Position numbers and translations under genes: made by a program. A stretch of DNA of 64,000 nucleotides, taken from Martelella limonii. Lineage in GTDB: Bacteria; Pseudomonadota; Alphaproteobacteria; Rhizobiales; Rhizobiaceae. Positions 1 through 64,000 of the stretch are shown piece after piece. The stretch spans positions 62,001-126,000 of the forward strand of contig NZ_JABUOU010000002.1 in NCBI RefSeq assembly GCF_013344475.1, read 5' to 3'. The notes beneath the pieces are model-generated. The model worked only from the letters and a program-made list of their open reading frames with translations. It had not been told where the DNA came from and made no database searches. The number at the start of each line of letters is the position of its first letter. Within the stretch, counting starts at the first letter, position 1.

Positions 1-787
1 TCCAGTCGTGATCAGGGTGATTCTCGAAGCGCCATTTGCGCATCGGCCCGGCCATGACGTTGAGATAATAGAGCTCGTAGCCATAGGGTGCGCCGCAGGG
101 GTGGTGGCCCTTGGGCACCAGCACGACATCGCCATCGGAAACCGCCATGGTTTCGTCCAGCGCGCCATCCTCGGTGAACACGCGCTGGAAAGCGAAGCCC
201 TGGGCCGGGTTGAGGCGGTGGTAATAGGTTTCCTCCAGATAGGTCATATCCGGGAAACGGTCCTCGTCGTGCCGGTGAGGGGGGTAGGACGACCAGTTGC
301 CGGCGGGCGTGAACACTTCCGTCACCAGCAGGCTGTCGGCGACATCGCGTTCCTCCATCGCGATCGGATAGATGTAGCGGGTGTTGGCTCCCTTGCCGCG
401 CTCGTTGAGCGTGATCCCTTCCGGACCGATCACCTGCGCTTCGCGACCGGGCTTGGCGGGCGCGGTGCAGACGGCGAGCGTGCAATCGGTCGTGGCCGTC
501 GCGGCCCATTCCGACCCGGCGGGAATGTAGACGCAATGCGGGGGCAGTCGTTCGAACACGCTCATGCGCTCGCCCAGTTCGCCGAAGGATGTGTCGCCCG
601 AGGCGATCTCGGCCTTGCCCTCGACAAGGACGAGGATGACCTCGGTATCGCCGGTCTGTTCACGCGCCGTCTCTCCCGGCGCCAGGCGATGGAGGCCGAA
701 GCCGACATAGCCCCAGTCCGCATTTTCGGGCGTGATGTCGTGCACCTTGCCGGAGGCACCCGTCGGTTTCCTGAGGAGGTTGGTCAT
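1..787 (-). CDS. iolB: 5-deoxy-glucuronate isomerase IolB, 3' end cut by window edge
   Basis: Partial gene: 262 codons are visible from the ATG at 787 and no stop is reached. The protein matches IolB of the KduI/IolB cupin family, a cytoplasmic enzyme that isomerises 5-deoxy-glucuronate to 5-dehydro-2-deoxygluconate in myo-inositol breakdown. The segments WSSYPPHRHDE and LEETYYHRLNP carry the His/Glu residues expected at the cupin metal site. The family is about 265-275 aa long, so only a few C-terminal residues are missing. It is the last visible gene of an iolC-iolD-iolE-iolB run and lies 59 bp after iolE, consistent with one transcript. The start is chosen from homology (MTNLLRKPTG) and an AAGGAACG ribosome-binding sequence just upstream. 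Confidence 0.93.
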   Translation of the reverse strand, partial: MTNLLRKPTGASGKVHDITPENADWGYVGFGLHRLAPGETAREQTGDTEVILVLVEGKAEIASGDTSFGELGERMSVFERLPPHCVYIPAGSEWAATATTDCTLAVCTAPAKPGREAQVIGPEGITLNERGKGANTRYIYPIAMEERDVADSLLVTEVFTPAGNWSSYPPHRHDEDRFPDMTYLEETYYHRLNPAQGFAFQRVFTEDGALDETMAVSDGDVVLVPKGHHPCGAPYGYELYYLNVMAGPMRKWRFENHPDHDW

Positions 788-846
788 GGCGTTCCTTCCC
801 TTGATCAGAATTGGCCTCAAACAGTCCCATGCGGACCGAATCGGCT

Positions 847-1749
847 CTATGCGTTCTTGTCGAGGCCTGCTGCTTTCGCCATCGCCTTCAGGCTTTTCAG
901 CCCGAGGGTCTGGTATTCGAGCGGATTGCGGACGTCGGGATCCTGTTCGGCCTCGATCACCAGCCAGCCCTCATAACCGGCATCGGCTGCAAGCTTCAGG
1001 ACCGGCGCAAAGTCGACGCCGCCTTCCGCGTCGCCCGGCACGGTGAAGACGCCGCGCCGGATGCCTTCGAGGAAGGAGAGGTTCTGCTCGCGCACGTCGT
1101 GCGCAATCGCCGGACGGACATTCTTGGCGTGGATGTGGCGCACCCGGTTCATGTGCCTTGCGGCGAGCGCTTCCGGATTGCCGCCGGAAAACAGGCAGTG
1201 GCCGGTGTCGAGAAGCAGTTTCGCTGCGGGCCCGGTGTGCTGCATCAGAAGGTCGATCTCGTCCTCGGTTTCCACGATCGTCCCCATATGGTGGTGGTAG
1301 ACGAGCGCGATGCCCTGATCGGCAGCGTATTGGGCAAGCGCCTCGACGCCCGCGCCGAACTCTGCCCATTTGCCGTTGTCCAGCTTAGGCCGATCTGCGA
1401 CCGGGACGGTGTCATCGCCGTGGATCGCATTGGAGGTTTCGCAGACGATGATCACCTTGGCGCCCATCGCCTTCAGGAGATCAAGCGCCGGCTGCATCGC
1501 CTTCTTCTCATCCTCCACCGAATTGACGAGAAGGTTCAGCGAGTGCCAGCCGGAGACATATTTCAGGCCGCGCGGTTCCAGAACCGCCTTCAGACCGTCC
1601 GGGTCCTGCGGGAATTTGTGGCCCTTTTCAATGCCGTCGAAACCGATCGCGGCGGTTTCGTCCAGGCATTGGTCGAGGCTGATATGGGCGCCGAGACTGC
1701 GGTCGTCGTCATTGGTCCAGGCAATCGGATTGGTGCCGTAGAGGATCAT
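847..1749 (-). CDS. iolE: myo-inosose-2 dehydratase IolE
   Basis: A 300-aa protein of the xylose-isomerase-like TIM-barrel family that matches IolE. The enzyme dehydrates 2-keto-myo-inositol to 3D-trihydroxycyclohexane-1,2-dione, the second step of inositol catabolism in the cytoplasm. Visible landmarks are the N-terminal [12 protein letters not shown], the [11 protein letters not shown] segment, [12 protein letters not shown] and the C-terminal VIEAEQDPD, which supply typical metal-site His, Asp and Glu residues. Length agrees with the family (about 295-300 aa). Its ATG lies 2 bp after the iolD stop, so the two are probably translationally linked. I see nothing unusual in it. Confidence 0.95.
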
Positions 1750-1751
1750 GC

Positions 1752-3575
1752 TCAGCTTCTCTTCGTAAGGGCGGCCTCATAGCTGGCGCGCGCCTGGTTG
1801 ACTTCGGGTCTGTCTGAAACTTCGGGTACGGCCACATCCCACCAGTGTCCGCCGGCATCGGGCGTCTGGTAGGGGTCGGTGTCGATCACGATCACGGTCA
1901 CCGTGGATGCGTCGCGCGCGGCTTCGAGCGCGTCGTCGAGTTCGGCAATTGAGGAAACCTTGCTGGCGCTTGCCCCCATCGATGCCGCATGCGCGACGAA
2001 ATCGATGGCGATCGGGTTTTCGTGATTGGAATAGGCATAGAGATTGTTGAACTGCGCCCCGCCGGTTTCCATTTGCAGGCGGTTGATGCAGCCATAACCG
2101 CGATTGTCGGTGATCACGACCGTGATCTTGATCCCCATGGCAACGGCACTCGCAAGCTCCGAATTCATCATCATGTAGGAGCCGTCGCCGACCATGACGA
2201 TGACATCGCGATCCGGCTCGGCCATCTTGATGCCAAGGCCGCCGGCAATCTCGTAGCCCATCGTCGAGAAGCCGTATTCCATGTGATAGGACATCGGCTT
2301 TTTGGCCTTGAAGAGCTGGTGCAGCTCGCCCGGCATGGTGCCGGCAGCGCACATCACCACCGTATCCTCGCGCGCAGCGCGCTGCACCGCGCCGATCACC
2401 TGCATGTCGGTCGGCAGCGCATTGGTGTCCTCGGGCGGCGCGGTGATCGCATCGGCCTTTTCGAACCAGGCCTTTTTCACGCGCTGGTCGGGGCCATCGA
2501 AACGCCTGTCGCCAAGCGCGGCACTCAGCTTCTCAAGCCCGACCCTCGCATCCGCCACAAGCGGGATCGCATCATGCTTGGCACTGTCATAGGGCTGGAT
2601 GTTGAGCGCCAGGATCTTGCGCTCGGGATGGGCAAACAGCGACCAGGATCCGGTGGTGAAATCCTGGAACCGGGTGCCGACGCCGATCACGAGATCGGCC
2701 TTTTCGGCAATCGCATTGGCGCTTGCAGTCCCCGTCACGCCGACTGCGCCGAAATTGAGTGCGTGATCCCAGGAAAGGGCGGATTTGCCGGCCTGGGTCT
2801 CGACCACGCCGATTGCATGTTTTTCGGCAAAGGCCTTCAGCGTCTCGGTCGCGCCGGAAAAATGCACCCCGCCGCCGGCAACGATGACCGGGTTCTTCGC
2901 GGCCTTCAGCAGCTCCACGGCGCGCTGAAGTTCATGGGTGTCGGGCTCGGGGCGACGCTGATGCCAGACCTTCTTCTCGAACAGGCTTTCCGGATAGTCA
3001 TAGGCTTCGGCCTGCACATCCTGGCACAGCGACAGGGTCACCGGTCCGCATTCGGCGGGGTCTGTCAGGACGCGCATGGCACGCGGCAGCGCGGTGATCA
3101 GCTGTTCGGGCCGCATGATGCGATCGAAATAGCGGCTGACGGGCCGGAAGCAGTCATTGACGGTCATGGTGCCGTCGCCGAAATCCTCAAGTTGCTGTAG
3201 TACGGGGTCTGGTCCGCGATTGGCGAAGACGTCGCTGACGAGAAGCAGGACAGGCAGGCGGTTGACATGGGCAAGCGCTGCAGCCGTCACCATGTTCAGC
3301 GCGCCGGGGCCGATGGAGGACGTCACGGCCATTGCCCGGCGCCGGCCGAGCTGCTTGGCATAGGCGATCGCCGCATGCGCCATCGATTGCTCGTTCTGGC
3401 CGCGATAGGTGGGCACCGTGTCGCGCATGGCATAAAGCGCCTCTCCAAGCCCTGCGACATTGCCATGGCCGAAGATTGCCCAGATGCCGGCGATGAAGGG
3501 GACGCCGTCATCTGTATACTGGTTGGCGAGGTAGCGCACGGTTGCCTGCGCTGCGGTAAGGCGGATGGTCTTCAT
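1752..3575 (-). CDS. iolD: 3D-(3,5/4)-trihydroxycyclohexane-1,2-dione acylhydrolase IolD
   Basis: A 607-aa thiamine-diphosphate enzyme that opens the ring of trihydroxycyclohexane-1,2-dione to 5-deoxy-glucuronate, the third step of myo-inositol catabolism. The C-terminal ThDP/Mg motif begins [11 protein letters not shown] and ends near ITDNRGYG, and the N-terminal PYR domain contains [14 protein letters not shown]. The ATG at 3575 is preferred over an upstream in-frame codon because it overlaps the iolC stop as ATGA (3572-3575) and begins the conserved [16 protein letters not shown]. The overlap implies translational coupling with iolC. Length is normal for IolD (about 605-640 aa). Confidence 0.95.
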
Positions 3576-5482
3576 GCTGCATTCTCCCTGCGTGCGCTGT
3601 CCCAGACGGCGCAAAGGCTGCGATATTTCGCGCTCATTTCCGAGATCGCCGCCTCATCCTCAATCTTGCCTGCAAGCCATTTGCGGGCGGTCTCGCCGAA
3701 GATCGTGCGGCCCACCGCAAAACCCTTCACGAGATCGAATTTCGCGGCCGTGGCGAAACTTTCCTCAAGGTCGCGGAGCGGCGCGTCGAGCCCCAGAACC
3801 ACGATGCCGCGGACATATGGGTCGTTGCGCGCGATCGAGTCGCAGGCCCTTTCCCATGCGGCTTCCGATTTCATCGGCTCGAGCTTCCACCAGTCGGGAT
3901 AGACGCCGATCTCGTAGAAGCGCTCGATGATGGCGGCGGTTGTGCCGTCGTTGACGGGGGCGACCTTGGATGGAATGACTTCGAGCAGGAATTCGAGCCC
4001 GTTGCGGCGCGCGGCGGAGAACAGGCGCGACACGGTGGCTTCCTGATGATCCCTCATCGCCGCGTCGTCATCCGGATGATAGAAGCACAGCACCTTGACG
4101 ACATTGTCCACCGGCCATTCGCCGAGCCCGCCGAAATCCTCGCCGATCTCTGCCTCGGTCTTGAGCGGGCGGGAGCCCGGAAGCTCCACCGGCCGGCCGA
4201 TCCAGAGGCCGGTGCCGGTCGCGCGGTAAAGCGCGTTGCGGCCGAACCTGCCATCGCAGAGAATGCCGTAGCCCGCCTTGCCCGCGGAAACGTCAAGGGC
4301 GGCCTTCAGGCAGAGTTCCTTGAACGGGCCGATATGGGCGTGCGAAACGCCGGCCTCGTCCGCCATCTCCTCCAGCTGAATGCGGTGGTCGAAGGCAAAC
4401 ACCCGCATCTCCGGCCATTCGCCGGTGCGGTTTGTGGACCAGTGCACCTGTTCCAGGGCGCGATCCTTGCGCAGCGCCTTGTCTCGGATGCCGGTACGGA
4501 AGAAATATTGCAGCTCCTCCCAGCTCGGATAGGCCGGCGTGCAGCCATGGCGCGACACGGCAAAGGCACCGCAGGCATTGGCGTATTTCAGGCTGGTCGG
4601 CCAGTCCTCGTCCGTCAGCCAGCCCTTGAGCAGGCCGGACATGAAACCGTCGCCGGCGCCGAGCACGTTAAAGACCTCGATCGGGAAGCCTTCTCCGGTC
4701 TTACCGTCATCGAGGCTTGCCGGGATAGCGCCTTCGAACACCACCGCCCCCATGGGGCCGCGCTTGCAGACCAGCACGGCATCGGACACTTCGCGCACCG
4801 CCTTCAGCGCCTCAAGCGTGTCGGTGCTGCCGCCGGCGATGTGAAATTCCTCTTCTGTGCCGACGATCAGATCGAACAGGCCGAGCGTCGACTGCAGCTT
4901 GGCAGTGACGGCTTCGGAGCGGATATAGCGGCTCTCGCCCGCGCCATGGCCTGCAAGGCCCCAGAGATTGGGCCGGTAGTCGATGTCGAGCGCAGTCCGG
5001 GCGCCATTTTCGCGTGCGAGCCTGAGCGCCTTCAAGACCGCCGCCTCGGTCTTCGGGTGGGAAAGGTGGGTGCCGGTGGCGCAGATGCAGCGGGCTTCGG
5101 CAATATAGGCCGGATCGATATCGTCTTCGCAAAGCGCCATGTCCGCGCAGTTTTCGCGGTAGAAGATCAGCGGAAACTGTTCCTGATCGCGGATGCCGAG
5201 CAGCACAAGTGCCGTGAGGCGTTCCGGATCGGTCTTCACGCCGCGCACATCAACGCCCTCGCGTACCAGCTGTTCGCGGATGAACCGGCCCATATGCTCG
5301 TCGCCGACGCGCGTCAGCAATCCGGATTTCAGGCCGAGGCGCGCCGTGCCGGCGGCAATGTTGGTGGGCGAGCCGCCGATATACTTGTTGAAGGAGGCCA
5401 TGTCTTCCAGACGTCCGCCAACCTGTGCGCCGTAGAGATCCACCGATGATCGGCCGATGGTGATCAGGTCAAGTGACGCCAA
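3572..5482 (-). CDS. iolC: bifunctional 5-dehydro-2-deoxygluconokinase / DUF2090 aldolase-type protein IolC
   Basis: A 636-aa two-domain protein. Residues about 1-325 are a PfkB-family sugar kinase that phosphorylates 5-dehydro-2-deoxygluconate; the signature NVLGAGDGFMSGLL contains the catalytic Asp. Residues about 335-636 are DUF2090, a TIM-barrel domain often annotated as 2-deoxy-5-keto-gluconate-6-phosphate aldolase, so one polypeptide may do two consecutive steps. This fusion is common in Rhizobiales; single-domain IolC is about 325 aa. I chose the TTG at 5482 because AGGGAGG lies 6 nt upstream and the protein then begins (M)ASLDLITIGRSSVDLYG; a TTG at 5497 is possible but would put the Shine-Dalgarno inside the gene. 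First gene of the iolCDEB operon. Confidence 0.93.
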   Translation of the reverse strand: MASLDLITIGRSSVDLYGAQVGGRLEDMASFNKYIGGSPTNIAAGTARLGLKSGLLTRVGDEHMGRFIREQLVREGVDVRGVKTDPERLTALVLLGIRDQEQFPLIFYRENCADMALCEDDIDPAYIAEARCICATGTHLSHPKTEAAVLKALRLARENGARTALDIDYRPNLWGLAGHGAGESRYIRSEAVTAKLQSTLGLFDLIVGTEEEFHIAGGSTDTLEALKAVREVSDAVLVCKRGPMGAVVFEGAIPASLDDGKTGEGFPIEVFNVLGAGDGFMSGLLKGWLTDEDWPTSLKYANACGAFAVSRHGCTPAYPSWEELQYFFRTGIRDKALRKDRALEQVHWSTNRTGEWPEMRVFAFDHRIQLEEMADEAGVSHAHIGPFKELCLKAALDVSAGKAGYGILCDGRFGRNALYRATGTGLWIGRPVELPGSRPLKTEAEIGEDFGGLGEWPVDNVVKVLCFYHPDDDAAMRDHQEATVSRLFSAARRNGLEFLLEVIPSKVAPVNDGTTAAIIERFYEIGVYPDWWKLEPMKSEAAWERACDSIARNDPYVRGIVVLGLDAPLRDLEESFATAAKFDLVKGFAVGRTIFGETARKWLAGKIEDEAAISEMSAKYRSLCAVWDSARRENAA

Positions 5483-5556
5483 GAATACCTCCCTCAAGGC
5501 CTTGCGGCCGCTTGATGCGCCGCGCGGGGTCGCGGCGTCAGTCTTTGTCGATTTGG

Positions 5557-5585
5557 ATAATAAATTCTATTTTTGTGAATTTCAA
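5557..5585 (-). promoter_or_regulatory. sigma70-type promoter of iolCDEB
   Basis: On the minus strand TTGAAA (5585-5580) and TATTAT (5562-5557) are separated by exactly 17 bp inside a markedly AT-rich block, 75 bp upstream of the iolC start. The block stands out from surrounding GC-rich sequence. Assignment rests on box match and spacing; the transcription start is inferred near 5550. Confidence 0.6.
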
Positions 5586-5598
5586 TATTTATATTCGA
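5583..5598. promoter_or_regulatory. candidate degenerate IolR operator at the iolC promoter
   Basis: The sequence CAATATTTATATTCGA overlaps the -35 box of the iolC promoter. It matches the perfect palindrome in the iolR/idhA gap at 10 of 16 positions, and at 9 of 10 in its right half (TATATTCsA). Control of iolC by IolR is known in Sinorhizobium and Salmonella; that this site is bound is inference. Confidence 0.4.
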
Positions 5599-5617
5599 AT
5601 TTAAAGGCTGCGCGCGA

Positions 5618-6427
5618 TCATGTGCCATTGCGCGCAGCGCCCACGGCGACTGTCAGCGCGATCGCGAGACTGAGCGTGGCGGAGAGCGACCGGAAAGCGC
5701 CGAAATCGACCTCCGTTACGGAGAGTATCGTGTCGGAAAGCGGCCGGAGCGGGCTCATGATCGTGTCGGTGATGCCGATCACCGGAATGCCGCTTGCGGC
5801 GGCGTGTTCGGCGAAGGCCAGCGTTTCGGCGGTGTAGGGCGCAAAGCTGATTGCGATCACCACATCGCCGGGCCGCATGGCCTGATAATTGGCAAGCCCG
5901 CCCACCGCGCCATGCAGCATCGCGGGAACGCTCATCCGCTCGAAGGCGTAGGCGATGTAGGTGGCCACGGAAAAGGCCCGCCTGAGGCCGATGATATGGA
6001 TTGTGCGTGCTTCGGACAGCAGCTTGACGGCCTTTTCCAGTTCGGCCGGCTCCACGGTCTTCAGCAGGCTTTCGAGCGAGGTCCGGCCGGCGTCCGTAAA
6101 CTCCGCGAGAAGTGCGACGGGGCTGCCCGCTGCCGTTTCGCGCAGATGCTCCAGGCGCGTGCGGTAATCCGGCCAGCCGCCGGCATAGGAATCGCGGAAC
6201 AGTTTCTGCATTTCCGAGAAGCCGGAGAAGCCGACGATCTGACAGAACCGCATGAAAGCCGAAGGCTGTACGCCCGCGCCCTCCGCCATTTCCGCGACCG
6301 TTGAAACGGCGATGCGATCCTGATTGGCGGCAACGAAGTCGGCGCATTGGCGCAACCGCTTTGGCAGCGTGCCCGCAAGCTCGGCCAGCCTTTCCTCGAA
6401 CGCCCTGACAGTGGCTGGTGCAGACAT
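5618..6427 (-). CDS. iolR: RpiR-family transcriptional repressor of inositol catabolism IolR
   Basis: A 269-aa RpiR-family regulator with an N-terminal helix-turn-helix (residues about 5-80, including STVAEMAEGAGVQPSAFMRF) and a C-terminal SIS sugar-phosphate-binding domain (about 115-255, with IHIIGLRRAFSVATYIAYAF). Members of this family repress iol genes and are released by a phosphorylated catabolic intermediate. The ATG at 6427 is preferred: it gives the conserved MSAPATVRAFEERL and follows a GGGGG stretch, while longer forms add unconserved residues. The gene is divergent from idhA and upstream of iolCDEB on the same strand. Position and domain content both support IolR. Confidence 0.88.
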   Translation of the reverse strand: MSAPATVRAFEERLAELAGTLPKRLRQCADFVAANQDRIAVSTVAEMAEGAGVQPSAFMRFCQIVGFSGFSEMQKLFRDSYAGGWPDYRTRLEHLRETAAGSPVALLAEFTDAGRTSLESLLKTVEPAELEKAVKLLSEARTIHIIGLRRAFSVATYIAYAFERMSVPAMLHGAVGGLANYQAMRPGDVVIAISFAPYTAETLAFAEHAAASGIPVIGITDTIMSPLRPLSDTILSVTEVDFGAFRSLSATLSLAIALTVAVGAARNGT

Positions 6428-6448
6428 GCATCCCCCGAAACATTGATA

Positions 6449-6477
6449 TTGACATGAACAATGCCGCAAACTAGCAA
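6449..6477 (+). promoter_or_regulatory. candidate idhA promoter
   Basis: TTGACA (6449-6454) and TAGCAA (6472-6477) are spaced by 17 bp in the iolR-idhA gap. The -35 is consensus, the -10 is weak. The predicted start near 6484 falls inside the palindromic operator, which suits repression by steric block. Inferred from sequence only. Confidence 0.45.
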
Positions 6478-6479
6478 AA

Positions 6480-6495
6480 TGGAATATATATTCCA
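6480..6495. promoter_or_regulatory. IolR operator, perfect 16-bp palindrome
   Basis: TGGAATATATATTCCA is a perfect inverted repeat containing GGAA-N6-TTCC, the palindrome type reported for IolR in Sinorhizobium. It lies between divergent iolR and idhA, 36 bp before the idhA ATG and over its predicted transcription start. It could regulate idhA and autoregulate iolR. The sequence is directly visible; regulator identity is inferred. Confidence 0.72.
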
Positions 6496-6531
6496 ACAGG
6501 ATTTGCGCGACAGCGCAGCAGGGAGGGTAAC

Positions 6532-7524
6532 ATGGTCACGAAGATAGCGCTTCTGGGTGCGGGCCGAATCGGCAAGGTACATGCAAAGGCGATCGCCGCA
6601 GACCGGCGAGCCCGTCTGGTGGCGGTGGCCGATGCCGTGACCGCCGCAGCCGAGGCGATCGCCGAGGCCTGCGATGCGCGCGTGATGACGATCGGCGAGA
6701 TCGAAGCCGACACATCCATCGATGCGGTGATCATCTGCACGCCGACCAACACGCATTCCGATCTGATCGAGCGTTTTGCGAAGGCCGGCAAGGCCATTTT
6801 CTGCGAAAAGCCGGTGGATCTCGATGTCGAGCGCGCCAAGGCCTGCGCTGACGTTGTGAAGTCTCTTGGCGCGCGCGTCATGCTGGGCTTCAACCGCCGC
6901 TTCGATCCTCATTTTCTGGCCGTTCGCGAAGCGATCGATGACGGCAGGATCGGCGATGTTGAAATGGTGACGATCGTCAGCCGCGATCCCGGCCCGCCGC
7001 CTGCGGACTACATCAAGGTATCAGGCGGCCTGTTCCGCGACATGACCATCCACGATTTCGACATGGCGCGCTTCCTGCTCGGCGAGGAAATCACCAGCGT
7101 TTCCGGCACAGCCTCGGTGCTCGTGAACCCGGAAATCGGTGCGCTTGGCGATTTCGACAGTGCAAGCCTGGTTCTGGCGACCGCGAGCGGCAAGCAATGC
7201 GTGATCTCAAATTCGCGCCGCGCTTCCTATGGCTACGATCAGCGCATCGAGGTGCACGGTTCGCTGGGTTCGGCTTCCGCGGAAAACCAGCGCGCCGTCT
7301 CCATCGAAATCGCCAACAAGGATGGCTATACGCGTCCGCCGCTGCATGATTTCTTCATGACGCGCTACACCGCCGCCTATGCGGCCGAAATCGCAGCCTT
7401 TATCGACAGTATCGAAAACGACACCGACCCTTCGCCCTCGATCGAAGACGGATTGAAGGCGCTGACCCTTGCCGATGCCGCTTTGCGGGCGGTGAAGGAG
7501 CAGAAGACCATCACCCTCGGCTAG
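6532..7524 (+). CDS. idhA: myo-inositol 2-dehydrogenase IdhA
   Basis: A 330-aa GFO/IDH/MOCA-family dehydrogenase that oxidises myo-inositol to 2-keto-myo-inositol with NAD, the entry step of the pathway encoded beside it. The Rossmann motif ALLGAGRIGKVHA is at the N-terminus, the family EKP motif (FCEKPVDLD) is near residue 95, and GLFRDMTIHDFDMARFLLG holds the catalytic Asp/His. Length is typical (about 330 aa). GGGAGGG precedes the ATG by about 5 nt. The divergent position to iolR and the operator in between indicate inositol-inducible control. Confidence 0.93.
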   Translation: MVTKIALLGAGRIGKVHAKAIAADRRARLVAVADAVTAAAEAIAEACDARVMTIGEIEADTSIDAVIICTPTNTHSDLIERFAKAGKAIFCEKPVDLDVERAKACADVVKSLGARVMLGFNRRFDPHFLAVREAIDDGRIGDVEMVTIVSRDPGPPPADYIKVSGGLFRDMTIHDFDMARFLLGEEITSVSGTASVLVNPEIGALGDFDSASLVLATASGKQCVISNSRRASYGYDQRIEVHGSLGSASAENQRAVSIEIANKDGYTRPPLHDFFMTRYTAAYAAEIAAFIDSIENDTDPSPSIEDGLKALTLADAALRAVKEQKTITLG

Positions 7525-7527
7525 ACG

Positions 7528-8184
7528 CTAATCCGTCTGCCGCAGCGGGCGGAAGCTCATGCGGTGGAGCGGACAGGGGCCGGCATCGAGAATGGCGGCG
7601 CGATGGACGGCCGTGCCATAGCCGGCATGGCCGGCAAAGCCATAGGCAGGATAAATGGTGGCGGCCTGCGCCATCATCCGGTCGCGCGTGACCTTTGCGA
7701 TGATGGAGGCAGCGGCAATCGAGACAGAGCGGGCGTCGCCCTTGATTACGGCCTCCGCGCGGCATGAGATGCCAGGTGGCCGATCCCGGCCGTCAGTCAG
7801 GACCATCGCCGGGGCCAGCGGAAGACCAAGGACAGCGCGGCGCATCGCATCAAGCGAGGCTTGCAGGATATTGATCCGGTCGATCCGCGCCGGACTGCTG
7901 GAGGCAACCGAGACGACTGCGCTCTCCAGGATCGCGTCGAACAGCAGGTCGCGCGCCTTGGCGGAAAGCTTCTTTGAGTCGTTGAGCCCTTCCGGGATAT
8001 TGTCCGGATCCAAAATCACGGCTGCCGCCACGACCGGACCCGCAAGCGGCCCCCGGCCGGCCTCGTCGCAGCCTGCAACCGGCCAGAGCCCATTGGCGCG
8101 AGCGGCAAGCTCCATCGAAAAATCGGGCGCTTTCAGCGGCAGATCGAACAGGGCGGGAGAATCGGAAGGTCGGGGAGATGACAT
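7528..8184 (-). CDS. rnhB: ribonuclease HII
   Basis: A 218-aa type 2 RNase H that cleaves RNA in RNA-DNA hybrids and nicks at misincorporated ribonucleotides. The motif [17 protein letters not shown] (Asp40, Glu41) forms the first part of the acidic active site, and [14 protein letters not shown] and [14 protein letters not shown] are family signatures. The first 30 residues vary among homologues. The gene converges on idhA with only 3 bp between stops and marks a switch from inositol genes to housekeeping genes that are syntenic in Rhizobiaceae. Confidence 0.95.
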
Positions 8185-8217
8185 GGCGTCATTTCACACC
8201 GCCTTCCGATCTCCCGC

Positions 8218-8264
8218 AAGTCCCCTTCAGAGCAATAAGCTCATGTGCGGCAGTAAGGGGACTT
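8218..8264. repeat. 10-bp perfect inverted repeat with nested hairpin
   Basis: AAGTCCCCTT (8218-8227) and AAGGGGACTT (8255-8264) are perfect inverted copies around a 27-nt loop, and the loop holds a second hairpin, GAGC-AATAA-GCTC. It sits in the 113-bp gap between the downstream end of the radical SAM gene and the rnhB start, both on the minus strand. No T-run follows on either side, so it is not a typical terminator. It could be an mRNA-stabilising stem, a protein site or a repeat-family member. Confidence 0.6.
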
Positions 8265-8297
8265 CTTCGGCAGGGTCCAAGGGTTCTCCCGGCCGGA

Positions 8298-9428
8298 TCA
8301 GAAAAGGCTGAGCTGGGCGCCGCCGCCATCGGGCGCGGCAAACAGATCCTCGCGCAGCGCCGTGGAACGCCGCATCAGATGAAGCCGCTTGACCGCCATC
8401 TCGAAGCGGCGGGCAATCTGCCAGGCATAGGGTCCGCTGCCTTTCATCCGCTTGCCGAATTCGGCATCGTAGTCCTTGCCGCCGCGCATGGAGCGGATCA
8501 GGCTCATCACATGACGATAACGGTCCGGGTGATGTTCCAGAAGCCAGTCCTTGAACAGCGGCGCGACTTCGAGCGGAAGCCTGAGCAGGATATAGCTTGC
8601 CTCCGTCGCCCCGGCGGCAGCGCCGCTGTCGAGAATGCGCTCAAGTTCGTGATCGGTGAGAACCGGGATGATCGGGGCTACCGAAATGCCGACGGGGATG
8701 CCCGCGCCGGAAAGAGCGCGGATCGTTTCAAGCCTGCGGGGCGGGGTGGCGGCGCGCGGTTCCATCGCGCGCGCAAGCTTCCGGTCAAGCGTCGTCACCG
8801 ACATCTGGACCTTCACCAGATGCTTTTCCGCCATGGCCGACAGGATATCGAGATCGCGCAGGATCAGCGCGGACTTGGTGGTGATCGATACCGGATGGTT
8901 GGCGTCGGCCAGCACTTCCAGCACCTGACGCATGATCCGCCACTCCTTTTCGACTGGCTGATAAGGGTCGGTATTGGTGCCGATCGCAATCGTCTTCGCA
9001 CGGTAGCCCGGTTTCGAAAGCTCACGCGCGAGCTGGCGCGGCGCATCCGGCTTGGCAAAAAGCTTGGTTTCGAAGTCAAGACCGGCAGACAGCCCCATGA
9101 AGCCATGGGTCGGGCGGGCGAAGCAATAGATGCAGCCATGCTCGCAGCCGCGATAAGGATTGATCGAGCGCTCGAAGGGAACATCCGGGGAGGCATTGCG
9201 GGTGATGATCGACTTCACCTTCTCGACCTGCACCTCCGTGGAGAAGGCTGGCAGATCCTCGTCGATCTCCCAGCCGTCGTCGAAGCGTTCGCGGCTTTGC
9301 GGTTCGAACCTGCCGGAAGGATTGGCAGTCGCGGCGCGGCCACGTCTGCGCGCAGTTTCGATCGGCTCGAAGTGATGGGCCGAGGACGGCGTGATGCCGG
9401 CGATGTCCATATTGAATGCGTCGTCCAT
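8298..9428 (-). CDS. PA0069-family radical SAM protein
   Basis: A 376-aa radical S-adenosylmethionine protein of the PA0069/SplB-like family. RGCEHGCIYCFARP supplies the CxxxCxxC cysteines for a 4Fe-4S cluster, followed by THGF and the AIGTNTDPYQPVEK segment seen throughout this family. The molecular substrate is unknown; relatives include spore photoproduct lyase, but this gene is in non-sporulating bacteria and DNA-photoproduct repair should not be assumed. The ATG at 9428 has GGGAG at good spacing; an ATG at 9434 is also possible. It lies upstream of rnhB on the same strand, with a structured gap between them. Confidence 0.88.
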   Translation of the reverse strand: MDDAFNMDIAGITPSSAHHFEPIETARRRGRAATANPSGRFEPQSRERFDDGWEIDEDLPAFSTEVQVEKVKSIITRNASPDVPFERSINPYRGCEHGCIYCFARPTHGFMGLSAGLDFETKLFAKPDAPRQLARELSKPGYRAKTIAIGTNTDPYQPVEKEWRIMRQVLEVLADANHPVSITTKSALILRDLDILSAMAEKHLVKVQMSVTTLDRKLARAMEPRAATPPRRLETIRALSGAGIPVGISVAPIIPVLTDHELERILDSGAAAGATEASYILLRLPLEVAPLFKDWLLEHHPDRYRHVMSLIRSMRGGKDYDAEFGKRMKGSGPYAWQIARRFEMAVKRLHLMRRSTALREDLFAAPDGGGAQLSLF

Positions 9429-9588
9429 GATCATCTCCCGTCGCGCTTGCCGAGGAGGCACCCATCGGCAGCGCATTGAGGGAAATATAGGACATGGTTA
9501 AGAACAAAACAAGAACATAAACCATGGCTCCCGCTGCATGTGGTCGTTTTCCCTTGGCAAGACCCCCTTAATCTGGGTATTTAGCGTC

Positions 9589-10107
9589 ATGATTAGCGTG
9601 CTGATTGAAAGCAGAAATCAGGAAGCCGAGCTTGCCCACACACTGTCCGCCCTCGTTTCGGGCGCGGTCGAAGGGCTTGTCAGCGATGTCATCGTTCTGG
9701 AACATGGTGCAAATGAGGGTGTCGAGCGGGTCGCTGACGCCGCCGGTTGCCGCTTCCTGCGGTCATGGAACCTGCCCGATGTCATCGCAGAAGCGCGGGG
9801 CAACTGGATTCTCGTGCTTGAGCCCGGAGCCAGGCCGTTGTCCGGATGGGTCGAGGCGGTTTCCGAACATATCGCGCTTGAAGAGCGGGCAGCGCGGTTT
9901 TCCCTTTCAAGACGCCACCGCCGCTCGCTGTGGAAGCGCCTGTTTTCGCGCCCCTGCGCGCTCGAAGTCGGCGTGCTGATGCCGAAGGCAATGGCGGTGG
10001 AGAAGGCGTCGAGCGCGGGTGATTCGCCTTTCCTGCTTGCACGCAGACAGGTCACGCGAAGGCTCTCCTGCGAAATCATTCCCGCATGGGCAATGCTGCG
10101 CGCCTGA
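9589..10107 (+). CDS. small glycosyltransferase family 2-like protein
   Basis: A 172-aa protein resembling the N-terminal nucleotide-binding part of GT-A glycosyltransferases: MISVLIESRNQEAELAHTL, then DVIVLEHGANEGVERVAD and GNWILVLEPGARPLSGWVEA, where a DxD-type motif is normally expected. A clear metal-binding DxD is absent and the length is about half of an active GT2, so it may be non-catalytic. A conserved homologue occurs next to moaB in other rhizobia as far as I recall. The start at 9589 begins the fold directly; an in-frame ATG at 9538 would add a 17-residue leader. It converges with moaB. Confidence 0.65.
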   Translation: MISVLIESRNQEAELAHTLSALVSGAVEGLVSDVIVLEHGANEGVERVADAAGCRFLRSWNLPDVIAEARGNWILVLEPGARPLSGWVEAVSEHIALEERAARFSLSRRHRRSLWKRLFSRPCALEVGVLMPKAMAVEKASSAGDSPFLLARRQVTRRLSCEIIPAWAMLRA

Positions 10108-10128
10108 TGCGCGTTTGCCGCCTGATGC

Positions 10129-10662
10129 TCAGGTCTTGCGCTTCAGGTGCTCCTCGAGCCGCGGCATGATCTCCACGAAATTGCAGGGTGCGTGCCGGTA
10201 GTCGAACTGCTGGGCGATGATGCCGTCCCAGCCATCCTTGCAGGCGCCGGGCGAGCCCGGCAGCACGAAAACGAAGGTCCGCCCGACAAGACCGGCGGTC
10301 GCCCGCGACTGGACGGTGGAGGTTCCGATCTTTTCGAACGAGATCCGATGAAAGATCGCGGAAAATCCGTCCATCCTCTTGTCGAACAGCGGCTCGATCG
10401 CCTCGGGCGTGACGTCGCGGCCGGTAAAGCCGGTTCCGCCGGTTGTGATCACCACGTCGATTGCATCATTGGCGGCCCACTCCTGCACAGCCGCGGCAAT
10501 GGCCGCCCTGTCATCGCCGACGATCCTGCGATCGGCAAGCAGATGCCCTGCCTGTTCGATCCGTTCGGCAAGCGTTGTTCCCGACCGGTCATCGGAAAGC
10601 GAGCGGGTGTCGGACACCGTCAGCACGGCAAAGCGCACCGGAATGAAGGGGCGATCGCTCAT
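10129..10662 (-). CDS. moaB: molybdenum cofactor biosynthesis protein MoaB
   Basis: A 177-aa MoaB/MogA-family protein involved in adenylating molybdopterin before molybdenum insertion. VVITTGGTGFTGRDVTPEAI is the molybdopterin-binding motif, and LPGSPGACKDGWDGI is typical near the C-terminus. The ATG at 10662 overlaps the ispE stop as ATGA (10659-10662), and AGGAG lies upstream inside ispE, so the two genes are coupled. The alternative longer form (from 10701) adds 13 unconserved residues. No other molybdenum cofactor gene is in the window. Confidence 0.92.
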   Translation of the reverse strand: MSDRPFIPVRFAVLTVSDTRSLSDDRSGTTLAERIEQAGHLLADRRIVGDDRAAIAAAVQEWAANDAIDVVITTGGTGFTGRDVTPEAIEPLFDKRMDGFSAIFHRISFEKIGTSTVQSRATAGLVGRTFVFVLPGSPGACKDGWDGIIAQQFDYRHAPCNFVEIMPRLEEHLKRKT

Positions 10663-11543
10663 CGGCTTTCTCCTTGTGCTTTCGTGGCAACAACAAACCA
10701 TTCGGGGAAGGCTGAGGAAAGGTTGCGCGCTGCAGCGTCGGCTTCCGCCTCATTGCCGTAGATCCCGAAACAGGTCGCGCCGGAGCCGGACATGCGCACC
10801 AGCATGGCTTCCGTCTCGCAAACCGCATCCATCACGGCGTTGATAACCGGCGCAATGCCGCTTGCGGCAATCTGAAGGTCGTTGCGGCTTTTTTTGATCA
10901 GGCAAAGCCAGTCTTCCTTCGACTGCGGCATGGGGCCATCGAGCATCGGCGCGTTGTCGCGCTGCGTCAGGGCCCGGAATATGGATGGCGTCGAGACCGG
11001 CTGCAGCGGATTGACGAGAACGAGGTGAAGGTCGGGAAGACCGGATGCCGGCGTCAGCGCTTCGCCGATCCCGCGCGCAAGCAGCGGCCGGCCCATCAGG
11101 CACATCGGAACATCGGCCCCGAGCGAAAGCGCCTGCTCCGGCGAAACGGTCTCCGCCAGATTCCAGAAGCGCGCAAGCCCGCGGAGCGTCGCCGCTGCAT
11201 CCGCAGACCCGCCGCCGATGCCGGAGGCGGGCGGCAGCCGCTTTTCCAGATGGATATGGACCGGGCGGGCGCGTTTGCCCTGAGCCTCTGCATGTGCGCG
11301 CACAAGGTTGCGCGCCTTCAGGACGAGGTTGCCAGTGTCCGGATCGTCGCCGCGCGGCAGCTCGTCGCCGAAGCGGCCCGACAGCGTGAAACGGTCGCTG
11401 TCGGCTTCGTTGAACGTCAGAATGTCGCCGAAATCGGCGAAGGTCACCAGCGTATCAAGCAGGTGATAACCGTCGCTTCGACGCCCCGTGACGTGAAGCG
11501 CAAGGTTTATCTTGGCGCGGGCGTGAAGCGTCGCGCCGGCCAT
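10659..11543 (-). CDS. ispE: 4-diphosphocytidyl-2-C-methyl-D-erythritol kinase IspE
   Basis: A 294-aa GHMP-family kinase of the MEP isoprenoid pathway, phosphorylating CDP-methylerythritol at the 2-hydroxyl. The N-terminal ARAKINLALHVTGRRSDGYH, the ATP-binding PPASGIGGGSADAA and the C-terminal VRMSGSGATCFGIY are the three diagnostic motifs. The start at 11543 (MAGATLHARAKINL) is 5 bp after the stop of the TPR gene; longer reading frames only translate the end of that gene in another frame. It lies beside a polyprenyl diphosphate synthase, which uses products of this pathway. Confidence 0.95.
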   Translation of the reverse strand: MAGATLHARAKINLALHVTGRRSDGYHLLDTLVTFADFGDILTFNEADSDRFTLSGRFGDELPRGDDPDTGNLVLKARNLVRAHAEAQGKRARPVHIHLEKRLPPASGIGGGSADAAATLRGLARFWNLAETVSPEQALSLGADVPMCLMGRPLLARGIGEALTPASGLPDLHLVLVNPLQPVSTPSIFRALTQRDNAPMLDGPMPQSKEDWLCLIKKSRNDLQIAASGIAPVINAVMDAVCETEAMLVRMSGSGATCFGIYGNEAEADAAARNLSSAFPEWFVVATKAQGESR

Positions 11544-11548
11544 GGTGG

Positions 11549-13327
11549 TCACGGCGTCTTGACGGCGTCTCCGTCTCCCTCGGGTGCGCTGGCGACCGGC
11601 GCTTCCTCGTTTTCGGGCGTCAGCCCGTTGGCGATCTTGTCTTCGAGGGATGGCACCAGATCTTCGGGCGGATCGCCGGCCAGCGCCTTCCTCCACTCGT
11701 AGATCGCTTCGAGCTTGCGTCCGACCTTCCAGTAGGCATCGCCCAGATGGCCGCTGATCGTCGGATCGCCGGTGTCCAGAGATACGGCGCGTTCAAGCTC
11801 GCGCACGGCCTCTTCATAGCGGCCGAGCTTGTAGAAGGCCCAGCCGAGCGAATCGACGATGTAGCCGTCATCCGGGCGCTGATCGACGGCTTGCTGGATC
11901 AGGTCCAGCCCCTCGTCGAGATTGATCCCCTGATCGATCCAGGAGTAGCCGAGATAATTCAGAACCTGCGGCTGGTTGGGATAGAGCTCCAGCGCTTTCT
12001 TGAAGTCTGCTTCCGCCTTGTCCCATTGTTTCAGCCGCTCATAGGCAATGCCGCGACGGTAGAAGATGCCCCAGTCCTCCAAAGCCGCGACCGGGCCGAT
12101 ATGGTCGACGGCCTGGTTGAGGATGTCCGCCATCGCCTCGAAATTCTTCTCCTGCGAGTAGACGCCGGAAAGCGCCAGATAGGCGCGCCTGTCATCCGGA
12201 TCCTCCTTGATCACGGCAAGAAGGTGGTCCTGGGCTTCGTCAAGCCGGTCGAGCCCGGCAAGCGCCAGGCCCTGCTGCAGCTCGGCAAGCCGGTACTGCG
12301 GCGCAGATGCCGGAATACGCGAGAAATAGGAAAGCGCCCGTTCCGGCTTGTCGTCGGCAGCGGCAACAATGCCCTGAAGGTAGAGCACGTCGGTGTCGTA
12401 TGGCGCCATCGCTTCGGCGAGCGCCAGGTAAAGCTTCACGATGTCGTCGCTGCCCCCCTGGTTCAGCGCTGCCGCCACTTCGAACAGAACGCTGCCGGCA
12501 CCTTCTGCCGCGGTCTCCGGAAGGCTCTGCATCGGATCGCCGGCTTCGATGCGTTCGCGCACCGGGTTCAGCACGGCCGGGTTCAGGCCATAGGTCTCGG
12601 CCGTCGAAACCGTGTCCAGCGCCTTGCGGGTATTGCCCGCCTCGGCCTCGATTGCGGCAAGCGCGATGACGGTCTTCAACATGGTGTCGGGCGAGGTGCC
12701 GCCGCCTTCGCGGTCCAGAAGCGCCGCGTTGAAATAGCGGCGCGCCTTATCGGTGTCGCCGGATGCCGCGGCAATCGCGCCGGCATTGTAGTTGGTGAAG
12801 AGATCATACCAGGGCGGGCCGGAGAGCGCATCGATCGTCTTCAACGCCTCGCTGGTCTTCCCGTCGCCATACTGCGCCCAGGCCACCAGCAATCCCGCGA
12901 CCAGATCGTTGAGCGGCGCTCCACCATAGGCCTTGAAATGCGGAATGGCCTCTTCGTAGCGCTTGTCCTGCAGCGCCGCGAGGCCAAGCGAAAGGTCGCG
13001 CAGCGGAACAAGCTGCGGCTCGTCCGAGGTCTTGGGCGCCTGCGCTTCGGCGGCCTTCAGATCGCCGTTGAAGATCAGCGTGATGAACAGCTGATTGTTG
13101 GTGCCGATATCATAGGGTTCATGCTGCAGCGCGCGGCGGAAATAGGCAATCGCGCGCTCCAGGTCATTGTCCATGGCTGCGGTCTGGCCTGCCAGCAATG
13201 CACCCGCGAAGCTGAGCGCGCCCTGCGCGTCATACACAGGATCGCTGACGATCGCGTCCTTGGCAAGCGCCGGCAGCGGCAAGACAAGTGCTGCGGCAAG
13301 AAGTGTCGTCCTCAGGCGGCGTTTCAT
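11549..13327 (-). CDS. exported tetratricopeptide-repeat protein
   Basis: A 592-aa protein with an N-terminal signal peptide (MKRRLRTTLLAAALVLPLPALA, cleavage near residue 22) followed by many TPR units, for example ERAIAYFRRALQHEPYDIGT, GRYEEAVRELERAVSLDTGD and AEADFKKALELYPNQPQVL. TPRs mediate protein-protein contacts, so a periplasmic scaffold role is likely, but no partner is shown. The tail is acidic and Pro/Ala rich (ENEEAPVASAPEGDGD). The start at 13327 is chosen for the signal peptide and a GGAGCGGAG upstream. It is followed at 5 bp by ispE and preceded by the polyprenyl synthase gene, an order kept in Rhizobiaceae. Confidence 0.85.
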   Translation of the reverse strand: MKRRLRTTLLAAALVLPLPALAKDAIVSDPVYDAQGALSFAGALLAGQTAAMDNDLERAIAYFRRALQHEPYDIGTNNQLFITLIFNGDLKAAEAQAPKTSDEPQLVPLRDLSLGLAALQDKRYEEAIPHFKAYGGAPLNDLVAGLLVAWAQYGDGKTSEALKTIDALSGPPWYDLFTNYNAGAIAAASGDTDKARRYFNAALLDREGGGTSPDTMLKTVIALAAIEAEAGNTRKALDTVSTAETYGLNPAVLNPVRERIEAGDPMQSLPETAAEGAGSVLFEVAAALNQGGSDDIVKLYLALAEAMAPYDTDVLYLQGIVAAADDKPERALSYFSRIPASAPQYRLAELQQGLALAGLDRLDEAQDHLLAVIKEDPDDRRAYLALSGVYSQEKNFEAMADILNQAVDHIGPVAALEDWGIFYRRGIAYERLKQWDKAEADFKKALELYPNQPQVLNYLGYSWIDQGINLDEGLDLIQQAVDQRPDDGYIVDSLGWAFYKLGRYEEAVRELERAVSLDTGDPTISGHLGDAYWKVGRKLEAIYEWRKALAGDPPEDLVPSLEDKIANGLTPENEEAPVASAPEGDGDAVKTP

Positions 13328-13380
13328 CAGGCTCCGCTCCCTTTCATGTGCTGTGCAGGCATTTGCAGGCCGCGCGCCGG

Positions 13381-14397
13381 TCAATTGATCCGCGCGATGC
13401 AGAAATCGATCACTTCCTCAAGCGCATGCCGGCCGGCGGAGTGCGGCAGGCCCGACAGCGCATCGCGCGCCGCCTCGCCGTAAGACAGGGCACGCTCGAC
13501 AGAATCGGCAAGCGCGCCATGTTTCTTGATGAGGATTCGGGCTTTTTCGAGAGCCTTGTCATCATTCTGGCCGTCTTCGATGGCGCTGCGCCAGAAAGCC
13601 TTCTCGCTGTCGTCACCTCGCTGATAGGCAAGGATGATCGGCATCGTCACCTTGCCCTCGCGGAAGTCGTCGCCGACATTCTTGCCGAGATCGGCGCTGT
13701 TGCCGCCGTAATCAAGCACATCATCGACAAGCTGGAAGGCAATGCCGAGCGCCATGCCGTAATCGCGCATCGCCTTGCGGTCGGCATCGGATGCGCCGGC
13801 AATGATCGGGCCGACTTCGGCAGCGGCTGCAAACAGCTCCGCCGTCTTGCCCCGGATCACGGAAATGTAGTCTTCCTCGGATGTTTCCATCTTCTTCGAG
13901 ACGGAAAGCTGCAGCACTTCGCCCTCGGCAATCACCGCAGCGGCATCGGAAAGCACGGAAAGCGCTTCCATGGAACCGGTCTCGACCATCATCCGGAAGG
14001 ACTGGCCAAGCAGGAAATCACCCACCAGAACGCTCGCCTGGTTGCCCCAGATCATCCGCGCGCTGGACTTGCCGCGCCGCATGTCGCTCTCGTCAACCAC
14101 GTCGTCGTGCAGCAGGGTGGCGGTGTGCATGAACTCGACGCTGGTGGCGAGCCGGATATGGTGATCGCCGCGATAACCGTAGAGCGCTGCGGTCGCGAGA
14201 GTCAGCATCGGACGCAGCCGTTTGCCACCCGAGGAAATCAGATGGTTGGCAACTTCGGGAATCATCTCGACGTCGGATCCGGCCTTCGACAGGATGAGCG
14301 CATTGACGCGTTCCATGTCGGCTTTCGTCATGTCGACGATGGGCTTGACCGAGCCTGCGGATTTGTTCTCTTTTACCAGTGGTGTAACGGCGCCCAA
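13381..14397 (-). CDS. octa-/decaprenyl diphosphate synthase
   Basis: A 338-aa trans-prenyltransferase that makes the long polyprenyl diphosphate tail of ubiquinone. The first Asp-rich motif is LLHDDVVDESDMRRG and the second is QLVDDVLDYGG; GGKRLRP is the substrate-binding basic motif. Rhizobial orthologues usually make the decaprenyl chain of Q10, but chain length cannot be read from sequence alone. I prefer the TTG at 14397, which gives (M)GAVTPLVKENKSAG like homologues and has AAGGAG 9-10 nt upstream; a start at 14433 would add 12 residues with no matching Shine-Dalgarno. Confidence 0.92.
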   Translation of the reverse strand: MGAVTPLVKENKSAGSVKPIVDMTKADMERVNALILSKAGSDVEMIPEVANHLISSGGKRLRPMLTLATAALYGYRGDHHIRLATSVEFMHTATLLHDDVVDESDMRRGKSSARMIWGNQASVLVGDFLLGQSFRMMVETGSMEALSVLSDAAAVIAEGEVLQLSVSKKMETSEEDYISVIRGKTAELFAAAAEVGPIIAGASDADRKAMRDYGMALGIAFQLVDDVLDYGGNSADLGKNVGDDFREGKVTMPIILAYQRGDDSEKAFWRSAIEDGQNDDKALEKARILIKKHGALADSVERALSYGEAARDALSGLPHSAGRHALEEVIDFCIARIN

Positions 14398-14499
14398 GTG
14401 AGCTCGCTCCTTTTCATGCAATCCAGCCGACAATAGGCAGCGGTGTCAGCAGCGACAAGGGGTGACGGTTCCTTTTTAATCGAAATTCAGGAGTGATGA

Positions 14500-14730
14500 A
14501 TGGCCCTTACCAAACTGATGCGGACCAATGATGCCGTGGTTCTGGGCCTCGTGGAAAGCCTGCTGAAGGAGGCTGGTATTCACTTCTTCGTGGCGGATCA
14601 GTCGATGAGCATCATGGAAGGCTCGCTCGGCCTTCTGCCGCGACGGCTGATGGTGGATGAGAGCGACGAGGCGGAGGCGAGGGCGCTTTTGACCGATGCG
14701 GGTCTCGGCAAGGAGCTTGAGCCGGAATGA
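14500..14730 (+). CDS. DUF2007 domain protein
   Basis: A 76-aa cytoplasmic protein of the DUF2007 (putative signal-transducing) family. ALTKLMRTNDAVVLGLVESLLKEAGI and the later RRLMVDESDEAEARALLTDAG are typical: a small ferredoxin-like fold in which the last helix lists acidic residues. Function is unknown. It overlaps the next gene by the 4-bp ATGA at 14727-14730, so it is probably co-translated with the tRNA methyltransferase. The start is preceded by AGGAGTG. Confidence 0.82.
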   Translation: MALTKLMRTNDAVVLGLVESLLKEAGIHFFVADQSMSIMEGSLGLLPRRLMVDESDEAEARALLTDAGLGKELEPE

Positions 14731-15527
14731 CGGAGGAGACCGTCGACGCCTTTCATCGCGGCGCCTTTTACCTTGTCCAGCCCAAGGGCAGGGGGCACCG
14801 CGCCGGCATGGATGCCATGCTGCTTGCCGCGATGGTGGGCCCGCTTCAGCCGGGCGGGAAAGGGCCGCTCAAGGTTGCCGATCTCGGCGCGGGCGCTGGC
14901 GCCGCGGGCTTTGCCGTCGCGTCCCGGATTCCGGAGGCGGAGGTGTCGCTTTTCGAACTGTCGCCCGAAATGGCCGACTATGCGCGCCGCTCAGCGGCAC
15001 TGAGCGAGAATGAAGCGACAAATCAGCGCATCCGCGTGTTCGAAGCCGATGTGACCCTGAAAGGTGCCGCCCGCAACGCGGCAGGGCTTGTCGATGACGG
15101 CTTCGACCACGTCATCATGAACCCGCCCTTCAACGAGGCGCGGGATCGCAAGACGCCCGATCCGTTGAAGCAGGTCGCCCATGCCATGGCAGAGGGCCTG
15201 TTCGAGGCATGGATCCGCACGGCGGGCGCGATCCTGAGGCCGGGCGGCCAGCTGTCGCTGATCGCCCGCCCGCAATCGCTCGCCGAGATCATCGCCGCCT
15301 GCGGAAAGCGATTCGGCGGGCTCGAGATCACGCCGGTCCATGCCCGCGCCGAAGAGGATGCCTTCCGGATCCTCGTGAGTGCGATCAAGGGATCGCGTGC
15401 CCGCCTGCAGATGCGGCCGGCCTTCATCATGCATGGACAAGACGGTCATGCCTTTCTTGGAGCTGTTGACGACCTCAACAACGGCCGTTCGCACTATCCT
15501 CGCCGCGTGACCGGTAAATCCGTCTGA
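14727..15527 (+). CDS. TrmN6-like SAM-dependent methyltransferase
   Basis: A 266-aa class I methyltransferase of the tRNA1(Val) adenine-37 N6-methyltransferase (YfiC/TrmN6) type. VADLGAGAGAAGFAVASR is the SAM-binding motif I, and HVIMNPPFNEARDRKTPDP contains the NPPF catalytic motif used by N6-adenine and N5-glutamine methyltransferases. The substrate is inferred from family membership; a different N-methyl target is possible. It starts within the stop of the DUF2007 gene, and the S49 peptidase follows 88 bp downstream. Confidence 0.85.
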   Translation: MTEETVDAFHRGAFYLVQPKGRGHRAGMDAMLLAAMVGPLQPGGKGPLKVADLGAGAGAAGFAVASRIPEAEVSLFELSPEMADYARRSAALSENEATNQRIRVFEADVTLKGAARNAAGLVDDGFDHVIMNPPFNEARDRKTPDPLKQVAHAMAEGLFEAWIRTAGAILRPGGQLSLIARPQSLAEIIAACGKRFGGLEITPVHARAEEDAFRILVSAIKGSRARLQMRPAFIMHGQDGHAFLGAVDDLNNGRSHYPRRVTGKSV

Positions 15528-15615
15528 TTGCAGGCTTTTTCCGCCGTCTTGCCCTTGTCTTCCGCGCTTTCACGCATACATGCGCTCCATCGAGATTGAA
15601 CGCCGAGAGGATGCG

Positions 15616-16476
15616 ATGAAAAGCCTGATTGCCGGTCTGGTGCCGAAGAAGTTCCGCAAGGACAAGACGATCGTCCCGGTCGTGCGGCTTGCCGGCACGA
15701 TCATGGCGAGCAATTCCCCGGGACGGCGCAATCTGAACCTTGCAACCGTCGCGCCTGCTCTCGAGAAGGCGTTTGCGATGAAGGATGCGCCCTGCGTCGC
15801 CATCTCGCTCAATTCGCCGGGCGGCTCGCCGGTGCAGTCTCGGCTGATCTATCAGCGCATCCGCGCGCTGTCCCAGGAGAAGCGGAAGACGGTGCTGATC
15901 TTCGTCGAGGATGTCGCTGCCTCCGGCGGCTACATGATCGCCCTTGCAGGCGACGAGATCCTTGTCGATCCGACTTCGATCGTCGGCTCCATCGGCGTGG
16001 TATCGGGCGGCTTCGGCTTCACCGGGCTGATCGACAAGATCGGCGTCGAGCGCCGGGTCTATACCTCCGGCGAGAACAAGGTGATGCTCGATCCGTTCCA
16101 GCCCGAGAAGCAGAAGGATGTCGAATTCCTCAAGGGCCTGCAGAACGAAATCCATCAGGTCTTCATCGAAATGGTCAAGGAGCGTCGCGGCGCCAAGCTG
16201 TCCGATGATCCCGAGCTGTTCTCCGGCCTGTTCTGGAGCGGTCTCGGCGGCGTCGAGCGCGGGCTTGTCGATGGCGTCGGCGATATGCGCACGGTGCTGA
16301 AGAGCCGCTATGGCGACAAGGTTGAACTGAAGCTCGTCACAGGCCCGTCGACCATGCTCGGGCGCAAGCTTCCCGGCGTCAGCGGCATCAGCGGCGAGGA
16401 AATCGCCGCAGGCCTGGCAACGGGTCTTGCCGAAACGGCAGAAGATCGCGCATTATGGGCGCGGTACGGCCTGTGA
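15616..16476 (+). CDS. S49-family signal-peptide peptidase-like serine protease
   Basis: A 286-aa SppA/SohB-type peptidase. The S49 dyad is visible: Ser103 in VAASGGYMIAL and Lys155 in SGENKVMLDPF. SLNSPGGSP at residue 65 is the conserved substrate-binding strand. It lacks a clear N-terminal transmembrane helix, having instead a basic MKSLIAGLVPKKFRK leader, so it may be peripheral or cytoplasmic, unlike E. coli SppA. The start at 15616 follows GAGAGG; an upstream ATG at 15580 is less well placed. The family degrades cleaved signal peptides or membrane protein fragments; the exact role here is unknown. Confidence 0.88.
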   Translation: MKSLIAGLVPKKFRKDKTIVPVVRLAGTIMASNSPGRRNLNLATVAPALEKAFAMKDAPCVAISLNSPGGSPVQSRLIYQRIRALSQEKRKTVLIFVEDVAASGGYMIALAGDEILVDPTSIVGSIGVVSGGFGFTGLIDKIGVERRVYTSGENKVMLDPFQPEKQKDVEFLKGLQNEIHQVFIEMVKERRGAKLSDDPELFSGLFWSGLGGVERGLVDGVGDMRTVLKSRYGDKVELKLVTGPSTMLGRKLPGVSGISGEEIAAGLATGLAETAEDRALWARYGL

Positions 16477-16518
16477 CCCCATTGAAGAGGATCGCGGCAC
16501 ATTGGGAAGGAGCATGAC

Positions 16519-16707
16519 ATGGGACGACTGATGTTTCTGGCGGCCATCGCCGGCGGTGGCTACATGCTCTACCGCAAGTTCATCAACGATGCAGAAGCCC
16601 TTTCCGCGCGCGGCGACCAGAAGCGCGCCGAACAGAAGAACGGTGCGACCGGGACGCTGGTACAGGACCCGGTGACGGGCGAATACCGCGTCAAGAACGC
16701 CGACTGA
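16519..16707 (+). CDS. small conserved hypothetical protein
   Basis: A 62-aa protein with a hydrophobic N-terminal stretch (MGRLMFLAAIAGGGYMLYRK) that could be a single membrane anchor, followed by a charged tail (DAEALSARGDQKRAEQKNG) and a short VQDPVTGEYRVKN end. I do not recognise a function. GGAAGGAGC before the ATG is a good ribosome-binding site. It lies 42 bp after the S49 peptidase, so it may be co-transcribed; small anchors next to SppA-like proteases could be substrates or partners, but nothing here shows that. Confidence 0.7.
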   Translation: MGRLMFLAAIAGGGYMLYRKFINDAEALSARGDQKRAEQKNGATGTLVQDPVTGEYRVKNAD

Positions 16708-17078
16708 CGCTCCCGATAGTTCTTTCACATCCGTTTCTCCGGCACTGAATGCGAAAAGTCGTGCTTCGTGGTGCGATTTGCCGATGGACTTTTGGCCTTG
16801 CAATCAAGAGGCGCGCGCGCCGCCTATTGCGCTTCGCGGCCTATTGCGCTGTTTACCATCAGGGATGCTCTCTTCCTTCGCCGCTTGCCGCTTCTTTCCG
16901 CACAGTGCTAAGCTCGCCCTTCGAACGGTCAATGGGGATTCGCGCTTACAAGACGCGGCAACCGTTCGGCTGGAGTTGACTGTGCGCCGTATAGAGGCCA
17001 ACTCCGCGGCAAGGGAAGGCGCGGCGGCCATTGGCTTTCGCGACTTCCTCCTTGAGGGACCAAGCGAAGGAGAGGGCC
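16708..17078. other. 371-bp intergenic region with a 12-bp direct repeat
   Basis: No convincing gene is present on either strand; short open frames here lack ribosome-binding sites and homology that I recognise. GCCTATTGCGCT occurs twice, at 16822-16833 and 16839-16850, a 17-bp period that would place both copies on nearly the same side of the helix. The putP promoter must lie in this region but I cannot assign boxes with confidence. Confidence 0.5.
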
Positions 17079-18572
17079 ATGAACCTTGGTATCACGATCA
17101 GCCTGACCGCCTATTTTATGCTGATGATCGGCATCGGCATTTATGCATGGCGCAAATCGACATCGAATTCCGAAGAGTACATGCTGGGCGGACGCCAGCT
17201 TTCGCCGGGCGTGGCAGCGCTTTCCGCCGGCGCATCCGACATGAGCGGCTGGCTGTTGATGGGGCTTCCCGGCGCGCTTTTCGTCTCCGGCCTGACTCAG
17301 AGCTGGATCGGCATCGGCCTCGTCATCGGCGCCTTTTTCAACTGGATCATCGTCGCGCCGCGCCTGCGCGAACAGACCGAGCGCTATGACAACAGCCTGA
17401 CGATCCCCGAGTTCCTGTCCAAGCGCTTCCCGAGCAGGGCCCTGTCGCTGCGCAGCATTTCGGCGATCGTCATCGTGGTGTTCTTCTCCGTCTACACCGC
17501 CTCCGGGCTGGTTGCCGGCGGCAAGCTGTTCGACACCGCCTTTCCGGACCTGATCCATATCGGCAATATGAGCGCCTATCAGACCGGCATCTATCTGACC
17601 CTCGGCATCGTCCTGATCTACACCATGGTCGGCGGCTTTCTGGCGGTCAGCCTCACCGACTTCGTCCAGGGCTGCATCATGATGCTGGCGCTGGTGATCA
17701 TGCCGATCGTCGTGCTCATCAAGGCCGGCGGTTTCGGCGTATCCGAAGCGCGGATGATGAGCGTCGATCCGAACTTCCTGTCGATGTTCCACGGGTTGAC
17801 CGTGATCGGCTTCCTTTCGGCGGTCGCCTGGGGGCTCGGCTATTTCGGCCAGCCCCACATCATCGTCCGCTTCATGGCCGTTCGTTCGGTTGAGGATGTC
17901 CCGCGCGCGCGCAATATCGGCATGGCGTGGATGATCATCTCGCTTGCGGGTGCTGTCGGCGTCGGCATTTTCGGGCGCTCCTATACCGTCGGCAACAATG
18001 TCAACGTCCCCGATCCGGAAACGATCTTCATCATTCTCGCCAACCAGCTCTTCATTCCGCTGATCACCGGCTTCCTGCTGGCTGCGCTTCTCGCCGCCGT
18101 GATGAGCACGATCTCGAGCCAGCTTCTGGTGGCCTCGTCCTCGCTCACCGAGGATTTCTACCGGCTGTTCCTGCGGCGCAACGCCAGCGAACGGGAAATC
18201 GTCAATATCGGCCGCCTGTTCGTTCTGGTCGTGGCGATCGTTGCCGCCGTCATCGCCCACAATCCGGATTCGGAAGTGCTCGACCTGGTGTCGCATGCCT
18301 GGGCGGGTTTCGGTGCTGCCTTCGGTCCGCTGATCATCCTGTCGCTGATGTGGCGCGGCATGTCGGGCGCGGGCGCCGTGGCTGGTCTTGTGGCCGGAGC
18401 GGTGACGGTGATCCTCTGGATTTCCTTTGGTCTCGACCAGAAATTCATGGGTGGCCCCGGCATCTACGAAATCATCCCGGGCTTCATCGTCGCCTGGCTT
18501 GCGATCTGGCTGGTGAGCCTCGCAACGCCGACAAAGGACGAATTCCGCGCCCTGCCGAGCGCCGCGAAGTAA
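17079..18572 (+). CDS. putP: sodium/proline symporter PutP
   Basis: A 497-aa integral membrane transporter of the sodium:solute symporter (SSF) family. The early segment SAGASDMSGWLLMGLPGA is the conserved first part of the Na/proline binding region, and about 13 hydrophobic segments run to the end. AYQTGIYLTLGIVLIYTMVGGF and VAWGLGYFGQPHIIVRFMAV also match PutP. It imports proline with sodium for nitrogen, carbon or osmotic needs. The ATG at 17079 follows GGAGAGG and starts MNLGITISLTAYF; an in-frame codon at 17031 adds hydrophilic residues and is rejected. A terminator follows the stop, and no putA is nearby. Confidence 0.93.
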   Translation: MNLGITISLTAYFMLMIGIGIYAWRKSTSNSEEYMLGGRQLSPGVAALSAGASDMSGWLLMGLPGALFVSGLTQSWIGIGLVIGAFFNWIIVAPRLREQTERYDNSLTIPEFLSKRFPSRALSLRSISAIVIVVFFSVYTASGLVAGGKLFDTAFPDLIHIGNMSAYQTGIYLTLGIVLIYTMVGGFLAVSLTDFVQGCIMMLALVIMPIVVLIKAGGFGVSEARMMSVDPNFLSMFHGLTVIGFLSAVAWGLGYFGQPHIIVRFMAVRSVEDVPRARNIGMAWMIISLAGAVGVGIFGRSYTVGNNVNVPDPETIFIILANQLFIPLITGFLLAALLAAVMSTISSQLLVASSSLTEDFYRLFLRRNASEREIVNIGRLFVLVVAIVAAVIAHNPDSEVLDLVSHAWAGFGAAFGPLIILSLMWRGMSGAGAVAGLVAGAVTVILWISFGLDQKFMGGPGIYEIIPGFIVAWLAIWLVSLATPTKDEFRALPSAAK

Positions 18573-18579
18573 CACGATC

Positions 18580-18607
18580 GCGGCCGCCCGGTGGGCGGCC
18601 GCTTCTC
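18580..18607 (+). terminator. stem-loop terminator after putP
   Basis: GCGGCCGCCC (18580-18589) and GGGCGGCCGC (18593-18602) form a perfect 10-bp GC stem with a 3-nt loop, starting 8 bp after the putP stop. The following TTCTCGG is a poor U-tract, so termination may be incomplete or the stem may only protect the mRNA. Confidence 0.6.
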
Positions 18608-18659
18608 GGCCCGCGCACACCGCCTTGGAATTTCAAAACCACGCTGAAGGGCTAAGTCC

Positions 18660-19055
18660 ATGAGGATCATCGAAAACCGAGATCAGGCATCCGCCGCCGG
18701 TCCTGCCGATTGGTTCACCGGCAAGGTCCGCATCGACAGCCAGTTCGCGCCGCCGGAACCGGCGAGAGCCGCTGCCGCCGTCGTCACCTTCGAGCCGGGG
18801 GCGCGCACCGCCTGGCATACCCATCCGCTCGGCCAGCGCCTTCTGGTGACAGCGGGCGAGGGCTGGGTGCAAAAGGAGGGCGGGCCGAAGATCGTTATCC
18901 GGCCCGGCGATACGGTCTGGTTCGAGCCGCACGAAAAGCACTGGCACGGCGCCACCGATAAGAAGGCCATGACCCATGTGGCGATCCAGGAGGCGGAGAA
19001 CGGCTCTCCCGTAACCTGGATGGAGCAGGTCTCCGACGCGGATTACCTGGGCTAG
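18660..19055 (+). CDS. single-domain cupin protein
   Basis: A 131-aa cupin_2 protein. Motif 1 is [21 protein letters not shown] and motif 2 includes [17 protein letters not shown], so the His residues of the metal site are present. Similar proteins are annotated as cupin, quercetinase-like or carboxymuconolactone-associated proteins, but the substrate cannot be told from sequence. It is preceded by a terminator-like stem after putP and followed by 161 bp before glyQ, so it is probably an independent transcript. Confidence 0.82.
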
Positions 19056-19216
19056 AGGATAAGCGGGCGCCCGCAATCGCGACTGTATGCGATGGGTTTC
19101 GCGGACGGGTACCTTCGGGGCCCGGTTTCGGCAACCGCGCCGATGCTCGGCTTGACCCCTTGGCGCTTCCGTGGCACTCAGCGCTGACCCTTCAATGAAG
19201 ACAAAGTCTGCTTGCC

Positions 19217-20167
19217 ATGTCCGACGCGACGCTACCGCCCCATATGCACCCGACCCGCTCCTTTCAGGGGCTTATCCTGACATTGCAGGCCTATTGGGCC
19301 GACAAGGGCTGCGCCATTCTGCAGCCCTATGACATGGAAGTGGGCGCCGGCACGCTGCACCCCTCGACCACGCTGCGCGCGCTTGGGCCGAAGCGCTGGA
19401 ACGTCGCCTATGTCCAGCCCTCGCGCCGTCCGGCCGACGGCCGCTACGGCGAGAACCCGAACCGGATGCAGCACTACTACCAGTATCAGGTGCTCCTGAA
19501 GCCCTCGCCGCCGGACCTGCAGGAGCTTTACCTCGGCTCGCTGAAGGCGATCGGGCTTGATCCGCTGCTGCATGACGTCCGCTTCGTCGAGGACGACTGG
19601 GAAAACCCGACCACCGGTTCGGCCGGTCTCGGCTGGGAATGCTGGTGCGACGGCATGGAAGTCTCGCAGTTCACCTATTTCCAGCAGGTCTGCGGCATCG
19701 AATGCGCGCCGGTCGCCGGCGAACTGACCTATGGCCTCGAACGCCTCGCCATGTATGTGCAGGGCGTCGACAAGGTCTACGACCTGAATTTCAACGGCCG
19801 CGAGGGCGATGAGAAGGTCACCTATGGCGATGTCTTCCTGCAGACCGAGCAGGAATATTCGCGCCACAATTTCGAATACGCCAACACCGAGATGCTGCAT
19901 CGCCATTTCAACGATGCCGAGGCCGAGTGCAAGGCGCTGCTTGCCGCCGGCCACCCGTCCGAGCCCGGCATGCTGCACCGCTGCGTGTTCCCGGCCTACG
20001 ACCAGTGCATCAAGGCCTCGCACCTCTTCAACCTGCTCGATGCGCGCGGCGTCGTCTCGGTCACCGAGCGCCAGAGCTACATCCTGCGCGTGCGCACACT
20101 GGCCAAAGCCTGCGGCGAGGCTTATCTTCTGACCGAAGCAGGCGGATACAAGCCAGAAGCCGCCTGA
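19217..20167 (+). CDS. glyQ: glycyl-tRNA synthetase alpha subunit
   Basis: A 316-aa alpha subunit of the bacterial alpha2beta2 glycyl-tRNA synthetase, carrying the class II catalytic core that forms glycyl-adenylate. [37 protein letters not shown] is almost invariant in the family (motif 2 region), and [22 protein letters not shown] follows. It works with GlyS, encoded 5 kb downstream at 25105. In many bacteria glyQ and glyS are adjacent; here four other genes lie between them, which is discussed in the findings. Homologues start at [17 protein letters not shown], supporting this N-terminus. Confidence 0.96.
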
Positions 20168-20211
20168 CAGGTCACTGCGCGGTTTCCGCGCTCTCAAGGG
20201 GAGGCTGAAAC

Positions 20212-20772
20212 ATGCTGACACTGATCGCAATCATCGTGATCGTCGGAGCCCTGATCGGCTTCGTGGTGGCGCTTTATAACGGGTTGGTGCGCGCCCGCCA
20301 GACGGCGGAGGAGGCCTGGTCCGGCATCGATGTGCAGCTGAAGCGCCGCGCCGACCTGATCCCCAACCTCGTCGAGACGGTGAAGGGCTATGCCAGCCAC
20401 GAACGCGGCACGCTGGAAGAGGTGGTCGAGAAGCGCAACAAGGCGCAATCGGTCGCGCCAGGCAATGTCGCCGCCCGCGCCGAGGCCGAGGGCGAGCTGA
20501 CCCAGGCGCTCGGCAGGCTGTTTGCTCTTTCGGAAGCCTATCCCGACCTCAAGGCCAACCAGAACTTCGCCGACCTCCAGGCCTCGCTCGAAAAGACCGA
20601 AAGCGAGATCCAGATGGCGCGGCGCTATTACAACGGCGCTGCCCGCGACCTCAACATCAAGGTGGAGAGCTTCCCGAGCAACATCATTGCCGGCCAGTTC
20701 GGGTTCCACAAGCGCGACTATTTCGAGATCGAGGATGCGGGCGACCGCGCCGTTCCCAAGGTTTCCTTCTGA
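20212..20772 (+). CDS. LemA family protein
   Basis: A 186-aa LemA protein: an N-terminal membrane helix (MLTLIAIIVIVGALIGFVVA) then a helical domain. EEAWSGIDVQLKRRADLIPNLVETVKGYA is the family signature, and the end RRYYNGAARDLNIKVESFPSNII is typical. LemA is often encoded beside a DUF2207 membrane protein, as here, but an EPSP synthase gene is placed between them. Its role is not established; envelope stress and protein quality control have been suggested. It begins 44 bp after glyQ. Confidence 0.93.
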   Translation: MLTLIAIIVIVGALIGFVVALYNGLVRARQTAEEAWSGIDVQLKRRADLIPNLVETVKGYASHERGTLEEVVEKRNKAQSVAPGNVAARAEAEGELTQALGRLFALSEAYPDLKANQNFADLQASLEKTESEIQMARRYYNGAARDLNIKVESFPSNIIAGQFGFHKRDYFEIEDAGDRAVPKVSF

Positions 20773-20816
20773 CATATCTTCGCGCTCGCGCGCGTCCTCA
20801 ATGAAAGTGCCCCCTT

Positions 20817-22064
20817 ATGGACAAGCTCACCATCATTCCGCCCGGCCGAGCGCTTGAGGGAAAGGTCAGCCCGCCCGGATCGAAGTCGATCACCAACCGG
20901 GCGCTGCTGCTCGCAGGCCTTTCGAAAGGTGAGAGCAGGCTGACGGGCGCGCTGAAGAGCGCCGACACCAAGCACATGGCCAATGCCCTGCGGGCGATGG
21001 GCGTTTCGGTGGAGGAGCCAGACGCGACCAGCTTCGTGGTGACCGGCACAGGACGGCTCAACGCGCCCTCCGGCCCGCTGTTCCTCGGCAATGCCGGCAC
21101 GGCGACCCGGTTCCTGACGGCGGCTGCGGCAAGCGTCGACGGCACGGTGATTGTCGATGGCGACGAGCATATGCGCAAGCGTCCGATCGGCCCGCTGGTC
21201 GATGCGCTGAGGCGGCTCGGCATTTCCGCCGAGGCCCCGACCGGCTGCCCGCCGGTGACAATCGACGGCAATGGCCGGTTCGGATCGGGCCGGATCGAGA
21301 TCGATGCCGGGCTTTCGAGCCAGTATGTCTCCGCCCTGCTGATGGCTGCCCCCCTCGCTTCGGCCCCCGTCACCATTGCGCTGACCGGCACGGAAATCGG
21401 CGCGCGCGGCTATATCCAGCTGACGCTCGACGCCATGGCGGCCTTCGGCGCGAAGGCCGAGCAGGTGGACGACGCCACCTGGACGGTGATGCCAGGCGAT
21501 TATGAGGCAACCGATTTCCACATCGAGCCCGACGCTTCCGCAGCTACCTATCTCTGGGCCGCCGAAATGCTCACCGGCGGACGGATCGGCATCGGTACGG
21601 CTGCGGACAAATTCACCCAGCCGGATGCGAAGTCCCACGCCGTGATGGCGACCTTCCCGCACATGCCCGCCGAAATCGACGGCAGCCAGATGCAGGATGC
21701 CGTGCCGACGCTCGCCGTGCTTGCCGCCTTCAACGAGACCCCGGTGCGCTTTACCGGCATCGAGAACCTGCGCGTCAAGGAATGCGATCGCACCCGTGCG
21801 CTGTCGCTTGGCCTGAACGCCATCCGCGAGGGCCTTGCGGAAGAGGACGGCGACGACCTGATCGTGCACTCCGACCCCGCGCTTGCCGGCCAGCATCTGC
21901 CCGCCGACATCGACACCTTCGCCGATCACCGGATTGCCATGAGCTTCGCGCTCGCGGGCCTCAGGATTTCCGGCATCACCATTCTGGATCCGCTCTGCGT
22001 CGGCAAGACCTATCCCGGCTACTGGGATGCGCTGGCATCGCTTGGCGTCGAATACGAACACTGA
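20817..22064 (+). CDS. aroA: EPSP synthase (3-phosphoshikimate 1-carboxyvinyltransferase), class I-like copy
   Basis: A 415-aa EPSP synthase that joins shikimate-3-phosphate and phosphoenolpyruvate in the aromatic amino acid pathway. Active-site elements are intact: PPGSKSITNRALL (Lys23, Arg28), GNAGTATRFL, EHMRKRPIGPLVDAL, SSQYVSALL, DGSQMQDAVP, RVKECDR, FADHRIAMSF and CVGKTYPGYW. The pattern resembles E. coli-type (class I) enzymes rather than the rhizobial CP4 type with GNAATG. At the position of E. coli Pro101, which affects glyphosate response, there is Phe99. It lies between lemA and DUF2207, suggesting insertion; a main CP4-type aroA would be expected elsewhere but is not visible here. 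Confidence 0.88.
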   Translation: MDKLTIIPPGRALEGKVSPPGSKSITNRALLLAGLSKGESRLTGALKSADTKHMANALRAMGVSVEEPDATSFVVTGTGRLNAPSGPLFLGNAGTATRFLTAAAASVDGTVIVDGDEHMRKRPIGPLVDALRRLGISAEAPTGCPPVTIDGNGRFGSGRIEIDAGLSSQYVSALLMAAPLASAPVTIALTGTEIGARGYIQLTLDAMAAFGAKAEQVDDATWTVMPGDYEATDFHIEPDASAATYLWAAEMLTGGRIGIGTAADKFTQPDAKSHAVMATFPHMPAEIDGSQMQDAVPTLAVLAAFNETPVRFTGIENLRVKECDRTRALSLGLNAIREGLAEEDGDDLIVHSDPALAGQHLPADIDTFADHRIAMSFALAGLRISGITILDPLCVGKTYPGYWDALASLGVEYEH

Positions 22065-22076
22065 CGGAGGATCACC

Positions 22077-24347
22077 ATGGCGCACCGGACACTGTCACTC
22101 TCGCGTGAGGTAGCCATGCGGTGGGTTCCGAGGATGCACATGACCTTTGCAGCGGTACTCCCTTCAATCTTCCCCCTTGAGGGCAGGTGCGCGCTTGGTC
22201 GTCCCGCAGAGCCCCCCAGTCTTCTCGCCCCGGAGGGGAGAGATGTCGCGACAGCGACAGTGAGGGGGGAGAGCCTCGTCGCGAAAGCCCTCGCGAAACT
22301 GAAAAGCTGCTTCACCCTCACTGCCCCTTTCGGGGCATCTCTCCCGCAAGCGGGAGAGACTATCGGGTGCAAGCCTCAAGTCCGAGCATTTCCGACTTGC
22401 CTCAGCCGGGGAGATCGGAAGCCGCGCGGCATCGCGTTGCTTTTCGCAATGCTTTTCCTGGCAGCAGCACCCGTTCGCGCAGCGGAAGTGATCAACAGCT
22501 ACACCTCCGATGTCACGGTGCAGAAATCCGGCGTCTACGATGTCACCGAGACCATCGCCGTCCATGCCGAGGGCGACCAGATCCGGCGCGGCATCTACCG
22601 GGATTTCCCGCTCCGCTTCAATACCGACAGCGGGCGCACCGGGGAGGTCACATTCGACCTCAAGTCCGTCACGCTTGACGGCAGGCCGGTCGACCACCAC
22701 ACCGAGAGCATCAGGGACGGCATCCGGATCTATATCGGGTCCGCCAATGAGACGGTCTCGCCCGGCAATCATACCTATCAGCTGACCTACGAGACCGACC
22801 GGCAGGTGCGCTTCTTCGACGATCACGACGAGATCTACTGGAACGCCACCGGCAATTTCTGGGCCTTCCCCATCGAGAAAGCGACCGCCACGATCACCTT
22901 GCCGGAGGGTGTGACGCCGACGAGGACCGCGTTTTACACCGGCGCATACGGCTCGCGCGCGCAGAACGCCCGCGAAAGCGGCAGCGGCAATGTGGTGACC
23001 GTCGAAACCACCGAGCCGCTTGGACCTGAAGAGGGGCTTTCCGTTGTCATCGCCGTGCCGAAGGGCGCGATCGATGCCCCGTCGTCATCGCAGGCGGCCT
23101 CGTGGTTTTTGAGCGACTACCGCGATTACATCCTCGGCATTGCCGGGTTTCTGGTGGTGTTCGCCTATTATTTGCTGTCATGGCGCAAGGTCGGGCGCGA
23201 TCCGCCAGCAGGCGTCATGGTGCCGCGCTGGGAGCCGCCGGAAGGCCTGTCGCCAGCCCTCGTCGCCTATGTCGAGCACCAGGGTTTCGGATCGCGCCGG
23301 TTCGACGCGATCGCCGCCACCGCCATCGATCTTGCGGTCAAGGGCTACCTCGTGATCGACGAGCCGAAGAAGCGGATGACGCTGAAACGGACCGCCAAGC
23401 CATACGACCCGGCCCTTCCCGCCGGCCAGAAGGCGCTGCTGAAGGCGGTGGACGCCGCCGATGGCGTTTTCATTGTCGACAAGAAGCACAGCTCTGCGGT
23501 CTCCTCCATGGCGAGCGCCTTCACCTCGGCAATCACCAGCGAGCATCGCGGCGAATATTTCGTCACCAATACCGGCTATACGATCGGCGGTGCGGCCTTG
23601 TCCGCGTTGATGGCCTTCGTCCTTCTGATCTTCGGTGACTTCTCGCCGGACATCCTGCCGGTCCTGTTCATGTCCGTATTTGCGGCGGTGTTCATCGGCG
23701 TCGGCTCAAGCGTTCTCGCCAAGCTTTTCAGCAGGCGCGGAGATGGGATTTCGAGGGTGCTCGGAAGGGTCTTTGGCATTGCTATCGCCGGATTTGCCGT
23801 GCTGCAGGCCATCGGCGGCCTCGCTGTCACCGCAATGGGCGCGGGCCTTCGCGCCGATGACTGGGTGGTCGTCGCCGCAGTCGGCGCCATCGTCCTCGTC
23901 AATCTGATCTTCTTCTTCATCATGGGCGCGCCGACGGCGATCGGCCGCAAGAAGATGGATGAGATTGCGGGCCTGAAACAGTATCTGATGCTCGCCGAAG
24001 CCGATCGCATGAACATGCGCGGCGCTCCGGAAATGTCGCCCGAACATTTCGAAACGCTGCTGCCCTATGCGGTGGCGCTCGGCGTGGAAAAGCCCTGGTC
24101 GGCGACCTTCGACAAATGGCTTGTGGCGGCCGTTGCGGCGGGCACTGCGGGCTATTATTCGCCTTACTGGTATGCCGGCGATTTCCGCCACAACAATCTG
24201 TCCGACCAGATCGGCAACTTCTCCTCCTCCATGGCCTCGACGATGTCGTCCTCGATGCCCACCCAGAACACCTCGTCCTCCGGCTTTTCGAGCGGCGGCG
24301 GGTTTTCCGGCGGCGGTGGCGGCGGAGGCGGTGGCGGAGGCTGGTAG
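22077..24347 (+). CDS. DUF2207 membrane protein with glycine-rich tail and repeat-derived N-terminus
   Basis: A 756-codon frame. From about residue 119 it is a normal DUF2207 protein: signal peptide ([18 protein letters not shown]), extracytoplasmic domain from [17 protein letters not shown], several membrane helices, and the typical end [15 protein letters not shown]. The first 118 codons come mostly from two inverted palindromic repeats and lack a domain. The ATG at 22077 has an excellent GGAGG at 6-nt spacing; no ATG or GTG start lies close before the signal peptide, only TTG at 22437 with a poor ribosome site and ATG at 22449 inside the signal. Partner of LemA in many genomes; role unknown. 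Confidence 0.82.
22224..22267 (+). repeat. rhizobial double-hairpin palindromic element, copy 1
   Basis: A GCCCC-GGA-GGGG-type stem, the linker AGAGATG, a second stem TCGC-GACA-GCGA, then CAGTGAGGG. The same skeleton recurs inverted at 22315-22358 with different but still pairing stems, indicating conservation of structure. It is inside the 5' part of the DUF2207 frame and is read through without a stop. A weaker third block, CTTCCCCCTTGAGGG, is at about 22169. Confidence 0.7.
22315..22358 (-). repeat. rhizobial double-hairpin palindromic element, copy 2 (inverted)
   Basis: Read on the minus strand this is CTCT-CCCGCTTGCGGG-AGAGATG-CCCCGAAAGGGG-CAGTGAGGG. The linker AGAGATG and the end CAGTGAGGG equal copy 1, while both stems differ and keep perfect pairing. 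The two copies face each other across about 47 bp and together form a larger inverted structure. Confidence 0.7.
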
Positions 24348-24354
24348 CGGCTGC

Positions 24355-24933
24355 TCAGTCTTTCACGCGGGTGAAAAGAATGCCGGAGGCGGTTGCCGGA
24401 TAGGTGTCGTCTGTCTCCCAGACAAGCGGCATCCGGCCGAAGACGATGCCGTTGTTATTTGCCCACACGCTGTCCTTCAGCACTGTCCCGACATCGGGAA
24501 AAGAATAGGGTGCGCAGGTGGCGCCGGCAACGTCGCGGGCGACACCCGTTTGCCAATCGCCGATGCCGCATCCGGCGGTTTCGACATTGGCATTGTAATA
24601 CGTCGTCACATCGTCTGCGAGGAGCGTATAGGTGAATGCACCAGTCTGCTGGGTAAAGTCGATCCGGTCGCCACTTTCGCTCGAGCCGGTCACGACGCCG
24701 CGATAGTCGGCGCGCACCGTCGCCTCATCGCAGTCATTACGGGCGTAGGACTGGGCCGAGGCCGAAATCACATTGCCCTCGATCGAGACCTCAGCGATCA
24801 GTCCATGGCGGCCATCCTTGCCGATTTCGATGCACGCCGTCCTGAAAATGCCCTGCGGCAGAACCGGTTCGGCGGAAACATTAGTCGCGGTGCTTGCCAT
24901 CAGGACAAGAGGCAAGAGGGAAAGTGTGAACAC
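24355..24933 (-). CDS. exported hypothetical protein
   Basis: A 192-aa protein that I do not recognise. It starts with a signal peptide (VFTLSLLPLVLMASTATNVSA) and continues with a beta-rich domain containing three Cys residues (TACIEIG, NDCDEA, TAGCGIG) plus one later (GATCAPYS), which could form disulfides in the periplasm. GTG at 24933 is chosen because GGAGG lies 7 nt upstream and the signal sequence starts there; a longer frame from 25089 has no ribosome site. It is the only minus-strand gene between glyQ and glyS and converges on DUF2207 with a 7-bp gap, so it is probably a separate acquisition. Confidence 0.68.
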   Translation of the reverse strand: MFTLSLLPLVLMASTATNVSAEPVLPQGIFRTACIEIGKDGRHGLIAEVSIEGNVISASAQSYARNDCDEATVRADYRGVVTGSSESGDRIDFTQQTGAFTYTLLADDVTTYYNANVETAGCGIGDWQTGVARDVAGATCAPYSFPDVGTVLKDSVWANNNGIVFGRMPLVWETDDTYPATASGILFTRVKD

Positions 24934-25104
24934 GGGAAAGCCTCCATTGGTATGTCCAGAATAACGGAAAATCCGGCCCGTTGCGGGCGCAAAAACGGTT
25001 CTTTTCCGGCAGCCCATCGAAAAAGAGCATTGCCGGATGACTTTTTTCGCGGAGCTTGCTAACACCGCCACACCCAAGTTCCAGATCACGATAGAAGCCG
25101 CCCG

Positions 25105-27219
25105 ATGCCAGATCTTTTGCTAGAACTCCGCTCCGAGGAAATCCCAGCGCGCATGCAGCGTCAGGCCGCAGGCGAGTTGAAAAAGCGCGTCACCGATGCG
25201 CTGGTCGATGCGGGGCTGACCTATGAGGGCGCGCGCGAATATTTCACGCCGCGCCGGCTGACCCTTGATATTCACGGCCTGACGGCGCGTTCCGCCGATG
25301 TCCGCGAAGAGCGCAAGGGCCCGCGCGTCGGCGCGCCGGAAAAGGCGTTGGAAGGCTTTCTGCGCGGTGCGGGGCTTGCTGACATTTCCGAGGCGCAAAT
25401 CCAGTCGGACCCGAAGAAGGGCGATTTCTACGTCGCCATCATCGAAAAGCCCGGCCGGGATGCCGAAGAGATCATCCGCGATGTGATGCCCGGCATCATC
25501 CGCAATTTCCCCTGGCCGAAATCGATGCGCTGGGGCGCGGCTTCCGCGAAGCCCGGCAGCCTGCGCTGGGTGCGCCCGCTGCAGTCGATCGTCTGCACCT
25601 TCGGGACCGAGATCGAGGAGACCAGGGTCATCGATTTCGAAATCGATGGCATCATCGCCTCAAACGTCACCTATGGCCACCGTTTCCACGCGCCGGAAGC
25701 CTTCACCGTCAAGCGCTTCGCCGATTACGCTGCGGGCCTTGAAAAGGCCTACGTCGTGCTCGATGCCGAGCGCCGCAAGGAGATCATCCGCCAGGATGCC
25801 GCCAATCTCGCCTTTGCCAATGGTCTTGAAGTGGTCGAGGATGAGGGGCTGCTGGACGAGGTCGCGGGACTGGTCGAATATCCGCAGGTGCTGCTCGGAG
25901 AATTCGAAGAGGCCTTCCTCGAGATCCCGGACGAGATTACCCGGCTGACGATCAAGACCAACCAGAAATGCTTCGTCACCCGCAAGACCGGCGAGGACCG
26001 GCTGACCAACCGCTTCATCCTGGTCGCCAACATCGCCGCCACCGACGGCGGCAAGGAAATCCGCCATGGCAATGGCAAGGTTGTGCGCGCGCGCCTCTCC
26101 GACGCGCTGCATTTCTGGCACATCGACCAGCGTGACCTGCCGGATCTTGAGATGCTTCAGTCTTCCGCCGAGAAATTCGGCCTCGACCTGAAGAAGCCGC
26201 TCGACCAACGCATGGCCAAGCTCGACGCACTGAACGTCACCTTCCACGCAAAGCTCGGCAGCCAGGGCGACCGCGTCGCCCGCATCCGCGCGCTCGCCGA
26301 AAAGCTCGCCCCGATCGTCGGCGCCGACGCGGCCGAGGTCGATCGCGCGGTCGTGCTGGCAAAGGCCGATCTGCGCACCGAGGCCGTCGGCGAGTTTCCG
26401 GAGCTTCAGGGCGCCATGGGCCGCAAATATGCGATCCTTCAGGGCGAGAGCGAGGATGTGGCAGCGGCCATCGAAGAACATTACAAGCCGCTCGGCCCCT
26501 CAGACGTCGTGCCGCGCGGCAAGGTCTCGCTGACGGTGGCGCTTGCCGACAAGCTCGACACGCTCACCGGCTTCTGGTCGATCGACGAAAAGCCCACCGG
26601 CTCCGGCGACCCTTACGCTCTGCGTCGCGCGGCGCTTGGCGTGATTCGCATCATTCTGGAGCGCGGCGTGCGCCTGCCGCTGCTGTCGATCTTCGACGAT
26701 CGCGACCTGCTCTCCTTCTTCCACGACCGCTTCAAGGTCTATCTGCGCGATCTTGGCGCGCGGCATGACCTGATCGACGCGGTGCTTGGGTCCGATGCCG
26801 ACGATCTCGAAGTCGTCGCCCGCCGGGTGGAGGCGCTGACGAAATTCCTCGACAGCGAGGACGGCAAGAACCTTCTGGCCGGCGAAAAGCGCGCCAGCCA
26901 GTTGCTGGCGGCGGAAGAGAAGAAGAAGACCCGGATTGCCGTGACCGTCGATCCGGCGCTGTTCGAGCTTGATGCTGAAAAGGCGCTCTACGCCGCCATT
27001 GAGGCAGCCGTCGAGAAGGCTAAGGCCGCTTCCGCAAGCGAAGACTATTTCGCCGCCATGGAAGCGCTCTCGACGCTGCGCGCGCCCGTCGACACATTCT
27101 TCACCGATGTTCTGGTGAATGCCGAGGACGAGGCTGTTCGCGCCAACCGCCTGGCCCTGCTTGCCATGATCCGCGAGGCCACCGGCACGGTCGCGGATTT
27201 CTCGAAGATCTCGGGCTGA
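25105..27219 (+). CDS. glyS: glycyl-tRNA synthetase beta subunit
   Basis: A 704-aa beta subunit of tetrameric glycyl-tRNA synthetase, which carries tRNA-binding and anticodon-recognising regions. [25 protein letters not shown] is the highly conserved start, and [10 protein letters not shown] and the segment ending [19 protein letters not shown] are family hallmarks. The C-terminal end [20 protein letters not shown] is the DALR-like region. Length is normal (about 690-700 aa). Together with glyQ it charges tRNA-Gly, although four genes intervene. A GC stem-loop starts 8 bp after the stop. Confidence 0.96.
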
Positions 27220-27227
27220 GTTTTGAA

Positions 27228-27251
27228 GGGGCGCCTCTTGCCAGGCGCTCC
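27228..27251 (+). terminator. stem-loop after glyS
   Basis: GGGGCGCCT (27228-27236) and AGGCGCTCC (27243-27251) pair over 9 bp with one G-U and a 6-nt loop, just after the glyS stop. No U-tract follows, so it is either a weak terminator or a 3'-end stabiliser. Confidence 0.5.
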
Positions 27252-27313
27252 CGCTCTTCGTCGGGGCCATATCGATCTTAAGACGTCGTTCCGGCGCTCT
27301 CCGGGCGCGTCAT

Positions 27314-27378
27314 CAAGCCTTGCCACTCAAGTCTTTTCACTCAACAAGTCTTGCCACGCAGCAAGTCGTGCCACCACC
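27314..27378 (+). repeat. degenerate 17-bp tandem repeat, about four units
   Basis: Units begin CAAGCCTTGCCACT (27314), CAAGTCTTTTCACTCAA (27328), CAAGTCTTGCCACGCAG (27345) and CAAGTCGTGCCACCACC (27362). The period is 17 bp with a 14-bp first unit. It lies in the 443-bp glyS-cpdR gap and does not belong to a recognisable gene. Confidence 0.6.
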
Positions 27379-27390
27379 CCCAACAGGGTC

Positions 27391-27413
27391 ATCCTCGGGC
27401 TTGACCCGAGGAT
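27391..27413. repeat. short rhizobial intergenic palindrome
   Basis: ATCCTCGGG-CTTGA-CCCGAGGAT is a perfect 9-bp inverted repeat of the CCTCGGGCTTGACCCGAGG type scattered in Rhizobiales intergenic DNA. A related segment, GGGTCAGGCCCGA, follows near 27480. From 27414 to 27610 I see no other gene or signal, so this whole gap (27220-27662) is repeat-bearing, non-coding sequence. Confidence 0.65.
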
Positions 27414-27610
27414 CCAGGCAGTCTTGTTCGGTCTCGAAAATAAGATCGCAAGTTAGTTGCTTGTGCACGATGGATGTTCGGGTCAGGCCCGATCATGACC
27501 ACTCTGGCACCTTTGGTGTGAGACAACAGGGCCGAAGGGGCAACCTATCCGCACGCCAGCAAACGATCGCGTCTCGCGGCACCTCTCTCTGATCCATTCA
27601 TAGTATACAG

Positions 27611-27632
27611 CACGCGGCCGATGGGCCGCGTG
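27611..27632 (-). terminator. stem-loop terminator downstream of cpdR
   Basis: CACGCGGCC (27611-27619) and GGCCGCGTG (27624-27632) make a perfect 9-bp stem with a GATG loop, 30 bp past the cpdR stop. On the minus strand CTGTATACTA follows, a weak U-tract. Likely terminator for cpdR. Confidence 0.5.
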
Positions 27633-27662
27633 TCGACAAGGCAACTCAGCGATCGGGGAAGC

Positions 27663-28022
27663 TCAGGCAGCGAGCGCCCGGGCCACTGCCTTGCGGATAT
27701 CGGGCAGGGCGAAGGGCTTCGAGACCACATCAACGATCTTTTCCATAAGGTCGTCGGCGCGCTCGCGCTGTTCGGCAAAGCCGGTCATCAGCAGGATCTT
27801 GGTGCGCGGGTGGTCGATTGCGGTCGCGTGGGCAAGCGCAATCCCGTCCATGATCGGCATGCGGACATCCGACAGGAGAAGGTCGTAATGGCTTTCGCCG
27901 AGAAGCTCGAGGCCTTCGGCGCCATCGCAGGCTTCCACGGTTTCATGCCCGTCAAGCCGCAAGGCGCGCGCCACGAACATGCGCAGCGACGCCTCGTCTT
28001 CAGTGATCAGAATCCTCGCCAT
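27663..28022 (-). CDS. cpdR: single-domain response regulator, CpdR type
   Basis: A 119-aa stand-alone receiver domain without an output domain. The phosphorylatable Asp52 is in YDLLLSDVRMPIMDG; the acidic pair is ITEDE (Asp9/Glu10 region), and Thr and Lys of the switch are in LLMTGFAEQ and VVSKPFALPD. In alphaproteobacteria CpdR, unphosphorylated, helps ClpXP degrade cell-cycle proteins, and its phosphorylation is controlled by CckA-ChpT. Sequence similarity favours CpdR over a CheY-like protein, but some rhizobia have two copies and I cannot say which one this is. It is monocistronic with a terminator behind it. Confidence 0.8.
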   Translation of the reverse strand: MARILITEDEASLRMFVARALRLDGHETVEACDGAEGLELLGESHYDLLLSDVRMPIMDGIALAHATAIDHPRTKILLMTGFAEQRERADDLMEKIVDVVSKPFALPDIRKAVARALAA

Positions 28023-28185
28023 GGCGCTATCCAGTTCTCTCTGTCTTTCATAACCCGTATATGCGGCCCGTTGTTCCCGGGCTTTGTTGAATACGAGATG
28101 ACCAGAACTTTCCTAGCGATAGGTAAACATCGAAATGTGGCGTTTTATGTAGTTAACAAGCTGTTCGGCGCCTGTTTATACCTGA

Positions 28186-28728
28186 TTAAGCATCTCCGGT
28201 GACAACGCCGACAAAGGGCAGCTCGCGGAACGCATAGGCAACATCCATGCCGTAGCCGACCACGAACTTGTCCGGGCAGTGAAAGCCGGAATAGTCGGCC
28301 TCGAGCGCTTCCTCGCGCTTGTTGCCCTTGTCCAGCAGCACCGCGATCGAGACATTGGCCGCGCCGCGCTCCAGCATCAGCTCGCGGGCAAAGCGCAGCG
28401 TCCGGCCGGATTCAAGAATATCGTCGATCAGCAGAATATCGCGGCCCTTCACTTCGCTGTCGATATCCTTGACCATCTTCACGGACTTGCCGACGGTGCC
28501 GGTGCCGTAGCTCGACAGCGTCATGAACTCGACCTCCGGTGCAAGGCCGATCTTGTGGAGCGCGCGGATCAGGTCGGCGGCAAACACGAAGGAGCCTTTC
28601 AGGATCGCGATGACCAGAAGGTCCCTGGAAGGGCCTTTCGCGATTTCGCTCGCCAGCTCCTCGTTGCGCCGGGCAATCTCCTCCGGCGAAAACAGGACTT
28701 CGATCTTCTTGCCGCGGACGACATGCAT
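28186..28728 (-). CDS. hpt: hypoxanthine phosphoribosyltransferase
   Basis: A 180-aa purine salvage enzyme converting hypoxanthine (and guanine) with PRPP to IMP or GMP. The PRPP-binding motif is ILLIDDILESGRTLRF, and VIAILKGSFVFAADLIRAL is the conserved Lys-Gly loop. The C-terminal PDKFVVGYGMDVAY is the base-binding region. The ATG at 28728 gives MHVVRGKKIEVLFSPEEI as in relatives and has AGGA upstream; a start at 28782 adds an unconserved basic tail. It is convergent to nothing and precedes cpdR on the same strand by 163 bp. Confidence 0.94.
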   Translation of the reverse strand: MHVVRGKKIEVLFSPEEIARRNEELASEIAKGPSRDLLVIAILKGSFVFAADLIRALHKIGLAPEVEFMTLSSYGTGTVGKSVKMVKDIDSEVKGRDILLIDDILESGRTLRFARELMLERGAANVSIAVLLDKGNKREEALEADYSGFHCPDKFVVGYGMDVAYAFRELPFVGVVTGDA

Positions 28729-28976
28729 GGGCGCGTTCCTTTGCCTGCGGTATGGATGGGCGCAAGGCCCTTTTCGCCGCATGGGGTTATCGGTGAGTGA
28801 CCGTTTTTAATGGGTTTGCCGCAGGCGGGCAATCGCGCGGGCGCGTTGGCGCAGGCGAAGGGGACAAAACGCCGTGGATATCCGCCAAAAATGCCAAAGC
28901 TTGCAGCCTGTTCACCACCTGTTATTCATAATCGCGCATCATGGCCGCTATGGAACGAAGAGGACAGCCTCAGGGC

Positions 28977-29642
28977 ATGGCACTGATTCAGTTTGAGAAC
29001 GTGGGACTGCGCTACGGCATGGGCCCGGAAGTTCTGCGGGATCTGACCTTCGACATCCCGAAAAAATCCTTCCAATTTCTGACTGGGGCCTCGGGCGCGG
29101 GAAAGACCACGCTGCTCCGGCTGATGCTGATGGCGCTGCAGCCGACGCGGGGACTGATCCGGCTCTTCGACCGCGACGTCGCCGTGATCCCGCACCGGGA
29201 ACTGCCGATGCTGAGGCGGCGCGTCGGCATCGTGTTCCAGGATTTCCGCTTGCTCGACCATATGACGATCTACGAGAATGTCGCTCTGCCGCTCAGGGTG
29301 CGCGGGCGGGAAGAGCTTTCCTACAGAAACGACGTGATCGAGCTTTTGAAATGGGTCGGGCTCGGCGAGCGGCTGCATGCCCGCCCGCCGATTCTTTCCG
29401 GTGGCGAGAAGCAGCGCGTTGCCATTGCCCGTGCGCTCATCGACCAGCCGGAAGTGCTGCTGGCCGACGAGCCGACCGGCAATGTCGATCCGCCGATGGC
29501 GCGGCGTATCCTGAGCCTGCTTGTCGAACTCAACCGGCTGGGCACTGCCGTCGTCATCGCCACCCATGATATCGCGCTGATGGATCGCTATGATGCGCGC
29601 CGGATGATCCTTTCGGATGGAAGGCTCGATATCCATGACTAG
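28977..29642 (+). CDS. ftsE: cell-division ATP-binding protein FtsE
   Basis: A 221-aa ABC ATPase that with FtsX connects the divisome to peptidoglycan hydrolases. Walker A is GASGAGKTT, the signature is LSGGEKQRVAIARAL, and Walker B is VLLADEPTGN followed by a His switch in ATHDIALM. The start at 28977 (MALIQFENVGLRYGMG) agrees with family length; an upstream ATG at about 28941 would add 12 residues. FtsX overlaps its 3' end by 8 bp, so the pair is translationally coupled. Confidence 0.95.
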   Translation: MALIQFENVGLRYGMGPEVLRDLTFDIPKKSFQFLTGASGAGKTTLLRLMLMALQPTRGLIRLFDRDVAVIPHRELPMLRRRVGIVFQDFRLLDHMTIYENVALPLRVRGREELSYRNDVIELLKWVGLGERLHARPPILSGGEKQRVAIARALIDQPEVLLADEPTGNVDPPMARRILSLLVELNRLGTAVVIATHDIALMDRYDARRMILSDGRLDIHD

Positions 29643-31050
29643 GCCGCCCCGTTCGCTTCGCGATCCGCGCATCGAGGAAAGAGAACGCGTCGAGAGACAG
29701 CGCGCCGCCGCGCGTGCGGAAGAAGAGCGTCTGCTCGAAGTCCGCAGGCTCGCGGAAATCCGGGCCCAGCAGGAAGAACAGGCCAAGCGGGAGGCCGAGC
29801 GCAAGCCGGCCGAGGAGCGCGAACAGGCCGAGCGCCTGGCGCGCGAAAAACAGGCGGAACGCCAGGCCGAACTGCAGCGCGCCGCCCGGGAAGCCGCAGC
29901 ACGTGCCGAAAAGGCGAGGGCGCGCACGGAAAAGCCTGCGGCGCCACCTGATGCGGTCGTCAAAACGGCCCGGGACAAGGCGCCGGCAGCACCGGCCGAA
30001 GCCCCGAAGCGCGCTGCTCCGCGCCCTTCCGCGCCGCCGGAAAGCAATGTCAGGACGCCGCGCCCGGCTGCCATGGAGAGCGGCAAGCCGCGCGGCCGGC
30101 TCTCTTCCAGATCGCCGCGCAAGTCGACCCCGATCGTGCCGCCCTCGAACGTCCAGACACGGGCGCTGATGGCGGTGGTCACGATCATGGCGTTTCTGGC
30201 CTGCCTCACGCTCGGCGCCGTATCCATGGTGCGCGCGACCGCTGCCAGCTGGCAGGACGGAATCTCGCGGGAGGTGACCATCCAGATCAAGCCGCGCGAA
30301 GGCCGCGACATGGACGAGGCGCTTCTCAACGCCCGCGACATCGCCCTCCAGTTCGTGGGGACGGTGGATGGCCGGGTGGTGGATGAGGCGGCAACCGAAC
30401 GGCTGCTCGAACCCTGGCTCGGAACCGGCCTCGATTTCGACATGCTGCCGGTGCCGCGGCTTGTCATCGTCACCATCGATGAGAACAATCCGCCCGATTT
30501 TGCGGCCATGGCCGCGGCCTTGCAGAAGGGCGTGCCGGGCGCGAGCCTCGACGATCATCGTGCCTGGGTGAACCGGCTTTCGGCGATGGCCGATGCCACC
30601 ACGACGATCGGCGCTTCGATCATGGCACTGGTCTTCTCGGCCATGGTGCTGACCGTGGTGTTTGCCACACGCGGCGCGCTCGCCGGCAGCCGCGATATCG
30701 TCGAGGTGCTGCATTTCGTCGGCGCCGAGGCGGGGTTCGTCGCGCGCCAGTTCCAGCGTCATTTCCTCAATGTCGCGCTGAAGGGGGCATTTCTCGGCGG
30801 GGCGCTTGCCTGCCTGTTCTTCGTGCTGGCGCGGTTCTGGCAGCGCCGTTATCTCGCAACGCCCGGCGCCGACCAGACAACGGCGCTGTTCGGCACGATC
30901 TCGATCGGCTGGGGCGCCTATTTCGGCATCCTCCTGACGATCATCGCAATTGCCTGTCTGACGGCGCTGACGACCCGGCTCACCGTCATTCGCACCATCC
31001 GGGAGATCGACCTGATCCGGTCCGATCCCGAGCGCAGCGACAATGGGTGA
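29635..31050 (+). CDS. ftsX: cell-division protein FtsX with long charged N-terminal extension
   Basis: A 471-aa protein; ordinary FtsX is about 300-330 aa. Residues 12-100 are highly charged Glu/Arg/Ala heptad-like sequence (ERERVERQRAAARAEEERLL), predicted coiled coil. Residues 101-172 are Ala/Pro rich, and the first membrane helix is at about 177-198 (LMAVVTIMAFLACLTLGAV). An extracytoplasmic loop with PLVIVTIDENNP-like sequence and three C-terminal helices follow, the usual FtsX topology. The ATG at 29635 overlaps ftsE. The extension would be cytoplasmic and next to FtsE. FtsX passes an ATP-driven signal to murein hydrolases outside; the role of the extension is unknown. Confidence 0.93.
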   Translation: MTRPPRSLRDPRIEERERVERQRAAARAEEERLLEVRRLAEIRAQQEEQAKREAERKPAEEREQAERLAREKQAERQAELQRAAREAAARAEKARARTEKPAAPPDAVVKTARDKAPAAPAEAPKRAAPRPSAPPESNVRTPRPAAMESGKPRGRLSSRSPRKSTPIVPPSNVQTRALMAVVTIMAFLACLTLGAVSMVRATAASWQDGISREVTIQIKPREGRDMDEALLNARDIALQFVGTVDGRVVDEAATERLLEPWLGTGLDFDMLPVPRLVIVTIDENNPPDFAAMAAALQKGVPGASLDDHRAWVNRLSAMADATTTIGASIMALVFSAMVLTVVFATRGALAGSRDIVEVLHFVGAEAGFVARQFQRHFLNVALKGAFLGGALACLFFVLARFWQRRYLATPGADQTTALFGTISIGWGAYFGILLTIIAIACLTALTTRLTVIRTIREIDLIRSDPERSDNG

Positions 31051-31207
31051 TTTTACGGGATTGTCTGCCGGAGCCTTCGCCTGAATTTCAACTCGATTTC
31101 CCGTGATGTATAGATTGGCGGGTCAATCGTCTGATTCGGGCGGTCTCATGAACACATTTTAGGAAGAACCCGTCGCAAGCGGGCTCAAGGACTGGAACGG
31201 AACGAGC

Positions 31208-31882
31208 ATGGCTGAAAGGGGGCGCGGACTGCACGCAAAAGGCGGCAGCGAGACACGGCGACGCTCGTTCGGCGGCGCGGTGTTGCGTCTTTTTGGCATG
31301 ATCTTCGTTGCGGGCGTGCTGTTGCTTTCCGGCGGTTTCGTCGTGTTCTGCGTCAACATATTCACGGCCAGGCCGCCCCATATCTATGAGACCGATGCGA
31401 TCGTGGTGCTGACCGGAGGATCGCGGCGGATCGAGGAGGCCTTTGCGCTTCTCGAGTCAGGTGCGGGAGAGCGCTTGCTGATTTCCGGCGTCAATCCCGC
31501 CACGTCGCCCTCCGGCATCCAGAAGATCATCGGCGGGGACAGCCAGCTCTTCGAATGCTGCGTCGACGTCGGCTACGAGGCGCTCGACACCCATGGCAAT
31601 GCGGTCGAGACCCGACAGTGGATCGAGGAGCATGGTTACCAGCGCATCCTGGTGGTCACCAGCGCCTACCATCTGCCGCGAGGGCTGCTCGAACTGCGTG
31701 CCATAGATCCCGATACCATCTTTGTCGGCTATCCGGTGGCGATGTCGGAACCGGGCGCGCCCTGGCAGGAAGACCTGCGCTACTTCAGGGTTGCGGGACT
31801 GGAATACCTGAAACTGATCGGCGCCTATATCCGCGCGCGCACCGACCTTCCGGTGCTGGCGCCAGCTGCAGAGGGGAAATGA
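31208..31882 (+). CDS. YdcF/SanA-family DUF218 membrane protein
   Basis: A 224-aa protein with one N-terminal membrane helix (residues about 25-50, FGMIFVAGVLLLSGGFVVF) and a DUF218 domain with DAIVVLTGGSRRIEEAFAL, YEALDTHGNAVETRQWIEE and LVVTSAYHLPRGLLEL. Members (YdcF, SanA, ElyC) are linked to envelope integrity and peptidoglycan or enterobacterial antigen biosynthesis; the reaction is not established. It is 2 bp from plsC, so both are very likely one transcript for envelope or lipid work, located after ftsEX. Confidence 0.87.
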   Translation: MAERGRGLHAKGGSETRRRSFGGAVLRLFGMIFVAGVLLLSGGFVVFCVNIFTARPPHIYETDAIVVLTGGSRRIEEAFALLESGAGERLLISGVNPATSPSGIQKIIGGDSQLFECCVDVGYEALDTHGNAVETRQWIEEHGYQRILVVTSAYHLPRGLLELRAIDPDTIFVGYPVAMSEPGAPWQEDLRYFRVAGLEYLKLIGAYIRARTDLPVLAPAAEGK

Positions 31883-31883
31883 C

Positions 31884-32675
31884 ATGGGCGCGATCCACTC
31901 CGCCGCCTTCAACACCGCCTTCTACGTCGGAACCGCTCTGCGCATGATCGTGCAGTCGCCCTATTATTTCATGGCGTCGCGCAAAGATGCCTATCGGGTC
32001 GTGGTCCAGGGATGGGGAAGGTTCGTCAACCGGCAGATGCGGATCTGGGCGGGTGCGACCTTCGAGATCGAAGGGCTCGAACATCTGCCCGACGGGCCCT
32101 GCATCATTTCACCGAAGCATCAGTCGGCCTGGGATACGATCATGCTGCTGCCATGGATCCCGGATTCGGTGTTCATGCTCAAGCGCGAGCTGATCCAGAT
32201 GCCGCTGTTCGGCTGGTATCTGAAGAAACAGCGCCAGATCGCCGTGGACAGAGCGCAGACAGGACGGGCGATGGCGGATGCGATCGCGCGTACGAAGGCG
32301 GAAGTGGAAACCGGGCGCCAGCTGGTGATCTTTCCCGAGGGTACCCGGCGCCCCCCCGGTGCAGAACCGGAGTACAAACGCGGCATCCAGCGGCTCTACC
32401 GCGATCTCGGCGTCCCGGTAATCCCGGTGGTGATGCATCCGGGTCTGTTCTGGCCGCGCGGCAGTTTCCGTCGGCAGGGCGGCCATTTCAAGGTCCGTAT
32501 CCTGCCGCCGATCCTGCCCGGCAAGGACCCGAAGGCCTTCTTTTCCGAACTGGTGGAAACGATGGAACGCGAAAGCGACCGGCTGCTTCTCGAAACGGTT
32601 GAGGCCAACCCGCATCTCGATCTTCCAGAGGTCACCAAACGGCGCATCTTTGCATTGCGCGCCGGCGAGGGGTAG
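31884..32675 (+). CDS. plsC: 1-acyl-sn-glycerol-3-phosphate acyltransferase
   Basis: A 263-aa membrane-associated acyltransferase that acylates lysophosphatidic acid to phosphatidic acid. The HX4D catalytic motif is KHQSAWDT (His79, Asp84) and FPEGTRRPPG is the glycerol-phosphate-binding motif. A hydrophobic N-terminal stretch may anchor it. ATG follows GAGGGGAAATG spacing 1 bp after the preceding stop. Rhizobia often have several PlsC paralogues (including ornithine-lipid OlsA), so the acyl-acceptor is inferred. Confidence 0.88.
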   Translation: MGAIHSAAFNTAFYVGTALRMIVQSPYYFMASRKDAYRVVVQGWGRFVNRQMRIWAGATFEIEGLEHLPDGPCIISPKHQSAWDTIMLLPWIPDSVFMLKRELIQMPLFGWYLKKQRQIAVDRAQTGRAMADAIARTKAEVETGRQLVIFPEGTRRPPGAEPEYKRGIQRLYRDLGVPVIPVVMHPGLFWPRGSFRRQGGHFKVRILPPILPGKDPKAFFSELVETMERESDRLLLETVEANPHLDLPEVTKRRIFALRAGEG

Positions 32676-32684
32676 GCGTTGGCG

Positions 32685-33236
32685 CTATGGCGCGTCGCCA
32701 TGGCTCGGGCGCGGCTTTTCGTTTTTCAACAGCTTGGCGATCGTTTCGAGTGCCCCATCCCCGATGTCCATGTTGCGCAGATGATCGACGGTATTGAGCA
32801 CATAGTCGCGGTTGGAGCCGGACTGGCCGTGGCCGCCGCGCACGATCTCCGCCGCATGGTCGAGGTCGACCTTGCCGGCATATTGCTCATGCGCATGGTC
32901 GACCACATAGGCGATGGCGGGCACGGTGTCGCCCGAAGAGAGCCTTACCGGCAGAACGAGTTCGCGGTAAACCCGGGTCACGAGCTCGCGCCGGCGCAGA
33001 TAATCGAGCACCTCGTCCTCGTCCTTGGTGCGGCAGGCAAAGGCGACGCCCTCGCAGAAGCCGCCGCGATCGAGGCCCAGGACAAGACCGGGTTTTTGCG
33101 CGGTTCCGCGATGGACGTGCGAATAGACGCAAAGGCTGCGGTGATAGCCCGATAGGCGCGCATGAAGGCTCCGGTGGGTCTTGAAACCCGGGTTCCACAT
33201 CAGCGAGCCGTAGCCAAATACCCAGAATTCGTCCAT
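32685..33236 (-). CDS. ChaC-family gamma-glutamylcyclotransferase
   Basis: A 183-aa ChaC protein that cleaves gamma-glutamyl dipeptides or glutathione to 5-oxoproline. The nucleotide-like motif FGYGSLMWNPGFK at the N-terminus and the ELVLPVRLSSGDTVPAIAYV and later Glu-containing segment are typical. It is convergent with plsC, 9 bp apart, and divergent from the DUF2125 gene (46 bp). The cation-transport name of the family is historical and not implied. Confidence 0.88.
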   Translation of the reverse strand: MDEFWVFGYGSLMWNPGFKTHRSLHARLSGYHRSLCVYSHVHRGTAQKPGLVLGLDRGGFCEGVAFACRTKDEDEVLDYLRRRELVTRVYRELVLPVRLSSGDTVPAIAYVVDHAHEQYAGKVDLDHAAEIVRGGHGQSGSNRDYVLNTVDHLRNMDIGDGALETIAKLLKNEKPRPSHGDAP

Positions 33237-33282
33237 ATGCTATGCCTGAAGCCGTTTCGTTTGCAGATTAGAATGGGGAACC

Positions 33283-34281
33283 ATGATGGCGAGATCAACC
33301 CGGATGCGGAACTTCGTGAAGTGGACGATCATCGTCGTGCTTCTCCTCGCCGTGATCTACGCCCTTGGCTGGTTCTTCATCGCAAGGACGGTGAAGGCCC
33401 GCATCTTCGCGCTGCTCGAAGGCCAGGAGCAGCAAAACGTGATCGTCACCTGCGAAGATGTCGACTACAAGGGCTTTCCCGTCGAATTCGGCTTCTTCTG
33501 CGAAGGGCTCCATGTGCGCGACCGGGTATCGGATACGGTGTTCGATACGCCGCAACTTCTTGCAGAAGCACCGGTCTATTCGCCCTGGACGGTTCTGGCG
33601 ACGGTTACGGGGCCGGCCACGCTTCAGGATGATTCGGGCATGCTGCTGCGCACCGAATGGCAGCATCTCGGCGGCAAGCTGATCTACAAGGGTGGCGGGC
33701 CCCGGCTGGTGTCCTTCGAACTTGATTCGATGACAGCGCGCTACGCCGACCCGCTTGGCAATCAGGGGACGCTGACGGCGGAAGAGGGCCAGGGGCTCGT
33801 CCGCAATGATGATGGCGACCTCGATGTCGCGCTGACGCTCAACAATGCGGTGCTGCGCCCGCAGAACAATGGCGAGGCGCTGCCTGCCGTCTCGCTCAAC
33901 CTTCTGGCGACGGTGGATCAGGGCGGCCCGCTTCTGGAAAAGAACTTTCATCCGCAGATGCTGCGGGGCAAGAGCGGGATCATCAATCAGGCGGCGCTGA
34001 CGATCGGCGAAAGCCAGTCCCACATGGCGGTGTCAGGGCGGTTCGCCTTCGATTCGGAAGGCTATCTCGACGGCCGTTTCAGCTTTGAGATGACCGGAAT
34101 AGACGGCCTTTCAGAGCTTTTGCAGCTGTCGTTTCCGGAAGCCGCGGGCGTGATCGATACGGTGACCGGTCTGGTCAAAGGTTTCGCCGGCGGACAACGC
34201 ACCATGAGGCTCGACGTCCGCGTCACCCACGGCAAGGCCGTGCTGGGCTTCATCCCGCTCGGTCAGATACCCCCGCTCTGA
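33283..34281 (+). CDS. DUF2125 domain protein
   Basis: A 332-aa protein with an N-terminal membrane helix (FVKWTIIVVLLLAVIYALGWFFIA) followed by a beta-rich extracytoplasmic domain. The segment IVTCEDVDYKGFPVEFGFFC contains paired Cys residues that probably form a disulfide. DUF2125 is widespread in Alphaproteobacteria and has no known function; the beta-rich fold and single anchor suggest an envelope role. It is a single gene between divergent chaC and convergent tyrC. Confidence 0.85.
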   Translation: MMARSTRMRNFVKWTIIVVLLLAVIYALGWFFIARTVKARIFALLEGQEQQNVIVTCEDVDYKGFPVEFGFFCEGLHVRDRVSDTVFDTPQLLAEAPVYSPWTVLATVTGPATLQDDSGMLLRTEWQHLGGKLIYKGGGPRLVSFELDSMTARYADPLGNQGTLTAEEGQGLVRNDDGDLDVALTLNNAVLRPQNNGEALPAVSLNLLATVDQGGPLLEKNFHPQMLRGKSGIINQAALTIGESQSHMAVSGRFAFDSEGYLDGRFSFEMTGIDGLSELLQLSFPEAAGVIDTVTGLVKGFAGGQRTMRLDVRVTHGKAVLGFIPLGQIPPL

Positions 34282-34291
34282 TCGGCGCGGA

Positions 34292-35215
34292 TCAGGACTT
34301 GTCGTCGAGCGCGTGACGGCCAAAGTCCGCGGCCTCGACATCCTGGCCTGCCTCGACGATCGAGCGGCGAATGTCGCGCGTGCGGCTGAAAAGCTCAAAC
34401 AGCTTGTCGCCTTCGCCCCAGCGGATGGCCCGCTGCAGATAGGCGAGATCCTCCGAAAACCGCGCGAGCATTTCCAGAATCGCATCGCGATTGTGCAGGC
34501 ATACGTCGCGCCACATGGTCGGGTCGGAGGCCGCAAGGCGGGTGAAGTCGCGAAAGCCCGAGGCCGAATACTGGATCACTTCGGACTGGGTGACCGTTTC
34601 CAGATCATCCGCGGTGCCGACGATATTATAGGCGATGATGTGCGGCAGGTGCGAGACGATGGCGAGCACGCGATCGTGATGATCGGGCGCCATCGTATCG
34701 ACACGCGAACCGAGCGCCTGCCAGAACCGCGTCAGCCTTGCGACCGCGTCCGGGTCTGCGTCTTCGGACGGCGTCAGAATGCACCAGCGGCCCTTGAAGA
34801 GCCCGGCAAAGCCCGCATCCGGACCGGATTTCTCGGTGCCGGCTATCGGGTGGCCGGGAATGAAATGCACGCCTTCCGGCACGAACGGCGTCATCTGGGA
34901 AATGACGGATGCCTTGGTGGAGCCGACATCGGTGAGGATCGCGCCCTTCTTGAGATTGGGGGCGATCTGTTCCGCCACAGCGCCGGAGGCGCCGACGGGT
35001 ACCGACGCGATCACCATGTCGGCGCCGCGCACCGCATCTTCCGCAGACGTGGTATAGCGGTCACCGAGACCAAGCTCTTCTGCCCGCCGCAGCGTTTCCG
35101 GCGAGCGCGTGCACACCACGATCTCGCGGGCGACCCCCTTGGCGCGAATGTCGCGCGCGATCGACGAGCCGATCAGGCCGATGCCGATCAGCGTTATGCG
35201 TTCGAATTCGCTCAT
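34292..35215 (-). CDS. tyrC: prephenate/arogenate dehydrogenase
   Basis: A 307-aa NAD(P)-dependent cyclohexadienyl dehydrogenase of tyrosine synthesis, oxidatively decarboxylating prephenate or arogenate. The Rossmann motif is [29 protein letters not shown] and [14 protein letters not shown] are conserved, and the end contains the helical dimer domain. It overlaps hisC by the ATGA at 35212-35215. The hisC-tyrC pair is common in rhizobia, and the aminotransferase may act on phenylpyruvate as well as on histidinol phosphate. Substrate preference is inferred. Confidence 0.92.
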
Positions 35216-36330
35216 GCCGTCTTCGCTTCCCTGCCGAGAAAGGCCTTCAGCGCCTCGATGACGCCGAGATTGGCTTCCTCGACGCCGACGCTCATGCGCA
35301 GCGCATTCGGGAAGCCGTAGCCCGCGACGGCGCGCAGGATATATCCCCGTTCGGACAGATAGCGGTCGGCATCGGCGGCGCGCTTGCCGTCCTCATCCGG
35401 GAAGTGGATCAGCACGAAATTGGTCACGGAAGGCGTCACGGTCAGGCCGAGCGCGGTGAGCTCTGAGGTAAGCCTTTCGATCCATCCCGTATTGAAGTCG
35501 ACGGCGGCGCGGGTGAAGGCGTCATCCTTGACGGCGGCAGTGGCGGCCGCAATCGCAGGCGCATTGAGGTTGAAGGGCCCACGCACGCGTTCCAGCGCAT
35601 CGATGATGTCGTGCGGCCCGTAAAGCCAGCCGACGCGCAGCGCCGCCAGCCCGTAGATCTTCGAGAAGGTCCGGGTCATGACGACATTGCCGTTTTCGGC
35701 CACCAGCTCAAGGCCGGCCTCGTAATCGTTGCGGCGGACATATTCGGCGTAGGCGGCATCGAGCACCAGCAGCACGTTCGACGGCAGGCCCGCATGGAGC
35801 CGTCTCACCTCGGAGAACGGAATATAGGTGCCGGTCGGGTTTGCCGGATTGGCGATGAACACGATCTTCGTCCGCTCGGTGACGGCTGCAAGGATCGCAT
35901 CGACATCGACGGTCTGATCCTTCTCCTTGACCGTGACGGGCGTGGCGCCGTTGGCCAGGATCTGGATCTTGTAGACCAGAAACCCGTGTTCGGTGATGAT
36001 CGCCTCATCGCCATGACCGAGATAGATGTGGGCGAGCAGTCCCAGAAGTTCGTCCGAGCCATTGCCGCAGATGATGTTGGAGGTATTGAGACCGTATTTG
36101 GCCGCGATCGCCTCGCGCAGGGCAGACGACTGGCCGTCGGGGTAGAGCTCGAGATGCTCGGCAACCGCCTGGATCGCCGCGACGGCCTTCGGGCTCGGTC
36201 CGAGCGGCGTTTCGTTCGATGACAGCTTGTGGACCTTGCCCGCGCCTGTGCCGTGAGACTTGCCGGGCACATAGGCGGCAATATCCATGATACCGGGGCG
36301 GGGGGTCGGCTTGGTCATCAGCTCGGACAT
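35212..36330 (-). CDS. hisC: histidinol-phosphate aminotransferase
   Basis: A 372-aa PLP aminotransferase. The PLP-binding lysine is in [19 protein letters not shown], and [16 protein letters not shown] and [13 protein letters not shown] are family signatures. It transfers an amino group in histidine synthesis and in some rhizobia also serves aromatic aminotransfer, consistent with its coupling to tyrC. Length is normal. The ATG at 36330 is preceded by GAGG. An opposite-strand terminator-like hairpin lies 21 bp upstream of its start. Confidence 0.93.
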
Positions 36331-36350
36331 CGAAAAACCTCGAAAATGGA

Positions 36351-36372
36351 CGGCCTTTGCGGCCGGTTTTTT
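36351..36372 (+). terminator. plus-strand intrinsic terminator-like hairpin
   Basis: CGGCC-TTTGC-GGCCG followed by G and six T residues is a textbook Rho-independent signal on the plus strand. No plus-strand gene precedes it: hisC and tyrC are on the minus strand. It lies between the methyltransferase and hisC, and would end a transcript antisense to hisC if one exists. Confidence 0.5.
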
Positions 36373-36413
36373 GTGGGAGCAGCAATAATAGCGATGGAAG
36401 GCTTTGTCGAGGG

Positions 36414-37163
36414 TCAGCCCGGGTGTCGTTTGCGGGTGGTCGGCACGCCCTGCGGGGCAAGCGCCGGCACCAGCAGCTTGCGCTGGGCGCGCTCGGCAAC
36501 AGGCAGGCCCTGATAGAGCCGCTTCTGCGCCTCGATGACGTTGACGCCTGCAAAGGCCGGCCAGAAGGTGCGCCCTGAGCGTTCGAAACTGGCCCTGAAT
36601 TTCAGGATCGCGCGGCTTTTAGCCGGCGGAAAGAACAGCGCCTCGGAAAAGGCTGACGGGGTGAAGTTGGTTTCTCTCAGCAACTGGATGATCTGGCCCT
36701 TGGAATAGGGCCTGCCATTGCCGAACGGGGTGTGGTCCATCCGCGCCCAGACGCCGCGCCGGTTGGGGGTCACAATGATAACGCGCCCGCCGGGCGCCAG
36801 GACCCGCCACAATTCCCGCATGGTCTCGCGCGGGGCCTCGGTGAATTCCAGTGCGTGGACCAGAAGGATACGGTCGATCGAGGCATCGGGCAGCGGCAAT
36901 TCGTCTTCGTGGACGAGGGCGGTTGCCGAAAGTCCCCGCGGCGGCCAGTTGATTGCCCCTTGAGAGGCGGGCATCAGCGCCATGGTGCGCTCGGCATCCG
37001 CCGAAAGCCGGTCCAGATAGGGCAGGCAGTAGCCAAGGCCCACCAGCCGTTCCTGTGGCAGCTTCGGCCAGATCGGCGCGATCGCCATGGCGATCGAATG
37101 GGCCGCCATCATCCCCAGCCGGGAATGGTAAAACGCGCGGAGATCGACGATATCGGCATTCAT
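36414..37163 (-). CDS. SAM-dependent methyltransferase
   Basis: A 249-aa class I methyltransferase (type 11). [20 protein letters not shown] and [17 protein letters not shown] fit motifs II to IV; a glycine-rich motif I is degenerate, with [12 protein letters not shown] in its place. Substrate not known; similar proteins sit beside gloB in other rhizobia. [17 protein letters not shown] at 37163 is preferred over a TTG-led extension. It is divergent from gloB with an 80-bp gap. Confidence 0.8.
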
Positions 37164-37243
37164 GGGCACGCCAGGCAATGTTGGACTTCGAAGCGCACCG
37201 TACTACATTGATGGCTATAGAGTAAGCAATTGCGAGGCCTGAT

Positions 37244-38014
37244 ATGCGTCCCCTGGAAATCGCCGTCTTCATGTGCCGATCCGACAATTACGGCGTGCTG
37301 CTGCACGAGCCGGAAAGCGGCAGAACCGTCAGCATCGACGCGCCGGATGGCGACAAGGTGATGGCCGAGGCCGAAAAGCGCGGCTGGACGATCACCGACA
37401 TCTTCACCACCCATCACCACAACGACCATGTCGAGGGCAACCTGCCGATCAAGGAGAAATATGATTGCCGCATCGTCGGTCCGGTGGAGGAGGCGGTGGT
37501 GATTCCCGGCCTCGATCTCGCCGTGTTCGAGGGCGAGGCGCTTGATTTTGCTGGGCGGCGCGTCGAGGTGATCGAAACCCCTGGCCACACCGCCGGCCAT
37601 ATCTGCTACCACTTCGTCGATGACGGACTGCTGTTTGCGGCGGACACGCTGTTTGCAATGGGCTGCGGGCGACTGTTCGAGCGCCCGGCGGCCGATATGT
37701 GGCCGTCGCTTGAGAAGCTGATGGCGCTGCCCGACGAGACCGAAGTCTATTTCGGGCACGAATACACGCTCTCGAATGCCCGATTCGCGCTGTCGGTCGA
37801 TCCCGACAACGCCACGCTCAAGGAGCGTGCGGAGGCCGTAGCTGCCCTGCGCGAAGCAGGCGCGTTCACGATTCCCACCACGATCGGTCTGGAAAAGAAG
37901 ACCAACCCGTTTCTCAGGGTCGCGGATCCCGCGATCAGAAAGGGGCTTGGCATGGAACAGGCCAGCGACGCCGAGGTTCTGGCCGAGATAAGGTCGCGCA
38001 AGGACAATTTCTGA
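37244..38014 (+). CDS. gloB: hydroxyacylglutathione hydrolase (glyoxalase II)
   Basis: A 256-aa metallo-beta-lactamase-fold enzyme that hydrolyses S-lactoylglutathione to lactate and glutathione, detoxifying methylglyoxal. The THHHNDH metal motif (residues 56-62) is intact, then GHTAGHICY and the C-terminal [14 protein letters not shown] and the [14 protein letters not shown]-like region that binds glutathione. Length and motifs are normal. It is followed by a cupin whose ATG overlaps its stop by 1 nt (TGATG). Confidence 0.95.
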
Positions 38015-38433
38015 TGACCGCCGACGAGATCATTCTGGCCCTTGCCATGAAGCCGCATCCCGAGGGCGGATGGTTCGCCGAAACCTTTCGGGACCCGTCA
38101 GGCGGCGGGCGCGGCGCCTCGACGCTGATCTACTTTCTGCTGAAGGCGGGTGAACGCTCGCACTGGCACCGGCTGCACACGGCGGTGGAGGTCTGGCACT
38201 ATTATGCCGGCGACGCGCTGAAGCTGATGCGGTCGGCCGACGGCAAGACGACGGAAACACAGATGCTGGGCCCGGATATTGCACGCGGCGAGCGGCCTCA
38301 GGGAATCATTCCCGCCGGCCACTGGCAGGCAGCCGAGACAACCGGTGCCTTCACGCTGGTGGGCTGCACCGTTGCCCCGGGCTTCACCTTCGAGGATTTC
38401 GAGCTTGCCGAACCGGGCTGGGCGCCCGGCTAG
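38014..38433 (+). CDS. DUF985 cupin protein
   Basis: A 139-aa cupin_5 (DUF985) protein. MKPHPEGGWFAETFRD opens it and SHWHRLHTAVEVWHYYAGDAL is the diagnostic cupin segment with metal-binding His residues. Related proteins bind sugar-like ligands, but no substrate is known. Its start overlaps the gloB stop (38012-38016), so co-translation is likely. Its own stop overlaps the converging transporter gene by 4 bp. Confidence 0.88.
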   Translation: MTADEIILALAMKPHPEGGWFAETFRDPSGGGRGASTLIYFLLKAGERSHWHRLHTAVEVWHYYAGDALKLMRSADGKTTETQMLGPDIARGERPQGIIPAGHWQAAETTGAFTLVGCTVAPGFTFEDFELAEPGWAPG

Positions 38434-39302
38434 GATTTCTTTCCTCTGATCATGTCGCGGGCCGCGATCACGGCGCCGCCGGTGATCAGCAGGCAGGCAA
38501 CGATCACGCGCCAGCCGGGTTCGCCGAATCGCGCAACGATCAGGATGATGGTCGACAGCAGCGGCGCGGCATAGCTTGCGGCACCCAGCACCTGGATATT
38601 GCCGTGCTTGACGCCGTAGTCCCAGGCATAGAAGGCAAGCCCCACCGGCAGCAGTCCAAGCCCGACGACCGCCAGCCATTCTCCGCCCGTTTGAGGCCAG
38701 ACCGTCTGCTCGAGCATGAGATGGCAGAGAAGCGACAGCACGGCGGTGGCGAGGCAGAAGCCGGTGACGACATCGGTCGAGACCTTCGAAAAGGAACGCG
38801 ACAGCAGCGAATAGCCGGACCATGTGAAGGCGCAGAGGAAGGCGGCTATATAGCCGAGGGCGTATTCTCCGCTGAGCGCCAGCCCGCCGCCGCGCGTGAC
38901 AAGCAGCGCGGTGCCGAGAAAGCCAGCTGCGGCGCCGATGATATGGTGCGCCTTGAGCTTTTCACCCGGCAGCAGCGCCGAGCCCACGACGATGAACAGC
39001 GGCCATAGATAGGCAATCAGCCCGGCATCCACGGCCGGCGCGTTGCGAAGCGCGGTGAAATAGAGAAAGTGATAGCCGAAAAGTCCCGCAATGCCGATGA
39101 TCCAGACCTTCGCCGGCTGGCGCAGCATCTTGATGCGCTCGGGCCGGGCAACAAGCACGATGATGCCCGGCACGCTGGCGATCGCAAAGGCGATGGCCGA
39201 AAGCTGAAATGGCGGCACGTTTCCCGACGCTGCGGTAAACAGCGCAAGCACGGACCACATCAGGACGGCCGTGAAGCCGATCAGTGTTGCACGCATTGTC
39301 AT
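38430..39302 (-). CDS. EamA-family (DMT) transporter
   Basis: A 290-aa drug/metabolite transporter with ten predicted membrane helices and two EamA repeats. Motifs such as YFTALRNAPAVDAGLIAYLWPLF and VGLGLLPVGLAFYAWDYGVKHG are typical of YddG-like aromatic amino acid exporters. Substrate not proved; aromatic amino acids are a reasonable guess, consistent with hisC-tyrC upstream, though that link is weak. The 3' ends of this gene and the DUF985 gene overlap by 4 bp. The ATG at 39302 is 4 bp from the stop of the DUF3108 gene. Confidence 0.85.
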   Translation of the reverse strand: MTMRATLIGFTAVLMWSVLALFTAASGNVPPFQLSAIAFAIASVPGIIVLVARPERIKMLRQPAKVWIIGIAGLFGYHFLYFTALRNAPAVDAGLIAYLWPLFIVVGSALLPGEKLKAHHIIGAAAGFLGTALLVTRGGGLALSGEYALGYIAAFLCAFTWSGYSLLSRSFSKVSTDVVTGFCLATAVLSLLCHLMLEQTVWPQTGGEWLAVVGLGLLPVGLAFYAWDYGVKHGNIQVLGAASYAAPLLSTIILIVARFGEPGWRVIVACLLITGGAVIAARDMIRGKKS

Positions 39303-39306
39303 GGTA

Positions 39307-40086
39307 TCAGGCAGGCATTCCGAATTGCGAGGCGTAGATGGTGAGTTTACCGATCTTCAGAGGAATGTTGGCCATCACCGGCGCATAGACATTCAGCTCT
39401 TCATTGAAGGCGAACCAGACCACCAGCTCGCGCGAATTGGCGAGAAATTCGATATCCTCGTCCTTGCGCTCATAACCGGCGATCGGACGGAAGCGGATGG
39501 CGCAGCCGATCGCGCGTCCCGAAAAGCCCTTGGTCGAAAACGGCCTGTTTCCTGCAGACGCCATTTCAAGGTCGAGACGGGTCTCCCCGTCGAAGATCGA
39601 GATGGTGGTGGCGCAGGGGTTGTTGGAAGGTGGCAGCAGCAGCGCGGAAATCGGGTCGATGACGTTGCGCAGATGTTTCGGCTGGACCTTTACCCAGTTC
39701 GCGTTGCGCGGGCCCGGCTCGGGCTTGATGCTCGATCCGGTGACCCGCTTGTTGGCGAAGGTGGCGCCGTAGTCGCGCGCATCGTCGCCGTCCCGGTAGG
39801 ACAGCTGGAAGGCGCGGGTCTCCGGCTTGCCGTTCTTCCACACCCCCTTGGCGTCGACCTTCACGGCGATCGATGTGAACAGGTTTCCGATTCCCGCCGC
39901 CTCGATATCGGCCTTGATGTTGTAATTGCCGTCGATCACCGTGGTGTTGAACACCGCATCGGCGATCTTGAGGCCGGAGAAGGAAAGGGTGTAAACCGTC
40001 TTCTGCTTGATATCCTCGGCATGGGCGAAGGGGGCGGCCAGCACTGCGATCGCGAACCCGAGCGCCTTGAGAAGATTTGATGCCAT
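39307..40086 (-). CDS. DUF3108 periplasmic protein
   Basis: A 259-aa protein beginning with a signal peptide (ASNLLKALGFAIAVLAAPFAHA, cleavage near residue 24). DUF3108 proteins are beta-rich and occur in many Proteobacteria with unknown function; KTVYTLSFSGLKIADAVFNT and the later PFSTKGFSGRAIGCAIRFRP are typical. It is probably co-transcribed with the downstream EamA transporter (4 bp apart). Its upstream neighbour rpmB is divergent. Confidence 0.85.
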   Translation of the reverse strand: MASNLLKALGFAIAVLAAPFAHAEDIKQKTVYTLSFSGLKIADAVFNTTVIDGNYNIKADIEAAGIGNLFTSIAVKVDAKGVWKNGKPETRAFQLSYRDGDDARDYGATFANKRVTGSSIKPEPGPRNANWVKVQPKHLRNVIDPISALLLPPSNNPCATTISIFDGETRLDLEMASAGNRPFSTKGFSGRAIGCAIRFRPIAGYERKDEDIEFLANSRELVVWFAFNEELNVYAPVMANIPLKIGKLTIYASQFGMPA

Positions 40087-40192
40087 TGCGATATCCCGCG
40101 AAAATAGGTTTCGGTATCACTGTATATGTCGCAGCCGGGGCGAAAAAAACAGCCGTAAAATCCCTGGCTCAGGGAAAAACCGGCAAATCGCC

Positions 40193-40221
40193 TTGACCTT
40201 TCCTGAGAGCAAGATTATAGA
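40193..40221 (+). promoter_or_regulatory. strong sigma70 promoter of rpmB
   Basis: TTGACC (40193-40198) and TATAGA (40216-40221) have a 17-bp spacer. The leader to the rpmB ATG would be about 85 nt and can fold into small hairpins, one of them CGGGG-N8-TCCCG, which might allow autoregulation by L28. This is the best-scoring sigma70-like promoter I noticed in the window. Confidence 0.65.
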
Positions 40222-40312
40222 ACCGCAACTTTCCAATGAGCCGCCAATTGGATCGCGGGGTTTGTTTGTCCCGTTGAATGCCATGGCTAACATAGAATAA
40301 ATAGGTGAAACC

Positions 40313-40609
40313 ATGTCCCGCACGTGTGAATTGACTGGCAAGGGCGTGCTGTCCGGCAACAATGTCAGCCATGCCAACAACAAGACCCGCCGCAAGTTTC
40401 TTCCCAACCTGTGCCGGGTGACCCTGATGTCGGAAGCAACCGGCATGAGCTACCGTCTGCGTGTTTCGGCAGCGGCACTCCGCTCCGTAGAGCATCGCGG
40501 TGGTCTCGATGCATTCCTGATCAAGGCTGGTGAAGGCGATCTTTCGCCGCGCGCCCGCCTCCTGCGCAAGGAAATCATCAAGAAGACGGCTGAACAGGCC
40601 GCTGCCTGA
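40313..40609 (+). CDS. rpmB: 50S ribosomal protein L28
   Basis: A 98-aa L28. [33 protein letters not shown] is the canonical start, with the basic C-terminal region [18 protein letters not shown]. The alphaproteobacterial form, about 95-100 aa, is longer than the E. coli 78 aa and lacks zinc-binding Cys pairs. It has its own promoter and a strong terminator directly behind. Gene order with DUF3108 upstream is common in Rhizobiales. Confidence 0.97.
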
Positions 40610-40633
40610 TCCAAGGCAACTGATCATATTGGG

Positions 40634-40670
40634 GAGCCTTGCCGCATGCCGGTGAGGCTCTCTTTATTTC
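40634..40670 (+). terminator. intrinsic terminator after rpmB
   Basis: GAGCCTTGCCG (40634-40644) and CGGTGAGGCTC (40650-40660) pair over 11 bp with two wobbles and a 5-nt loop, followed by TCTTTATTTC. It lies 25 bp past the rpmB stop and 9 nt before the candidate preQ1 aptamer, so downstream transcription needs read-through or a separate promoter. Confidence 0.75.
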
Positions 40671-40678
40671 TACTCCAA

Positions 40679-40708
40679 CTGGTGGCATCACCCAGGATAA
40701 AAAAATGC
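40679..40708 (+). ncRNA. candidate preQ1-I riboswitch overlapping the start codon
   Basis: The RNA CUGG-UGGCAUCAC-CCAG-GAUAAAAAAAUGC fits preQ1-I. P1 is CUGG/CCAG, the loop ends CACCC as in Bacillus queC, and the A-rich AUAAAAAA tail is the same as in that aptamer. A pseudoknot can form between GCAU in the loop (40685-40688 region) and AUGC of the tail, which contains the AUG start at 40705. The AGGA ribosome site is at the base of P1. Ligand binding should therefore block translation of the transporter. The gene it controls is a queuosine-precursor transporter, which agrees. Sequence resemblance is visible; ligand and function are inferred. Confidence 0.7.
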
Positions 40709-41331
40709 GGCAGACAGTGATCGTCTATAGCCTGCTGATGGCAGGCGTCGTGCTTCTTTCAAACATTCTCGTCCAGTATCCGGTTTCCGGATCGCTTTAT
40801 GGTATTTCGCTCGCCGATCTTCTGACCTGGGGCGCGTTTACCTATCCGCTTGCCTTTCTGGTCAATGACCTCACCAATCGCCAGTTCGGTCCGTCTGCGG
40901 CCCGCAAGGTGGTGATTGCCGGTTTCGTGGTGGGCGTTGCGTTTTCCTTCTACGCCTCGGTGCCGCGAATCGCGATCGCATCCGGTACGGCGTTCCTGGT
41001 CGGCCAGTTCCTTGATATCACGGTGTTCAACCGTCTGCGCCGCCAGACCTGGTGGAAGGCTCCGCTTGCGGGCTCGCTGATGGGCTCGGTGCTCGATACG
41101 GTGCTGTTCTTCTCGATCAGCTTTGCCGCCATCTTCGCCTTCATCGGCCCGAATGACGACTTTGCTCTGGGCATGGCGCCGCTGTTTGGCGTGTTCCCGA
41201 TCGACGTGCCGCGCTGGGTGTCCTGGGCGCTCGGCGACCTTTCGGTCAAGGTCGCCTTCAGCCTGATCATGCTGTTGCCCTATGCGGCGCTGATGTCGTG
41301 GATCAGGCCGCAAAGGACGATCGTGGCCTGA
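40705..41331 (+). CDS. queuosine precursor transporter (VUT/YhhQ family)
   Basis: A 208-aa membrane protein of the VUT/QPTR family with about six hydrophobic segments. TWGAFTYPLAFLVNDLTNRQFG is the family signature, and GSLMGSVLDTVLFFSISF is in a later helix. The E. coli relative YhhQ imports preQ0 and preQ1 for queuosine tRNA modification. The ATG at 40705 is chosen because it starts the conserved MRQTVIVYSLLMAGV; an in-frame TTG at 40639 is inside the rpmB terminator. The start codon is embedded in the candidate riboswitch. The next gene is convergent with stops adjacent. Confidence 0.88.
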   Translation: MRQTVIVYSLLMAGVVLLSNILVQYPVSGSLYGISLADLLTWGAFTYPLAFLVNDLTNRQFGPSAARKVVIAGFVVGVAFSFYASVPRIAIASGTAFLVGQFLDITVFNRLRRQTWWKAPLAGSLMGSVLDTVLFFSISFAAIFAFIGPNDDFALGMAPLFGVFPIDVPRWVSWALGDLSVKVAFSLIMLLPYAALMSWIRPQRTIVA

Positions 41332-42768
41332 TCAGGCCTCGATGACGGCTTCCACAGCCTTCCTTGCGCCATTCTCAGCAATGGCGTTGTAGGCTTCGAT
41401 AATGCCGGCGCGGAAGCCCGGCGCATCCCTGAGGTCTGCCGGAAAGATCGTCTCGACGCCCGAAAGCGCATCGATCAGCGATTCGCCATCCTGCTTTTCT
41501 GCAATCGCGATCAGATCGGCCGACAGCGGATCGGCGAGCTTTTCGCCCGCATCCGCCGCTTCCTTCACGAATCGCATCCAGCCGGCAACGGCGAGCGCCT
41601 GCAGCGGCCAGGGCCGGCCGGCGTCAAGATTGTCGGCGATTGCCGAAAGCAGGCGCTGCGGCAGTTTCTGGCTGGTGTCGGAGGCGATCTGGCGGGTGCG
41701 GTGCTTCAGTTTCGGGTTCGCGAATCGGGTGATCAGATCCTCGGCATAACCTTCAATGTCGACACCGTCGATTTCGGGAAGCGTCGGGCGTTGCTCGGTG
41801 AGCATCAACCGGAGCGTCGCCTTGCGGAACACGGTATCCGCCATGCAGGCATCCACGGTTTCAAGGCCCGAGAGCGTTCCAAGCATGGCCAGAAACGTGT
41901 GCGAGCCATTGAGCATTCTGAGCTTCATCGTTTCGAACGGGTGCACGTCGCCGGTCAGCATGGCGCCGCCTTCCGCATAGGGCGGGCGGGCGCTTGCGAA
42001 ATCATCTTCGATCACCCACTGGCGGAAGGGCTCGCAGACAATGCCGTTCGGATCGTCCTTGCCGCCATTGATGTCCTTCAGGAGTTGAACCCCCTCGCTG
42101 TCGAGCGCTGGCACGACCCGGTCGACCATGGTGCCGGGGAAGGTGACGTTGGCGTCGATCCAGTCGGCGAGCTTGCCGTCGCGCTGATGCGCAAAGGCCA
42201 GAACCGCAGCGCGCGTGAGCTTGCCGTTGTCCGGCTGGTTGTCGCAGGAGAGAACGGTGAGGCCGGAAAGCGCGTTCCCGCGCCTGCGTTCGAGGCCAGC
42301 CACGATGACGCCGATCGCGGTTTTCGGGCTTTGCGGGTTTTCGAGATCGGCGCGAATGCCGGCATGGTCAAGGTCGAGGCTGCCATTGCGGCAGCAATAG
42401 CCCTTCTCGGTAATGGTCAGGCTTATGACCGACATCGGTTCCGAAGCGATCAGGTCGAGCAGCGCGTCGATGCCGTCGCGGCCCGGATGGCAGGTGCCGA
42501 TCACGACGCCCAGTTCACGCGCCGTCACGGTTCCGCCGTCGACCTCGGCCACCAGATAGCGGTGCCCGGCGGCATCGAGCGCGGTCAGCTCTTCCACGCC
42601 TGAATTCAGCCGGCAGGCCACCACGCCGAAATCGCCGCCGGCGGCGTTCAGCCCTTCCTGGAGATACACCATCAGATGGGCGCGCGCGAAGGCGCCGAAG
42701 CCGATATGCAGGATGCGCGGCCTCAGGGTCGCGGGGTCGAAGCCGGGGCGGATGATGGTGTGGTGCAT
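41332..42768 (-). CDS. polyol/fructuronate-type long-chain dehydrogenase
   Basis: A 478-aa NAD-dependent long-chain dehydrogenase of the mannitol dehydrogenase family. ILHIGFGAFARAHL is the nucleotide-binding motif and KLRMLNGSHTFLAMLG carries the Lys, Asn and His of the catalytic site. The family covers mannitol 2-dehydrogenase, fructuronate reductase (UxuB), tagaturonate reductase and arabinitol dehydrogenase; IEDDFASARPPYA is compatible with UxuB or MtlK types, so the substrate stays open. The start at 42768 has GAGGA upstream; the extension from 42846 is not conserved. It is alone, without hexuronate or mannitol transport genes beside it. Confidence 0.82.
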   Translation of the reverse strand: MHHTIIRPGFDPATLRPRILHIGFGAFARAHLMVYLQEGLNAAGGDFGVVACRLNSGVEELTALDAAGHRYLVAEVDGGTVTARELGVVIGTCHPGRDGIDALLDLIASEPMSVISLTITEKGYCCRNGSLDLDHAGIRADLENPQSPKTAIGVIVAGLERRRGNALSGLTVLSCDNQPDNGKLTRAAVLAFAHQRDGKLADWIDANVTFPGTMVDRVVPALDSEGVQLLKDINGGKDDPNGIVCEPFRQWVIEDDFASARPPYAEGGAMLTGDVHPFETMKLRMLNGSHTFLAMLGTLSGLETVDACMADTVFRKATLRLMLTEQRPTLPEIDGVDIEGYAEDLITRFANPKLKHRTRQIASDTSQKLPQRLLSAIADNLDAGRPWPLQALAVAGWMRFVKEAADAGEKLADPLSADLIAIAEKQDGESLIDALSGVETIFPADLRDAPGFRAGIIEAYNAIAENGARKAVEAVIEA

Positions 42769-42940
42769 CGCTAATCCTCTTTCGTGGTGAGCTCGCTTAT
42801 CAGCGGATGGCGGCCTGCCGGTCAAGCCTTGTTTGCAGTGCGGCATCGGGACGCGGGCAGCCGCGCGGACAGTGCGCGCGGAACTTTAGCGGGCCCAAAC
42901 CGTTCCTGAGCGCTAATCATCCCACATAAGCGAGGGCATC

Positions 42941-44428
42941 GTGGCCGGACGCGTTCTTCTTCAATTCTTTCATTGGTATTATCCCGACGGTGGTCATCTG
43001 TGGAATGAGGTTGCCGAGCGGGCAGAAAGCCTCGCCGCGATGGGGGTCACCGATGTCTGGCTGCCGCCTGCCGGCAAGGGCGCGAATGGAGGCTATTCTG
43101 TTGGCTACGACGCCTATGACCTGTTCGACCTCGGCGAGTTCGATCAGAAGGGAACGGTTGCCACCAAATATGGCGACCGCGCCGCCTTCGAAAACGCCTG
43201 CCGCGCGCTTTCCGATCACGGCATCGGTGCGATCCATGATGTTGTCTTCAATCACAAGATGGGGGGCGACGAGCGCGAGGCGGTCAAGGTGCGGCGCGCC
43301 AATCCGGACAACAGGAACGAGATCGAAGACGAGGTTTTTGACGCCCACGCCTATACGCGCTTCACCTTTCCGGGCCGCCAGGGCAAATATTCGGAATTCA
43401 TCTGGACGCATAAGTGCTTCACTGGGGTCGATTACATCGAGGATCCGAGCGACACCGGCGTGTTCCGTCTCATCAACGAGTACGGCGAAGGGGAATGGAG
43501 CCAGGAGGTCGACGAAGAGCTCGGCAATTACGATTATCTGATCGGCTCCGATGTCGAGTTCCGCAACCGCGCCGTCTACGAGGAACTGAAATACTGGGGC
43601 CGCTGGTTTGCCGAACAGGTGCCGGTCGCCGGCTTCCGCCTCGATGCGGCCAAGCATATTCCGGCATGGTTCTTCCGCGACTGGATCGGTCACATGCGCG
43701 AGAACGTGAAGGACGACCTGTTCGTGGTTGCCGAATACTGGCATCCCGATATCGGTGCGCTCAGCCATTACCTCGATCTCGTCGATCGCCAGCTGATGCT
43801 GTTCGATGTCGGGCTGCACCACCGGCTGCATGAGGCTTCGGCAAGCGGCGACAGCTTCGACATGCGCACGATCTTCGACGGATCGCTGCTTTCTGTCCAT
43901 CCCGAACATACGGTCACGCTGGTCGAAAACCACGACACCCAGCCGCTGCAATCGCTGGAAGCAGCCGTGGAGCCATGGTTCAAGCCGCTGGCCTATGCCT
44001 TGATCCTGATGCGCGAACAGGGCACGCCGAGCATCTTCTACGCCGACCTGTTCGGCACCGAGTATCGTGACAAGGGCAATGACGGTAACGACTACGACAT
44101 TGTCATGCCGAGGATCGAGTGCCTGCCGAAGCTGATCGAGGCCCGCAGGCGGTACGCCAATGGCGGCCAGACCGATGTTTTCGAAGATCCGCATTGCCTC
44201 GCGATCGTCCGCCACGGCACCGACGATGCGCCGGGTTCGGTCACGGTGCTGACCAATGCCGGCGAAAATGCGCGCGAGATCGAGCTTGGCGAGACCCACG
44301 GAAACGCTTCCTTCCGCGATTTCCTGGGACACCGCGAGGATGTCGTGACCACCGACGAAAACGGCAAGGCTAGCTTTCCGGTCAATGGCGGCAGCGTCAG
44401 CGTCTGGGTGCGGGAAGACAGTCTCTGA
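42941..44428 (+). CDS. cytoplasmic alpha-amylase (GH13)
   Basis: A 495-aa GH13 alpha-amylase without signal peptide. The catalytic nucleophile is Asp235 in GFRLDAAKH, the acid/base Glu265 in VVAEYW, and the transition-state Asp332 in VENHDTQP. IHDVVFNHKMGGDE is conserved region I, with the GG-D calcium site of subfamily 5. It would hydrolyse intracellular starch, maltodextrin or glycogen. Translation starts at GTG 42941 with GAGGG 4 nt before it. It is isolated from known glycogen genes; its product may act on imported oligosaccharides, but no sugar importer is nearby. Confidence 0.9.
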   Translation: MAGRVLLQFFHWYYPDGGHLWNEVAERAESLAAMGVTDVWLPPAGKGANGGYSVGYDAYDLFDLGEFDQKGTVATKYGDRAAFENACRALSDHGIGAIHDVVFNHKMGGDEREAVKVRRANPDNRNEIEDEVFDAHAYTRFTFPGRQGKYSEFIWTHKCFTGVDYIEDPSDTGVFRLINEYGEGEWSQEVDEELGNYDYLIGSDVEFRNRAVYEELKYWGRWFAEQVPVAGFRLDAAKHIPAWFFRDWIGHMRENVKDDLFVVAEYWHPDIGALSHYLDLVDRQLMLFDVGLHHRLHEASASGDSFDMRTIFDGSLLSVHPEHTVTLVENHDTQPLQSLEAAVEPWFKPLAYALILMREQGTPSIFYADLFGTEYRDKGNDGNDYDIVMPRIECLPKLIEARRRYANGGQTDVFEDPHCLAIVRHGTDDAPGSVTVLTNAGENAREIELGETHGNASFRDFLGHREDVVTTDENGKASFPVNGGSVSVWVREDSL

Positions 44429-44791
44429 AAGGGCCGGAGGCGGCTGCGATGAAGGAGGAGCCGTGTCGCGCGAATACAAAGGGTCGCGGTGATTGTTGCA
44501 GGGAAGTCCGTTTTGACTGCGTTACCGAAAAGAAATTGCTCTTCGGGTCGAAAACTGTGGATAGAGCCATGGCTCTCCGCTCGGCTGCGCAACAAAATTT
44601 CCCTGAGGCTGCCGGGTGTTTGCGAATGCTGCGCAAACATTCCTGTCTGCGTACAAAGCTTTCCAAAATACCATTCTGTTCGGATAATGGTCGTGAAGGG
44701 TGGATTTTAATCGATTGTTTCATCTAAGTTTATCGGCTTAAGGTTGATCCAAAGCCCTGCGCAAGGGGCAACTCCAGAAGGAACCAGGACC
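44429..44791. other. 363-bp intergenic region with palindromes before oppA
   Basis: No gene is supported. It holds a perfect 14-bp palindrome AGAGCCATGGCTCT (44563-44576) and a hairpin TGTTTGCG-AATGCTG-CGCAAACA (44617-44639). The last 90 bp are AT-rich and must carry the oppA promoter, though no convincing -35/-10 pair stands out. The hairpin could be an operator or attenuator for opp. Confidence 0.45.
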
Positions 44792-46399
44792 ATGAAGAAA
44801 ACACTGATGCTTTCCGCAGCCCTGAGCCTCGTGCTCGCAGCGCCCGTGCTTGCAGCCAGCCCCGGCGCCGATGAAAAGCTCTCCGACAACCAGACCGTCA
44901 ACTACTGGCTCCTCGATTCCAACAAGACGAAGGATCCGCAGAAGAATTCGGATGTCGAAGGCTCGCATATCGCCCGCCAGCTGTTCGAAGGCCTGTTCAA
45001 CCAGAGCAATGAAGGCGAGCTGGTTCCGGGCGTGGCGACGAGCTTCGATGTTTCCGACGACAAGACGGTCTACACGTTCCATCTGCGCCCGGAGGCCAAG
45101 TGGTCGAACGGCGATCCTGTGACCGCCGATGACTTCGTTTTTGCGTGGCAGCGTCTTGTCGATCCAGCCACCGGCTCGACCTATGCCTGGTACGAAGAGC
45201 TGATGAATGTGAAGAATTCGTCGGAAATCATCGCCGGCGATGTCGCGCCCACCGAACTTGGCGTCAAGGCCGTTGACGATCACACTTTCGAAGTCACGCT
45301 CAACAGCCCGATCCCGTTCTTCACCAAGATGCTGACCCACACCTCGACCTTCCCGGTCAACAGGGCCGTGGTCGAGGAATATGGCGATGAGTGGACCCAG
45401 CCCGGCAAGCTCGTCGGCAATGGCGCCTACAAGCTTGTCGACGACAAGCTCGGTCAGGACATCACGCTCGAGCGTAACGAGAATTACTGGGACAATGACA
45501 ACACGGTGATCGACACGCTCCACTTCCAGGCCGTCAACGACCAGGATCAGGCGCTGACCCGCTATCTTGCCGGCGAATTCGATTATGTCGAGCTGCCCTC
45601 CGGCCAGTTCCCGCGTCTGAAGGAAGAATATCCGGACCAGACCCACGCCGTGCCGCGCTCCTGCACCTATGCGTTCCTGTTCAATCTCTCGGACAAGGGA
45701 CCGGAAGCGTTGAAGGATGTGCGCGTGCGCAAGGCGCTCTCCTATGCGATGAACCGCGACGTCGTGGTCAACAACATCACCCGCGGCGGCCAGAAGCCGG
45801 CCTATAGCTGGACCTATTTCGCCACCTCCGACTTCACGCCGCCGGTCACGGATTATTCTGAGTGGACGCAGGAAGAGCGCAACGAGAAGGCCGTCGAGCT
45901 GCTGGAAGAGGCCGGTTACGACAAGAACAATCCGCTGAACCTCACGCTTTCCTACAACACGTCTGACGACCACAAGAAGATCGCAGTCGCCGCGCAGCAG
46001 TTCTGGAAGGCGATCGGCGTCAATGTCACGCTCAACAATGCCGAGTGGAAGGTCTATCTGGACGACCTCAAGAACTACAATTTCGACATCGGCCGCTACG
46101 CATGGTGCGGCGACTATGATGAGGCTTCGACCTATCTCGATTATTTCCGCACGGGCGGCATGAATTACGGCGGCTTCTCCGATCCGGACTACGACGAAAT
46201 GATGAAGGCGTCGTTGACGGCGGAAGATCCGGCCGCCGACTATGACAAGGCCGAGCAGATCCTCGCCGAGCAGATGCCGCTGGTGCCGATCTACTTCTAT
46301 TCGACACCGGTCATGGTGCCGGCCGATCTCAAGGGCCTGCCGGTCGAAAACGTTCTGCAGAACTGGTACGGCAAGGACCTTTACCGGGTCGCCGAGTAA
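44792..46399 (+). CDS. oppA: oligopeptide ABC transporter substrate-binding protein
   Basis: A 535-aa exported solute-binding protein of SBP family 5. Its signal peptide is MKKTLMLSAALSLVLAAPVLA. NYWLLDSNKTKDPQKN-like sequence, VYTFHLRPEAKWSNGDPVTA and the NENYWDNDNTVID segment are standard OppA motifs. It delivers peptides to OppBC in the inner membrane. The start at 44792 is clear from the signal peptide; AGGAACCAGGACC precedes it. A long stem-loop follows its stop, consistent with higher expression of the binding protein than of the rest of the operon. Confidence 0.94.
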   Translation: MKKTLMLSAALSLVLAAPVLAASPGADEKLSDNQTVNYWLLDSNKTKDPQKNSDVEGSHIARQLFEGLFNQSNEGELVPGVATSFDVSDDKTVYTFHLRPEAKWSNGDPVTADDFVFAWQRLVDPATGSTYAWYEELMNVKNSSEIIAGDVAPTELGVKAVDDHTFEVTLNSPIPFFTKMLTHTSTFPVNRAVVEEYGDEWTQPGKLVGNGAYKLVDDKLGQDITLERNENYWDNDNTVIDTLHFQAVNDQDQALTRYLAGEFDYVELPSGQFPRLKEEYPDQTHAVPRSCTYAFLFNLSDKGPEALKDVRVRKALSYAMNRDVVVNNITRGGQKPAYSWTYFATSDFTPPVTDYSEWTQEERNEKAVELLEEAGYDKNNPLNLTLSYNTSDDHKKIAVAAQQFWKAIGVNVTLNNAEWKVYLDDLKNYNFDIGRYAWCGDYDEASTYLDYFRTGGMNYGGFSDPDYDEMMKASLTAEDPAADYDKAEQILAEQMPLVPIYFYSTPVMVPADLKGLPVENVLQNWYGKDLYRVAE

Positions 46400-46406
46400 G
46401 CGGGCA

Positions 46407-46433
46407 GGGGGCGGCGCCGCAAGCGCTGCCCCC
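46407..46433 (+). promoter_or_regulatory. oppA-oppB intercistronic stem-loop
   Basis: GGGGGCGGCGC (46407-46417) pairs with GCGCTGCCCCC (46423-46433) over 11 bp with one G-U; the loop is CGCAA. It lies 7 bp after the oppA stop and has no U-tract, fitting a 3'-end stabiliser or partial terminator that raises OppA over OppBCDF. Confidence 0.6.
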
Positions 46434-46525
46434 GATGCTTCCCATCTTCCGTCCGTTTTCGCGGTTGCGGCTGCGCCATTGTTGCGCAACCATGCATCAT
46501 ACGGACCAATGAGGACCGGCTGATC

Positions 46526-47452
46526 ATGCTCGGCTACATCGTCAAACGCCTGTTTGTTGCGATTCCCACGATCCTTCTGCTGATCGTGTTTTCCTTCTTT
46601 CTGATGCACGCCGCCCCAGGCGGGCCGTTCACATCCGAGCGCGCCCTGCCGCCGCAGGTGATGGCCAATATCAACGCCAAGTACGGCCTCGACCAGCCGC
46701 TTCTGGTGCAGCTATCGGATTATATCTGGGGCATCGTCACCCGCTTCGATTTCGGTCCGTCCTTCGTCTATCCGGATCAGACCGTGAATTCGATCATTGC
46801 CCAGGGCTTTCCGGTGACGCTGACCTATGGGCTGCTCTCGGCGGTGGTGGCATCGCTCGTCGGCGTCACCCTCGGCGTGGTCGCCGCCGTCCGCCACAAC
46901 AGCTGGCTCGACAGCCTCGCCGTCGGCATTTCGGTCGGCGCGCAAGTGCTGCCGAATTTCGTGATGGCGCCGGTGCTGGTGCTGGTGTTCACGCTATGGC
47001 TCGGCTGGCTGCCCGGCGGCGGCTGGGGCGGGCTTTCGCATCCCTCCTACATCATCATGCCGGTGATCGCGCTTTCGACCTCCTACATGGCTTCGATCGC
47101 ACGCATCACCCGATCTTCCATGCTGGAAGTGATGAATTCCAACCACATCCGCACAGCCAAGGCGAAGGGGCTTCCGATGCGCCGCATCGTCATGCGCCAT
47201 GCGCTGAAGCCCGCGCTTCTGCCGGTGATTTCCTATCTCGGTCCGGCCTTTGTCGGCATGATCACCGGTTCGGTGGTGATCGACATGTTCTTCTCGACCG
47301 GCGGCATCGGCAAGTTCTTCGTCGATTCGGCGCTCAACCGCGACTATGCCGTGATGATGGGGATCACCATCCTGCTCGGCGCGCTCACCATCGCCTTCAA
47401 CCTCCTCGTCGATATCCTCTATGCCTGGATCGACCCGAAAATCAGGTACTGA
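46526..47452 (+). CDS. oppB: oligopeptide ABC transporter permease OppB
   Basis: A 308-aa inner-membrane permease with six predicted helices. MLGYIVKRLFVAIPTILLL is the classic OppB/DppB start, and the EAA loop is IRTAKAKGLPMRRIVMRHALK. It forms the translocation channel with OppC. Upstream is oppA with an attenuating stem-loop; downstream oppC starts 3 bp after the stop. The length is typical of OppB. Confidence 0.94.
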   Translation: MLGYIVKRLFVAIPTILLLIVFSFFLMHAAPGGPFTSERALPPQVMANINAKYGLDQPLLVQLSDYIWGIVTRFDFGPSFVYPDQTVNSIIAQGFPVTLTYGLLSAVVASLVGVTLGVVAAVRHNSWLDSLAVGISVGAQVLPNFVMAPVLVLVFTLWLGWLPGGGWGGLSHPSYIIMPVIALSTSYMASIARITRSSMLEVMNSNHIRTAKAKGLPMRRIVMRHALKPALLPVISYLGPAFVGMITGSVVIDMFFSTGGIGKFFVDSALNRDYAVMMGITILLGALTIAFNLLVDILYAWIDPKIRY

Positions 47453-47455
47453 GCC

Positions 47456-48382
47456 ATGATGATCGCGAAAGATAAGCTCAACAGCCTCAACGAGGCGATG
47501 GCAGAGGGCAATGAAAAGGGGCGTTCGCCCTTCGCCGATGCCAGGGTGCGATTTTTCAAGAACCGGCTGGCGCTGATCGGGCTTCTGCTGCTCGCCTTCA
47601 TCGTCGCTTTTGCGGTTTTCGGTCCATTCATCGCGCGCTGGCCGATTGACGAGATCGACTTCATGGTGATGGGCGATATCGCCCGTGATGGCGGTCCGTC
47701 CTTCGCCAACGGCCATTATTTCGGGACGGATGATCTCGGCCGCGATCTCTTCGCCCGCACCGTGCTCGGCACCCAGATCTCGCTTGCCGTCGGCCTGATC
47801 GGCTCCTCGATTGCCGTTCTCGTCGGCACCATCTACGGCGCGGCGTCCGGATATTTCGGCGGCCGCATCGACGGTGTGATGATGCGGATCGTCGATATCC
47901 TGCTCGCTATCCCGTACATGTTCGTGCTGATCCTGCTTCTGGTGATGTTCGGCCGTTCGCTGGTGCTGCTGTTCGTCGGCATCGGGCTTCTGTCCTGGCT
48001 CGAGATGAGCCGGATCGTGCGCGGCCAGACGCTGACGCTCAAGGGGCGCGAATATATCGAGGCCGCGCAGGCGACAGGCGTTGCGCCCCGCACCATCATC
48101 CGGCGCCATATCGTGCCAAACCTTCTTGGCGTGGTCATTGTCTATGCCACGCTTCTTGTGCCGGGGATGATCCTGTCCGAGAGCTTCATCTCCTTCCTCG
48201 GCCTTGGCGTTCAGGAACCGCTGACGAGCCTCGGAGCGCTGATTTCGCAAGGGGCGGCCACGATGAATTACGGAACGCTCTGGCAGCTCGTCTTTCCGCT
48301 GCTGTTCTTCATCCTCACGCTGTTTTCGTTCTTCTTTCTGGGCGATGGACTGCGCGATGCGCTCGACCCGAAGGATCGATGA
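47456..48382 (+). CDS. oppC: oligopeptide ABC transporter permease OppC
   Basis: A 308-aa permease. The N-terminal cytoplasmic helix ends with FFKNRLALIGLLLLAFIV, the periplasmic loop has GTDDLGRDLFARTV, a hallmark of OppC/DppC, and the EAA loop is YIEAAQATGVAPRTIIRRHI. Two adjacent ATGs (47456 and 47459) could start it; both are equally compatible with the gap to oppB. Its stop overlaps the oppD start as ATGA (48379-48382). Confidence 0.94.
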   Translation: MMIAKDKLNSLNEAMAEGNEKGRSPFADARVRFFKNRLALIGLLLLAFIVAFAVFGPFIARWPIDEIDFMVMGDIARDGGPSFANGHYFGTDDLGRDLFARTVLGTQISLAVGLIGSSIAVLVGTIYGAASGYFGGRIDGVMMRIVDILLAIPYMFVLILLLVMFGRSLVLLFVGIGLLSWLEMSRIVRGQTLTLKGREYIEAAQATGVAPRTIIRRHIVPNLLGVVIVYATLLVPGMILSESFISFLGLGVQEPLTSLGALISQGAATMNYGTLWQLVFPLLFFILTLFSFFFLGDGLRDALDPKDR

Positions 48383-49365
48383 TCATGGCGCTGCTTGATG
48401 TGAATGATCTCAACGTCCGCTTTCAGACCAATTCCGGCCCGGTCTATGCCGTGCGCGGCGTCGACATGAAGCTTGATCGCGGCGAGACGCTCGCGATCGT
48501 GGGCGAGAGCGGCTCTGGCAAGAGCCAGACCGTGTTTGCGATGATGGGCCTGCTTGCCGGCAATGGCGAGGCGAGCGGCTCGGTGAAATTCGATGGCACC
48601 GAAATCCTCAATGCCGCGCCGAAGGTGTTGAACCCGATCCGGGCAAACCGGATGGCGATCATCTTCCAGGATCCGATGACGTCGCTGAACCCCTATATGC
48701 GGGTCTCCGACCAGATGGCCGAAGTGCTCCAGCTCCACAAGGGCATGAGCAAGCGCGCCGCCGTGAAGGAGGCAGCGCAGATGCTGGATGCGGTGCGCAT
48801 TCCCGATGCCGCCTCGCGGGTGAACCTCTATCCGCACGAATTTTCCGGCGGCATGCGCCAGCGGGTGATGATCGCCATGGCGCTGCTCTGTCGTCCCGAC
48901 GTGCTGATCGCCGATGAGCCGACCACCGCGCTCGATGTCACGGTGCAGGCGCAGATCATGAAGCTCCTGCACGAGTTGCAGAAGGAGTTCGGCATGGCGC
49001 TCATCCTGATCACGCACGATCTTGGCGTGGTTGCAGGTTCCGCCGAGCGGGTGATCGTGATGTATGGCGGGCAGGTGATGGAAAAGGGGCCGGTCCATCC
49101 GCTGTTTGCCGAGCCGACCCATCCCTATACGCGCGGCCTCCTCGGCTCCGTTCCCCGCGTCGACCGGCAGGACGAGGCGCTGCTGTCGATCCCCGGCAAT
49201 CCGCCCAATATGGCGAAGATGCATCGGGGCTGTCCCTTCGCCCCGCGCTGCGATTTCGCCGGCGATGACTGTGTCGATCATCTCGATCCACTGACGGAAT
49301 TCGCCCCGGGCCGGTACCGCGCCTGCAACCGTCCGGTCTCCGTGGTCACGGGAGGAAGTCAATGA
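48379..49365 (+). CDS. oppD: oligopeptide ABC transporter ATPase OppD
   Basis: A 328-aa ABC ATPase. Walker A is GESGSGKSQ, the signature is [15 protein letters not shown], Walker B is [12 protein letters not shown], and the C-terminal oligopeptide domain ends with a Cys-rich [16 protein letters not shown] segment that in relatives binds a 4Fe-4S cluster. It pairs with OppF. An alternative start at 48385 (MALLDVND) is possible. Both ends overlap neighbours by 4 bp (ATGA), giving coupled translation. Confidence 0.94.
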
Positions 49366-50381
49366 CAGCGCTTCTGAAGGCGGAAGATGTCCGCGTTACA
49401 TTCGAGATCCACCGCCGCGGCGCGATGCCGTGGGCAAAGGCCCTCAAGCTTCATGCGGTCAACGGCGTCAGTTTCGAGCTCAACGCCGGCGAGACGCTGG
49501 GCATTGTCGGCGAATCGGGCTGCGGCAAGTCCACGCTAGCGCGTTCGATCATCCGCATGGTGCCGGCCACGGGCACCGTGCGCTGGAATGACGAAACCGA
49601 CCTCCTGTCGCTGTCGCCAAAGGCGATGATGCGCTATCGCAACGATATCCAGATGATCTTTCAGGATCCACTGGCAAGCCTCAACCCGCGCATGCAGGTT
49701 GGCGATATCATTGCCGAGCCGCTGAAGACCCACGACAGGAGCCTGTCGTCGAAGGAAGTCCGCGCACGTGTCGAGGAAATGATGCGTCTCGTTGGCCTTC
49801 TGCCGAACCAGATCAACCGCTATCCGCACGAATTCTCCGGCGGCCAGTGCCAGCGCATCGGCATTGCCCGTGCCCTGATCGTCAAGCCGAAGCTGATCAT
49901 CTGCGACGAGCCGGTTTCCGCGCTCGACGTTTCGATCCAGGCGCAGGTGATCAACCTTTTGATGGATCTGCAGCGCGATCTCGGTCTTGCGCTGATGTTC
50001 ATCGCGCATGACCTTTCCGTGGTCAAACACATCTCGACGCGCGTGATGGTGCTCTATCTTGGCCAGGTGATGGAGATCGCGCCAAGCGTCGATCTCTATG
50101 CCTCGCCGCAGCATCCCTATACCCAGGCGCTGTTGTCGGCGGTGCCGATCCCCGATCCGGAAATCGAGCGGAACAAGAGATTTTTGCCGATCGAAGGGGA
50201 TCTGCCAAGCCCGCTCAACCCTCCGTCCGGTTGCGTTTTCCGCACGCGCTGCCCGCGTGCAACTGAACTCTGCGCCAGGGAGGAGCCAAAGCTTCGTCCT
50301 GCCGGCGATCACGCCGCGCAGCAGGTCGCCTGTCATTATCCGGGGCCGGCGAAGCCGGAAGAGCTTGAGGCGGCCGTCTAG
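49362..50381 (+). CDS. oppF: oligopeptide ABC transporter ATPase OppF
   Basis: A 339-aa ABC ATPase. Walker A is GESGCGKST, the signature is FSGGQCQRIGIARAL, Walker B is LIICDEPVSALD, with the C-terminal GCVFRTRCPRATELC segment carrying the FeS-type cysteines. The Cys in the signature (SGGQCQR) replaces the more usual Arg or Gln, an allowed variation. Last gene of the opp operon, 131 bp before rbfA. Confidence 0.94.
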   Translation: MTALLKAEDVRVTFEIHRRGAMPWAKALKLHAVNGVSFELNAGETLGIVGESGCGKSTLARSIIRMVPATGTVRWNDETDLLSLSPKAMMRYRNDIQMIFQDPLASLNPRMQVGDIIAEPLKTHDRSLSSKEVRARVEEMMRLVGLLPNQINRYPHEFSGGQCQRIGIARALIVKPKLIICDEPVSALDVSIQAQVINLLMDLQRDLGLALMFIAHDLSVVKHISTRVMVLYLGQVMEIAPSVDLYASPQHPYTQALLSAVPIPDPEIERNKRFLPIEGDLPSPLNPPSGCVFRTRCPRATELCAREEPKLRPAGDHAAQQVACHYPGPAKPEELEAAV

Positions 50382-50512
50382 CGCCTCCCGCCCGCTTGCC
50401 CTCGATTGACCTTCGCGTCCCGAAGCGCTAAACGGGGCGCCACATGGCGTCCGGCCGGGTTCGAACCCCGTCAGACCGGATCGAAAACGAACACGAACGA
50501 ATCAGGACTTTT

Positions 50513-50923
50513 ATGACGAGAGCTACCTCCTCGGCGCCCTCCCAGCGCATGCTGCGCGTTGGCGAACAGGTGCGCGCCGCCATTACCAAGGTGCTGCAGC
50601 GGGGCGAACTCCTCGATCCGCTGCTCGAGACCACGGTGATTTCGATTTCCGAAGTCAGGATGTCGCCGGACCTGAAGGTCGCGACCGCCTATGTCACGCC
50701 GCTTGGCCAGACCGACCATGATGCCGTGGTCAAGGCGCTGAACCATCATGCCAAGTTCCTGCGCGGCCGGATCAGCCGGGAACTGCGGCAAATGAAGTAC
50801 ATGCCGGAGCTGCGCTTCCGCGACGACACCAGTTTCGAGAACTATCGCAAGATCGACGAATTGCTGCACTCGCCAGAAGTGGCGCGCGATCTCGATCATG
50901 ATGAAGACGACACAGAAGAATAA
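50513..50923 (+). CDS. rbfA: 30S ribosome-binding factor RbfA
   Basis: A 136-aa KH-fold protein that binds the 30S subunit and helps mature the 5' end of 16S rRNA, needed for growth in the cold. [21 protein letters not shown] and [22 protein letters not shown] are conserved. The start at 50513 has AGGA 5 nt upstream; a longer frame from 50444 adds unconserved residues. It is followed by truB at 2 bp, as in most bacteria, but infB is missing upstream: opp genes sit there instead. Confidence 0.93.
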
Positions 50924-50925
50924 GC

Positions 50926-51858
50926 ATGGCACGACAGAGAAAACCCAAGGGCCGCCCGATTTCCGGTTGGCTGATCCTCGATAAGCCGATCGATTTCGGC
51001 TCGACCGAAGCCGTTTCCAAGATCAAGTGGCTGTTCAAGGCCCAGAAGGCCGGTCATGCCGGCACGCTCGATCCGCTCGCCTCCGGCATGCTGCCGATCG
51101 CGCTGGGTGATGCCACCAAGACCGTGCCCTACGTCATGGAAGGCCGGAAGATCTATGAATTCACGGTCACCTGGGGCGAGGAGCGCACCACGGACGATCT
51201 CGAGGGCGAGGTCAGCGAAAGCTCCGACAACCGTCCGTCGAAGGAAGCCATCGAGGCGCTGCTTGCGAAATACACCGGCGTCATCGAGCAGGTGCCGCCG
51301 CAGTTTTCCGCCATCAAGATCGATGGAAACCGCGCCTACGACCTGGCGCGAGAGGGCGAGACCGTCGATATCCCGACCCGTGAGGTCGAAATCCATCGGC
51401 TGACGCTTCTCGGATGCCCGGACGAGAATTCGGCTGAATTCGAGGTCGAATGTGGCAAGGGCACCTATGTGCGCGCACTTGCCCGCGACATGGGCCGCGA
51501 TCTCGGCTGCTTCGGCCACATCTCCTCGCTGCGCCGCCCCTTCGTCGCGCCGTTTGCCGAGGACATGCTGGTGCCGCTTTCGGAACTCACCGCACTGGAA
51601 GAGATCGAGGACGATGCCGAACGCTTTGCAGCGCTCGAGGAATATCTGATCGATACGTCCGAGGCACTGACGAGCCTGCCGCATGTACCGGTGACCGAAG
51701 AGCAGGCGCGCCGCCTGAAACTCGGCAATCCGATCATCCTGCGTGGCGCCCATGCGCCGGTGGAAGAGCCGGATGCTTATGCGTCCGTCGCCGGAAAGCT
51801 GGTGGCGATCGGCGAGATTGCCGAGGGCCAGTTCAGGCCGCGGCGCGTCTTCGGCTGA
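50926..51858 (+). CDS. truB: tRNA pseudouridine(55) synthase TruB
   Basis: A 310-aa enzyme forming pseudouridine 55 in the T-loop of tRNAs. The catalytic Asp49 is in [18 protein letters not shown], and [18 protein letters not shown] is the N-terminal motif. The C-terminal PUA-like domain ends at residue 310. It usually precedes rpsO and pnp; here an SdpI-type gene on the other strand follows instead. Start is clear ([16 protein letters not shown]). Confidence 0.95.
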
Positions 51859-51885
51859 TCGTGTAAAAGACGCCGGTACCCGGAA

Positions 51886-52542
51886 CTAGCCGTTCGAACG
51901 CTCCGGGTGCCGCGACCAGCGATAGCTGATCACGCTTGCTGCAAGCATCGGCACAGCCACGCAGGCCACAAGGGCTGCGACAAGCCACGGCCCTGCCGGG
52001 ACCACAAAGGCTACAATCACGAGCACGACGGCGAAGACGATCATGAGCTTGCCGGCGAGCCGGTGCGTTGCCTGCCAGATCAGCGGATCGGCGAGCGTCC
52101 ACGGCAGGCGCAATCCCGCATAGCGATTAGGCTGCGACTTCGGCAGGGCATTGCCGATCAGGACCATCAGCACAGCTTCAGCCAGGGCCACCAGCTGCAG
52201 CATGTCGATGTTGCGGCCAAGAGCCGTCATGACGACGCCCCCCTGGATTGCGAGGCAGATGATCAGGGCGGCCGTAATCGCTGCCCTTGCGACATGGCGT
52301 CCGTTCTGGGCCGAGCGGCGCCTGCCGGCAATGAGGTTCAGGCAAAGCATGGCAAGCGCGATCACAGGCAGGACCGCAAGCGCGTAGTTGCGCGGCCAGA
52401 AGGCATCGGGCGTGCCGTTGACGCCCCAGTGGATCGGCACGGCTGCGGTTGCCGGGATCATGATGAAGCCGAGCAGGGTGACAACAGCAAGGCCTGCCAG
52501 CAGCGCAAGCTGCATCAGGGATATGGGACTATTCTTCTTCAT
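51886..52542 (-). CDS. SdpI-family membrane protein
   Basis: A 218-aa protein with six predicted helices, combining an N-terminal DUF1648 domain (MIPATAAVPIHWGVNGTPDAFW) with an SdpI/YhfL domain (LPKSQPNRYAGLRLPWTL). In Bacillus SdpI gives immunity to the SdpC toxin and senses it, sequestering SdpR. Here no SdpC toxin gene is nearby. Its ATG is 14 bp inside the preceding regulator gene, a sign of coupling. In Proteobacteria such pairs are usually orphan and of unknown function. Confidence 0.85.
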   Translation of the reverse strand: MKKNSPISLMQLALLAGLAVVTLLGFIMIPATAAVPIHWGVNGTPDAFWPRNYALAVLPVIALAMLCLNLIAGRRRSAQNGRHVARAAITAALIICLAIQGGVVMTALGRNIDMLQLVALAEAVLMVLIGNALPKSQPNRYAGLRLPWTLADPLIWQATHRLAGKLMIVFAVVLVIVAFVVPAGPWLVAALVACVAVPMLAASVISYRWSRHPERSNG

Positions 52543-52801
52543 CGTGCCGATCCTTCAAGCCGAGCAGCGCCGCGACCGACTGTTCCAGCAGCGAAGCATT
52601 GAGATGGTAGACGAGGCTCGTTCCCTTCCGCTCCACCGTGATCAGTTCAGCCTCCTTCAGCCTTGCAAAATGGACCGATAGCGTCGGCTTGGTCAGATCG
52701 AAGTGATCCGCGAGCGCGCCGGCACGCATGGGGCCTGCCTGCAGCAGCGTCAGGATCCTTCGCCTCACCGGATGGGAAAGCGCCTCAAAGACCGTTTTTA
52801 T
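52529..52801 (-). CDS. ArsR-family regulator SdpR-like, probable ATA start
   Basis: A small winged-helix regulator of 80-90 aa. MRAGALADHFDLTKPTLSVHFARLKEAEL is the HTH, with SdpR-type SLVYHLNASLLEQSV behind it. A GTG-led form from 52768 lacks the conserved first helix. Reading back 11 codons gives KTVFEALSHPVRRRIL, which matches the family N-terminus, and the codon before it is ATA (52801) with a perfect GGAGG at 5-nt spacing. I therefore annotate an ATA start, non-canonical or possibly a sequencing artefact of ATG. It overlaps sdpI-like by 14 bp; likely represses both. Confidence 0.72.
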   Translation of the reverse strand: MKTVFEALSHPVRRRILTLLQAGPMRAGALADHFDLTKPTLSVHFARLKEAELITVERKGTSLVYHLNASLLEQSVAALLGLKDRHDEEE

Positions 52802-52832
52802 GGAAACCTCCAGAGTTTCGTTTCTATGCTAA

Positions 52833-52857
52833 TTAGATGAAAGACTAAATAAGTCAA
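52833..52857 (-). promoter_or_regulatory. candidate promoter/operator of the SdpR-SdpI pair
   Basis: On the minus strand TTGACT (52857-52852) is a good -35 sequence, and an inverted TTAG-N8-CTAA (52833-52848) lies just after it, a plausible ArsR-type operator. A clear -10 is not visible. The divergent gltB-like gene starts about 140 bp away, so the site might influence it too. Confidence 0.35.
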
Positions 52858-52993
52858 GGCCGTCGTCGCTATCCGGCTTATATGAGGGAAAACGCATTTA
52901 AATCCGCTATCGCATTCGGGTCTTGATATTTCCGCCAGAGTGTTTAGCCAGATGATACAGACCATTTTCATCGAACAGTCTGGGAGGACGCGC

Positions 52994-54610
52994 ATGCTGG
53001 ATATGATCATGCGGTGCATCGTACCGATTGCCGCCGCTTTCTTTACAATCATCGCGGTTGCAACCGGCTGGTTCTGGATCCTGCTGATCACGGTCCCGGC
53101 TTTGGCGGTTTCCTTCTATGACTGGTTCCAGTCGTCCTGGACGATTACGCGCAACTATCCGGCGCTCGGGCGCTTCCGCTGGCTTGCGCTTTCGCTGCGC
53201 CCGTTCATCCGGGCCTATGCGGTTGAGGATGACACCCACGGCACGCCCTATTCCTATGCTGCCCGCCAGTTGATCAAGACCCGCGCGCACGGCCTTTCCG
53301 ATACGGTGCCGTTTGGCACCGAACTCGAGGTCTATGACGATCCGCATCACTGGATCTCGCACAGCATGGCGCCGCACACGGATCCGGACCGTTCTCCCCG
53401 CGTGCGGGTTGGCAACGAGCAGTGCTCCAAGCCCTACGACGCGTCGATCCTCAATATCTCCGCCATGAGCTTCGGCTCGCTGTCGGCCAATGCGGTGCGC
53501 GCCATGAATATCGGCGCCAAGACCGGGGGCTTCTATCAGGACACGGGCGAGGGCGGTCTCAGCCGCTACCATCTGGAGCATGGCGGCGACATCGTCTGGG
53601 AAATCGGCTCGGGCTATTTCGGCGCGCGCGACAAGGACGGTCGGTTCGATCCGGAAAAATTCCGCGACAAGGCCGCCAATGATGCGGTCAAGATGACGGA
53701 AATCAAGGTCAGCCAGGGCGCGAAGCCCGGCCATGGCGGCATGCTGCTCGCCTCCAAGGTGACGCCGGAAATCGCAGAAGTGCGCGGCGTGCCCGTTCAC
53801 GAAAACTGTCTTTCGCCGCGCGGCCACTCCTCCTTTTCCACGCCGACGGAAATGCTCGAGTTTGCCGCGAAGATGCGTGACCTTTCAGGCGGGAAGCCGG
53901 TCGGCATCAAGTTCTGCGTCGGCCAGCCGCACGAACCCTTCGCGCTCGTGAAGGCGATGCTTTCAACCGGCATCTACCCGGATTTCATCGTCATCGATGG
54001 CGCTGAAGGCGGAACCGGGGCTGCGCCGCTCGAACTTGCCGACTGGGTCGGCATGCCGCTCTGGGATGGCCTGATCATCATGCGCAATGCGCTCGTCGGG
54101 GCAGGCGTCAAGCAGCATGTCCGTCTTGCCGCCAGCGGCAAGGTCTATTCGGGCATGGGGATTGCCCATAATCTCGCCATCGGCGCCGACTGGTGCAACG
54201 CGGCCCGTGCCTTCATGATGTCGGTCGGTTGCATCCAGGCCCAGCGCTGCCACACTGGCACCTGTCCGACGGGTGTAACAACCCAGGACAAATGGCGCCA
54301 GCGCGCCCTGGTGCCGGAAGAGCAGGGCGCTCACGCTGCCCGTTTCCACAAGAAGACCGTCGAGGCGCTGTCGGAAATCGTTGCTGCCTGTGGCTATGCG
54401 CACCCGCAGGATCTGCAGCCCCATCACATCATGCACCGCGTCGGTTCGCATGATGCCGTGCCGCTCGACAAGCTTCACACCTTCCTGCCGGAAGGCGTGC
54501 TGCTGGACGATCCCGACTCGACGCTCTACGCGGACTGGTGGCGCGCCGCCAGCCCCGACAGCTTCCGGCCCACCGCCGATCTCGTGCGGATGCGGGCCAG
54601 CAATGGCTAG
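52994..54610 (+). CDS. FMN-binding glutamate-synthase-like protein
   Basis: A 538-aa protein with an N-terminal membrane segment (IVPIAAAFFTIIAVATGWFWIL), then the FMN/4Fe-4S synthase domain of glutamate synthase large subunits: ISAMSFGSLSANAVRAMN, VSQGAKPGHGGMLLASKV, IVIDGAEGGTGAAPLEL and the cluster-like CIQAQRCHTGTCPTGVTTQ. It lacks the N-terminal glutamine amidotransferase domain, so it cannot use glutamine alone. The reaction is not known for this stand-alone type. The ATG at 52994 has GGGAGG upstream; longer forms have no ribosome site. Confidence 0.86.
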   Translation: MLDMIMRCIVPIAAAFFTIIAVATGWFWILLITVPALAVSFYDWFQSSWTITRNYPALGRFRWLALSLRPFIRAYAVEDDTHGTPYSYAARQLIKTRAHGLSDTVPFGTELEVYDDPHHWISHSMAPHTDPDRSPRVRVGNEQCSKPYDASILNISAMSFGSLSANAVRAMNIGAKTGGFYQDTGEGGLSRYHLEHGGDIVWEIGSGYFGARDKDGRFDPEKFRDKAANDAVKMTEIKVSQGAKPGHGGMLLASKVTPEIAEVRGVPVHENCLSPRGHSSFSTPTEMLEFAAKMRDLSGGKPVGIKFCVGQPHEPFALVKAMLSTGIYPDFIVIDGAEGGTGAAPLELADWVGMPLWDGLIIMRNALVGAGVKQHVRLAASGKVYSGMGIAHNLAIGADWCNAARAFMMSVGCIQAQRCHTGTCPTGVTTQDKWRQRALVPEEQGAHAARFHKKTVEALSEIVAACGYAHPQDLQPHHIMHRVGSHDAVPLDKLHTFLPEGVLLDDPDSTLYADWWRAASPDSFRPTADLVRMRASNG

Positions 54611-54792
54611 CAGTATTGCGTGCATTCTTACTTACGCACGTAATCCTCTAATATAAAGAATTTACAACCGCGCCGATTGACTTGCGCCGTCACCGGTCGG
54701 AATACTGAACTCGGAGACTGAAATTCACTGTAGTAGGCCAGCAGGGGTGGTTGGCTGCAATCGGCAAGCGCGTTGAGCTAAGGGGGTTTTCT

Positions 54793-56400
54793 ATGGCAAT
54801 GCGACGCGAAATTGGGCTGCTCGGTTTGACATTTGTCGCCGTCGGCGGTGTTCTTGGTTCCGGTTGGCTGTTCGCCCCGCTTGATACGGCGCAGCTTGCG
54901 GGTCCTGCTTCCATCATTTCATGGCTGATCGGTGCCGTGGCGATGCTTCTGATCGCCCTCACCTACGCTGAAAATTCCACGCTGTTTCCGATTGCCGGCG
55001 GCATCGCCCGCATTCCGCAGTTCTCGCATGGCAGGCTGCTCGCGCTTGCCATGGGGTGGAGCGCCTGGGTGGGCTACTGCACCACCGCGCCGATCGAGGT
55101 GAAGGCCTCGCTCGGCTATGCGTCCTCCTACCTTCCCTGGCTGACCAACAGCACGGGCGGACTGACCTTTGCGGGCTATGTGGCGGCAGCGATCTTCCTT
55201 GCTGTTCTGACGGTCATCAACGTCTTCGGCGTCGCCTGGTTTGCCCGCATCAACACGGCAATGACCTGGTTCAAGCTGATCGTGCCGGTGATCTTCATCG
55301 TCGTGATCGTGGCCGCCCGTTTCGAACCGTCGAACTTCACCTCGGCAGGCGGCTTCGCGCCCTTCGGCGTTCCCGGCATCTTTGCTGCGGTGTCGACCGG
55401 CGGTGTGGTCTTCGCCTTCATCGGCTTCCGCCACGCGATCGACCTTGCAGGCGAGGTGCGCAATTCCCAGCGCGTCATTCCGCTGGCGCTGATCATGTCG
55501 GTGCTGATCTGCCTTGCGATCTATGTCGGCCTGCAGATCGCCTTTGTCGGCGCCATCGATCCGGCTTCGCTTGCAAAGGGCTGGCAGACGATCGAGGCAA
55601 GTCATGAACTGGGCCCGCTCGGTGCACTGGCAACCTCCGTGGGCGTGTTGTGGCTGCTCAGCATGCTGAATGTCGCAGCCGTGATCTCCCCGGCCGGTAG
55701 CGGCCTGGTGTCGGTCGGCTCAAACGCCCGACTGGCGCTCGCGATGTCGAACAACGGCGTGTTCCCGCGGCTGTTCGCCAAGCTCAACGAATATGGCGTG
55801 CCGCTCTGGGGCCTGATCCTGAACTATGTCGTGGCGCTGTTCATGCTGATCGTGCTGCCGTTCCAGGAAATCCTGGCGCTCAACAGCGCGGCGGTGGTGC
55901 TGTCCTTTATCGCCGGTCCGGTGTCGATGGTCGCCTTCCGCTACCTGGCGCCCAATGCGCATCGCCCCTTCGTGGTGCCGGCTGCAGGCGTGGTCGGTGC
56001 CATTGCCTTTGCGATCGCAACCCTGATGATCTACTGGTCCGGCTGGAGCACGATCTGGGTATTGCTGGCGCTTCTGGCCGTCGGCGCGGTGCTGTTCTTC
56101 CTGCGGCTTGCCGTCATCGGCAGGGAAGATCTGGAGCCGGCGAGTGCTGTCTGGTTCGCGATCTATATGGCAGGCCTCAGCATCCTCTCCTATTTCGGCG
56201 GCTATGGCGGCGGTCTCAATCTCATACCGCATCCGCTTGATAGCGTCGTGGTGGTGCTGTTTGCACTGGTGACTTTCCTGCTGGCCGTGCGCGGCCGTGT
56301 TACCCAGGAGGTCTTCGAACGCTTCCGCCATGAACAGCATGAGATCGAACGTCAGGAATATGACGGCGATGATGCCGAGGACGTGATGACGCGGGAATAG
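54793..56400 (+). CDS. APC-family amino acid permease
   Basis: A 535-aa amino acid/polyamine permease with about 12-14 helices. RREIGLLGLTFVAVGGVLGSGWLFAP is the typical first helix, and AFIGFRHAIDLAGEVRNSQR contains the conserved helix-6 region. The tail is charged and ends DDAEDVMTRE. Substrate unknown. The ATG at 54793 follows AAGGGGG. It is separated from the FMN protein by 182 bp of AT-rich sequence, so it is likely a separate unit, and a strong hairpin follows it. Confidence 0.86.
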   Translation: MAMRREIGLLGLTFVAVGGVLGSGWLFAPLDTAQLAGPASIISWLIGAVAMLLIALTYAENSTLFPIAGGIARIPQFSHGRLLALAMGWSAWVGYCTTAPIEVKASLGYASSYLPWLTNSTGGLTFAGYVAAAIFLAVLTVINVFGVAWFARINTAMTWFKLIVPVIFIVVIVAARFEPSNFTSAGGFAPFGVPGIFAAVSTGGVVFAFIGFRHAIDLAGEVRNSQRVIPLALIMSVLICLAIYVGLQIAFVGAIDPASLAKGWQTIEASHELGPLGALATSVGVLWLLSMLNVAAVISPAGSGLVSVGSNARLALAMSNNGVFPRLFAKLNEYGVPLWGLILNYVVALFMLIVLPFQEILALNSAAVVLSFIAGPVSMVAFRYLAPNAHRPFVVPAAGVVGAIAFAIATLMIYWSGWSTIWVLLALLAVGAVLFFLRLAVIGREDLEPASAVWFAIYMAGLSILSYFGGYGGGLNLIPHPLDSVVVVLFALVTFLLAVRGRVTQEVFERFRHEQHEIERQEYDGDDAEDVMTRE

Positions 56401-56426
56401 ACTTTCCGCTTGAACAAGGATTTCAG

Positions 56427-56460
56427 GGCCGTTCCTTCTCGAGAAGGAGCGGCCTTGTTG
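56427..56460 (+). terminator. stem-loop terminator after APC permease
   Basis: GGCCGTTCCTTCTC (56427-56440) pairs with GAGAAGGAGCGGCC (56441-56454) over 14 bp with one G-U; it includes a 16-bp perfect palindrome TCCTTCTCGAGAAGGA. TTGTTGATTC follows, a modest U-tract. It starts 26 bp after the stop. Confidence 0.65.
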
Positions 56461-56596
56461 ATTCAGGGCTGCGCCGGTGGCTTCCGGCAAAAGGCGGAGC
56501 GGTTGCGTGGGATCAGGGCAAGGCTATTTCGCAGCAATCCTCCGCTCGGGCGCAGTCTTGCGGGCGTCAGGTGGTTCTCGAAAACCGCGAAAGCTT

Positions 56597-56992
56597 CTAA
56601 TGGGCCCGGCGCACGTCGTAGGGCGAATCCAGCGAGAAGGCGGGAATGTCGACCTGCAGCAGGCGGTCGTCGGCGGTCTTGACGATGTAGTGACCGACCA
56701 TGATGCCGGACGGCGTATCGAGCGGGACGGCAGACTGATAGGCGTAGCGCTCCTTTGCGGCGATCACCGGCTGCTTGCCGGCAATGCCCGAGCCCGACAC
56801 GGTTTCGACGATGCCCTCGGTATTGGTAATGGACCAGTGGCGGGAAAGAACCTGCATCGGGCTATCGGAGTGATTGACGATCTCGATCTCGTAGGCCCAC
56901 ACGAAATGCTCTTCCCCCGGGTTTGAATGCCCATCGAGGAAGGTCGGTTTTACCCGAACTTCGATTTCGTGCGTCGTTGCCCTGTAATGCAC
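56597..56992 (-). CDS. apaG: ApaG domain protein
   Basis: A 131-aa ApaG protein, an immunoglobulin-like beta fold. VKPTFLDGHSNPGEEHFVWAYEIEI and GSGIAGKQPVIAAKERYAYQS are conserved. E. coli ApaG was first linked to Co/Mg resistance, but its molecular role is unclear. It is followed upstream on the minus strand by metZ with a 66-bp gap; this gene may be read through from metZ. Length is typical (about 125-130 aa). Confidence 0.93.
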   Translation of the reverse strand: MHYRATTHEIEVRVKPTFLDGHSNPGEEHFVWAYEIEIVNHSDSPMQVLSRHWSITNTEGIVETVSGSGIAGKQPVIAAKERYAYQSAVPLDTPSGIMVGHYIVKTADDRLLQVDIPAFSLDSPYDVRRAH

Positions 56993-57058
56993 TGTTTCTC
57001 CCGGGGCATCTGCCCCGGGCGGCCGCCAACGGGAGACCGCCCCTGAGGGCTATTTGGC

Positions 57059-58246
57059 TCAGTGCGGCAGTTTTGCAAGGGCTGCTGCGAAATCCTCGAT
57101 CAGATCGTCGGTGTCCTCGATGCCCGCAGAAAAGCGAACCGTGCCGGCGGTGATGCCGAGTTCGGCCCGCGCGTCTTCCGACAGGTTCTTGTGCGTGGTG
57201 GTCGCCGGATGGGTGATCAAGCTCTTGGCGTCGCCGAGATTGTTGGAGATCGAGATCACCTCAAGGTGATCCTGAAGCGCGAATGCCGCCTCCTTGCCGC
57301 CCTTCAGTTCGAAGGCAACCAGCGATGAGCCAGCGGCCATCTGCTTCTTGACGATGTCGGCTTGCGGGTGGTCGGCGCGGCCCGGATAGATCACGCGCGC
57401 AACCTGCTTCTGATCGGCGAGGAAATCGGCAATCCTGCCCGCGCTTTCGGTCTGCTGGCGCACGCGCAGCGGAAAGGTTTCAAGACCCTTCAGCAGCAGC
57501 CAGGCATTGAACGGCGAAAGCGCCGGCCCGGTGTGGCGGAAATAGTCCTGGAGCTCTTCCTCGATCCATTCCTTCGAGGAAAGCACGACGCCGCCGAGGC
57601 ACCGGCCCTGACCATCAATATGCTTGGTCGCCGAATAGACCACGATATCGACGCCGAGTTCGAGCGGCTTCTGGTAAAGGGCCGTGGCGAAGACGTTGTC
57701 GACAACGGTGCGCGCGCCGGCCTGTTTTGCAAGGGCCGCCACGCCTGCGATATCCACCACTTCCAGCGTCGGGTTGGTCGGGCTCTCAAGAAAGAACAGC
57801 TTGGTGTTGGGGCGGATTGCGGCTTCCCAGTTGGCAAGATCGCGGCCATCGACCAGCGTGCATTCGATGCCGTATTTCGGTGCGAGCGTTTCCACCACCC
57901 AGCGGCAGGAGCCGAACAGCGCGCGAGCGGCAACAATATGATCGCCCGCCTTCAGCTGGCAGAGGATCGCTGCGGAAACGGCGGCCATGCCGGATGCGGT
58001 GGCGCGCGCGTCTTCGGCCCCTTCAAGCGCGCACATGCGCTGCTCGAACATGGCGTTGGTGGGGCTGCCGTAGCGGGCATAGATGAAGCCGTCTGCCTCA
58101 CCCTTGAACCTTGCCTCGGCGGAAGCGGAGTTCTCGTAGAGAAAGCCCTGCGTCATGAAGATGCCTTCCGACATCTCGCCATATTGCGAGCGGAGGCTGC
58201 CACCGTGAACGAGCTTGGTCTGCGGACGCCAGGACTTCTTCATCAT
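57059..58246 (-). CDS. metZ: O-succinylhomoserine sulfhydrylase MetZ
   Basis: A 395-aa PLP enzyme of the Cys/Met metabolism family that makes homocysteine directly from O-succinylhomoserine and sulfide. The PLP lysine Lys208 is in YSATKHIDGQGRCLGG, and YARYGSPTNAMFEQRM is conserved. Substrate preference for the O-succinyl ester follows MetZ orthologues in alphaproteobacteria. Two consecutive ATGs open it (58246 and 58243) after TTTGGAGATCA. A promoter, SAM-II riboswitch and intrinsic terminator lie directly upstream, so its expression falls when S-adenosylmethionine is plentiful. Confidence 0.94.
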   Translation of the reverse strand: MMKKSWRPQTKLVHGGSLRSQYGEMSEGIFMTQGFLYENSASAEARFKGEADGFIYARYGSPTNAMFEQRMCALEGAEDARATASGMAAVSAAILCQLKAGDHIVAARALFGSCRWVVETLAPKYGIECTLVDGRDLANWEAAIRPNTKLFFLESPTNPTLEVVDIAGVAALAKQAGARTVVDNVFATALYQKPLELGVDIVVYSATKHIDGQGRCLGGVVLSSKEWIEEELQDYFRHTGPALSPFNAWLLLKGLETFPLRVRQQTESAGRIADFLADQKQVARVIYPGRADHPQADIVKKQMAAGSSLVAFELKGGKEAAFALQDHLEVISISNNLGDAKSLITHPATTTHKNLSEDARAELGITAGTVRFSAGIEDTDDLIEDFAAALAKLPH

Positions 58247-58258
58247 TGATCTCCAAAC

Positions 58259-58286
58259 AAAAAAACCGGTCGCAAAGGGACCGGTT
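58259..58286 (-). terminator. intrinsic terminator between SAM-II aptamer and metZ
   Basis: On the minus strand AACCGGTC (58286-58279), a 7-nt loop and GACCGGTT (58271-58264) form an 8-bp stem ending in seven T residues. It is 13 nt before the metZ start, so this leader can stop transcription as well as translation. Confidence 0.8.
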
Positions 58287-58293
58287 CACCCGG

Positions 58294-58346
58294 CCTTTTA
58301 GCTAGTTGTTTAACGTGGCTGCAAGCCGACCGGCCAAATCACCACG
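58294..58346 (-). ncRNA. SAM-II riboswitch
   Basis: The minus-strand RNA contains CGUGGUGAUUU, then a GCCG-GU-CGGC hairpin, CUUGCAGCCACG and the 3' GCUAAAAGG, the conserved parts of the SAM-II (metA-type) aptamer. P1 is CGUGG/CCACG, and the pseudoknot uses the 3' GCUAAAAGG segment. SAM-II before metA or metZ is well known in rhizobia. It begins about 5 nt after the predicted transcription start. Confidence 0.9.
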
Positions 58347-58357
58347 GGTATAAAGGC

Positions 58358-58386
58358 GGCATAATCCCTATAAGCGCTTGCGTCAA
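58358..58386 (-). promoter_or_regulatory. metZ promoter
   Basis: On the minus strand TTGACG (58386-58381) and TATGCC (58363-58358) are 17 bp apart. The predicted start, near 58351, is only about 5 nt before the SAM-II aptamer, which supports the assignment. It overlaps the divergent dcd leader. Confidence 0.55.
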
Positions 58387-58425
58387 TTCTCAAAGCTTGG
58401 TTTTGTCCCCCAACAGGAGCAAATC

Positions 58426-59514
58426 ATGTCAAATAAGCCCGGAATTCTGGCCGATCGCGCGATCGCCAGCCTGTTTCAGAACGGCAACCTCATTGCCAGC
58501 GCCGAACGCGACCGCGATCAGATCCAGCCCGCAAGCCTCGATCTGAGGCTTGGCGCCAAGGCCTACCGCGTGCGGGCGAGCTTTCTTCCCGGCCCCGGCC
58601 ACAAGGTTGAAGACAAGCTTTCCCGCCTGTCGCTTCATGAGATCGACTTGAGCGAGGGCGCGGTGCTGGAAACGGGCTGTGTCTATATCGTGGAACTCAT
58701 GGAAGCGCTGAGACTTGCGGACGGTCTGTCGGCCTCGACCAATCCGAAAAGCTCGACGGGCAGGCTCGACATCTTCACCCGCGTGATTTCCGATTACGCG
58801 CAGGAATTCGACATCATCCCGGCCGGCTATGAAGGGCCGCTCTATCTGGAGATTTCGCCGCGCACCTTTCCGATCATCGTGCGGCAGGGCTCGCGCCTGT
58901 CGCAGATCCGGTTCCGCACCGGCCAGTCCGTGCTTTCGGAAGAGGCGCTCCTGGCGCTCCACCAGCGCGAGACGCTGGTTGCAAGCGACATGCCGAATGT
59001 TTCTGGCGGCGGCATCGCGCTCTCCATCGATCTGGCGGGCGAGGGGCTCGTCGGCTATCGCGGCAAGCACCATACCGGCGTGATCGATGTCGACCGCAAG
59101 GCAGGCTACGACATTCTCGATTTCTGGGAGCCGATCCATGGCCGCGGCAAGGGAGAGCTGATCCTCGATCCGGACGAGTTCTACATCCTCGTCTCGCGCG
59201 AGGCGGTACACGTGCCGCCGCTATGTGCTGCGGAAATGACGCCGTTCGATCCGCTGGTGGGCGAGTTCCGCGTGCATTATGCCGGCTTCTTCGATCCCGG
59301 TTTCGGCCATGCGGGTGCTGGCGGCAGAGGCGCGCGCGCGGTTCTGGAAGTGCGCAGCCACGAAGTGCCGTTCATCCTGGAGCACGGCCAGATCGTCGGC
59401 CGTCTGATCTACGAGAACATGCTGGAAATGCCCGAAACGCTCTACGGCGCGGGACTTGGCTCGAACTATCAGGCGCAGGGCCTGAAGCTTTCCAAGCATT
59501 TCCGGGCAGATTGA
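58426..59514 (+). CDS. dcd: 2'-deoxycytidine 5'-triphosphate deaminase, double-domain form
   Basis: A 362-aa protein, about twice the length of E. coli dCTP deaminase (about 190 aa). QIQPASLDLRLGAKAYRV and the matching ADGLSASTNPKSSTGRLDIF are the first dUTPase-fold domain; a second related half runs from about residue 200. Rhizobial proteins of this length are annotated as dCTP deaminases that produce dUTP for dTTP synthesis. ATG 58426 has CAGGAG upstream. It is divergent from metZ and probably shares the region with its promoter. Confidence 0.82.
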   Translation: MSNKPGILADRAIASLFQNGNLIASAERDRDQIQPASLDLRLGAKAYRVRASFLPGPGHKVEDKLSRLSLHEIDLSEGAVLETGCVYIVELMEALRLADGLSASTNPKSSTGRLDIFTRVISDYAQEFDIIPAGYEGPLYLEISPRTFPIIVRQGSRLSQIRFRTGQSVLSEEALLALHQRETLVASDMPNVSGGGIALSIDLAGEGLVGYRGKHHTGVIDVDRKAGYDILDFWEPIHGRGKGELILDPDEFYILVSREAVHVPPLCAAEMTPFDPLVGEFRVHYAGFFDPGFGHAGAGGRGARAVLEVRSHEVPFILEHGQIVGRLIYENMLEMPETLYGAGLGSNYQAQGLKLSKHFRAD

Positions 59515-59516
59515 GA

Positions 59517-59807
59517 TCAATAAAGGCGGGGTATGATGCCCGTCAGGATCAGCCGCTGCAGGAAGAACACGATCAACAGCACGATGACCGGCGAAATGTC
59601 GATCCCGCCAAGATTGGGCAGGAAATTACGGATCGGCCGGTACACCGGCTCGGTGAGCGCGTAGAGCGTGCGTCCGATCGAGTTGATGAACGGGCTTCCG
59701 GCGTTGACGATGTTGAATGCGAAGAGCCAGGAGAAGATGGCGCCGGCGATGATGATCCACTTGTAGATCTCAAGCGCATAGTAAATCGTCTCGAACAGCG
59801 CGATCAT
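59517..59807 (-). CDS. YggT family membrane protein
   Basis: A 96-aa membrane protein with two hydrophobic regions: IYKWIIIAGAIFSWLFAFNIV and the C-terminal ISPVIVLLIVFFLQRLIL. LTEPVYRPIRNFLPNLGGIDIS is the YggT signature. Roles proposed in membrane or osmotic stress and, in some bacteria, in division or photosystem assembly. Start 59807 chosen at MIALFETIYYALEIY; a form from 59837 adds ten basic residues. It is convergent with dcd, 2 bp apart. Confidence 0.86.
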   Translation of the reverse strand: MIALFETIYYALEIYKWIIIAGAIFSWLFAFNIVNAGSPFINSIGRTLYALTEPVYRPIRNFLPNLGGIDISPVIVLLIVFFLQRLILTGIIPRLY

Positions 59808-59939
59808 GAAGAACTCCCGTTTTTTCCTTGCAAACATTTAGACATTCAATTCTAAACGGGCAAGGGGCGGAGGGTTTTGTCCGGGGATTATCGCTGTTCC
59901 CATCCTCTTTTTCGGTCGGCCCCGGAAAGCCTGTTGCAG

Positions 59940-61211
59940 ATGACTGTCTCCTCTCCCGGCGCCCGCTTCGACGCCTTCCGCCACAAAAGCTATGCGATCT
60001 ACTTCTTTTCGCGCTTTCTCGGCACATTTGCGGTGCAGATCGTCTCGGTGGCTGTCGGCTGGCAGATGTATGACGAGACCGGCAATGCATTCTATCTCGG
60101 CCTGATCGGCCTGTTTCAGTTTCTGCCCGCGCTGCTGCTGACGCTCGTCACGGGCACCGTTGCCGATCGCTACAACCGGCGCCTGATCGCGGCGATCTGC
60201 TTTGCGGTCGCAACCGCCTGCACCGCGGCACTTCTGGCAATCACCATGCTCGGCCTGTTTTCGCCCTGGCCGATTTTCGCGCTGCTCGTGCTGTTCGGCA
60301 CGGAGCGCGCCTTTTCCGGCCCGGCACTGCAGTCGCTTGCGCCCAACCTCGTGCCGGAGCGGGACCTTTCGAATGCGATCGCCTGGAATTCGTCGTCATG
60401 GCAGGTCGCCTCCATCGTCGGTCCGGTTGCGGGCGGTCTGCTCTATGGCGGCGGTGCCTTCCTGGCCTACACGACCGCGCTCTGCCTGTTTGCCGGAGCG
60501 ACCGTGTTGATGATCATGGTGCCGAAGCCGAGCCAGCGCCGCCCGGCGAGTGCGGTCACGATGCAGACCATTCTCGCCGGTTTCCGTTTCATCACGACGG
60601 AGAAGGTGGTGCTGGGCGCGATCTCGCTCGACCTGTTCGTGGTTCTCTTGGGTGGTGCCGTCGCGCTGATGCCGGTCTTCGCCCGCGACATCCTTGAACT
60701 CGGTCCATGGGGGCTTGGGCTGTTGCGCGCCGCTCCGGGCGTTGGCGGGGTGCTGGTGGCGCTGCTCCTGGCCTCGATCCCGATCCGCCATCATGCGGGC
60801 TACTACATGTTCGCGGGCGTTGCGATCTTTGGCCTGTCGACCGTCGTTTTCGGCCTGTCGAGCAGCCCGTGGATTTCAATCGCAGCGCTTGCGGTGATGG
60901 GCGGGGCCGACATGATCTCGGTCTATGTGCGCGAAACCCTGATTGCGCTCTGGACGCCGGATGAGCTGCGCGGCCGCGTCAATGCGGTCAACATGGTGTT
61001 CGTGGGCGCGTCAAACGAACTCGGAGAATTCCGTGCGGGAACGATGGCCCATGTCATCGGCGCCGTGCCTGCGGTGATCTTCGGCGGCGTCGGCTCGCTC
61101 GCCGTTGCGGTGATCTGGGCGATGCGTTTTCCCAAGCTCAGGAACGTCGACGGCCTCGAGACGCCGGCCCATCTCGTCACTGAAGCCGATCAGGCCTCTA
61201 GCGCCGGCTGA
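59940..61211 (+). CDS. MFS transporter
   Basis: A 423-aa major facilitator protein with about 12 helices of the MFS_3 or enterobactin-exporter-like type. RFDAFRHKSYAIYFFSRFLGTFAVQIV starts helix 1, and GTVADRYNRRLIAAICF is the motif A loop after helix 2. VYVRETLIALWTPDELRGRVNAVNMVF is the conserved late loop. Substrate unknown; drug or siderophore export is typical. Start 59940 has a weak ribosome site. Its 3' end overlaps the convergent amidotransferase gene by 22 bp. Confidence 0.86.
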   Translation: MTVSSPGARFDAFRHKSYAIYFFSRFLGTFAVQIVSVAVGWQMYDETGNAFYLGLIGLFQFLPALLLTLVTGTVADRYNRRLIAAICFAVATACTAALLAITMLGLFSPWPIFALLVLFGTERAFSGPALQSLAPNLVPERDLSNAIAWNSSSWQVASIVGPVAGGLLYGGGAFLAYTTALCLFAGATVLMIMVPKPSQRRPASAVTMQTILAGFRFITTEKVVLGAISLDLFVVLLGGAVALMPVFARDILELGPWGLGLLRAAPGVGGVLVALLLASIPIRHHAGYYMFAGVAIFGLSTVVFGLSSSPWISIAALAVMGGADMISVYVRETLIALWTPDELRGRVNAVNMVFVGASNELGEFRAGTMAHVIGAVPAVIFGGVGSLAVAVIWAMRFPKLRNVDGLETPAHLVTEADQASSAG

Positions 61212-61909
61212 GCCACCCGCTCGAACACGATATCGAGAAATTCGCTTAGCCAGTCCTTCAAGGCCCGGTCATGCAGCATGCGGCCTTCAAGGTGAAGATG
61301 CCCGGCCTGGGCTGCGGGCAGGGAGAACCGGCTTGCGCCGTGCACCACCCAGCGCTGCATCATCGCGCGCGTCAATTCAGCATGAAACTGTACGCCGAAT
61401 GCCTTTTCGCCATAGCGAAAGGCCTGATTGGGGTAGAGATCGCCGCGTGCCAGCAATTTTGCCCCGCGCGGCAATTCAAATCCCTCGCGATGAAACTGGT
61501 AGACCATGGAGGGCCAGCTCATCATCTGGCGCCCTTCCGGGGTGGCATGGAGCGGATACCAGCCGATTTCCACCGAGCCGTCCTGATTGCTGGAAACCTT
61601 GGCGCCGAGCTGGCGCGCCAGCATCTGCGCGCCAAGACAGATGCCGAGATAAGGCCGGTTTTCCCGAAGCGGTATTGACAGCCAGTCGATTTCCTTGCGG
61701 ACATAGGCTTCGTCGTCATTGGCGCTCATCGGGCCGCCGAAAACGACAGCGCCGGAATGCGCATCGAGCGTATCGGGCAGCGTGTCGCCGAGCGCCGGCC
61801 GGCGGATGTCGAGGCGAAAGCCTTTTTGCGTGAGAAGCTGGCCAACGCGGCCGGGGGACGAACGTTCCTGGTGAAGGACAACCAGGATCGGCCGGGCAGT
61901 TTCAGTCAT
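61190..61909 (-). CDS. class I glutamine amidotransferase-like protein
   Basis: A 239-aa GATase1 domain protein. The nucleophile Cys91 is in GICLGAQMLA and His176/Glu178 in FGVQFHAELT, so the triad is complete. Proteins like this act as GMP synthase-like amidotransferases on unknown acceptors, and some cleave gamma-glutamyl compounds (PuuD/YvdE type). ATG 61909 lies 8 bp inside the end of the TerB gene. The long frame above it is ignored because it lacks a ribosome site. Confidence 0.85.
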   Translation of the reverse strand: MTETARPILVVLHQERSSPGRVGQLLTQKGFRLDIRRPALGDTLPDTLDAHSGAVVFGGPMSANDDEAYVRKEIDWLSIPLRENRPYLGICLGAQMLARQLGAKVSSNQDGSVEIGWYPLHATPEGRQMMSWPSMVYQFHREGFELPRGAKLLARGDLYPNQAFRYGEKAFGVQFHAELTRAMMQRWVVHGASRFSLPAAQAGHLHLEGRMLHDRALKDWLSEFLDIVFERVAQPALEA

Positions 61910-62390
61910 CACCGGGCATGTCTCCATTGTCGTCAATGGCCGCGCGTTTGCGCGCAGCCTGACGTTCCAGCACGCGGTCGCGCCCGGAAACGCCAATCAG
62001 TTCGGCAATCCGCCAGACGACATTGTCCTCCATCTCGCTGCGGCTGCCGTCGGCATAAGCGATGTCCCATAACAGCGCGATTAGACGGACGCGCTGGTCG
62101 TCGTCGAGATGGCGTTTGACATCGGAGGTGAAGCGGTAGAAATCGACCGCCTCGCTGCCGGCCTCTTCTCCGGCAGAAATCAGCTGTTCCAGACCCGCCC
62201 CGTGAAGGTCGTACTGGCTTTCGATCAGTTCCCGGAGGCGCTTGCGCTCGCTGTCGCTGATCACGCCGTCCGCTTCCATCACCTGGTAGCAGAGTGCAAC
62301 GACCGCCACCCGCGCATCGTCCGGGCGGGGCTCGCCATGGGGCGCGTCGCTGGTGATGTCCTGCAGAAACCTGCTGATCTTTTCAAACAT
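61902..62390 (-). CDS. TerB-family tellurite resistance-like protein
   Basis: A 162-aa cytoplasmic helical protein with a TerB domain. DDARVAVVALCYQVMEADGVISDSERKRL is the acidic metal-binding first half, and ALLWDIAYADGSRSEMEDNVVWRIAEL the second. TerB_alpha homologues occur in most rhizobia without other ter genes, so a general role is likely rather than tellurite resistance. It overlaps the amidotransferase gene by 8 bp. The stretch from 62391 to 62492 contains no gene. Confidence 0.88.
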   Translation of the reverse strand: MFEKISRFLQDITSDAPHGEPRPDDARVAVVALCYQVMEADGVISDSERKRLRELIESQYDLHGAGLEQLISAGEEAGSEAVDFYRFTSDVKRHLDDDQRVRLIALLWDIAYADGSRSEMEDNVVWRIAELIGVSGRDRVLERQAARKRAAIDDNGDMPGDD

Positions 62391-62492
62391 GGTCGAATAT
62401 TCGCCTTACTGGATATGTCATCATGACCCGCCAGGCACCGTTCGCCAATACGGCAAATGGCGAAGGCGGGTCAAATTATGGTTACGACAGGT

Positions 62493-64000
62493 TCAGAAGA
62501 AACGGCGCTTCTTGGCGTTCGTCGGCGTCTCGTCATCGTCGCTGTCGCCGATGCCCGGATCATCCGGCGTCCGTCCGCCGAAGGGCGAAACCACGCCGTC
62601 GGTGTCGTCGTTATCGTCAATGCTGCCCTCGGCAGGACGAGGCGCATCGGTGATGTCGTCCGCTTCCGCATCGACGACGAGCGTCGTGTCGTCCGAGGAT
62701 ACCTTGTCCGAATTGATGGCGGAGGGCGCAGCAGGGGCGGTCATGGCGACAGGCCTGACCGATTCGGTCTTGATCTCAGGCTCGGCTTCAGGCTTGAGGA
62801 CGGGCTTTTCATCCGCCTTAGGCTCGGTCTCCTTCGCCGCTTCCGGTTCTGATGCGCTTGCCGTCTCCGTGAAGATCGGCGCCTGATCATCCTTCTCGGC
62901 TTCGCCACGCGGACCGCCGACGGGCGGCAGGCTCTTCAGGGCCTCGTCGAGACGCGAAGCGCTGCCTTCTTCGACAGGACCAGCGATTTCGCCATAGGGC
63001 ACCTTCCAGGAAAACGCGTCGAGCTGGCCGGTCTTCGGCGAGAACGGCCGCCAGTATTCGGAGACCAGCCCGTCGGCGACCCAGGTCGGATCGCGTTCGG
63101 AGCGGAGCGCCTGCGCCATCCAGTGGCGGACACGGCCCTGATCGCCGGTTTCGGCTTCCTCAAGGTCGGCAAGCAACAGGAAGGCGCTTTCGCGCGGCTG
63201 CATCCGTGCGGCCGCTTCCGCCTTGGTGCGGGCCTTGTCGAATTCACGTGCGTCAAGCGCCGCGCGGGCGACAACCATCAGCGACACCCAGTTGTTGGGC
63301 TTCAAAGCCTCCAGCTTTTCAGCACGCTTCAAGCGGTCGACGGCGGTATCGCCGCCGCGGGCGCGGGCATAAAGCGCACCGATCTGCGGATGCGGATCCT
63401 TCTTCCAGACCATTTCCAGCACGCCGGCGGATTTTCGAAGATTGCCCTGCGCCAGATAGGCCTTGGCGGCAATGATCGCCGCAGGATGGAAATCGTCGCG
63501 CAGTTTCAGCGCCTGAAGCGCATCGGCCGCAGCGCCCTTCGGATCGGTGTCGAGCTTGCTTTCAGCACGTGCCGTCAAGACCACGGATTTCATCCGGGCC
63601 GACTCATCCTTGTCGGTCACCTTGGCAGAACGCTGCTGGTCGAGCAGCCGGATTGCATCATCCCAGCGGCCCTGGCGGACCCGGGCTTCGAGCGTCGCCT
63701 TGGAAGCCCATGCGAGGTAGGGCGCCTTGTCGGCAGCCTGCTCTGCAAAATGCTGGGCGGCTTCGTCAGCGCCGACGCGCTTTGCCTCCAGATAAAGCCC
63801 CCTGAGGCCGAGTTCTGCTGTCTCGGGGTCCTCCGACATGGCTTCGAAAAGATGGCGGGCCTTGTCGTAATTGCCTTCCGTCAGCGCCACCTGCGCATCG
63901 AGCACATGGATCAGCGGTTCCTGATCGGCACTGAGAAGCGCGTGGGCGCGCGTCGACATCTTGCGCGCCATCACCAGATTGCCAGCGCCGACGGCGATCA
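62493..64000 (-). CDS. hemY: HemY-like protein with acidic tail, 5' end cut by window edge
   Basis: About 501 codons are visible; the N-terminus lies beyond the right edge, so the membrane helices of the HemY_N domain are not seen. Visible parts are the TPR-like HemY region (ARKMSTRAHALLSADQEPLIHV, RGLYLEAKRVGADEAAQHFAEQA) and a C-terminal tail of about 150 residues that is acidic and Pro/Ala rich (DTTLVVDAEADDITDAPRP), ending in KKRRFF. HemY is a membrane protein of the heme pathway in Proteobacteria, not the Bacillus oxidase of the same name. The tail is longer than in enteric HemY. Confidence 0.85.
   Translation of the reverse strand, partial: IAVGAGNLVMARKMSTRAHALLSADQEPLIHVLDAQVALTEGNYDKARHLFEAMSEDPETAELGLRGLYLEAKRVGADEAAQHFAEQAADKAPYLAWASKATLEARVRQGRWDDAIRLLDQQRSAKVTDKDESARMKSVVLTARAESKLDTDPKGAAADALQALKLRDDFHPAAIIAAKAYLAQGNLRKSAGVLEMVWKKDPHPQIGALYARARGGDTAVDRLKRAEKLEALKPNNWVSLMVVARAALDAREFDKARTKAEAAARMQPRESAFLLLADLEEAETGDQGRVRHWMAQALRSERDPTWVADGLVSEYWRPFSPKTGQLDAFSWKVPYGEIAGPVEEGSASRLDEALKSLPPVGGPRGEAEKDDQAPIFTETASASEPEAAKETEPKADEKPVLKPEAEPEIKTESVRPVAMTAPAAPSAINSDKVSSDDTTLVVDAEADDITDAPRPAEGSIDDNDDTDGVVSPFGGRTPDDPGIGDSDDDETPTNAKKRRFF

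Follow-up and report, generated by a model that had tools for sequence, protein, structure and literature searches.

The start of a queuosine-precursor transporter gene in Martelella limonii raises the question of whether the 30 nucleotides (nt) around its start codon form a preQ1 riboswitch and, if so, of which kind. Within the window, by which we mean the whole analysed stretch of 64,000 nt, this element reads CTGGTGGCATCACCCAGGATAAAAAAATGC and occupies positions 40679-40708 of the forward strand (Table 1). The original prediction had described a P1 helix of CUGG and CCAG and a loop GCAU complementary to an AUGC that includes the start codon, all of which can be read directly in the window. 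It had also placed the downstream gene in the VUT/YhhQ family, and the open reading frame 40705-41331 indeed matched the profiles Vut_1 (PF02592; 83.4 bits, cut-off 27.2) and TIGR00697 for queuosine precursor transporters (91.9 bits, cut-off 50.95). A pattern describing the element, allowing up to three mismatches, gave a single match in the window, which itself contained no mismatch, while shuffled sequences yield an expectation of 0.05. The 30-nt element at the transporter start codon is real and far beyond chance. A promoter scan of 40560-40760 contained no sigma-70-like site. Elsewhere in the window, a SAM_alpha (SAM-II) riboswitch (RF00521) was found at 58278-58355 on the minus strand with 79.2 bits, which is ordinary for this group.

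Table 1 Features of the element and its surroundings (window coordinates).
Feature	Position	Strand	Basis or remark
rpmB (50S ribosomal protein L28), upstream neighbour	40313..40609	+	Profile matches
Terminator-like hairpin between rpmB and the element	40631..40663	+	14 pairs, then TTATTTCTAC
P1 helix, 5' strand CUGG	40679..40682	+	Sequence and family loci
Loop L1 (UG)	40683..40684	+	Types a and b have G as second base; type c has U, like E. coli type III
P2 pseudoknot, 5' strand GCAU	40685..40688	+	Complement of AUGC; base 40685 covaries with +4
Loop L2 (CA)	40689..40690	+	Sequence of family loci
Predicted ligand-specificity cytosine	40691	+	Immediately 5' of the P1 3' strand; by eye, corresponds to C14 in the E. 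coli crystal structure (excerpt of PMC10622847)
P1 helix, 3' strand CCAG	40692..40695	+	Sequence and family loci
Shine-Dalgarno-like AGGA	40694..40697	+	AGG = 40694-40696; overlaps P1 in part
Loop L3 (GAUAAAAAA), A-rich	40696..40704	+	A run near-invariant in loci
P2 pseudoknot, 3' strand: AUG and first base of codon 2 (C)	40705..40708	+	ATG = 40705-40707; frame and covariation
Queuosine-precursor transporter gene (YhhQ/COG1738/QPTR, Vut_1), 208 aa	40705..41331	+	Pfam and TIGRFAM-type profile matches

To see how widely the element is conserved, we collected the leaders of the transporter gene, which was present in 13 of 13 genomes of the genus and 143 of 151 genomes of the family; as two genomes were common to both sets, this gave 154 distinct leaders. 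All of them were examined (141 + 13), and the element was found in 146. The original prediction had considered such a copy in an alphaproteobacterium unusual, a view that does not hold for this family-level group (f1), which we take to be the broad Rhizobiaceae of GTDB, the group of the genera named below. The element is missing from eight leaders (L041, L126, L145, L164, L168, L388, L389 and L173, where it is degenerate), five of which stem from genomes of 1.1-2.6 Mb (G018, G122, G102, G104 and G068). Loss of QueA was considered as a cause. Since only two of the eight genomes (G018 and G102) lack QueA and six retain it, this could account for part of the losses at most.

Among 133 loci of equal length, the 29 positions that run from C1 to the G of the AUG include 23 with 1.9 bits or more, and the remaining six (positions 6, 7, 11, 12, 18 and 19) carry 0.85-1.84 bits. 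The 30 nt upstream of the element show 0.01-0.64 bits (mean 0.16), and within the coding sequence +4 retains 0.47 bits and +5 only 0.04. Our finder script demanded U5, G or U at position 6, CAU, the specificity C, at least three of four P1 pairs and a run of A before TG. These positions are therefore partly constant by construction; no such requirement applied to the P1 bases, to G18 and U20, or to the greater part of the A run. A Shine-Dalgarno-like AGG is present in 141 of the 146 motif loci, in 135 of them 8 nt 5' of the ATG, and L3 mostly comprises 9 nt with a range of 8-13.

Next to its conservation, the covariation between the loop and the tail is informative. The loci fall into three loop types. 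Type a, the type of the window (UG followed by GCAU), comprises 65 loci, all with C at +4; the 12 loci of type b (UG followed by CCAU) all have G there; and in type c (UU followed by CCAU; n = 69) the base is A in 31, C in 24, T in 14 and G in none. The second residue of the type-a transporters is L, Q, R or P (63 loci), showing that the fixed base is the first of codon 2 only. On a tree of 105 transporters from the pattern-found set, the 49 type-a rows showed no change at +4 and the 50 type-c rows showed 14. Positions +5 to +18 changed 4-18 times each within type a on a 103-row tree, which included one type-b row (L215) as a wrong-frame protein. The loop type itself changed six times, too few for pairwise sign tests on independent contrasts to reach significance, and the tree argument therefore rests on the 0 versus 14 changes at +4. 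As an observation on type c, a G at +4 would extend P2 with the loop CCAU and is found in 0 of 69 loci; with UU in L1, a fourth P2 pair thus seems, from these sequences, to be selected against.

P1 reads CTGG/CCAG in 145 of the 146 loci and CCGG/CCGG in the remaining one (L165), while L183, a locus outside this set, has CUUG/CAAG. Because the helix is almost invariant, its support rests on the compensatory changes in these two loci. In addition, two Bartonella loci (L200 and L251) carry U-G wobbles, and one pair is broken in L244. When 33 distinct sequences were aligned, 92.0% of cells were paired under the pseudoknot structure, compared with at most 47.3% for slid structures. Four of five pairing measures lay above all 500 shuffles and the fifth, which counts further pair types, did not (311/500); the underlying MAFFT alignment misplaced a few tails. 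Taken together, the comparison of sequences supports an RNA pseudoknot between the loop and AUG(+4). The loop-tail covariation among relatives that the original prediction had named as a check is present and reaches into codon 2, and together with the gene family it supports a candidate preQ1-I riboswitch with the AUG inside its pseudoknot.

In 143 of the 146 loci, the motif ATG and the transporter share a reading frame, and the three exceptions are all of type b. Out-of-frame type-b loci comprise L142, L169 and L396 (the leaders of G035, G051 and G113) as well as L182, L215, L236 and L284, Aureimonas included, and their likely transporter start is found 7-17 nt 3' of the motif AUG. In all seven, C and not G follows the P1 3' strand; L129 also has C yet is in frame. 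In L236 and L284, the motif AUG opens a reading frame of 5-6 codons, and the end of this frame overlaps the probable first codon of the transporter (GTGA and ATGA, respectively), which suggests, as read from these sequences, a leader ORF with translational coupling.

How far does the element extend beyond these leaders? An exact-pattern scan of species genomes returned at least 118 loci. Among the 118 matches listed, the open reading frame starting at the motif ATG matches a transporter by blastp in 108. Three others have the transporter in another frame (L182, L215 and L236), L252 and L284 end early but resemble transporter starts, and L231 runs to the contig end. Four further matches (L194, L205, L232 and L274) were judged to be chance. 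Type a in this list includes Rhizobium, Agrobacterium, Sinorhizobium/Ensifer, Neorhizobium, Shinella and Hoeflea, among others; type b Aureimonas and one Mesorhizobium; and type c Mesorhizobium, Brucella, Bartonella and Phyllobacterium. The product encoded at L183 shows only 21% identity to the transporter by blastp, yet it is a Vut_1 protein by Pfam. This locus (L183:22-47) lies on a contig of a Limnohabitans metagenome-assembled genome (MAG), where an AUG-type element with a compensatory P1 change precedes the distant Vut_1 gene; it may reflect horizontal transfer, convergence or a binning error.

A covariance model of the element (R1) was employed to search genomes sampled at higher taxonomic levels, with stricter filters that lose weak matches. 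Across 398 phylum-level genomes it gave 16 strong matches of 47-52 bits, all in the window's family and all beside the transporter. Outside the family the best score among the matches listed was 30.2 bits (G974). Of 385 class-level genomes, a sample in which the window's own genome is the only member of its family, no other exceeded 26.2 bits among the matches listed. At E up to 1, about half of the class and phylum genomes returned matches. We fetched 43 of the weak ones (L294-L322 and L338-L351), and none had an adjoining transporter (tblastn, E up to 1e-4). Inspection by eye of 110-nt leaders from 27 members of other families of the order revealed no element, and in viral contigs none of eight pattern matches preceded a transporter.

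With its distribution at hand, we turned to the relation of the element to known preQ1 riboswitches. Class I is characterised by an H-type pseudoknot in which a P1 hairpin is joined by P2 between loop and tail, as indicated here by compensatory changes in both helices. A specificity cytosine adjoins the P1 3' strand at C40691 and in the relatives, where the finder script required it. An A-rich L3 joins P1 to P2. By its position, at the start of a transporter of this family, the element would control queuosine import. The original prediction had stressed the likeness to the Bacillus queC aptamer. The tail of the Bsu queC aptamer resembles that of the window element; in class I type II, to which that aptamer belongs, loop sequence and size are unlike those of the rhizobial element. 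The type II aptamers Bsu queC and Tte share the H-type pseudoknot and the A-rich L3, and AC before the P1 3' strand is found in the window as well (CAC directly preceding CCAG). The position just 5' of the specificity C, occupied by A13 in E. coli, holds an A in 67 of 69 loci of type c and varies more in the other types (55 of 65 for type a, 7 of 12 for type b). This AC is common to types II and III, and regarding mechanism, Tte partly occludes the Shine-Dalgarno sequence and Bsu drives transcription termination, neither capturing a start codon (excerpt of PMC11625349). By comparison, the closest subtype of class I is the type III aptamer of gammaproteobacterial yhhQ and not the Bacillus queC type. 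The length of about 30 nt, which had been thought reduced and unusual, is normal for class I with its 25-45 nt (excerpt of PMC9495176). Class II and III preQ1 riboswitches share the ligand and the target pathway but have other pseudoknot architectures (HLout; excerpt of PMC11625349), and none of their models exceeded the gathering score in the window.

Type III is almost exclusive to gammaproteobacteria, and its solved representative is the E. coli yhhQ aptamer, in which P2 is formed by the pairs U11-A28, C10-G29 and C9-G30, U7-A27 contacts preQ1 in a triple, and C14 is the specificity base (excerpt of PMC10622847). The E. coli yhhQ leader contains the loop UUCCCUCAC and the tail AAAAAGG. By eye, a type III-like element combining this kind of loop with AGG is present in 28 of 31 gammaproteobacterial leaders (30 and E. 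coli) and absent from three (L368, L369 and L381); a script matched 27 of the 31, placed L360 wrongly and missed L361. The rhizobial element and E. coli type III have in common the gene family, with control of yhhQ predicted from position, P1, the specificity C, UU in L1 (type c), the pyrimidine-rich loop, the A-rich L3 and the register of P2. In particular, the type-c loop UUCCAU[CTA]ACCC compares with UUCCCU[CA]ACCC in gammaproteobacterial yhhQ leaders and differs from the E. coli loop in one base, C10 to A, which is matched by G29 to U in the tail. Mapped by eye, the A of the AUG occupies the position of A28 and the A preceding it that of A27. Through this swap of CCU/AGG for CAU/AUG, the start codon takes the place of the Shine-Dalgarno sequence in P2: where type III pairs AGG (AAGG), the rhizobial element pairs AUG (+4). 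It further differs from E. coli in a 4-bp P1 that is nearly fixed as CUGG/CCAG and in an L3 of mostly 9 nt. The UU following the P1 5' strand in type III is found in 69 of the 146 family loci; the window has UG, and types a and b add a fourth P2 pair with codon 2. As G replaces U7 at the second L1 position in the window copy, the ligand pocket must differ there from that of E. coli. Judging from these alignments, the variant probably derives from the type III aptamer, or has a common origin with it, by way of a compensatory exchange of the P2 partner from AGG to AUG.

A comparison with Rfam, which the original prediction had proposed, proved of little help. The preQ1-I model RF00522 gave no match on the window, and it exceeded its gathering score of 39 bits in 0 of 41 family genomes and in 1 of 14 control genomes. 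Sub-threshold matches of 14.4-16.6 bits overlap the element in three relatives (G027, G038, whose leader is L171, and G052). With E up to 10, the same model also misses the solved aptamer of the E. coli yhhQ leader, and its silence is therefore uninformative. Within the same E limit, six other Rfam models had matches close to the element (McaS, rnk_leader, mir-1549, ST7-OT3_4, PA5194_thermometer and Chlorobi-1), all far under gathering and attributed to chance. The McaS and rnk matches cover the rpmB terminator hairpin, and ST7-OT3_4 (minus strand) and Chlorobi-1 overlap the element by at least 15 bases at 11-13 bits.

To place the transporter in its metabolic context, we surveyed the queuosine pathway in 41 family genomes. 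Tgt is present in all 41 and QueA in 40, QueF is over cut-off in 24, the window's included, and QueC exceeds 180 bits in 13; the curated QueC cut-off of 22 bits admits weak matches, so that 39 pass formally. In the window genome QueF, Tgt and QueA are present but QueC has no strong match (best 24.1 bits), so that this importer is probably needed; the organism probably takes up preQ0 or preQ1 and completes queuosine on its own. In 16 of the 41 genomes, Tgt and QueA occur without QueF over cut-off and without QueC above 180 bits, and these genomes hence seem dependent on imported preQ1. In E. coli, preQ1 and preQ0 were transported by a Bartonella member of the PF02592 family, which also takes queuine with low affinity (excerpt of PMC11570991).

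On the basis of the gene and of the E. coli relative, from which ligand, switching and direction are deduced, the element is very probably a class I-type preQ1 riboswitch that acts as a translational OFF switch of a queuosine-precursor importer, in a variant that captures the start codon. When preQ1 or a close deazaguanine accumulates, it would pair with C40691 and lock the pseudoknot. P2 would then bury the AUG and, in type a, the first base of codon 2. Some of the AGGA Shine-Dalgarno sequence would be held in P1, with the spacer lying in the P1 groove as L3. The ribosome would be excluded and import would stop. Without ligand, the short 4-bp P1 would open and the gene would be translated.

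An unlikely alternative keeps fold and mechanism and replaces the natural ligand with preQ0 or, in host-associated members, queuine. Precursor import seems common in view of the QueC and QueF counts, and the Bartonella transporter also accepts these compounds; however, QueA, which acts on preQ1-modified tRNA, is encoded in nearly every genome, and the affinity of the closest solved aptamer is about 138-fold lower for preQ0 than for preQ1 (excerpt of PMC10622847). Conservation and covariation by themselves show RNA structure and not a ligand, so that a conserved pseudoknot or hairpin read by a protein or the ribosome would leave the same trace. The type-c loop is nevertheless near-identical to the ligand-contacting E. 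coli loop, targets the same gene family and is accompanied by a retained A-rich L3, which renders a ligand-free element very unlikely.

The short helices that enclose the AUG and part of the Shine-Dalgarno sequence might also belong to an RNA thermometer or to a constitutive attenuator that merely lowers translation. We regard this as highly improbable, as a thermometer has no need of a conserved unpaired loop and A run, and the 16 strong model matches of the phylum sample all lie beside one metabolite importer. High sequence conservation would equally be expected of a DNA operator or a protein-coding constraint, but loop and +4 covary despite four different amino acids at residue 2 in type a, conservation falls at +5, and a single reading frame cannot span all loci because L3 differs in length between them; the probability of this explanation is close to negligible. 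Within the preferred reading of a preQ1-responsive OFF switch, it appears likely that the element constitutes a separate, start-codon-capturing subtype of class I, in which aptamer and initiation region are one 30-nt object with the Shine-Dalgarno sequence in P1, the spacer as L3, and the AUG and codon 2 in P2. This subtype would have evolved from the SD-capturing type III by the AGG-to-AUG swap, with the RNA structure dictating the choice of residue 2.

Literature searches on preQ1 riboswitches in alphaproteobacteria, COG1738, rhizobia, Bartonella/yhhQ, Brucella and the start codon yielded no description of the element among the records listed; an earlier mention is possible in the original type III paper, reportedly McCown 2014. 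The phrase "start codon" does not occur in the available portions of PMC11625349 and PMC10622847, nor does "riboswitch" in those of PMC11130926 and PMC11570991. For Brucella abortus, the list in the accessible part of PMC9495176 contains no PreQ1 riboswitch, and gammaproteobacteria figure as a sporadic site in an excerpt of PMC2258182.

If our reading is correct, a regulatory RNA that spans the family, including Rhizobium, Sinorhizobium, Agrobacterium, Mesorhizobium, Brucella, Bartonella and others, would have been missed by the Rfam PreQ1 model. It would represent a riboswitch that grips the start codon rather than the Shine-Dalgarno sequence inside its ligand-binding core, tie the second amino acid of the protein to the structure of the RNA, and offer a direct evolutionary test of how an aptamer is retargeted from the Shine-Dalgarno sequence to the AUG. 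In cells without QueC, the element would be the control point of what is probably their sole source of queuosine.
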